This document shows positions 1 to 28,400 of a DNA stretch of 28,400 nucleotides, in pieces. Both the position numbers and the translations under genes were made by a program. This DNA is from a virus, in the IMG/VR virus record IMGVR_UViG_3300032087_002115, positions 1-28,400 of that record; one strand, 5' to 3'. Every line of letters begins with the position of its first letter. The stretch's first letter is position 1. The notes beneath the pieces are model-generated. The model did no database searches. It was not told the DNA's origin and saw only the letters and a list, made by a program, of their open reading frames with translations.

Positions 1-904
1 CAATCGCACCAATCATAACGGCAGTGGCACTGCTGGTAGAGTCATCTTTTAAGGCTATATATGCACCGCTATCTGAGCTTTCGAATTGTGCAACAACATC
101 GACTGCGCCTGAGTTTACCGATAAAGTTCTATTGGGAGTTGTAACTCCGATGCCTACCAATCCAGTTTCATCTATCCTTAAACGCTCTGCCCTGTTCGAG
201 CCTGTGGTGGTCGCCGTAGTAAATGCCAGAGCATAAGCTGCTCCAGTTGCAGAGGTTGACACAGCATTGATTGCCGCACCTATGCCGTCTGAATATGTGC
301 CAGTAAACGAGCCATCATTGGTGACAAAGTTTAGCTCGCCTATTTTGTCGCCTGTAGTTTTACCGCCTTGGTCGCTAATAGATAGAGCCGTAATTCCAGA
401 GGTTATTGTAGCAGGCGATGCAGTGCCGATACCCACGTTCGTGCCATCATCATAGACAACAGACGCACTAGCAGCAGATGTGCCATTACCTTTTACTAGG
501 TAACCAGAAGTGAGGCTTGTGGCTCCTGTACCACCATACGCAACGCCCAAGGTTCCGACATCGCCCGATCCTAGAAGACTAACACCGCCGACGGTCTTGA
601 TATTCGTACCGCTGACAAGAGTAGCTTGCTTGCTGTTAATTTGTGTTTGGATTGCAGATGTCACCCCATCAAGATAACTCAACTCGGCTGGTGAAATCGT
701 CGCGCTGTTAGCGGAGACGTTACCGGCTATCGTGAGTGTCTTACCAGATCCAATGTTCAATCCTACACTCGTGCCGCTTCCTGCTGCTGCAAAGAGTGCA
801 TCGACAAGATCTAAGTCGGTGTTTATCTTTCCACCCCAAGTATCGGCGCTTGCGCCTACTTCTGGTTTTGTAAGTCCAAGGTTTGTTGTGGTAGTATCAG
901 CCAT
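1..904 (-). CDS. Tail fibre protein, 3' end cut by window edge
   Basis: The reading frame opens at an ATG ending at 904, preceded by a GAGG Shine-Dalgarno, and stays open for 301 codons to the left edge, so the C-terminus is missing. Residues 11-30 read [20 protein letters not shown], a head-proximal segment I know from many phage fibre proteins. Next come Gly/Ser/Thr-rich stretches, a [18 protein letters not shown] segment (about 77-94) and the recurring fibre motifs YGGTGATS and VGIG followed by a proline. These are low-complexity beta-repeat features of trimeric fibres. The role would be host receptor binding, outside the cell at the virion tip. It lies 8 nt after the 220-residue repeat protein in the same transcription unit. 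The chaperone or receptor-binding tip would lie outside the window. Confidence 0.85.
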
Positions 905-912
905 ATTTTACC

Positions 913-1575
913 TCATGCAGCCAGGGAGTCTGGAAACTCTTTCGGCGTCCAAGTTTTATCTGTATCAGAAATTTCAGTCCAAGTCTCGCCCGTTACCGCT
1001 ACGGGTGTCCAGGTTTCTGGTGTATCGTCGTTTGCAACCCACGATATAGCAGTATCTGACTGTTCCGTCCATGTCTCTGGTGTAATAGGAACAGGCTCCC
1101 ATTTCTCAACTGCCGTAACGGAAACTGTCGAAACAGCAGATAGTGCCACGCTCGTAGATTGAACGCGGTTAGCGGTAGGAGTAACGGTGCTTTGCGCCGT
1201 AATCTGAACTGCACCAAGAATAGTGACTTGTGCAGCAACAGTAACCGACGCCGTAGCAGAAGATGTAGTATCTGCTTCACGAACACGAGTACCAGATATT
1301 GATCCAGTAGCAGAAGCAGAAGAAGAAATAGAGGCTTCGCGGACCCGTGTAGCTGTTGGCGAAACCGTAGCACTAGCAGATACGGCACACGCACCTTCGC
1401 GTATGCGCGTTCCGCTAGTTGTAACTGTGGAAGAAGCAGAGACTGCAATCGCCGCATCCTGTACGATTGCCCCTGCAACAGTAGTGGACGACGTGGCGGT
1501 TACAGTGATTTGACCCTCTAGTGGGTCAACACCGTAACTCCCTATGCCATATAAGCCACTACCATAACCGGCCAT
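913..1575 (-). CDS. Tandem-repeat structural protein of unknown function
   Basis: This 220-residue protein starts with a Tyr/Gly-rich N-terminus (MAGYGSGLYGIGSYGV). Residues 24 to about 161 then form seven consecutive 20-residue repeats with a consensus like AVSASATVSPTATRVREAS, that is, alternating Ser/Ala/Val/Thr followed by a TR(V/I)RE turn in the middle copies. The C-terminal third carries a second repeat type rich in ETWT and Trp. The composition suggests an all-beta rod or a tail-associated protein, and its position between the fibre gene and another small structural gene agrees. I recognise similar N-termini in phage tail regions but cannot name a function. Start and stop fit tightly between neighbours: 3 nt after the upstream stop and 8 nt before the fibre start. 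Confidence 0.8.
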   Translation of the reverse strand: MAGYGSGLYGIGSYGVDPLEGQITVTATSSTTVAGAIVQDAAIAVSASSTVTTSGTRIREGACAVSASATVSPTATRVREASISSSASATGSISGTRVREADTTSSATASVTVAAQVTILGAVQITAQSTVTPTANRVQSTSVALSAVSTVSVTAVEKWEPVPITPETWTEQSDTAISWVANDDTPETWTPVAVTGETWTEISDTDKTWTPKEFPDSLAA

Positions 1576-1578
1576 TTA

Positions 1579-1959
1579 TCAATCCAAGTCGATGTCAAAG
1601 TCACCTGATGGGATACGGAATACGTCACCGCTATCAATAGTTTTTGACGCAGTGAGCGCACCATACGCTAACAAATTACCCGCAGAAACCGCGTCATAAA
1701 CGGCTGCATAGGTAATCGTACCCCAAGATGCCGTAGCCGTAGGAAACTCTACAGCCGCGCTACTGGAGGCTTGGCTGCCTGTTACAGTAAAAGTGATAGT
1801 CTGGCGAGCGTAAGATCCTCCGCTGACTTCAGTACCACCACCAGCTTCGCCTGGATCGCTAGTAAACAACCCTACATAAAGAGTAGACGGTGCGGTGTAC
1901 GCAGAGCCGCCAAATACATGATCGAGGACTTTGTTCTCAAGATAGTTTGAAAAAGACAC
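1579..1959 (-). CDS. Conserved phage virion/tail protein
   Basis: This 126-residue protein has the pattern STLYVGLFTSDPGE, then GTEVSGGSYARQ, then a C-terminal IPSGDFDIDLD. The pattern is widespread in phage tail regions, where it is usually called a tail-fibre or virion structural protein. It begins with GTG at 1959. The Shine-Dalgarno AGGAAA overlaps the stop codon of the upstream adaptor gene, so the two are translationally linked. Its exact place in the particle is unknown. The family assignment rests on motif memory rather than a search. Confidence 0.75.
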   Translation of the reverse strand: MSFSNYLENKVLDHVFGGSAYTAPSTLYVGLFTSDPGEAGGGTEVSGGSYARQTITFTVTGSQASSSAAVEFPTATASWGTITYAAVYDAVSAGNLLAYGALTASKTIDSGDVFRIPSGDFDIDLD

Positions 1960-1970
1960 GGCGTTGTTTC

Positions 1971-2591
1971 CTAACCAAATGTACGAATACGGGTTTTAAG
2001 TTTTGACGAACCGATACGGGCGCGTTCGTCGGCCAGCATCATATCATTAAAGAACTGTTGATACAGCCCCGCCCAGATACCGACACGCTCGTCTTCTTTA
2101 AGATACGGTGCGGATTGAGCAAGAGATCCGTATAGATAAATATCTGGGCTTTCTGTTAGCAACCAGTTTGTCGTGTTGCTGTCGGATAGCGCAGGGATCT
2201 TAGCGTAATATAAAAGTTCAGAAGCATAACTACTGTCAGGTGACGGTACGACTTGGAACTGCTCACCTACCATAGAATAAAATAACGGCTGACCAGAGGC
2301 ACTATACTTCTGGCGTTCTTCCGCTGCTTGTTCCGGCGTTACATACAGTAACGGTGTGATAGGGTTTGTGTTTAACTGAAACCGAATGTTTTCTAGCCAA
2401 TCAGACGGTACAGCAAAATACGGCGTATCAAGCGTAGCGTCTGCCCTTGTGACCATCTTACGGTGACGGATAGATCTGTTAAACTGTGCTTCTGCTAACG
2501 AGATAAAACTAGGAATAACCGATGTTAAATCATCCCTGTTTAACCAATCAGCGATGGAAGACTTTAACTCTGCGTAGGTTGTAATCGCCAT
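1971..2591 (-). CDS. Head-tail adaptor, SU10 adaptor-like
   Basis: The 206-residue protein begins MAITTYAELKSSIADWLNR, the usual start of this adaptor family, which forms a ring below the portal in short-tailed phages. The frame could open 27 nt further upstream (2618). The ATG at 2591 is preferred because it overlaps the previous stop in a TAATG coupling, has an AGGGA Shine-Dalgarno and matches the family start. Features include a helical N-terminal segment, a central beta region around FYSMVGEQFQVVPSPD, and a C-terminal helix ending in a basic tail. It lies downstream of the capsid gene, as in SU10-like phages. The alternative name is tail tubular or head completion protein. Confidence 0.75.
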   Translation of the reverse strand: MAITTYAELKSSIADWLNRDDLTSVIPSFISLAEAQFNRSIRHRKMVTRADATLDTPYFAVPSDWLENIRFQLNTNPITPLLYVTPEQAAEERQKYSASGQPLFYSMVGEQFQVVPSPDSSYASELLYYAKIPALSDSNTTNWLLTESPDIYLYGSLAQSAPYLKEDERVGIWAGLYQQFFNDMMLADERARIGSSKLKTRIRTFG

Positions 2592-2896
2592 TAGATCTTC
2601 CCTGGTCGTGTACGCCATACCATATTGTCGGGATCGTTAAGCCATTTTGCTAGGGCTTCTTGATCGTTCAATATGCCTTTACGTTGTAGTTCATAATAGA
2701 CAGTCATGGGGATACGCGCAACGTGAGCGACATCTCCAAACTTCTTTGGCGCGTCATTATACGCCTGTTTGTTAGCTTCGGCAATCTCAGTAACATCTTG
2801 CTCTTTACTTATAACGGCGTCGTCATCCGTTCCGTCATAATTCAAAAAGGTTTTGATGCCAGTATGCTTATCATCACTTATCAGGCGTTTAGACAT
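2591..2896 (-). CDS. Small conserved phage protein of unknown function
   Basis: This 101-residue soluble protein has no recognised domain. It begins MSKRLISDDKHTGIKTFLNYD and has a C-terminal half with a helix-rich segment (VYYELQRKGILNDQEALAKW) and a basic end. It has a GGAG Shine-Dalgarno directly after a strong RNA hairpin (2906-2945) and ends in a TAATG overlap with the adaptor gene. Placement between capsid and adaptor suggests a virion or assembly role, which is inference only. Confidence 0.75.
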   Translation of the reverse strand: MSKRLISDDKHTGIKTFLNYDGTDDDAVISKEQDVTEIAEANKQAYNDAPKKFGDVAHVARIPMTVYYELQRKGILNDQEALAKWLNDPDNMVWRTRPGKI

Positions 2897-2905
2897 AAAT
2901 ACTCC

Positions 2906-2945
2906 TATAGGTTAGGGGGCGAGCCTAGACCCACCCCCACCTATA
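2906..2945 (-). promoter_or_regulatory. Intercistronic hairpin between capsid gene and next gene
   Basis: Positions 2906-2912 pair with 2939-2945 (7 bp) and 2915-2919 pair with 2934-2938 (5 G-C pairs), with a 2-nt bulge and a 14-nt loop. In the minus-strand transcript the stem is followed at once by the GGAG ribosome binding site of the 101-residue gene. No T-run follows, so a simple intrinsic terminator is unlikely. It may protect the 3' end of the abundant capsid message or lower translation of the next gene. Confidence 0.55.
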
Positions 2946-2951
2946 TGTCAA

Positions 2952-3902
2952 TTACGACGTTGTAAGGTCAGCTACGATGCCGTGTGCGGCTTCGTTGTTT
3001 ACCTTGAGGCCGTACTCAACGAGCATCAAACGCTTCTCAGCGTCGCCGGTTTTCGCCAGTTCCGTTTGCTCGATAGGACGCAGAACAGCCATTGACGCAA
3101 ATTGTGGGTCAACGATGAAAGCGTCGCGAGCGCGCTGGAAGCGGTTAGGCACGACATTGATGGTTCCGAAGTCGGAAACATACATATCGGCTGCACCGAC
3201 GATCTGTGCTTGCTGACCAGCAGGCACATCGCGGAAGCGTGTGGCAATGCCAGTGAAGCCAGAAACGGTTTGCTTGTTGTGCGAACCAACCATGAGCATC
3301 TTAGGTGTACCACCTGATTCCCATACCTCGGCCACTACGGTTTTCAGAAGAGCTTCTGTGAAAGCACGTTGTGTACCATCAGTACGAGCAGCAATACCGG
3401 CTGTATCAGCACCACCAGTACCGAAGTCGGTATTGGTTTTGATGAAAGCTGGTAGGCCAGCAGTACGGCGAGCCGTAGTAGTGTTACCTGCTACTGGTGA
3501 CTGGTTAGCAAGCAAGGAGCTTTCCATGTCACGCTTCAACTCAGAACCCAACTTAGCAAGCTGATATGTGAGTTCGCTACGACGACCAGCTTTGTCGAGA
3601 GCCTCAAGCGTACCTGAGATTACAACATTCTTTGTGCTGATCTGTGTGTAGTTACCGATCCGAGAAGTCGGAGACACTGCGGTGAATGAAGATACATCAT
3701 CACCTTCAAGAGCAGCGTTTGAAGAAGAAGCAGCAGCTAGGCTGTCTGTTTGCCACTCAAAGTATGTGTTCTTGACGCTCTCGCGACCGATGTTTGAAAT
3801 GAAAGGAGTTTCTTCTGGCGAAATGTTATAGATAACATTCGACAGATCTTCACGAATACCAATAGCCGAATAACGGGTAAAGGTGTTTGCTACGATAGCC
3901 AT
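2952..3902 (-). CDS. Major capsid protein, SU10-like
   Basis: The 316-residue protein has the signature of the SU10-type major capsid family (formerly DUF5309). The N-terminus has ISPEETPFISNIGR at about residues 27-40, followed by EWQTDSLAAAS and the TQISTKNVVISGT segment. An insertion-rich Gly/Thr stretch and a C-terminal LMLVEYGLKVNNEAAHG end follow. This family has the HK97 fold and builds the head shell. It follows the scaffold gene by 12 nt, the canonical order. An AGGGA Shine-Dalgarno lies about 10 nt before the ATG. No protease gene or cleavage site is visible. Confidence 0.9.
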   Translation of the reverse strand: MAIVANTFTRYSAIGIREDLSNVIYNISPEETPFISNIGRESVKNTYFEWQTDSLAAASSSNAALEGDDVSSFTAVSPTSRIGNYTQISTKNVVISGTLEALDKAGRRSELTYQLAKLGSELKRDMESSLLANQSPVAGNTTTARRTAGLPAFIKTNTDFGTGGADTAGIAARTDGTQRAFTEALLKTVVAEVWESGGTPKMLMVGSHNKQTVSGFTGIATRFRDVPAGQQAQIVGAADMYVSDFGTINVVPNRFQRARDAFIVDPQFASMAVLRPIEQTELAKTGDAEKRLMLVEYGLKVNNEAAHGIVADLTTS

Positions 3903-3914
3903 AACTTTAAGTCC

Positions 3915-4955
3915 CTAAATTAGTTTATCCAAGAGTATAGCCGCGTCTTGAACGCGACCAGTTTGTGCGAGACGCTTGGAAGCCCTCTTTAGCTCTGTAG
4001 AACCGGACTTTGCAGAAGAGTTGCTAGAACCTGGACGAACAACACGAGCTTTTTTCTTGGCTGGTTGTTTCGCTTTTTCCACTTTCTTAACACCCTTATC
4101 ATACAGCATTGCTTTACGGACAAGTGCAATATGTGCGGCTTGAGTGAGTGAATTAATATCTTGCTCAGTCAGGCCATTTGTACCCGCCCATTCTCGCAGT
4201 TCTTGGGCTTCCCGCAACATCGTCTCTTGGTCTTTCCATTCTGGAATGACTTCTGGGAGTCGAGCGCGTTCTGCTTCAACAACCGCTTGCATTTGCTGAT
4301 TACGCTGCTTGGCTTCTTCTTCGGCGAGACGCTGTTGTTCAGCCTGAATAGCGGCTAACCGTTGCGTTTGTTCGTCCTTAGTTTTACGCCAATGCCGTTC
4401 TAATCTAGCAGCCTCAATGGGGTCTTGTTCATAAAGATTATCCCAATCAGGCTCCGCCGTATTCTGTTGCTGGATTTGCTGTTGCAGCACCGGCAAGAGT
4501 TCGGCGTATTGAGTGCGTTCCGCACGAATGGCTTCCACTTCTGCTTCGAGCGATTTACGCTGTTCAGCAAGAGCGGTAGCTTTCCGCGTATAATCTGCGG
4601 TTCGAGAATATCCATTCCGAAGTTCAGCGAGGGTGACTTCCATCTCTTTACCATCAACTTTGATAGTGATGGGAAGATCATCTGTAAGTTCCTGCGTAGC
4701 TTCTTCTTCAACGTCCTCGTCGTCAGATTCGGATTCATCAACTTCTTCAGTCTCTTCGTACTCGGTTTCTTCCTCGTACTCTTCGACTTCTTCCGTTTCT
4801 GTTTCCTGGTCAGGCTCCGGCTGTTCAGCTTCTTCCTGACTTAGCGCCTCAGTCTTTTCTTGGTTATCCTCTTCAGGGCCTAGTAAATTACTGATGGCAA
4901 GAGTTGCTTCGTGAAGGCCGATCCCGCCTTGGGGGTTGCCGTCTTCATTCGCCAT
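3915..4955 (-). CDS. Capsid scaffolding protein
   Basis: The 346-residue protein has a very acidic N-terminal third (Glu/Asp runs at about residues 25-95). A long charged helical region rich in Gln, Glu and Ala (about 120-235) is predicted to be coiled coil. The C-terminus is basic, with a Lys-rich stretch, a Ser-rich linker and a final amphipathic helix (RLAQTGRVQDAAILLDKLI). This acidic, coiled-coil, basic-tail layout directly upstream of the capsid gene is typical of scaffolds that direct head assembly and then leave. Function is inferred from architecture and position. Confidence 0.8.
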   Translation of the reverse strand: MANEDGNPQGGIGLHEATLAISNLLGPEEDNQEKTEALSQEEAEQPEPDQETETEEVEEYEEETEYEETEEVDESESDDEDVEEEATQELTDDLPITIKVDGKEMEVTLAELRNGYSRTADYTRKATALAEQRKSLEAEVEAIRAERTQYAELLPVLQQQIQQQNTAEPDWDNLYEQDPIEAARLERHWRKTKDEQTQRLAAIQAEQQRLAEEEAKQRNQQMQAVVEAERARLPEVIPEWKDQETMLREAQELREWAGTNGLTEQDINSLTQAAHIALVRKAMLYDKGVKKVEKAKQPAKKKARVVRPGSSNSSAKSGSTELKRASKRLAQTGRVQDAAILLDKLI

Positions 4956-4978
4956 ATATCACCTTTTCATGTTATAGT

Positions 4979-5215
4979 TCAACTCCGTGATGCAATAGTT
5001 CCGTCATCAAGGATTGCCCGCAGTCGGGCTTTCAAACGCTCAAGGCATTTGAGCGTAAGAAACAGATCCGTTCGAGTATCGTAGTCATTGACTTCGGTCG
5101 AACGCCATTCTGAAAATATATCCTCCTCGACAGTGCTGAACGCATGAAGCAGCACTTCGTCCTCCAAAAGACGCTTGGCGTGGTTTCCTCTCGCTACTTT
5201 TTCTTCTTTGGTCAT
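4979..5215 (-). CDS. Small helical protein between portal and scaffold genes
   Basis: This 78-residue charged protein contains the pattern AKRLLEDEVLLHAFSTVEED, then a Trp, then a Thr-Asp-Leu-rich helix and LERLKARLRAILDDG. Proteins with this pattern are common beside phage portal or capsid genes, but their function is not known. The ATG at 5215 overlaps the previous stop in an ATGA arrangement, so it is probably translationally coupled. Confidence 0.7.
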   Translation of the reverse strand: MTKEEKVARGNHAKRLLEDEVLLHAFSTVEEDIFSEWRSTEVNDYDTRTDLFLTLKCLERLKARLRAILDDGTIASRS

Positions 5216-6870
5216 ACTACAGGTTCTTCAACGGGCGTTCCTGGCCCTAATATCCCTACTTCTGGTGCAGTCGGCGCTACTGTTGGCTGACCGCTAAAGA
5301 AATCAAATTCTGGTCCAAAACCATAGGTTTCGTAATCACCTGTATATGGAGTGAATTGACCGCGTGTAAAGGTGGGTACTGGTCCTAGTGTACCAGAAGA
5401 TGGGGAAACCGCACCGCCGCCTCCACCACCTACGCCTAACGCACCTAGCAGTCCACCAAGCGTTTCTAGACCGACTGCACCAAGACCGTAGTATCTAGCA
5501 ATTTGTTCTAGTAATCCGCGACCCGTTTCAGGCATAGGCTGTGTGGATGTGCCGCCAGGAGTAATAGTGCTACCTCCAGGGAATACACCAGTAACAGCCG
5601 CGCCCGCTGGCAAAACAGGCAAACCGAGCAATGGGTTTACAGGAGGAGGAGTAGGCGTAGGCGTTCCTGTAACTGTTATAGGGGGGCCTTCTGTTGTAGG
5701 AACGCCAGTTATATCTTCAACACTTGGCGGGACATCAACTTCAGGTAACACTACGTCTGCTAATGGGCCAGATACAAGACTACCTCCCGCTCCAGAAATA
5801 GCAGCAGGGAGTAAACTTCTTGTACCCTGAACTAAAATTGCGTTGGGGATTTCCTCAAGAGCCTGTCGTGCGGCTTCGCTTGCTGCCGACCTTGGACCTG
5901 CTCCTAATGCACCTGAGATAGCATCACTAGCGCCTGTAGCCGATAAGAGGGCTGTGGTACCCGCACTTAATCCAGCCCTTGCCAAAACATTTTCTATCGA
6001 CCGGCCTTGCGCTACACTTGAGGCTGCGGAGCCTAAAGCCGCGCCAAGAGGACCGCCAAGCGCCGTGCCGACAATCGGCAAACCAATATCGGCAATCGTA
6101 CCCAAAACACCGCTGCTCGGTCTGTCACGCGCCATAGTAGACCAATCATCGCTACCAGGGCTAAGCATCTCTACTCGCCAGTCGGCGTCTGAGCCTTGCG
6201 TAGCAGACAAGTTTTGCGCGGCTGAGTATACATCTTGTAAGCCCTGTGCGCCTTGCCCTTCACTGATATATTCGCCTGTGCGAGCATTAAATAAACGATA
6301 GCTGGCGTTGTCATCGAGAGGGACAAACGCGCTTCTGTTACCGCGTACATCTGCGGCATTGCCAGCGTTAGTAGAGAAAAAGTATCCAGGTTGATCGTCA
6401 AGAGATCTTAAATCTAAAACAGGGTTTTCAGTCGGAGTGCGATACGCACTAAGTAAAGGCATAGGCGTAGGTGGACGATAAGACGAAGAGACACGCATAT
6501 CTCCAGATAACGCAGCTATGTCTTGAGGACTTAGACCCGTGCTTTCAGCCATTTGACGCTGTGTTGGATCGAGTAAGCTAATCATACCTCCAGGCGTGTC
6601 AGGTATAAAATCCGTGTCGCGCCTAACCTGTCTGACGTTACCTTGGTCATCAATGTAAAACCTATTGGCATCCATGACGATCCTGTCAGCTACAGGGTCG
6701 TAAGGTGCTGGGGCTGGTGCGGGAGCAGGAGCGGGCGGTGTCATAGGGCCCGGTGTACTAGGAAGCGTAACTGTCTCTGGCAAAGGCTGCACACCGCTAG
6801 GTAGCAGAGACATGACGTTCTGCGGCGTAACTAAAGGCTCATACGTTCTACGAGTGGGAAGTAACGCCAT
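5212..6870 (-). CDS. Large Pro/Gly-rich virion protein, function unknown
   Basis: This 552-residue protein is of low complexity. Residues 35-58 are a proline-alanine run (PAPAPAPAPAP). Residues 60-250 form a mixed region with an FYIDDQGNVRQVRRDTDF segment. Residues 254-325 are a hydrophobic Gly/Ala-rich stretch that could cross or coat a membrane. The rest is Pro/Thr/Gly-rich with a poly-Gly patch near 475-482. It is coupled at both ends, by a TAATG overlap with the portal stop and an ATGA overlap with the next gene. The amphipathic Gly/Ala stretch resembles the 568-residue protein at the right end of the window. It may be an internal or ejection protein, which is inference only. Confidence 0.7.
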   Translation of the reverse strand: MALLPTRRTYEPLVTPQNVMSLLPSGVQPLPETVTLPSTPGPMTPPAPAPAPAPAPYDPVADRIVMDANRFYIDDQGNVRQVRRDTDFIPDTPGGMISLLDPTQRQMAESTGLSPQDIAALSGDMRVSSSYRPPTPMPLLSAYRTPTENPVLDLRSLDDQPGYFFSTNAGNAADVRGNRSAFVPLDDNASYRLFNARTGEYISEGQGAQGLQDVYSAAQNLSATQGSDADWRVEMLSPGSDDWSTMARDRPSSGVLGTIADIGLPIVGTALGGPLGAALGSAASSVAQGRSIENVLARAGLSAGTTALLSATGASDAISGALGAGPRSAASEAARQALEEIPNAILVQGTRSLLPAAISGAGGSLVSGPLADVVLPEVDVPPSVEDITGVPTTEGPPITVTGTPTPTPPPVNPLLGLPVLPAGAAVTGVFPGGSTITPGGTSTQPMPETGRGLLEQIARYYGLGAVGLETLGGLLGALGVGGGGGGAVSPSSGTLGPVPTFTRGQFTPYTGDYETYGFGPEFDFFSGQPTVAPTAPEVGILGPGTPVEEPVV

Positions 6871-9104
6871 TACATCGTCCCTTCAGGTGGCATTGGAGGT
6901 TGCACTGGTGGAGCAGGCTGCGGCGCGGGTTGTGGAGCAGGCTGTGACTGGGCCATAGCTTGTCTCATAAACTCACGGTCGCGCTGCATCATGGCTTGTA
7001 TACTAGCAGTATCTATCTGCGTATTATACTTCGCTTCTAGTTCAGCCGCTTTCAACATTACGTCAGCGTCAATCTTATCACGCTCACGATCATCTTTACG
7101 CAGCATTTCTTCACGCTCTAGTTCAAGTTCAGCCGCTTTCTTCTGTATATCCGCTTGGATAGACTGGGCCTGTACTTGAGCCAATATCTCTTCTGGTGAA
7201 GGTGGTGGTGGAGCAGGAGGTGGTGGAGGTGGCTGTGTAGATGGATCTTTGAAGAACATATTTGGATCTTTAAATCCAGCCAATGCCAACATTTGTGCAA
7301 GAGTGTTGCGATACTGTGATAGGTCAACAAGTGGGTTATTCTGGATACCACCTTGCTGAATAAGCATTTCTTGTTTCTGAGCAACTTGAGATAAGAACGC
7401 TAGTTTTTCTTCATTGGTTCCCGTCCCCAATGCAACATTCACAAGAACGTCCATGTTTGCGTCCCATACACGCGGGTCCATAGGCACAAATTGATTACGC
7501 AAACGCACCATACGGGGTACGTCTTGGTATGTAGTCACAAGATATAGTGCTTTCTTAAACAAGCTCTTCATGCCTGTTTCTGCAAATATACGACAGATAA
7601 GTTCGATATGCTGTTGTGCCGCCGTGATTGTCGCAGCAACAGCAGCGCGTGTAGAAGACTGTAAAGCGTTAGCATCCAAACCAGCCGCAGCTTTACTAAT
7701 ACCTGTACGGTTCTCACGCAGTTCGTCCATGTACTGCAACATCGGGAAAGCCGCTTGGCCGACAAAGGGTTGTGTAAAAGGCTGCACCATACCAGGGGCG
7801 CGCATACGAATGACGCCACCAACTTCAGTGTTCATTACGTCTTCTAGGTTTACTTGGCCTTCTACAACAGCCGTGCGCGGGTGTATCGACTGTGCAAGAC
7901 TGTCGAGCATATTACGCAAGATGTTAGATTTAATAAGTTGGATGTCCATAACGACATCCGCAATCGACATACCAAAGAAAGTATGAGGCTCTGGATCAGG
8001 GCAGAAGTCTACAAATGGAATGTGGTCGCATGGCTCGTTGTGCAAGATCTTGTATGCACTACCTGCCACACAGACACGGCGTAGTTCTGCAATACCATCA
8101 CCGTCCATATCTACATAGAGATAGGCTTCGATGTATTCAATCTTACGGCTGGCAAGATCGGTACGGCCAGAGCCAAGAATGGTAGCGTTAGGGTTACGGT
8201 CAAACGCCTCTTCATTGCCGTTAAAATCTTCTGTAGTTTCGTACCCAAGATCTTCGACTTCTTCTAGTTCGTAACCCATCTTTATAAGATCAGATACGCT
8301 GACATATCTACGGTGCGCTACAAACTCGGCTTCTTCGAGTGACTTAGCTTGACGGTCGATCAAGAACTCTTCGGGTGGTACAGACTCAACGGCGACACGG
8401 CCTTTAGTTGTAGTACGCACAACTGTGCAAGAATACGTAGGAGGTGTCTCTTGCATCATCTGTTGCCCGTCAGGGGTCATGGTTTCTGTCGAACTCATCT
8501 CGACTTCCACATCACGCAGCTCTACGTCAGGGTCCGAGGTCAGGACAGCAAAGGCTTGGCTGTCTAGTCCCGTATAGTCGATAGTTTCGACGTTTTTCTC
8601 TTCATCCCACCATATTTTCATGATGCCGTTCTTACGGATCAGCGCGTCTTTGAAAGACGAATAACAGGCGTTAAAGAAGTTATTATCGCGTGTTAGGCAG
8701 TAATTGACGTACTCTGTCGCTTGTTCTGCACTCTGTACGTCTTCTGGTCCATTTGGCGCGTACTCGACAACATTACTGGCCGAGAAGAATACGCGCATGA
8801 TAGAAGGCATGATAGCTTGGACCGTATCGCGCACATCCATTGATACAACTTGAGATCGGCCTTCCTCTTCGTTTCCGAAAGGTTCGCCTTTGTAGTATTC
8901 GCCAGCCGTAGCTCTTTGTGGGCTGATAACATCGTCGATGTAGTCTACTGCATCATCAATCTCAGCGGAGACAATACCATGTAGGTCGTCTTCCGTAACG
9001 CCAACAAACTCTTCTTCCTCTTCTACGTCTACCGGCAAGTCGCCGTTTGCAGCCATTTCAATGTCTTCGTCAGAAGGTTTGCTGTTATCGCGGTATTTTG
9101 CCAT
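6870..9104 (-). CDS. Portal protein, SU10/T7-like
   Basis: The 744-residue protein forms the dodecameric DNA gateway at the head vertex. The N-terminus is acidic. The core segments include QYMDELRENRTGISKAAAGL, typical of podovirus portals, then ALQSSTRAAVAATITAAQQH. The C-terminal tail has Pro-rich runs near 635-650 and QPAPQPAPQPAP near the end, around a charged coiled coil. The frame extends to 9143, but the ATG at 9104 has an AGGGAAAG Shine-Dalgarno and avoids overlapping the HNH gene, so that start was chosen. It lies downstream of the terminase and HNH genes, as expected for packaging genes. Confidence 0.88.
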   Translation of the reverse strand: MAKYRDNSKPSDEDIEMAANGDLPVDVEEEEEFVGVTEDDLHGIVSAEIDDAVDYIDDVISPQRATAGEYYKGEPFGNEEEGRSQVVSMDVRDTVQAIMPSIMRVFFSASNVVEYAPNGPEDVQSAEQATEYVNYCLTRDNNFFNACYSSFKDALIRKNGIMKIWWDEEKNVETIDYTGLDSQAFAVLTSDPDVELRDVEVEMSSTETMTPDGQQMMQETPPTYSCTVVRTTTKGRVAVESVPPEEFLIDRQAKSLEEAEFVAHRRYVSVSDLIKMGYELEEVEDLGYETTEDFNGNEEAFDRNPNATILGSGRTDLASRKIEYIEAYLYVDMDGDGIAELRRVCVAGSAYKILHNEPCDHIPFVDFCPDPEPHTFFGMSIADVVMDIQLIKSNILRNMLDSLAQSIHPRTAVVEGQVNLEDVMNTEVGGVIRMRAPGMVQPFTQPFVGQAAFPMLQYMDELRENRTGISKAAAGLDANALQSSTRAAVAATITAAQQHIELICRIFAETGMKSLFKKALYLVTTYQDVPRMVRLRNQFVPMDPRVWDANMDVLVNVALGTGTNEEKLAFLSQVAQKQEMLIQQGGIQNNPLVDLSQYRNTLAQMLALAGFKDPNMFFKDPSTQPPPPPPAPPPPSPEEILAQVQAQSIQADIQKKAAELELEREEMLRKDDRERDKIDADVMLKAAELEAKYNTQIDTASIQAMMQRDREFMRQAMAQSQPAPQPAPQPAPPVQPPMPPEGTM

Positions 9105-9114
9105 GTAGCTTTCC

Positions 9115-9492
9115 CTATTTACGCTTATCTTCGCGTGATCCATCCAGATACAGAATTGCTTGTTCTAACACAACTGCGCGATCTTTAGCATATCCTAACA
9201 TTAAATTACAGTCATGGCACAAAAGTCCACGAATGTTTTTGGTTTCGTGGCAGTGATCTAATACATATTTGTTTGATCGGTTACTTGATCGCGATCTAAG
9301 GTCTATGCTTATATCAATACTACATATAGCACACTTTTGATCTTGTGCCTCCCATCTTTCTTTCAAGTCCTTGTAAGTAATACGGTATACAGTTTGTAAA
9401 TGATGGCAACGATTGCAATAGCTACGGTGGCCCGTAAACTTGGCGACTTCTCTTTCGAGGCCGCAACGATTGCACATCTTGGTTTCTACCAC
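9115..9492 (-). CDS. HNH endonuclease, endonuclease VII family
   Basis: The 125-residue protein has Cys pairs at 7/10 and 26/29, zinc ligands at 54/57, an LDHCHETKNIRGLLCHDCN motif at 78-96 and a following LG. These are the Zn-binding betaBetaAlpha core and the catalytic His of T4 endonuclease VII-type resolvases. Such HNH proteins often sit beside terminase and portal genes and cut branched or concatemeric DNA to help packaging. A free homing-type HNH enzyme is the alternative. It starts at a GTG (9492); an ATG six codons in (9477) is possible. It is separated from the terminase by a terminator, so it may head the portal transcript. Confidence 0.85.
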   Translation of the reverse strand: MVETKMCNRCGLEREVAKFTGHRSYCNRCHHLQTVYRITYKDLKERWEAQDQKCAICSIDISIDLRSRSSNRSNKYVLDHCHETKNIRGLLCHDCNLMLGYAKDRAVVLEQAILYLDGSREDKRK

Positions 9493-9527
9493 TTACGCAC
9501 CCCATCCCGTGGACGTAAGAATAAGAT

Positions 9528-9549
9528 ATTACAGGTTAATTCGTGTAAT
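9528..9549. promoter_or_regulatory. Short inverted repeat upstream of HNH/portal unit
   Basis: Six-base arms ATTACA and TGTAAT are separated by 10 bases. They lie between the terminase terminator and the HNH gene, where a promoter for the portal transcript would be needed. It could be an operator. I do not see a convincing -35/-10 pair, so the call is weak. Confidence 0.25.
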
Positions 9550-9550
9550 T

Positions 9551-9585
9551 AAAAGGGGGTCGATGTATCGCGCCCACCGACCCCC
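9551..9585 (-). terminator. Intrinsic terminator after the large terminase gene
   Basis: Perfect 8-bp arms (9555-9562 and 9578-9585, GGGGGTCG paired with CGACCCCC) enclose a 15-nt loop. In the minus-strand transcript they are followed by TTTT and AATT. It lies about 100 nt after the terminase stop and would separate recombinase/terminase from the HNH/portal unit. Confidence 0.65.
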
Positions 9586-9593
9586 AGTAAACA

Positions 9594-9630
9594 GCGAATA
9601 AGGGAAAGGAGAGGAGGAAACCCTATTCGC
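9594..9630 (-). other. Second hairpin after the terminase gene
   Basis: Arms 9594-9604 and 9621-9630 pair over 10 bp with one bulged base around a 16-nt purine/pyrimidine-asymmetric loop. It stands just before the terminator in the minus-strand transcript. It may stabilise the 3' end of the terminase message. Confidence 0.45.
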
Positions 9631-9684
9631 GCCGCTCTACCCTAACCAGAGGAGCAAATTGACTTATACAACTATTATATAATA

Positions 9685-11181
9685 TCACACAACCCCTCTT
9701 ATATTTCTTCGTAATGGACCTCTATTTGCGGCAGATAACGAATACCCATGCAAGGCTGTCGCAACATCTGTTGCTAAACACAGACATAGTGCATCGGCTT
9801 TGTCTGGGCTGCCTAGACCGCGCTTCTTCATACTCTCTTTACTCTCGACTTGCATCTTACCAGACGAGGTAAAACTGTATCGCGGCGCGGCAAGTTCCGC
9901 AAAAAGCATCTCATCATTCGGAATTTTAACATCACGGTTAGCTAACCAAGCCTTGGCCTTAAACCACAGTTCGGCGCGTAAATTAGCGTATGTTCCTTTC
10001 ATCGCAGGGCTTTCCGCTACGTTAATCCCTCTAGCGGGTAGCCCTAATTCACGCAAACGGTCTAATACACCCGCGCCCAAACCAATACTATCGACGAGTA
10101 TTTCGACAGGTTGCTTACTGGGTGGCAGAGCTTCATACTCCGCTACGACCGCGCCGGTTAGTTGCATAAGATCCAAACCTTTCCATGTTTGGATTTCTTC
10201 GACGACTAGGCCGCGACGTTTAGCTAGGGCGCTAGCATCGCTACCCATACGCGCAACGTCTAGGCCCCACACAGACGCGGCATTCTCGTTCACGCCAAGA
10301 TCTCGGTGCATAGCCGCTTCTATCAATTCGACAGGAATAACCGTATCTTCTTCGCGTGGTGGGAAGTTACCAAGAACACGCACATGGTAAGCAGGGCTGT
10401 CTTCACCATACCGCAGCTTCATTTCCTTAACAAAGTCATCAGCCACACGCGGACTATCGAGGCACGATACATGAAAAGTCTTCCATTCGCCGCGCAATCG
10501 GTTGTGCGTATCGTAGAACATTCCTGTATTTCTGGTCGGGTTGCCTAGTAATAGCGTTGTCGCGTTATGGCCCGACATAGAACCCGACGCCGCCTCAAAA
10601 ACACTCTCTGGCACACCCGAAGCCTCGTCTGCTACCAGCAACACATTATCCGAGTGAATACCTTGTAGCGCTTCAGGCGTTTCTGCACGGGATGTACGCG
10701 CAGAGATAAAGGCTTCTGTACGCGAGGCTTTCAGTTCGATACGGTCGTTTTTAACTTCGACAAGCGTTTTTAACACATCGGGCAGTTCACCAACCCATCG
10801 CTTGAGTTCCGCGAACATAGCATCAAACAACTGACTAGAGGTTGGCGCTGTCACGACAACTTTGACAGGATAGCGCGTCAAAAAGTAATGTAACATCGCC
10901 CAGGATGCCGCTGTAGACTTTCCGACACCGTGGCCAGAACGAACCGATATACGCCTGTGGCCTTGACTAATCGCGTCTAAAAACTTGCTTTGCCAAGGAT
11001 CAGGGCGCACACGCAAGATGTCTCTGACAAAACCCGTCGGATCATCTTTATACTTCTTCAAGAATTCTAAAAAGAAGTTTGGCTGTTGCTGGCTGCTTTC
11101 CGACAAAATATCGGCAGCTTCTTTCGCGGCCTTAGCCGCGCGAGACGGGTTCTTTGTTTTAATCTTACGACTAGACGCCAT
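9685..11181 (-). CDS. terL: Terminase large subunit, P22/Sf6-like
   Basis: The 498-residue packaging motor has an N-terminal ATPase domain and a C-terminal RNase H-like nuclease. The Walker A motif is GHGVGKST at 83-90, Walker B with catalytic Glu is LLVADE at 181-186, and the coupling motif is LLGNPT at 211-216. Nuclease acidic residues are D308 (GLDVARMGSD), D364 (ILVDSIG) and D460/D463 (SPDKADAL). The length is normal and all key residues are present. The Shine-Dalgarno AAAGGAG precedes the ATG, which overlaps the recombinase gene by 11 nt. The small subunit is not beside it: it lies on the other strand at 14612. Confidence 0.95.
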   Translation of the reverse strand: MASSRKIKTKNPSRAAKAAKEAADILSESSQQQPNFFLEFLKKYKDDPTGFVRDILRVRPDPWQSKFLDAISQGHRRISVRSGHGVGKSTAASWAMLHYFLTRYPVKVVVTAPTSSQLFDAMFAELKRWVGELPDVLKTLVEVKNDRIELKASRTEAFISARTSRAETPEALQGIHSDNVLLVADEASGVPESVFEAASGSMSGHNATTLLLGNPTRNTGMFYDTHNRLRGEWKTFHVSCLDSPRVADDFVKEMKLRYGEDSPAYHVRVLGNFPPREEDTVIPVELIEAAMHRDLGVNENAASVWGLDVARMGSDASALAKRRGLVVEEIQTWKGLDLMQLTGAVVAEYEALPPSKQPVEILVDSIGLGAGVLDRLRELGLPARGINVAESPAMKGTYANLRAELWFKAKAWLANRDVKIPNDEMLFAELAAPRYSFTSSGKMQVESKESMKKRGLGSPDKADALCLCLATDVATALHGYSLSAANRGPLRRNIRGVV

Positions 11182-11848
11182 GTTGTTCTCCTTTCACAAT
11201 ACGGCTTACGGTAACATGGCTTAGTTTAATACCATGCCTTTTGCCGACAATCTTCACTATGTCGCGATAGCTGTATCCTTTCAAGCGGGCTGCTTTGATT
11301 GTCACAATCGCGTCCTGCTCATCGGGATCTTCACGAAGTCGCGCATTACGGCCTGTGCCAGATACCGAATACCCAAAGGGTACTTCACCGCCTAGAAAAC
11401 CTCCTTGGTTTCTTTTAGCACGACGACCCGACAACACACGCTCTTTTATACGCCTACGCTCTTCACCACTAAACACGGCCATGATCTCTAGCATGAAGCG
11501 ACCGTTCGGGTTGCTTTTATCCATGACGTTGCCGTAGCCGTTAATAATTAAGTTGATACCGGCCTCTTCCCAATCACCTATGACGTTCAGTGCGTCCCTG
11601 GCGTCACGGAACATTCGGTCGAGTTTAGAAACAATCACAGTGTCGCCTTTACGAAGGAACGCAAGTGTCTTGCCTTGCTCTCGGCGAAAAAGAGGGACCG
11701 CACCCGACACGCCTTTTTCTTCAAGAAGAGCGGTAAGCTCTAAATCATGCGTCAACGCAATGCCCTCTATTTGGCGCGCTTGATCTTCTAAACTTGTGTT
11801 CTCTACCTGGTCTTCTGTTGAGACGCGAGTGTATCCATAAACAGCCAT
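11171..11848 (-). CDS. Serine recombinase, resolvase/invertase family
   Basis: The 225-residue protein has the catalytic serine at S10 (YTRVSTEDQ), the conserved SKLDRMFRD motif at 74-82 and the long E-helix region near 118-145. It also has a Recombinase-like GGEVPFGY segment and a C-terminal helix-turn-helix at about 191-219. Its length fits a small resolvase or invertase rather than a large serine integrase. The ATG at 11848 has AAGGAGA at the right distance; an upstream extension to 11896 lacks support. It could invert DNA, resolve concatemers or integrate the phage. Related 28-bp elements occur in its leader and 3.3 kb away, and a shortened inverted copy lies at 12117-12144. Confidence 0.9.
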   Translation of the reverse strand: MAVYGYTRVSTEDQVENTSLEDQARQIEGIALTHDLELTALLEEKGVSGAVPLFRREQGKTLAFLRKGDTVIVSKLDRMFRDARDALNVIGDWEEAGINLIINGYGNVMDKSNPNGRFMLEIMAVFSGEERRRIKERVLSGRRAKRNQGGFLGGEVPFGYSVSGTGRNARLREDPDEQDAIVTIKAARLKGYSYRDIVKIVGKRHGIKLSHVTVSRIVKGEQHGV

Positions 11849-11870
11849 AACAATCTCCTTTTTCAATACA

Positions 11871-11898
11871 TAACGCCTTAACAAGCACTGTAACACTA
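11871..11898 (+). repeat. Element A (28 bp, paired with element B)
   Basis: The element reads TAACGCCTTAAC, eight variable bases, then TAACACTA. The same 12 + 8 bases at the same spacing recur at 15165-15192 in the same orientation. It lies in the leader of the recombinase gene, just downstream of a TATAAT box. It could be an operator or a recombination site. Confidence 0.7.
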
Positions 11899-11910
11899 AT
11901 CAATAGAAAA

Positions 11911-11916
11911 ATTATA
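11911..11916 (-). promoter_or_regulatory. Possible -10 box for the recombinase gene
   Basis: The minus strand reads TATAAT here, about 60 nt before the recombinase start. No good -35 box is seen at 16-18 nt, so an activator or another signal would be needed. Element A lies immediately downstream and would be transcribed. Confidence 0.35.
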
Positions 11917-12018
11917 AAATTTTTTGGCAGGCGTAGGGCCTAAGAAGCGGGGGCAGGGTGGGGGTTTTCTAGGAAAAATCGGTATCTGTCACGTTATATA
12001 TATACTACTCCCCTGGCT

Positions 12019-12036
12019 GGCGCCCCACGGGGGGCC
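12019..12036. other. G/C-rich hairpin
   Basis: GGCGCCCC and GGGGGGCC arms can fold with one mismatch over a very short loop. It is followed by a perfect 10-bp palindrome at 12047-12056 (GCCGATCGGC). No T-run follows, and the function is unknown. Confidence 0.4.
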
Positions 12037-12116
12037 CAAACGCATCGCCGATCGGCTGATCTGCCAAAAAACCCACACACAAAACATCCTTAAAATTCAA
12101 TTAGTTACTATACGAG

Positions 12117-12144
12117 CTAGAGGCCGATCTAGTGTTAAGGCGTT
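12117..12144 (-). repeat. Element C, shortened inverted copy of element B
   Basis: On the minus strand this reads AACGCCTTAACACTAGA followed by TCGGCCTCTAG. It matches the B region (15166-15214) if two blocks, of 12 and about 9 bases, are removed from B. The first block is bounded by a repeated TAAC, which suggests slippage or recombination. The left part, CTAGA-6 nt-TCTAG, is itself an inverted repeat. B and C are in opposite orientation and bound the plus-strand block. Confidence 0.55.
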
Positions 12145-12161
12145 TTAGCAAGCTAACAAAA

Positions 12162-12216
12162 CCGGCAGAGGCGCTAAGGCCCGCACCCGCCTCGCTGTTT
12201 TTTTCGGCGGGTTTTT
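12162..12216 (+). terminator. Two overlapping intrinsic terminator hairpins
   Basis: The first hairpin pairs 12163-12173 with 12188-12197 (10 bp with one bulged A) and is followed by seven T at 12198-12204. The second pairs CCCGCC (12186-12191) with GGCGGG (12206-12211) and is followed by TTTTT. They share bases, so only one can form at a time. No plus-strand gene lies upstream in this region, so the transcript they end is unidentified. Confidence 0.6.
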
Positions 12217-12236
12217 GCTTTTTTTTGAGGTAAAGG

Positions 12237-12265
12237 TTGACAGGACATACCGTCCTATTTAAAAA
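12237..12265 (+). promoter_or_regulatory. Promoter of the small-gene operon with an operator-like repeat
   Basis: A perfect -35 box TTGACA (12237-12242) is followed, after exactly 17 nt, by TAAAAA as -10 (12260-12265). The spacer contains an inverted repeat AGGAC-5 nt-GTCCT (12242-12256), a likely operator position. Transcription would start near 12272 and reach the first gene at 12295. Confidence 0.6.
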
Positions 12266-12294
12266 GGGGTTTAGTTAATAAGGAGAAACTAACA

Positions 12295-12633
12295 ATGTCA
12301 GACAACTGTAAAGAGCAACTACTAAAGCAATGCCAGATGATCGCTAAACAGATCGAAACGGGCGATTATGACTTTGACGCTAACTACAGCGATGATGAAG
12401 GCCCCAACGCATATGATTACTTAAGCGACGCACTAGAAATAGAATATGTACGCGACAGTCAAGGCAACTATCGCGGCGCGATTGTGTTGGTTGCATTCGG
12501 TGGCCCTAACATTTGGATTGATACTTATTGGAAAGAAGTGCGCGGCGCATGGTGGGGCGATCGTTGCACAGTTTCTTATCATCGCGATGAATTAGGCTTG
12601 GATGATGCCTTAGCGGAATTGATGAGCTGTTAA
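12295..12633 (+). CDS. Small phage protein of unknown function
   Basis: The 112-residue acidic protein has a hydrophobic beta segment, IVLVAFGGPNIWIDTYWKEV, followed by GAWWGDRC. Similar GGPN-W-DT patterns occur in small phage and plasmid proteins of unknown function. It is the first gene after the 12237 promoter, with AAGGAGA eight bases before its ATG. It is likely an early gene. Confidence 0.75.
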   Translation: MSDNCKEQLLKQCQMIAKQIETGDYDFDANYSDDEGPNAYDYLSDALEIEYVRDSQGNYRGAIVLVAFGGPNIWIDTYWKEVRGAWWGDRCTVSYHRDELGLDDALAELMSC

Positions 12634-12659
12634 GCAATCGCCTTCACTACTTAGCGTCT

Positions 12660-12687
12660 CAATGGCGCTAGGTAGCATTGGCCATTG
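12660..12687 (+). other. Intergenic inverted repeat
   Basis: CAATGGC (12660-12666) and GCCATTG (12681-12687) can pair over a 14-nt loop between two operon genes. No T-run follows. It may be a processing or stability element. Confidence 0.35.
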
Positions 12688-12709
12688 CGTCAGATAAGGA
12701 GAAACTAAA

Positions 12710-12997
12710 ATGCTATACGGAGTTGAAATAAATGAATGGGGCGATACGACGCCGCTAACTTCTGACCGTCGGAAGGCAATGCAAAAGGCGAGACGTTTAG
12801 CCATAAAAAGAGATAAAAGCGAAGATGAAGATTCTTCCTTTACTTATCTTTTAACTTTTGCGGATTGGCGGGCGGAGGGCGAGCCGAACAACGCTCACAA
12901 TGCAATAGGGCAAATGGTCTATGTCGCTTCGACTACGTTTGGCCGCGATAATGCATGGATTGATTGGAAAGACGGGATAACAGAGGAGGACTATTAA
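12710..12997 (+). CDS. Small phage protein, paralogue of the next gene
   Basis: The 95-residue protein begins MLYGVEINEWGDTTPLTSDR and has a basic helix (RRKAMQKARRLAIKR) and a C-terminal LLTFADW, then NNAHNAIGQ. The next gene shares this frame of motifs: MLYG, PL-DR-A-ARR, LTF-D and NN-NAIG. It is probably an old tandem duplicate. The function is not recognised. AAGGAGAAACTAAA precedes the ATG, the same ribosome binding cassette used by other genes of the operon. It ends in a TAATG overlap with the paralogue. Confidence 0.75.
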   Translation: MLYGVEINEWGDTTPLTSDRRKAMQKARRLAIKRDKSEDEDSSFTYLLTFADWRAEGEPNNAHNAIGQMVYVASTTFGRDNAWIDWKDGITEEDY

Positions 12998-13383
12998 TGT
13001 TGTATGGTATAAACGCAGATGGCAGAGACTACGTTAGCCCCCTTTCAGCAGACAGGAAGGCGGTCCTCGCAGAAGCTCGCCGCAGAGTGCGACAGCTAGC
13101 CGAGGAACGCGCTGAGTCGCTTGGATGGGACGGCACGGCTCACGTAGAAGTCTTAACTTTCTACGACACTGAAACGCAAGGCAAGCGCAACAACTTCGAC
13201 AACGCCATAGGCGGGTTTACAGTTCAAGGTAAGCTAGACTTGCACAACTGGGAATTTCACTCTCAAGTTGGGAGCGCATGGGGAGACGTAGAGGACAGAT
13301 ACGTTGCCGACCCAACCCACTCAGACGTTAACCCAAGAGTGGCGCGTTTCAACCGCCTATACCCTAGCTTGGCTCGTAACTGA
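12997..13383 (+). CDS. Small phage protein, paralogue of the previous gene
   Basis: The 128-residue protein starts MLYGINADGRDYVSPLSADR. It shares with the preceding protein the MLYG start, the PL(S/T)-DR-A-ARR helix, an LTF-D strand and NN-DNAIG. It adds an acidic C-terminal extension of about 35 residues. The ATG at 12997 was chosen over an upstream start at 12964 because it aligns with the paralogue, overlaps the previous stop (TAATG) and has AGGAGG before it. The function is unknown. Confidence 0.72.
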   Translation: MLYGINADGRDYVSPLSADRKAVLAEARRRVRQLAEERAESLGWDGTAHVEVLTFYDTETQGKRNNFDNAIGGFTVQGKLDLHNWEFHSQVGSAWGDVEDRYVADPTHSDVNPRVARFNRLYPSLARN

Positions 13384-13409
13384 CCCAACTTTAACAAAGG
13401 AGAACTAAA

Positions 13410-13532
13410 ATGTTAAAAGAAGTACTTTTTGCCCTACTTATGGGTTTTGGCGGACTAACTATCGCCTTGTTGATCTTGCAATCGCAAGAGCTGTACAAGG
13501 CGTGGAAGATTGAGAAAGAAAGAAGAGGATAG
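13410..13532 (+). CDS. Tiny membrane protein, 40 residues
   Basis: This 40-residue protein begins MLKEVLFALLMGFGGLTIAL and has one predicted transmembrane helix (about residues 4-24) and a basic, charged C-terminal tail. The start has AAAGGAG upstream, close to the operon cassette. A role at the host inner membrane is likely, but nothing identifies it. Holin-like or superinfection-related functions cannot be told apart. Confidence 0.55.
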   Translation: MLKEVLFALLMGFGGLTIALLILQSQELYKAWKIEKERRG

Positions 13533-13535
13533 GTA

Positions 13536-13682
13536 ATGACTAAACAAGAGAAAAAACCTAATCGGCATGGATACAATGCTAAATCTGTAGATGAAGCAAT
13601 AAACGCATCTAATAGGCATAGACGGCGCATCAGTAAAAAAGAGGCACGTCTTATTCACGCACTATTGAAGGGAAGAGGTTAA
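13536..13682 (+). CDS. Tiny basic protein, 48 residues
   Basis: The 48-residue protein begins MTKQEKKPNRHGYNAKSVDE and has a basic stretch (NRHRRRISKKEARL) that could bind nucleic acid. It starts 3 nt after the previous stop, with AGAGGA upstream. No family is recognised. Confidence 0.5.
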   Translation: MTKQEKKPNRHGYNAKSVDEAINASNRHRRRISKKEARLIHALLKGRG

Positions 13683-13685
13683 ACT

Positions 13686-13916
13686 ATGTTTGAAGTAAAT
13701 GTGAGAGACTATAGCAACGGGAGCGATTGCCCTACTGTTGGAAGTAAAGAATGGTGCGGCGATGCTTTCAAGCGTTCACTGTCAGAGCAGAAAGGGAAGC
13801 ACGTCGTAAACACAGATAAAGGCGAAGTTTTCGGTTTTCCATCTATGGAAAATGCCAGAAGATTTGCGGATCGTATCAATTCGCAATGTCGTGAACTTGT
13901 AGCTCGAATAGATTAA
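13686..13916 (+). CDS. Small phage protein of unknown function
   Basis: The 76-residue soluble protein begins MFEVNVRDYSNGSDCPTVGS. Its C-terminal helix has FPSMENARRFADRINSQCRE. It follows the previous gene by 3 nt, with AGAGG as Shine-Dalgarno. The pattern of a strand, a loop and a helix does not match a family I know. Confidence 0.65.
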   Translation: MFEVNVRDYSNGSDCPTVGSKEWCGDAFKRSLSEQKGKHVVNTDKGEVFGFPSMENARRFADRINSQCRELVARID

Positions 13917-13930
13917 AAGGAGAAACTAGG

Positions 13931-14194
13931 ATGATTAAAGCATACGTTGACTTTAAGCATGGAAACCAGGTTTCGCGCATTGAAGCTTATGGCGGCACAT
14001 CACCGCAAGCAAGAAAAGCACTTGAACGTGGCCTTGCAAAAATGAGCCAAGAAAAGGGTTTGCCCGATGATTGGTATATTGACCACGGCGGGATTAAAAC
14101 AATGTTCTTCACGTTTGGAGAATGTCATTTGAACAATAAATTTTTAACATCAAAAAGGAGCCAAGAAAATGATGAACGCCGCATGGGGTATTAA
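13931..14194 (+). CDS. Small phage protein of unknown function
   Basis: The 87-residue protein begins MIKAYVDFKHGNQVSRIEAY and has a helix around PQARKALERGLAKMSQEKG and a DWYIDHGGI segment. AAAAGGAGAAACT precedes the ATG (operon cassette). Its 3' end overlaps the regulator gene by 26 nt, and the regulator's Shine-Dalgarno lies inside it. The function is not recognised. Confidence 0.65.
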   Translation: MIKAYVDFKHGNQVSRIEAYGGTSPQARKALERGLAKMSQEKGLPDDWYIDHGGIKTMFFTFGECHLNNKFLTSKRSQENDERRMGY

Positions 14195-14519
14195 CGACCG
14201 TACAGACTATCGTGCTTGCGAAGATCAAGAGTTGATAGATGAAGCAAAAGAAAACCCGACCGCAGAACTTGCGATAGCATTAGGCGAGCGTTTAGAAGAT
14301 ACGCTCTTTAAATTTGAATTCGAAGAAAGGGGACGCTGGAGCATGACAAGCGAAGAGTTTAAGAGAAAACGCGTTGAATTAAACTGGAGACAAAAAGACG
14401 CGGCAGAGGCGTTATGCGTTACTGAGCGAACGGTGCGACGATATGAGGCGGGAGAGGTAGACATTCCCGAACCCGTTGCGAAACTGTTCGACATGGTCTC
14501 GGCCTCGGCGCTCGACTAA
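14169..14519 (+). CDS. XRE/Cro-type DNA-binding protein with extra N-terminal domain
   Basis: The 116-residue protein has two parts. Residues 12-45 (YRACEDQELIDEAKENPTAE and on) form a helical domain seen alone in other small phage proteins. Residues 60-116 are a helix-turn-helix of the Cro/CI type (FKRKRVELNWRQKDAAEAL, then TERTVRRYEAGE). It probably represses or activates phage promoters and would be encoded in its own target operon. The operator-like repeat at 12242-12256 and elements A-C are candidate sites, an inference from proximity. AAGGAG lies nine bases before the ATG. Confidence 0.75.
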   Translation: MMNAAWGINDRTDYRACEDQELIDEAKENPTAELAIALGERLEDTLFKFEFEERGRWSMTSEEFKRKRVELNWRQKDAAEALCVTERTVRRYEAGEVDIPEPVAKLFDMVSASALD

Positions 14520-14541
14520 CCAAAAAAACAAGCAATAAATT

Positions 14542-14575
14542 GACGGGCTGGCCTAATGGCTGGCCCGTCTTTATA
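14542..14575 (+). terminator. Intrinsic terminator before the small terminase gene
   Basis: A 12-bp stem (14542-14553 with 14558-14569, two G-U pairs) closes a TAAT tetraloop and is followed by TTTATATT. It ends the small-gene operon after the regulator and leaves only about 37 nt before the small terminase start. Terminase expression would need read-through or its own promoter. Confidence 0.8.
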
Positions 14576-14611
14576 TTGGCGGGCTCTCAAGCAACCCTAA
14601 AAGGATTTGAC

Positions 14612-15160
14612 ATGGCTGGACATATTAAACGGCGCACAATAGCAAGCAATCTCGATAAGGTAGGAGAAACGGCCTTGCTGGAGAAGATTGCGAGCGGGTC
14701 GACAATGGCGGGCCTTGCGCGTGAATTGAACATCAGCAACCTATCGCTTTACCATTGGGTCAAGAAAGACCCTGACCGACAAGAACGCTTTAGGCAAGCA
14801 CGGGCGCTGGCGGCTGATGCGTGGGCCGAAGAATGCTTGGACATTGCAGATCAATCAGACGGGGTATCGGCAAACGCAGATCGCTTGCGGGTCGAAACCA
14901 GGAAATGGCTTGCGGGCGTGACTAATCCTGACAAGTACAAATCCGCGCCCACACAAACGGCAGTTCAAGTGAACGTCAATCAGATGCACCTCGACGCTCT
15001 TAAACAATTAAGCGCTGGCAATGATGTTGCAGAACCAGTGGAAGTAATCACTGCACCGATCAAGCAAGTATCCTCATCAAATCTCGATGTGGATGACTTG
15101 CCCGATCCGAACAGCAACGACATTGACGATGTTAACGACATCAACAATCTGCTCAAATAG
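14612..15160 (+). CDS. terS: Terminase small subunit, Sf6-like
   Basis: The 182-residue protein recognises the packaging site and recruits the large subunit. A helix-turn-helix lies at about 22-52 (GSTMAGLARELNISNLSLY). The family motif RLRVETRKWLAG is at 91-102, followed by NPDKYK. The C-terminus is acidic and Asn/Asp-rich. The frame is open from 14540, but that part is the terminator hairpin. The ATG at 14612 with AAGGA upstream fits the family. It lies on the opposite strand, 3.4 kb from terL, which is unusual for a normally adjacent pair. Its stop lies at the edge of the iteron region, which may be its DNA target. Confidence 0.8.
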   Translation: MAGHIKRRTIASNLDKVGETALLEKIASGSTMAGLARELNISNLSLYHWVKKDPDRQERFRQARALAADAWAEECLDIADQSDGVSANADRLRVETRKWLAGVTNPDKYKSAPTQTAVQVNVNQMHLDALKQLSAGNDVAEPVEVITAPIKQVSSSNLDVDDLPDPNSNDIDDVNDINNLLK

Positions 15161-15164
15161 GCGT

Positions 15165-15192
15165 TAACGCCTTAACGGACACGGTAACACTA
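15165..15192 (+). repeat. Element B (28 bp, paired with element A)
   Basis: TAACGCCTTAAC, eight variable bases, then TAACACTA, as in element A (11871-11898). It starts inside a perfect 12-bp palindrome (GGCGTTAACGCC, 15160-15171) that overlaps the terS stop codon. It runs straight into the first GGACGCTTA iteron. Confidence 0.7.
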
Positions 15193-15194
15193 GA

Positions 15195-15236
15195 GGACGC
15201 TTACGGCCTTCTAGAGGACGCTTAGAGGACGCTTAG
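15195..15236 (+). repeat. Left arm of 42-bp inverted repeat, three iterons
   Basis: Three GGACGCTTA copies start at 15195, 15216 and 15227 (spacings 21 and 11). The arm matches 15430-15471 in reverse complement at 34 of 42 positions. The eight differences are all in the spacer between the first two copies. Confidence 0.85.
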
Positions 15237-15270
15237 CCAAAAAAAAAAACCCTTATATTTCAATGGTTGG

Positions 15271-15297
15271 GGACGCTTAGGACGCTTAGGACGCTTC
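15271..15297 (+). repeat. Triple tandem 9-mer iteron
   Basis: GGACGCTTA, GGACGCTTA and GGACGCTTC lie head to tail without spacing. They are just right of the A-tract and AT-rich segment (15239-15264). Confidence 0.85.
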
Positions 15298-15325
15298 TTT
15301 CTGGGTTAACACCCCTCATGGCTCT

Positions 15326-15350
15326 GTAAAGGCGTATGTGCCACCTTTAC
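15326..15350. repeat. Inverted repeat with 7-bp arms
   Basis: GTAAAGG (15326-15332) and CCTTTAC (15344-15350) are separated by 11 bases inside the origin candidate. Such a structure could be a protein site or a primer hairpin. Confidence 0.5.
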
Positions 15351-15351
15351 A

Positions 15352-15365
15352 ACCCGTATACGGGT
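15352..15365. repeat. Perfect 14-bp palindrome
   Basis: ACCCGTATACGGGT is its own reverse complement. It lies near the centre of the region between the two iteron arms, a likely dimer binding site. Confidence 0.6.
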
Positions 15366-15429
15366 ATTAACTTGAAAATAAGTGTCCCATGCGTCCTCTT
15401 CCAATGAAATCAAACACTTAAAGTGTCCC

Positions 15430-15471
15430 CTAAGCGTCCTCTAAGCGTCCTCTAGGCCACGCTAAGCGTCC
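15430..15471 (-). repeat. Right arm of 42-bp inverted repeat, three iterons
   Basis: On the minus strand, GGACGCTTA copies start at 15471, 15450 and 15439, with spacings 21 and 11 that mirror the left arm. The outermost copy forms the last codons and stop of the DUF3310 gene. Confidence 0.85.
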
Positions 15472-15689
15472 CCAAGGCTTTTTCGACGTGCAATGAGCCG
15501 ATTTAGGTACCATTGCGCCTTCTCAAGATCTTGCAATCCGTTTTTCTTCTTCCAACGCCAAACATACTTCAGCACGTTTGCGGTGCAGACAGCCTCGATA
15601 CCCTCAAGACCAGCCGTTGCGGCCTCGATCGCATCTATACATTCAACGGACCCCTGATAGTGTTCTGGCTCGTTCACAAGATCGCTCAT
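15462..15689 (-). CDS. DUF3310 family protein
   Basis: The 75-residue protein shows the family pattern NEPEHYQGSVECIDAIEA, then NVLKYVWRWKKKNGLQDLEK and AQWYLNRLI. Members are common small early phage proteins, sometimes labelled nucleotide-kinase-like, but their function is not established. GAGGGAG lies eight bases before the ATG, and the start overlaps the primase-helicase stop (ATGA), so the two are coupled. The stop codon lies within the outermost iteron of the origin candidate. Confidence 0.85.
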   Translation of the reverse strand: MSDLVNEPEHYQGSVECIDAIEAATAGLEGIEAVCTANVLKYVWRWKKKNGLQDLEKAQWYLNRLIARRKSLGDA

Positions 15690-18169
15690 GCGGTCGCTCC
15701 CTCGTCATCGTCAAAGTCTACCCGAACGCCGAAGAAATCCGCAGCTGCTTCTTGCCTAATTGCGTTGATGACCTCGCCGTCGCCATCACCTACTAACAGT
15801 TCTAGGCCACGGAAGACCCGTTTTGATCGTGACGCTTTATCTTTGTTTATTTCAAAGCCTTTGAGTTTCATCTGACTAGAGAACTTGCGCTGTGACCAGT
15901 CCTTACCTTTAGCTTCATTATTCTCTCTGGCCCATTCCCGAAAATCATTGAATGCTTCCGTTGTTCCGACTTCTGTTTCCTCATGCGCCATGCAACGCTC
16001 TTCGATCCATCGACCAAGCGCGTCTTCGCCTTCCAGATATTCTTGCGTTGCTTTCACAACAATTTCTGGCGCGTTCAATCCATCGACAAGCCATTCCTTT
16101 GCGCCCTCAATAATCCAGGCTAGGATTGCGGGGTATTCTTCTTTCAACTTGTCGGGCAAGTCTACATCTTTTCTTTTTGGTTTTGTCTCGAACGGTATCA
16201 AATGCATACGCCGGCGCATGGCATCGTCGACGTTAGTAATCTCTGGCCGTGTGTTACCCGCAATAACCAACGTGAACTGCGGGTCGAACTCGAACAAATC
16301 CTGACGCATAAATCGTGCACTAATCTTGTCACCGCCTGTCAAGGACTTGACCTTTGCTTCATCCCATTTTCTTGACGGGTCGATCTCTTGCGCGTGAACC
16401 AGCCGAGCGCCCATCAACGCCGCTAGTTCTGTCGGGTGTCTCTGATTGTTCGATGCTAAGAATACGTCCGCACTAGCCACAGCACTATAGTCACCAAGGA
16501 TAGCACCTATAGCATTGAGGAAGGTTCCTTTCCCATTACCGCCTGAGCCATGTGCAAAAGCCAAGACGTGTTCCTTTGTACTACCTGTTGCGGCATAGCC
16601 TGCGAGCCGTTGCAGATAAGACTTCAACTCCTGATCGTTGTCACACGCCTCATTCAAGAACGCATTCCACTGCGGCGCAGGCATATCGAAATCGACTTCC
16701 ACCGCTGTGACTTTCGTACATAGCTTCGACCGATCATGCGGCAACATTTCACCTGTGCGGAGATCGACGATCCCGTTCTTTGTATTGAGTAAATACATAT
16801 CACTATCTAACTGCTCGACCGTGACTTGCATGGCGGGATCTGTCTCTGCGATCTGTGCGACGTTTCGCATCACAGGCCAAGAAGCGCACCGCGCCGCTAC
16901 TCTTTCCGCTTTCGATGGCTGTTCAATCTTTACTAACGCTTCCGCAGAGGCTTTCGAACAGACCGTGCGCGTGTAGGCCATATGTCTTTTGGCGGTATCC
17001 CTCGCCCACTTCACACCGTCCCATGCGATCCAGCCCATGCCACCAGCAACGTATCGAATATCCGAAACGTGCAAACGTGCAAGCCGACTTGCTAAAGCAC
17101 TGTCCGAATACTCGACAGGCGTTTCGGTATCACTAGCTAACAAGTCCGAGAAATCTATGTCATCTGGATGGACTGTCTCAAACTCTGTGACCTCGACCTT
17201 CCAGCCGAACTCTCTAGCCTTCCCTTCAATCCATTCCCAACCCAACTCATAGGGCGGGTGCATCCGACCGAAATCGGCTTCGATTGTCTCGACAGTATTG
17301 ACGCCATCTTCCCAGCGCATCGCCCAGTCCGTAAACAACGCCAAGGCATCACTCTGATTGTCCGCACCAGCTGCGGCCTTAATTGCGTAACCCATACGGA
17401 TATAGTCGTCCCGATCTGGGAAATGCTCAGATGTATTAGGGACGACGTGTAACGCCGCTGTGAGCTTCTCGATACTCGGTGCTACTAGACTTGCCTGATC
17501 GACACTTTGTCTCTCTGTGGCTCTCTCAGCGGTCGTGTCGGCATGAATGATCTCACACCCTGTCATTTCTAGCGTATCGACAAGGTCTGCAAAGAATTGT
17601 TCAACCCGCTCCCGTGTCACTTTCCGCAGACAGCGCGGACCTCGTACCGAGATATCTTGATCGAGCGTGTACGGTTCTCTTGTGACAGGATGCACTCCAT
17701 TGATAACATATTGCTGTCCGTCACCTAATAACTCTACGAGTTGCTCAACGCCTTTGCCATCCTTGAACCGCAAACGCATCCGACCTATTGGCTCGTCCGT
17801 CCGATACATTAACAAACGCTTGGGGAAACGACCGACGCGAAGCGGAGCTTTCCCTAATCTCTTAACAGCCATGTCTCCGATGATCCGCGCCAGACTTTCA
17901 TTGACGACATCAATATCTAACGCAGGATACTTGCCAGCCTTCAACCCGATGTTGGCTCTCGACCGATCCCAACGCTCGATGTCATTGGCGGTCGGGACGT
18001 AATCTTGCCAAGCATAACCGCCCCATGTGCCTTGCGCGTTCTGTCTCCCTGGCGCTTTACCTGCTTGGTCCGCAGCTATCTTTGACATCTCTGACAAAGG
18101 TGCGGCTGGCGGTATAACACTGACTAGATCTTTAAAGCCTGCGTCGAATAATTTTTTAAAAGTTAGCAT
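15686..18169 (-). CDS. Primase-polymerase / SF3 helicase fusion
   Basis: The 827-residue replication protein combines a primase and a DNA helicase. The N-terminal part (about 1-200) is a bifunctional primase/polymerase domain with catalytic LDIDV (D85, D87). Residues about 235-320 resemble a primase C-terminal helical domain. Residues about 430-535 match the D5 N-terminal domain. The SF3 ATPase follows, with Walker A GSGGNGKGT at 541-549, Walker B around AQEIDPS (593-599) and sensor FTLVIAGNTRPE (632-643). The ATG at 18169 has GAGGGG before it; a TTG start at 18235 lacks support. It probably acts at the iteron region just downstream of its operon. Confidence 0.92.
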   Translation of the reverse strand: MLTFKKLFDAGFKDLVSVIPPAAPLSEMSKIAADQAGKAPGRQNAQGTWGGYAWQDYVPTANDIERWDRSRANIGLKAGKYPALDIDVVNESLARIIGDMAVKRLGKAPLRVGRFPKRLLMYRTDEPIGRMRLRFKDGKGVEQLVELLGDGQQYVINGVHPVTREPYTLDQDISVRGPRCLRKVTRERVEQFFADLVDTLEMTGCEIIHADTTAERATERQSVDQASLVAPSIEKLTAALHVVPNTSEHFPDRDDYIRMGYAIKAAAGADNQSDALALFTDWAMRWEDGVNTVETIEADFGRMHPPYELGWEWIEGKAREFGWKVEVTEFETVHPDDIDFSDLLASDTETPVEYSDSALASRLARLHVSDIRYVAGGMGWIAWDGVKWARDTAKRHMAYTRTVCSKASAEALVKIEQPSKAERVAARCASWPVMRNVAQIAETDPAMQVTVEQLDSDMYLLNTKNGIVDLRTGEMLPHDRSKLCTKVTAVEVDFDMPAPQWNAFLNEACDNDQELKSYLQRLAGYAATGSTKEHVLAFAHGSGGNGKGTFLNAIGAILGDYSAVASADVFLASNNQRHPTELAALMGARLVHAQEIDPSRKWDEAKVKSLTGGDKISARFMRQDLFEFDPQFTLVIAGNTRPEITNVDDAMRRRMHLIPFETKPKRKDVDLPDKLKEEYPAILAWIIEGAKEWLVDGLNAPEIVVKATQEYLEGEDALGRWIEERCMAHEETEVGTTEAFNDFREWARENNEAKGKDWSQRKFSSQMKLKGFEINKDKASRSKRVFRGLELLVGDGDGEVINAIRQEAAADFFGVRVDFDDDEGATA

Positions 18170-18292
18170 AAACCCCTCGTTTTTTCTGGAATGCTCTTTA
18201 TGCTGACATAGAATGGGTATGCAAGGCAACAGCAAAAATTTTATTGACCGATAGAATCACTTGTGCAAAAGTTTCCACAAAGGAGAAGCGCA
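18170..18292. promoter_or_regulatory. Divergent promoter region
   Basis: This 123-base gap lies between the minus-strand primase operon and the plus-strand methyltransferase/polymerase operon, so it must serve both. AT-rich tracts and a TTGACC are present, but I cannot pick a convincing -35/-10 pair on either strand. Confidence 0.4.
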
Positions 18293-19165
18293 TTGTTAAA
18301 TACGTTGGATTTATTTGCGGGCATTGGCGGGTTTGCTTTTGGCCTTGAACGCACGGGTGGCTTTAAGACAGCCGCTTTTTGCGAAATCGATGAAAAAGCC
18401 CAAATGGTTTTGAAAAAGCATTGGCCGAATATACCTGTGTTTGGCGACGTAACAACTTTGACAAAGGAGAAATTAGATGAGCAAGGAATTACAATCGACA
18501 TCATTACAGGGGGATTCCCTTGCCAAGACATTAGCTTCGCAGGACGCGGCGCGGGACTTGAAGGAAAACGTAGCGGCCTCTGGTTCGAGTTCGCAAGGCT
18601 CATCGAAGAAATCCAGCCGAAGTACGCGATCATCGAAAACGTCTCAGCCCTTCGGTTTAGAGGATTGGATCAAGTTCTCTGGTCGCTCGCTGAGATCGGG
18701 TACGATGCGGAGTGGCATTGTATACCCGCAAAAGCCATTGGTGCGCCTCACCAGAGGGACCGCATCTGGATCATCGCGTACCCGCAAGGGCGAAAACTGG
18801 ACAACACCGAGTGCGTCGGATGCTACGAGAAGCGGGACGATCACGAAGAATATGACGGGGATAAGTTTAGCCCAACAAGTCAACACTCCTCATCTATGGC
18901 CGACACCAGCAGCTCACGAGGGTCGTCTTGGCTATCAACGGAGAGACACGGGCAAGAAGGGGACTCAAAAATCACTTACCACCTTGGTTATAGACTCTCT
19001 AGGTGGGAGGGAGGCCACATCTGGTCAACTGAACCCGACGTGGGTAGAGTGGCTAATGGGGTTCCCCGTCGGGTGGACAGACTTAAACAATTAGGTAACG
19101 CTGTCGTTCCGCAAATTCCTCAACTTATCGGAGAGGCAATTCTTGAGGTTGAACGTAATTTATGA
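18293..19165 (+). CDS. dcm: C5-cytosine DNA methyltransferase
   Basis: The 290-residue enzyme transfers a methyl group from S-adenosylmethionine to cytosine C5. Motif I is DLFAGIGGF (6-14), motif IV GGFPCQDIS (73-81, catalytic C77), motif VI ENV (115-117), motif VIII QRDRIWI (154-160) and motif X LGNAVVPQ (267-274). The short stretch between VIII and IX is the target recognition region. A TTG start at 18293 has AAAGGAG seven bases upstream; a GTG at 18263 does not. It would protect phage DNA from host restriction. It overlaps the polymerase start by ATGA and contains a second gene in another frame. Confidence 0.92.
   Translation: MLNTLDLFAGIGGFAFGLERTGGFKTAAFCEIDEKAQMVLKKHWPNIPVFGDVTTLTKEKLDEQGITIDIITGGFPCQDISFAGRGAGLEGKRSGLWFEFARLIEEIQPKYAIIENVSALRFRGLDQVLWSLAEIGYDAEWHCIPAKAIGAPHQRDRIWIIAYPQGRKLDNTECVGCYEKRDDHEEYDGDKFSPTSQHSSSMADTSSSRGSSWLSTERHGQEGDSKITYHLGYRLSRWEGGHIWSTEPDVGRVANGVPRRVDRLKQLGNAVVPQIPQLIGEAILEVERNL
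18477..19094 (+). CDS. Gene embedded in the methyltransferase in another frame
   Basis: This 205-residue frame lies wholly inside the methyltransferase gene, shifted by one base. It begins with ATG seven bases after a perfect AAAGGAG. Its sequence is not random: MSKELQSTSLQGDSLAKTL at the start, then SGTMRSGIVYPQKPL, repeated TP segments (NWTTPSASDATRSG and LWPTPAAHEGRLGY), and a C-terminal LNPTWVEWLMGFPVGWTDL. I recognise this pattern from phage proteins annotated beside C5-methyltransferases, function unknown. Its conserved end is the other-frame reading of the methyltransferase segment just before motif X. It may assist or regulate the methyltransferase. Translation is not proven. Confidence 0.6.
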   Translation: MSKELQSTSLQGDSLAKTLASQDAARDLKENVAASGSSSQGSSKKSSRSTRSSKTSQPFGLEDWIKFSGRSLRSGTMRSGIVYPQKPLVRLTRGTASGSSRTRKGENWTTPSASDATRSGTITKNMTGISLAQQVNTPHLWPTPAAHEGRLGYQRRDTGKKGTQKSLTTLVIDSLGGREATSGQLNPTWVEWLMGFPVGWTDLNN

Positions 19166-21072
19166 TTGTATCTATAGACTTTGAGACACGCAGCGCTGTC
19201 GATCTGAGAAAGACAGGTGTCTACGTCTACGCTGATGATGAAAGCACCGACATATGGTGCATGGCTTTTGCTTTCGATGATGACGAGCCAAAGCTCTGGA
19301 CCCCTAGTATGCCTATCAACATGGCCTTGTGGGAGCATATCAAAGCCAACGGCCCGCTCCGCGCATGGAACGCAAACTTCGAGCGCGTAATCTGGAACAA
19401 GATCATGGCCAAGCGGTATGGCTGGCCTCATACAAAGTTTACACAATGGCATTGCACGATGGCACAAGCTAGCCAGATGGGCTTGCCTCGTGCGCTTGGA
19501 CAAGCCGCCGCTGTTCTCGGTGTGGACGAACAGAAAGACAAGTCTGGACAAGGATTGATGTTGCGAATGGCACGGCCTCGCCGCGTTGCAAAAAATGGCA
19601 CGATTACATGGTGGAACACGCCTGACAAAATGGAAGCCTTGTTCGACTACTGCTTACAAGATGTACGAACCGAGATCGCAGTGGCTAATCGTCTTGTGCC
19701 TATGGATAGACAAGAGCGCGACATCTTTCTACTCGATCAACGCATCAACGACCGAGGCGTGAGGCTCGACCGCGATCTATTGCAGCGTGTGCGAACGCTT
19801 GCCGACACGAGTAAAAAACAGATCGACTCAGAAATTGCACGGTTTACCCGTGGCGCTGTGACAGGCGCGACAAAGGGTGTCGATCTAGTCAAGTGGTTGA
19901 ACGCCTATGGCATTAATGCCAAGAGTGTAGACAAGCCTAGCGTGGCGCGGATGCTTACTCTCCCAGACCTACACCCTGTCATTCGTAACGTGCTACAACT
20001 ACGGCAAGATGGCGCGAAATCTAGCACTGCCAAATTAGATAGTATGGAGAACGCCGCTGGAAAAGACGACCGTATGCGCGGCCTTCTTGTATATCACGGC
20101 GCTGCCACGGGGAGATGGTCTGGCAAGCTCGTGCAGCCGCAAAACTTCCCACGCCCCAGCCGTTCACAAGACGAACTCAACACTATCATCGACGAACTGC
20201 AACACGACAAAGACGTAAGCCACCACGGCGCTGGTACGCTGATTGCCTCTGACTTGCTGCGCTCACTGTTAATAGCCAAACCAGGACACCGCTTGCTCTT
20301 TGCGGACTACGCAGCCATCGAAGCGCGGGTACTAGCGTGGCTTGCAGGCGAAACAAAACTGGTCAAGACTTTTGCGGCTGGCGGTGACGTGTACAAAGCT
20401 ATGGCTAAAGACATCTACAACAAACCTGTCGATGAGATTACAAGCGCAGAACGCCAAGTTGGTAAGATGGCGATCTTGGGTTGCGGCTATGGCATGGGCG
20501 GCAAACGCTTTGCAGAGCAATGCAAGACTATGGGTATCGAAGTTGACGTAACGGAAGCTAAACGGATTGTCCGCGTCTACCGAGAAAGTAACAGCGCGAT
20601 CTCTGATTACTGGAACTTCTTAGAACAAGACTTCTTGGAGAACTGTCGCGAAGTGATCTCGCAAAAGGGGTCGTTCGCGAGACTGCCTCTGTGTTCGGGC
20701 CGCAGCCTGACGTATCACAACCCTCGTATCGTAGAACGTGAGACGCCGTGGGGCGAGATGCGAGAGACGGTACAGGTAGACACGCTGAACAGCGTTACCC
20801 GCCAGTGGACCTCACAAGTTATCTGGGGCGGTCTATTAACCGAGAACATAGTGCAAGCAACAGCCAGAGATCTGATGGCAACTGCCATGATGCGTCTGGA
20901 GATGTCGAAGTTTCCTGTTATAATGTCAGTACATGACGAGATCATCTGCGAAGTACCAGACGAAGGTGGCAGTCTCGCAGAGATGATCGAGATTATGGTG
21001 TCACCGCCGACATGGGCGCAAGGGTGCCCCATCGCAGCGGAAGGAAAAGAAAGCCTACGCTATGAAAAGTAA
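19162..21072 (+). CDS. DNA polymerase, family A with N-terminal exonuclease-like domain
   Basis: The 636-residue replicative polymerase has an N-terminal 3'-5' exonuclease-like domain (D6 and E8 in IDFETRS, NANFER at 70-75, D167 in YCLQDVRTE). The polymerase domain has motif A ADYAAIEARVLAWLAG (381-396, D382), motif B RQVGKMAILGCGYG (431-444) and motif C SVHDEIICEVP (589-599, D592). Motif A reads DYAAIEAR where bacterial Pol I has DYSQIELR, usual for this phage group. In Exo II the usual Asp is Glu (E74). There is no 5' nuclease domain. The start overlaps the methyltransferase stop (ATGA). Confidence 0.95.
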   Translation: MIVSIDFETRSAVDLRKTGVYVYADDESTDIWCMAFAFDDDEPKLWTPSMPINMALWEHIKANGPLRAWNANFERVIWNKIMAKRYGWPHTKFTQWHCTMAQASQMGLPRALGQAAAVLGVDEQKDKSGQGLMLRMARPRRVAKNGTITWWNTPDKMEALFDYCLQDVRTEIAVANRLVPMDRQERDIFLLDQRINDRGVRLDRDLLQRVRTLADTSKKQIDSEIARFTRGAVTGATKGVDLVKWLNAYGINAKSVDKPSVARMLTLPDLHPVIRNVLQLRQDGAKSSTAKLDSMENAAGKDDRMRGLLVYHGAATGRWSGKLVQPQNFPRPSRSQDELNTIIDELQHDKDVSHHGAGTLIASDLLRSLLIAKPGHRLLFADYAAIEARVLAWLAGETKLVKTFAAGGDVYKAMAKDIYNKPVDEITSAERQVGKMAILGCGYGMGGKRFAEQCKTMGIEVDVTEAKRIVRVYRESNSAISDYWNFLEQDFLENCREVISQKGSFARLPLCSGRSLTYHNPRIVERETPWGEMRETVQVDTLNSVTRQWTSQVIWGGLLTENIVQATARDLMATAMMRLEMSKFPVIMSVHDEIICEVPDEGGSLAEMIEIMVSPPTWAQGCPIAAEGKESLRYEK

Positions 21073-21256
21073 TCCAGAACGAAACGCCGAGAGATACCGC
21101 ATAGTCGAACACGTTCGTTCGACAGCCCAACATATCTTGGCGATAGCGATGGATGATAAAGAGATGGACTTAGAACGCGCTGATATAATTTGCACCGTGC
21201 TAGAAGACGTGGCCGATAGCATTGAGGTAGGAGATCACTGGTCACATTTACATTAG
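21062..21256 (+). CDS. Small helical protein of unknown function
   Basis: The 64-residue charged protein begins MKSNPERNAERYRIVEHVRS and ends in an acidic helix (CTVLEDVADSIEVGDHW). It overlaps the polymerase end by 11 nt, with GGAAGGAAAAG upstream, so coupling is likely. No family is recognised. Confidence 0.55.
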   Translation: MKSNPERNAERYRIVEHVRSTAQHILAIAMDDKEMDLERADIICTVLEDVADSIEVGDHWSHLH

Positions 21257-21265
21257 GAGGAAAGT

Positions 21266-21403
21266 ATGAAGCCGACAATCTTAGTTGCATTTACCGTTTT
21301 AACCATTGGGTTTAGCGCATGGTTTTTGAGCCGACAGAAATTTAAATTGTTTGACGATGTAGATATAAATATTAAGAAACAAGACTTGGGAGCAGACTGG
21401 TGA
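21266..21403 (+). CDS. Tiny membrane protein, 45 residues
   Basis: The 45-residue protein begins MKPTILVAFTVLTIGFSAWF. It has one transmembrane helix (about 4-20), then a basic SRQKFK and an acidic C-terminus (LFDDVDINIKKQDLGADW). A perfect AGGAGG lies before the ATG. Topology by the positive-inside rule would put the tail in the cytoplasm. The function is unknown. Confidence 0.6.
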   Translation: MKPTILVAFTVLTIGFSAWFLSRQKFKLFDDVDINIKKQDLGADW

Positions 21404-21558
21404 TTGATAGAACAAGCCCGCCAGGATCTTGGGCTAAGATGTTAAAATTAGAACTAGGACCGTGGCGCAAGATAGACGAGAACACATACACGAATAGAGC
21501 AAAAGGATGGGACGACCATGAGCGAACAAAGACTGATAATGGCGAGACGAGCGAGTAA
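21400..21558 (+). CDS. Possible tiny protein, 52 residues
   Basis: A GTG-initiated frame overlaps the previous stop (GTGA) with GGGAG eight bases upstream. The product begins MIDRTSPPGSWAKMLKLELG and is charged and hydrophilic. It overlaps the DnaA-like gene by 41 nt. It fills a gap that would otherwise be empty in a tightly packed operon, but no family supports it. Confidence 0.4.
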   Translation: MIDRTSPPGSWAKMLKLELGPWRKIDENTYTNRAKGWDDHERTKTDNGETSE

Positions 21559-21913
21559 GTTATTCGACTTACCTTTGCGCGAAGTCTTGAGTGACGAAAG
21601 GTTAGCACGGATTATGCCTGCTCGCTTTGCAATGTATAAAGCCTTGCGTATGCGTGACGCAAAGAAGTGGAGTTATCCAAAGATAGCCAAGATCTTTCGG
21701 AAGAAAGACCACTCAACTATTATGCACGGCGTGAAACGCGCCGAGTACATCATGGAGCGCAGCCCTGAGTATACCGCTAAGGTTTTAGAGCTACGCGACA
21801 TGAGCTTACTGCCTCCTGCATTGAGCGAAGAGGAGATTGCAGAGGCGTTAGACAAACGTCGTCAAGTTTATGATCCTGAAGGCTATCTCAGAGACGCCAT
21901 TAGTGATGGATAA
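21518..21913 (+). CDS. Stand-alone DnaA domain IV-like DNA-binding protein
   Basis: The 131-residue protein carries the DNA-binding signature of DnaA domain IV. A helix at about 33-50 (MPARFAMYKALRMRDAKKW) leads to WSYPKIAKIFRKKDHSTIMH (51-70), which contains the DHST box-reading motif. The ATPase domains of DnaA are absent. Residues 80-131 form an acidic helical tail ending LRDAISDG. It may bind the phage origin, compete with host DnaA for its boxes, or act as a regulator. It lies in the replication operon. The ATG has AAAGGA about nine bases upstream. Confidence 0.8.
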   Translation: MSEQRLIMARRASKLFDLPLREVLSDERLARIMPARFAMYKALRMRDAKKWSYPKIAKIFRKKDHSTIMHGVKRAEYIMERSPEYTAKVLELRDMSLLPPALSEEEIAEALDKRRQVYDPEGYLRDAISDG

Positions 21914-22127
21914 ACGACGAGAACAAGAGATACTTAATAATAAGTATGCTGCTGCGGGATGGGGTACGGACCCTAAAGTTCCAAGCCACTTACGGCCTGT
22001 AGCTGCGGGTGAGTATTTGACAGCGAACATGGTTCCATTATTATGGATAGAAATAAGACAGATACAGCGAAACCGTGAAAAAGCAGAATTAGAAAGGAGA
22101 TATAAGGAATGGCTAGCAATCAGATAG
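21906..22127 (+). CDS. Small helical protein of unknown function
   Basis: The 73-residue protein begins MDKRREQEILNNKYAAAGWG and ends in a charged helix (RQIQRNREKAELERRYKEW). The ATG at 21906 overlaps the previous stop. A start at 21870 is possible, but neither has a clear Shine-Dalgarno, so coupling is assumed. It overlaps the DUF2800 gene by 19 nt. No family is recognised. Confidence 0.55.
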   Translation: MDKRREQEILNNKYAAAGWGTDPKVPSHLRPVAAGEYLTANMVPLLWIEIRQIQRNREKAELERRYKEWLAIR

Positions 22128-23272
22128 CTCACGCATCTTTCGGTGCGTCCAACGCGAAACGTCGTATGGCGTGTCCAGGAAGTTTAAAAGCAGAGGAACC
22201 GTTCCCCGATGAGAGTAGTGAGTACGCCGAGCTTGGCACGGCGGCCCATGAACTTGGCGAACACTGCTTAGAGAATAACATAGAAGACGTAGCTCAGACG
22301 ATCGGCGAGTCATTCAACGATCACGTCGTAGATGACAACATGGCTACCGCCGTACAGACCTACGTCAACTTTGTCCGAGCGATGGAGAAAGAAGAAGCGC
22401 CTGCTCTGGTTAAGTTAGAGCAACGCTTTAGTCTCGAAGACATTGACCCTCCTATGCCTATGTTCGGCACGAGCGATTGCACGATCTACGGCAAACGATC
22501 TGGCAACTTGTGGGTCATTGACTACAAACACGGACAAGGTGTTGCGGTAGATGTCGAAGACAACGCCCAGCTAAAATACTATGCGCTTGGTGCAGTCTTG
22601 AAGATAGGCAACCGCGCCCCTGTCAACGCGATCCACACGGCCATTGTCCAGCCGCGAGCTTCACACCGTGACGGATCTATTCGTACATATTCTTATACAA
22701 AAGATGAGATCTTAGATTTCGGTACAGACTTGATGGACGCAGCCCGTGCGTCTCTCGAACCAGATGCACCGCTGATTGCTGGCGATCACTGCAAGTTCTG
22801 TAAAGCCGCAGGCGTTTGTCCTGCGTTAAGAAGTAATGCTCTGACAGTAGCGCAAGATGATTTTGGCGCGATACGATCTGTCCATGACTTGACACCTGAA
22901 CAGATTGGGGATTACCTAGAAAAAATACCGCTGATAGAGGAGTGGATAAAATCATTACGTTCTCACGCTCATTCGACGTTGGAAGCTGGAACATCCGTTC
23001 CTGGTTTCAAACTTGTCGAGAAGAGGGCTGTGAGGAAATGGAAGAACAACGAGGAGGTTCTGGACTGGGCCGCCTCAGAGAATCTGGAGGACGAGGAGAT
23101 CTACGAAAAGAAGATCAAGTCGCCCGCTCAGATGGAGAAGTTAGTGGGCAAGAAGAATGTCCCTGACGATCTCATAACGGCAGTATCATCTGGCCTATCA
23201 ATGGTCCCTGATACTGACCGCCGACCGCCAGCGGCACTATTAGCCTCTGACGAATTTAACGTGAAACCGTAG
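22109..23272 (+). CDS. DUF2800 protein, Cas4/RecB-like nuclease
   Basis: The 387-residue protein shows the DUF2800 pattern: SNAKRRMACPGS at the start with C22, GTAAHELGEHCLE (43-55, H47), FGTSDCTIYG (D123), LWVIDYKHGQG (D138 and K140) and AQLKYYALG (Q154). Together these form a PD-(D/E)XK nuclease core of the RecB/AddB/Cas4 type. C228, C231 and C237 (DHCKFCKAAGVCP) with C22 fit the four-cysteine iron-sulfur site of such nucleases. It is next to the SSB gene, a pairing that recurs in phage replication modules. The role is probably DNA end processing in recombination; activity is inferred. Confidence 0.85.
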   Translation: MASNQIAHASFGASNAKRRMACPGSLKAEEPFPDESSEYAELGTAAHELGEHCLENNIEDVAQTIGESFNDHVVDDNMATAVQTYVNFVRAMEKEEAPALVKLEQRFSLEDIDPPMPMFGTSDCTIYGKRSGNLWVIDYKHGQGVAVDVEDNAQLKYYALGAVLKIGNRAPVNAIHTAIVQPRASHRDGSIRTYSYTKDEILDFGTDLMDAARASLEPDAPLIAGDHCKFCKAAGVCPALRSNALTVAQDDFGAIRSVHDLTPEQIGDYLEKIPLIEEWIKSLRSHAHSTLEAGTSVPGFKLVEKRAVRKWKNNEEVLDWAASENLEDEEIYEKKIKSPAQMEKLVGKKNVPDDLITAVSSGLSMVPDTDRRPPAALLASDEFNVKP

Positions 23273-23288
23273 AAAAAGGTAAACAACG

Positions 23289-23849
23289 ATGACAAAAGTA
23301 ATAACACCTGAAGCCGTAATTAGTTATCCGCATATCTTCGAGCCGCAAACTCCACCAGGAGCTAGCGAGCCCGTGTATAGTTGTGCGCTTGTCTTCAAAG
23401 ACGACGTAGATATTACAGATATGAAAGCCGCAGCTATGGCTGTGGCAAAGGAGAAGTGGGGAGACAAAACACGGGACATGATGAAGGCGAAGAAAATTCG
23501 TCTACCGTTCCGTGAAGACGCCGTAGATAAAGGCTATCCAGAAGGCTCGACGTTCATCAACGTCAAGTCCAAGCAACAGCCTGGTGTCGTGTCGATCTAT
23601 GCAGACGAGACTGGTAAGCCAGCCGTAATTAACGATCCGTCAGAGGTATATCCTGGCGCTGTCGTTAAGGCGTCGCTGAGGGCCTATGCCTACAGCGTCA
23701 ACGGCAACAATGGCGTATCGTTTGCTCTCGGCAATCTTCAGAAGATAAAGGACGGTCCTCGCATGGACGGGCGCTTGTCTGCTTCTGATGAATTTACAGC
23801 CGAAGCTAAACCAACGGCAGACATAGCAGACCTCGACGATCTGCTATAA
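23289..23849 (+). CDS. Single-stranded DNA-binding protein, DUF2815/Enc34-like
   Basis: The 186-residue protein has the DUF2815 pattern: VISYPHIFEPQTPPGASEPV at the start, YSCALVFKDD, a basic central segment (KKIRLPFREDAVDKGYPEG) and PSEVYPGAVVKASLRAYAY. This family is an OB-fold ssDNA-binding protein (phage Enc34). The C-terminal ADIADLDDLL is the acidic tail typical of SSBs for partner binding. It is the last gene of the operon, followed by a strong terminator, and lies 16 nt after DUF2800. Confidence 0.88.
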   Translation: MTKVITPEAVISYPHIFEPQTPPGASEPVYSCALVFKDDVDITDMKAAAMAVAKEKWGDKTRDMMKAKKIRLPFREDAVDKGYPEGSTFINVKSKQQPGVVSIYADETGKPAVINDPSEVYPGAVVKASLRAYAYSVNGNNGVSFALGNLQKIKDGPRMDGRLSASDEFTAEAKPTADIADLDDLL

Positions 23850-23856
23850 ACTCTTG

Positions 23857-23892
23857 AGTCGGGGGCGTGTTGGGACGCCCTCGGCTTTTTTT
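23857..23892 (+). terminator. Strong terminator between convergent operons
   Basis: A 12-bp stem (23857-23868 with 23875-23886, two G-U pairs) and a 6-nt loop are followed by seven T (23886-23892). The T-run overlaps the stop codon of the convergent SNF2 gene. It ends the replication operon just after the SSB gene. Confidence 0.9.
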
Positions 23893-25195
23893 AATCTAAT
23901 GCTTCTGAAATCATCCTAGCTTTCTTGCTCAGTGTCTTTGCCACTATTTCGTCAACCGAATTGGCTAACGCAAACGTCCGCACAATAACTGGCTTAGACT
24001 GCCCTATCCTATGGCTACGCTTCGACGCTTGTGCGTTGACCGCTGGAACCCAATCCATCTCTGCAAACACAACTTGATTAGCCGCGGTCAGTGTAATGGC
24101 TGTGGAGCAGGCTGTGATCTGGCCGATGAACACACGGCAGTCTGGGTCGTTCTGGAAGCGGTCGATCTCTTCTTGCCGCTCGCTGGCTTTCATGCCGCCT
24201 ACAATGAAGGCAGGGTTGGACTCATCCAACTCTTCTCGTAAGGTTTCTAGTGCGGCCTTGTGGTACGCAAAGATGACAACTTTGTCATAGGCTTGGTCTG
24301 CTAGCTCATCACGGATCTGGGATGCTATGGGTTTGGCTTTAGCTAGCGCAGTCAGACGACGCATCGAGGCCATGTGCGGCGCAAGCTCGGTCAGCTTCGA
24401 TGAAAGATCTTCCTGCGTGAGTGCGTTCTGTAGGATTAGCTCGACGGCTTCACGCTCTACATCATTGTCGATGTGCTTCATGTCGTCCCAGCCGTTGACC
24501 TCGATGACACTATCCTGCCACCAAAGCGGGGGCAGTTCTGTCAGTACATTCTCGGCTTTGCGTCGCAGCATGATGGACGACAAGACTTTCTTGAGTTCGC
24601 CCATCCTCTCCGCTTTATTGCCAAGAACTTTTAGTCCGAATTGTCCGTTCCAAGTCTGGCAAAAATAGAGCGTATAGTCTGTATAGCTCCTGGGGTATCG
24701 CCATATGGCTTTGAGATGCGTCCAAAAGTCGCTGACATTATTAGGAATGGGAGTGCCACTAAGAAGCCACACGCGATCAGCAGTACGCACAAGGCCATCC
24801 CCACGACAAAACTGACCGTAGACATAACGTGTGCGCTTTGCTTGGCGATTTTTAAGATAGTGGGCTTCATCGAGGACCAGGACATCTGCTTCAAACTTGG
24901 CAATTTCATTTCGTACCTCCTTGGACTGCGTCATCTTATCATAAGAAAAGATTTTAATCTCCCTCGCTTCTTTGCCCCACTTGTCGAATTCACGACGCCA
25001 GTTGATCTTAGCAATCGCAGGACAAAGAACCACAACCTTCTTTAGATGTAGCTGATCGCAAGCCGCTATAACTTGTATTGTCTTACCTAAGCCCTGCTCG
25101 TCCGCTAGGAACGCAGCGGGATTGTCTGCTAAAAATTTAGCACCCGTCTTCTGGTAATCGAATAGATGGTTCAAACTCTGCCTCCTCTGCGCCAT
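23891..25195 (-). CDS. SNF2-family helicase/ATPase
   Basis: The 434-residue superfamily 2 translocase has motif Q FDYQKTGAKFL (12-22), motif I DEQGLGKT (32-39), motif II LDEAH (108-112), motif III LLSGTPI (144-150) and motif VI QASKRSHRIGQ (389-399). It is a minimal helicase core without extra domains, as in SMARCAL1-like phage proteins that anneal or remodel replication forks. The ATG at 25195 lacks a Shine-Dalgarno. A TTG at 25174 has AGGAGG six bases upstream and may be the true start. It overlaps the RuvC-like gene and probably is co-transcribed with it. Confidence 0.9.
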   Translation of the reverse strand: MAQRRQSLNHLFDYQKTGAKFLADNPAAFLADEQGLGKTIQVIAACDQLHLKKVVVLCPAIAKINWRREFDKWGKEAREIKIFSYDKMTQSKEVRNEIAKFEADVLVLDEAHYLKNRQAKRTRYVYGQFCRGDGLVRTADRVWLLSGTPIPNNVSDFWTHLKAIWRYPRSYTDYTLYFCQTWNGQFGLKVLGNKAERMGELKKVLSSIMLRRKAENVLTELPPLWWQDSVIEVNGWDDMKHIDNDVEREAVELILQNALTQEDLSSKLTELAPHMASMRRLTALAKAKPIASQIRDELADQAYDKVVIFAYHKAALETLREELDESNPAFIVGGMKASERQEEIDRFQNDPDCRVFIGQITACSTAITLTAANQVVFAEMDWVPAVNAQASKRSHRIGQSKPVIVRTFALANSVDEIVAKTLSKKARMISEALD

Positions 25196-25721
25196 AGCAA
25201 GCTATCAGCACAGCGTCCGCACGTCCATCATCTTTTTTTCTTTTAAAGAGATGTGCTTGATCGGGGAACAGTTCACTAGCTCTGGCTCGGCTTCCATCTT
25301 TACCGCCAAACAAACGCATCTTCTTTGTCCAAACAGCAGGCGCTACAAGAGAGAAAGGAACGTCGAGCGCAGCTAGGACACCTTCGATGATACCAGCCGC
25401 ACGGCCAAAGCTAAAAGTAGAGGCCACGCCTTGACCAGGCATGGAGTGTACTTTCTCTACGATAGCGTGAGCGCCTCTTATATGAGGGCCTAACAAATGT
25501 GCTAGTCTAACAGCGTCTACTTGATTGACGTTGCGTGTGCCGCGTTTCACTTTAGTTGTCGGCATATCAATAATGACAAGGTGACGGGTGTCCAAGTCCA
25601 AGATAGCGAACGCGCCTGTCGCCCCTGGGTCTACGCCAATGATCTTACCACTTAACTTTGTGGGACCAGTATCGAGCGGAGAGCTTACTTGGGTTTGCAT
25701 CCTGAGCATTGTGTCTTGCAT
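25137..25721 (-). CDS. RuvC-like Holliday junction resolvase
   Basis: The 194-residue protein has an RNase H-fold with acidic residues at D31 (IIGVDPGATGA), E89 (AIVEKVHSMPGQG) and D165/D169 (KKDDGRADA), plus SFGRAAGIIEGVLAAL in between. This is the RuvC family, which cuts four-way junctions. It may resolve recombination intermediates and trim concatemers for packaging. The first 25 residues do not look like the family and overlap the previous gene by 77 nt, so the true start may be internal; ATGs at 25709 and 25700 are options. Confidence 0.85.
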   Translation of the reverse strand: MQDTMLRMQTQVSSPLDTGPTKLSGKIIGVDPGATGAFAILDLDTRHLVIIDMPTTKVKRGTRNVNQVDAVRLAHLLGPHIRGAHAIVEKVHSMPGQGVASTFSFGRAAGIIEGVLAALDVPFSLVAPAVWTKKMRLFGGKDGSRARASELFPDQAHLFKRKKDDGRADAVLIACYGAEEAEFEPSIRLPEDGC

Positions 25722-25932
25722 AGTAGGATTTTCTACGCGCTTTGTCTTTTGCGCTTTTAGGGTTTTTACCAGCTCCGCTAACGCCTTGCTGGCCGAAACG
25801 AATAGTTTTTACTTGATCGCCAACTTTAGCCACTACGACATGGCTCTTAGTCTTATGACCTGGTGTGCGTTTCGGTTTGTTGTATCCACTTACGCCAGCA
25901 CGAGCTAGGCGTGGATCGCGCTTCTTACTCAT
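25645..25932 (-). CDS. Conserved basic phage protein
   Basis: The 95-residue, strongly basic protein has the segments DPRLARAGVSGYNKPKRTPG, HKTKSHVVVAKVGDQVKTI and RFGQQGVSGAGKNPKSAKDK, and ends ARYWSHKVKW. I recognise this pattern as a conserved small protein of aquatic phages, with no agreed function. A nucleic acid or virion DNA role is likely from charge. It overlaps the previous gene by ATGA and the RuvC-like gene by 77 nt. Confidence 0.8.
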   Translation of the reverse strand: MSKKRDPRLARAGVSGYNKPKRTPGHKTKSHVVVAKVGDQVKTIRFGQQGVSGAGKNPKSAKDKARRKSYYARHNAQDANPSKLSARYWSHKVKW

Positions 25933-26048
25933 TTCTTTTTCTTCTTACGCCCCATAGTCATACGCTGGCCTGTTTTCTTTGCAGCTTTCTTAGCTGCGGC
26001 CATGCCTGCTTTTGTGTAACTGTAATGTCTACCACCGACTTTTGGCAT
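25929..26048 (-). CDS. Tiny Lys-rich protein, 39 residues
   Basis: The 39-residue protein begins MPKVGGRHYSYTKAGMAAAK and ends in KKKKK. It is a well-conserved type of mini-protein in aquatic phages. AAAGGA lies seven bases before the ATG, and its stop overlaps the next start (ATGA). It may condense or bind DNA or RNA; the function is unknown. Confidence 0.75.
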   Translation of the reverse strand: MPKVGGRHYSYTKAGMAAAKKAAKKTGQRMTMGRKKKKK

Positions 26049-26059
26049 AAGGAATTCCT

Positions 26060-26212
26060 TTACTTCTTCTTCTTAGCTGTCTTAGCGGCTTTCCGAAATG
26101 CCGAAGCTGTAGGTGCGCCTTTGGCTCCGACCTTCCGCATACGTTCGCCAGAACCAGCTTTGATCCGTTTACGTTTGGCGTGTATATTAGCGTATAAACC
26201 TCGTTTTGTCAT
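26060..26212 (-). CDS. Tiny basic protein, 50 residues
   Basis: The 50-residue protein begins MTKRGLYANIHAKRKRIKAG and ends TAKKKK. It resembles other small phage proteins with the same MTKRGLYANI start and SGERMRKVGAKG middle. GAGG lies before the ATG. It is one of a run of small basic genes next to the virion block; the function is unknown. Confidence 0.75.
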   Translation of the reverse strand: MTKRGLYANIHAKRKRIKAGSGERMRKVGAKGAPTASAFRKAAKTAKKKK

Positions 26213-26331
26213 CGCACCCTCATATTGCTTCGTGGACTAAGTTTCTTTCTATGCCGTAAATGCTTAGGTTTGCAACGGCGTTTTACTTTTGGTTCGGGCC
26301 TCCAAGTAGTTTTAATTACGGTACGGGCCAC
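26209..26331 (-). CDS. Probable tiny basic protein with GTG start
   Basis: A 40-residue frame starts at a GTG (26331) with AGGA seven bases upstream and ends in an ATGA overlap with the next basic gene. It reads MARTVIKTTWRPEPKVKRRC and continues Lys/Arg-rich. Its start overlaps the end of the 568-residue gene by 20 nt. Composition, coupling and position match its neighbours. The GTG start and lack of a known family keep confidence moderate. Confidence 0.5.
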   Translation of the reverse strand: MARTVIKTTWRPEPKVKRRCKPKHLRHRKKLSPRSNMRVR

Positions 26332-28018
26332 TGGGAGTTCCTGTTTGACCTAACAAACCTAAATAGGTTTGTACCGCTTCTTCTTGAGGTGATGGTGCGG
26401 ATTGTATTGTACTTAAAATACCAGGAATAGGGACCGAGCTTTGCCGCGTCCGTTCTCGCTGCGGACTACCTCTCGCTGTCCTAATAAGCTCATCGGCGCG
26501 ACTACTAGCCAGTCGATTAGCGGCTGCGCGAGAACCGACTCCCGTTGCCGCTAACATTAACGCCACAGCAGGGTCTACGGCCCCTGTGGCCCCAGCGGCG
26601 GTTAAACCGCCAGTCGAAAGTAAATTACGAGGACTAAAACCTGGAGCTAAAGCACCTATTGCTTGCAACGTAGCCATCCCTCCTTTACCACGCGCAAACT
26701 CTTTCATTAAGTTTTGTATTTGAGGGTCAAATTTACGAAGTTGTCTGGGGTTGTTTACTACTCTTCTAAATTCAGCGCGAAGGCCTGCGGCGGTTAAATC
26801 CCCATCCGCGCCAGCCCTGTTTCTTGCGCGGTCCACAAGGTATTCTAGTTCTTGGCCTTGTGCTTTACGCCGATATATTTGTCGTGCGTTTTGTATAGCA
26901 GGGCCTGCAATATCTATATTTCCCGCAGCTATTGCGTTTGCAGGAGGTTTTTGGACAAAATCATCTATTTTATCAATAATTAAAGCACCAAGTCTGTTTT
27001 GATCGGGGTCAGCTACCCTTCGCGCTGTATTAGTCACACGCCGAAGCATATCCATTTCAGAAAATGAAATAGGTTCGTCTCTCGCTATAATAGCATCGAA
27101 CTCTTCGAGGGCCGTATTGATCCTTGGGTGCAAGTTTTTGTTAAATTGAATGTTATCTGTTGAAGATATAGATGTTCTGATTTGTTGGGCAAGATCGGCC
27201 ACACTTTCTTTTGTAAAACGTACACCAGCGTCTCGCGCAGCACTGTACGCGGCGGTAGCTTGATCGGCTAATTGCTGCGTCGTCACTGGAGCAGGGGCTC
27301 GTGGCCCCACGACCCGCCCACCTATCATACCAGAACCGAGGCCAAGGGCCGCCAAAGCTAACGGATTCTCTACCCCAGCTTCCATACCAGCACCAACCCC
27401 TAGACCAGCCGCACCACTAGCGACAGTTTCTACACGAGGACTTGGCGCTGCTCTACCAAGACCTTCAACCAAAGTTCGGACCCCTGTACCTACATTTTCT
27501 GTAGCCGGGAACGTACTAGCTACCGTTCTTGCGGCAGGACCAGTCATACCTCCAGGAGCGGAAAACTCTCCTACCATTTGAGCAATACGTTCTGGCCCAG
27601 TCTGTGGTGTGTAAGCCAAACCTGTCTCTTGCAATGTTTGCCTAATTTTTTCTGAAGGAAGAGGCACGGTCGGTGCGCCAAAAGCACCCGCCGCTGTATT
27701 ATAAAGATAAGTAGCAAGATCGCTTGCTCCAAGAGCTAATGTCGCGCCTCCAGCCCCTATTGGAGCGCCAACTCCCGCGAATGGAGCACCAGCAAGCGCA
27801 CCAGTGCTTGCTACCGCACCGTAAGGGGCCGCTCCTGATAAAAATGAACTAACCAAACGATTAAGTTTAGCTAAAGAACTTGTTTCTTCAGAAGGTGTCT
27901 GACCCGTGGTGCTTTGTGGATATAACTGATTAGCCGCTTCAAACAACTCTTCATCTGTAGCGTTCTCAGGGCCTTCTATTTCATAAATTTGGCCGTCTAT
28001 TTCTACTGTATAGCGCAT
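26312..28018 (-). CDS. Large Gly/Ala-rich virion protein, possible ejection protein
   Basis: The 568-residue protein begins with a small beta domain (MRYTVEIDGQIYEIEGPENA, then TDEELFEAANQLYP) that resembles the start of many phage structural proteins. Residues 57-110 form a hydrophobic Gly/Ala-rich stretch, with a second one near 200-240. The middle (about 250-440) is helical and charged. The architecture and amphipathic stretches fit an internal or ejection protein that crosses the host envelope with the DNA, but no direct homologue is named. It starts in a TAATG overlap with the previous gene. Confidence 0.7.
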   Translation of the reverse strand: MRYTVEIDGQIYEIEGPENATDEELFEAANQLYPQSTTGQTPSEETSSLAKLNRLVSSFLSGAAPYGAVASTGALAGAPFAGVGAPIGAGGATLALGASDLATYLYNTAAGAFGAPTVPLPSEKIRQTLQETGLAYTPQTGPERIAQMVGEFSAPGGMTGPAARTVASTFPATENVGTGVRTLVEGLGRAAPSPRVETVASGAAGLGVGAGMEAGVENPLALAALGLGSGMIGGRVVGPRAPAPVTTQQLADQATAAYSAARDAGVRFTKESVADLAQQIRTSISSTDNIQFNKNLHPRINTALEEFDAIIARDEPISFSEMDMLRRVTNTARRVADPDQNRLGALIIDKIDDFVQKPPANAIAAGNIDIAGPAIQNARQIYRRKAQGQELEYLVDRARNRAGADGDLTAAGLRAEFRRVVNNPRQLRKFDPQIQNLMKEFARGKGGMATLQAIGALAPGFSPRNLLSTGGLTAAGATGAVDPAVALMLAATGVGSRAAANRLASSRADELIRTARGSPQRERTRQSSVPIPGILSTIQSAPSPQEEAVQTYLGLLGQTGTPSGPYRN

Positions 28019-28400
28019 TAGCGTTGCTCTCCAGACGGAGATACTCGTCTAAAAGTTCGACCACCAAGTTGTACAGATCCTGTTTGTGATAGTTCTTGTT
28101 CAGTATTACTAATTTGACCTAAAGCCCCTGGACCAGAACGGTTAGTTGGTTCACGAGAAGAATATCTTGCACCGTAAGATTCTTCATAGTCTCTTATCAA
28201 TCTTTCTTTAGTTTTAACAATCCTATCATAGTATTTTTGGACGGCCTCTTTAAATGATTCATCTGATTGTAAACGATTAGTAAACTGCCCAGCGGCATCT
28301 TGTAACAACCTTTGCTCATAGTTACTAACTTGACCTACGGCCCCGCCTGTTTCAGATTGAGCGCGTAAATTTCCAAGTTCAGCAAGGCCTGCGGGAGAGC
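28018..28400 (-). CDS. Virion-associated protein, 5' part beyond window
   Basis: The frame is open from the right edge to the stop at 28018. About 126 residues are seen, and the true start lies outside the window. The visible part is hydrophilic and helical, with GQVSNYEQRLLQDAAGQF and later GQISNTEQELSQTGSVQL, two related segments about 75 residues apart. An internal ATG/TTG start at 28308 is unlikely because the frame continues with the same composition. Its stop overlaps the start of the 568-residue gene (TAATG). It is probably part of the same virion/ejection set. Confidence 0.65.
   Translation of the reverse strand, partial: SPAGLAELGNLRAQSETGGAVGQVSNYEQRLLQDAAGQFTNRLQSDESFKEAVQKYYDRIVKTKERLIRDYEESYGARYSSREPTNRSGPGALGQISNTEQELSQTGSVQLGGRTFRRVSPSGEQR

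Follow-up and report, generated by a model that had tools for sequence, protein, structure and literature searches.

A predicted C5-cytosine DNA methyltransferase divided between two overlapping frames of one viral locus

Described split methyltransferases and the locus in the window

The small ORF of the C5-cytosine methyltransferase M.EcoHK31I reportedly lies inside the large ORF, in another frame. M.EcoHK31I (YGGCCR) consists of two polypeptides, the large one containing motifs I-VIII and X and the small one motif IX, and its predicted target recognition region (TRD) was assigned to the large subunit (PMC3404938). M.AquI is interrupted between motifs VIII and IX, with the catalytic and recognition halves carried on two polypeptides (PMC3404938).

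We analysed a 28.4-kb virus record (the whole stretch is called the window here), which encodes an SU10-like portal and major capsid protein, a D5-type primase-helicase, a family A DNA polymerase and an Enc34-type ssDNA-binding protein. Between the primase gene and the polymerase gene lies a gene for a C5-methyltransferase of 290 aa (PF00145), which we call alpha (18293-19165, plus strand, as are all features of the window below); it has a TTG start and a TGA stop, the latter overlapping the ATG of the polymerase gene at 19162. The TTG at 18293-18295, 7 nt after a Shine-Dalgarno sequence (AAAGGAG, 18279-18285), is apparently used rather than an upstream GTG at 18263. The initial annotation had reported a 205-codon ORF within this gene, one base out of register with it, opening seven bases after a perfect AAAGGAG. 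The coordinates (18477-19094) and the codon count were correct, the AAAGGAG was found at 18463-18469 within alpha, and the motifs quoted from the product are present in its translation. This nested +1-frame gene, beta (ATG start, TAG stop, 205 aa), encodes a predicted specificity subunit, and alpha and beta have an identical AAAGGAG at an identical 7-nt spacing from their start codons. An Rfam scan of the window returned no RNA family, and none of the ten larger window genes that were scanned was recognised as encoding a restriction enzyme. The predicted methyltransferase likely serves the phage as an orphan modification enzyme that would shield its DNA from restriction.

We then compared alpha with known methyltransferases. 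PF00145 matched alpha with E 4.8e-50 over residues 3-184 only (profile positions 2-169 of 324), reaching no further than motif VIII, and the large-domain motifs include the PCQ nucleophile motif, ENV and HQRDRIW (QRxRxW type); alpha thus has the C5-methyltransferase catalytic domain (PF00145, motifs I-VIII). Foldseek matched the alpha model to the large domain of M.HhaI only (E 5.8e-15), and the alpha profile aligned to M.HhaI 12-180 and then jumped to 297-320, past the TRD and motif IX, the motif X part (297-320) scoring low on its own. In the AlphaFold model, residues 1-173 (18293-18811, motifs I-VIII) were confident, with pLDDT mostly >84, as were the C-terminal helices, while residues 174-253 (18812-19051) formed a disordered linker with pLDDT mostly <50. 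The C-terminal segment (19085-19162) contains motif X (DRLKQLGNAVVPQ...), a weak profile match, and a C-terminal helix, with helices predicted at 260-289. Read in the other frame, the DNA of the linker encodes the variable region of beta and the beginning of motif IX. A small domain with TRD and motif IX was found within the alpha polypeptide neither in the profile alignment nor in the AlphaFold model. As judged from these profiles and the model, alpha consists of motifs I-VIII and X and has no small domain of its own.

The Ser-rich N-terminal half of beta (18477-18785), which contains SGTMRSGIVYP, lies over alpha motifs IV-VIII and is predicted to be unstructured. It is followed by a variable region with WTTP and WPTP segments (18798-19028), a putative target recognition region by its profile and by its position between motifs VIII and IX, which is as in the monomer of Gordonia phage Leonard, and by motif IX, LNPTWVEWLMGFPVGWTDL (19029-19085). 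The family consensus of the C-terminus is LNPxWVEWLMGFPxGWTDL, and it aligned without gaps to the canonical motif IX of monomeric C5-methyltransferases (RLTPRECERLQGFPDDYTLV; hhalign E 6e-5), while beta matched an actinophage TRD-IX-X segment with E 8.8e-12 (hhalign). Beta therefore carries the motif IX that alpha lacks, together with a variable region that may act in recognition. The initial annotation had regarded this C-terminus as the alternate-frame reading of the segment before motif X, which proved mistaken or incomplete; it is motif IX and the variable region of a methyltransferase. Its suggestion that beta may be an old overprinted gene suits the N-terminal half over motifs IV-VIII, and the alpha linker, and does not suit the functional C-terminal half. 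When predicted alone, beta showed no fold (pLDDT 57), as expected of a domain half, and its best-predicted part was a helix at 187-194. Searches with beta in Pfam, NCBIfam and PADLOC returned nothing, and the beta profile matched no solved structure in the PDB.

The locus resembles M.EcoHK31I in that alpha has motifs I-VIII and X without IX, motif IX lies on the small polypeptide, and the small ORF, here and in relatives, lies inside the large one and is read in another frame. It differs in that the variable region appears on beta and the matching alpha segment is an unconstrained, disordered linker, although the large-subunit placement in M.EcoHK31I is itself a prediction; it also differs in having no restriction enzyme partner recognised among the ten genes scanned. 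That the locus works like M.EcoHK31I would be the best explanation, the likeness being drawn from published motif layout. In M.AquI the small subunit holds motifs IX and X, whereas here motif X belongs to alpha and the small gene lies inside the large one; the M.AquI arrangement is absent from the window and was found in four relatives (L247, L249, L253 and L255). Monomeric enzymes of the M.HhaI type (PF00145) share the catalytic domain and motif X of alpha and the motif IX of beta, but the small domain here lies in a different frame and on a separate polypeptide.

Stop avoidance and codon-level constraint in the nested frame

Taken alone, this gene yielded a +1 run of at least 205 codons in 137 of 20,000 synonymous-codon shuffles (0.7%), and the single sequence is therefore only suggestive. 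We fetched homologues with the alpha protein only, and the +1 frame was open over the same stretch in all 63 non-redundant sequences, with a median longest run of 213 codons in +1 versus 47 in +2; +1 stops occurred only in the first 60 or so alpha codons and at the gene end. Expected stop numbers were obtained by shuffling synonymous codons within each gene, keeping protein and codon usage fixed. The results showed that the overlaps of 105 loci contained 3 stops in +1 against 603.5 expected, whereas the +2 control contained 1274 against 1231.5, and that the subset fetched without reference to beta contained 2 +1 stops against 204.1. A distant set of 79 loci, fetched by alpha motifs I, IV and X, had 15 +1 stops in alpha codons 62-165 against 278.1 expected, and 73 of these loci were clean. 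At L392, L396, L418 and L420 the +1 stops were found only in the N-terminal half of beta, and the TRD-IX part stayed open. A Shine-Dalgarno core with a start codon was present at alpha codons 44-66 in 77 of the 105 loci, compared with a shuffled mean of 27.6.

Fourfold-site divergence was measured in 28 independent pairs. In the alpha frame it was 0.363 upstream of the overlap, 0.195 across motifs IV-VIII, 0.073 across the beta variable region and 0.059 across the last 26 beta codons, and it returned to 0.366 after the beta stop. In the beta frame, the same five segments gave 0.066, 0.100, 0.279, 0.199 and 0.098 in order, and the increase (0.279, 0.199) was confined to the segments that encode the TRD and motif IX of beta. 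Over the C-terminal overlap, divergence was fastest at the first codon position of alpha, which is the third of beta, and the ratio of alpha position 3 to position 1 was 3.1 outside, 0.43 in the motif IX segment and 3.3 after the overlap. These fourfold-site and codon-position patterns indicate that alpha dominates over motifs IV-VIII and beta over the last third. In the C-terminal third of beta, the beta frame is dominant and the alpha reading is loosely constrained, with amino acid differences of 0.425 per codon in the alpha linker. In two distant relatives (L016 and L031), the last 66-75 residues of beta were 80-81% identical, while alpha overall was 38-44% identical.

The nested +1 frame is a real gene, and both frames are under selection. 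Synonymous-site constraint per frame and frequent stops in homologues were the checks named in the initial annotation; in our homologues constraint was found in both frames and +1 stops were strongly depleted. Its proposal that a second protein is encoded within the methyltransferase gene is borne out as to coding by stop avoidance and codon constraint, with translation of beta the probable consequence, and its suggestion that the annotated phage family is no annotation artefact agrees with the codon-level constraint on the beta frame in many homologues.

A split enzyme, its bridging relatives and the alternatives

We propose, with a probability of about 0.85, that the same DNA encodes, in two frames, both polypeptides of a split C5-cytosine DNA methyltransferase, alpha and beta. 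The main-frame product, alpha, would form the large domain, which holds motifs I-VIII and X, binds AdoMet and performs catalysis. Beta would be translated in the +1 frame, with initiation at alpha codon 62 directed by a ribosome-binding site of its own, and would supply motif IX and the putative recognition region. On association with alpha, beta would form the small domain contacting the DNA target, and the rebuilt two-domain heterodimer may then methylate DNA.

Relatives with other layouts were compared with the locus. In Gordonia phage Leonard (L248), a single frame holds motifs I-VIII, then a variable region like that of beta together with motif IX, and finally motif X. In L247, L253, L255 and L249, alpha ends after motif VIII and is followed by an overlapping second gene with the TRD, IX and X; phages with this AquI-like layout are Mycobacterium phages Ovechkin and Twister, Arthrobacter phage RedFox and Gordonia phage GordTnk2. 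Sequence comparison showed homology between the beta module and the TRD-IX region that monomeric and split relatives carry in frame. In a quick, unrooted tree of catalytic domains, Leonard, Ovechkin, Twister and RedFox formed one starred clade adjoining a nested-type sequence, and from its place in this tree the Leonard monomer may be secondary. No case of beta without alpha was seen, all 80 bacterial-genome loci carrying both; this co-occurrence, together with the predicted inability of beta to fold by itself, fits a role as obligate partner.

Frame changes were also observed in individual relatives: motif X falls within the beta frame in L232, as do the N-terminal alpha motifs in L183. In Mycobacterium phage Ochi17 (L083), the methyltransferase is split by a frame change into the annotated gp73 and gp74, and a beta-like frame is still open at 2369-2737.

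Passive similarity does occur in overlapping frames, and an alpha that is conserved, with codon usage that happens to avoid +1 stops, could in principle keep the second frame open and similar, a run of this length being reached in 0.7% of shuffles of this gene alone. The chance of this is negligible, because 3 stops were observed against 603 expected with codon usage and protein fixed and with +2 as expected, synonymous divergence drops in the overlap and recovers beyond it, and the beta end is strongly conserved between relatives whose alpha proteins have diverged (L016 and L031); the stop and fourfold-site tests rule it out. The same layout would also result if a monomeric methyltransferase were decaying after two compensating frameshifts, which is hardly credible when the layout recurs in hundreds of loci and in about 15 bacterial phyla with purifying selection on both frames, and conservation of both frames rules out a decayed monomer.

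Programmed ribosomal frameshifting, with a +1 shift after motif VIII giving an alpha-TRD-IX fusion and no free beta, would agree with the in-frame TRD-IX of the L248 monomer and with the swapped frames of L183 and L232. It needs no open +1 frame upstream of the slip site, yet over motifs IV-VIII, beginning near alpha codon 60, the frame is kept open, and motif X could be reached only by a second shift back. We consider it very unlikely and rejected it on the open +1 frame upstream of any useful slip site and on the enrichment of Shine-Dalgarno and start codons at alpha codons 44-66 (77 of 105 against 27.6). Beta could instead be an independent overprinted accessory protein, such as a regulator or anti-restriction factor, and no methyltransferase subunit. 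Its N-terminal half is plainly an overprint, and a related nested gene, beta2, lies within methyltransferases whose own TRD and motif IX are in frame, which shows that this family does include nested +1 genes with another role. We nevertheless regard this as very unlikely, since beta ends in the motif IX that is absent from alpha, the same module stands between motifs VIII and X of L248 and also in the split enzymes, and alpha is without its own small domain.

A second nested family and the spread of the arrangement

We found a second nested +1 gene, beta2, inside monomeric phage C5-methyltransferases that have the TRD and motif IX in frame. Beta2, which shows stop avoidance and synonymous constraint, occurs at L256 (1613-2089), L257 (1547-2071) and L441 (1719-2213), and also in L263-L281 and L282-L360. 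Its C-terminus reads SLSDILETGDVPQRYFLSAKACAGILRRAEKRGKxLP, with the variable form SLSDILE...YFLSxKACxGILRRAxxRGKxLP. Over motifs IV-VIII (codons 62-165), 67 of 68 loci fetched with the monomer alpha contained no +1 stop, and the set had 1 +1 stop against 186.4 expected, compared with 301 against 238.6 in +2. In beta2 hosts, alpha fourfold divergence was 0.46 outside the overlap, dropped to 0.25 and 0.144 within it and came back to 0.37-0.45 beyond it. Beta2 matches phrog_16143, and phage P7, which is related to P1, has it in its dam/dmt gene. Because beta2 has no motif IX, the split-enzyme explanation does not cover it. We think it fairly probable that nested +1 coding is ancient and general among phage-type C5-methyltransferase genes, with beta a specificity subunit and beta2 a separate accessory protein in complete enzymes, that of P7 dam/dmt included. 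In Mycobacterium phage Thibault, a C-terminal remnant of beta2 is annotated as its own gene, gp104 (L442, 1432-1677), which adjoins an HNH endonuclease gene, and the methyltransferase region is annotated in pieces (gp102, gp105).

Fetching bacterial-genome loci with the beta profile gave 80, and each of them had the nested form; they belong to about 15 phyla, mostly Pseudomonadota and Bacillota. Because their selection relied on the motif WVEWLMG, the count shows that beta was not found alone and is no measure of how frequent the layout is among C5-methyltransferases. At least 600 matches were listed among viral contigs, beta-profile matches were found in 12 of 190 sampled genomes from the class of one of the 80 loci, and a plasmid search gave two weak matches only. 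One Roseovarius assembly contained five copies of the same nested locus (L188-L191 with L187), perhaps repeated prophages.

Beta matches PHROG families annotated as DNA methyltransferase or unknown (phrog_1008, E 1.3e-20; phrog_26627, E 7.8e-9; and 31772), which indicates that phage annotators have repeatedly met this ORF, but the entries make no mention of nesting, motif IX or a subunit role. Alpha alone is annotated in most records, the nested ORF alone in Porphyromonas phage018a, and both ORFs as DNA cytosine methyltransferase in Paenibacillus phage Bloom, a P. larvae phage; Acinetobacter phage ABMM1 also has the nested layout. Two DNA-cytosine methyltransferases are listed, with no further remark, in a genome paper on P. 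larvae phages (PMC6070908), and an out-of-frame HNH insertion reported in a phage methylase (PMC11855218) is different from the nested arrangement here. No description of the nested arrangement in phage methyltransferases, of its breadth or of the beta2 family was found in the literature searched, which included few subscription journals.

If confirmed, alpha and beta would rank among the long same-strand nested gene pairs with the widest distribution in bacteria and phages, and both products could be assigned a function as two halves of one enzyme. The arrangement would explain phage proteins annotated as fragmentary or hypothetical methyltransferases, and many single-ORF phage methyltransferases, when expressed, would lack the recognition half. 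It would also provide a natural system for how overlapping frames share constraint, and beta2 would be an unexplained, testable gene in well-studied phages.
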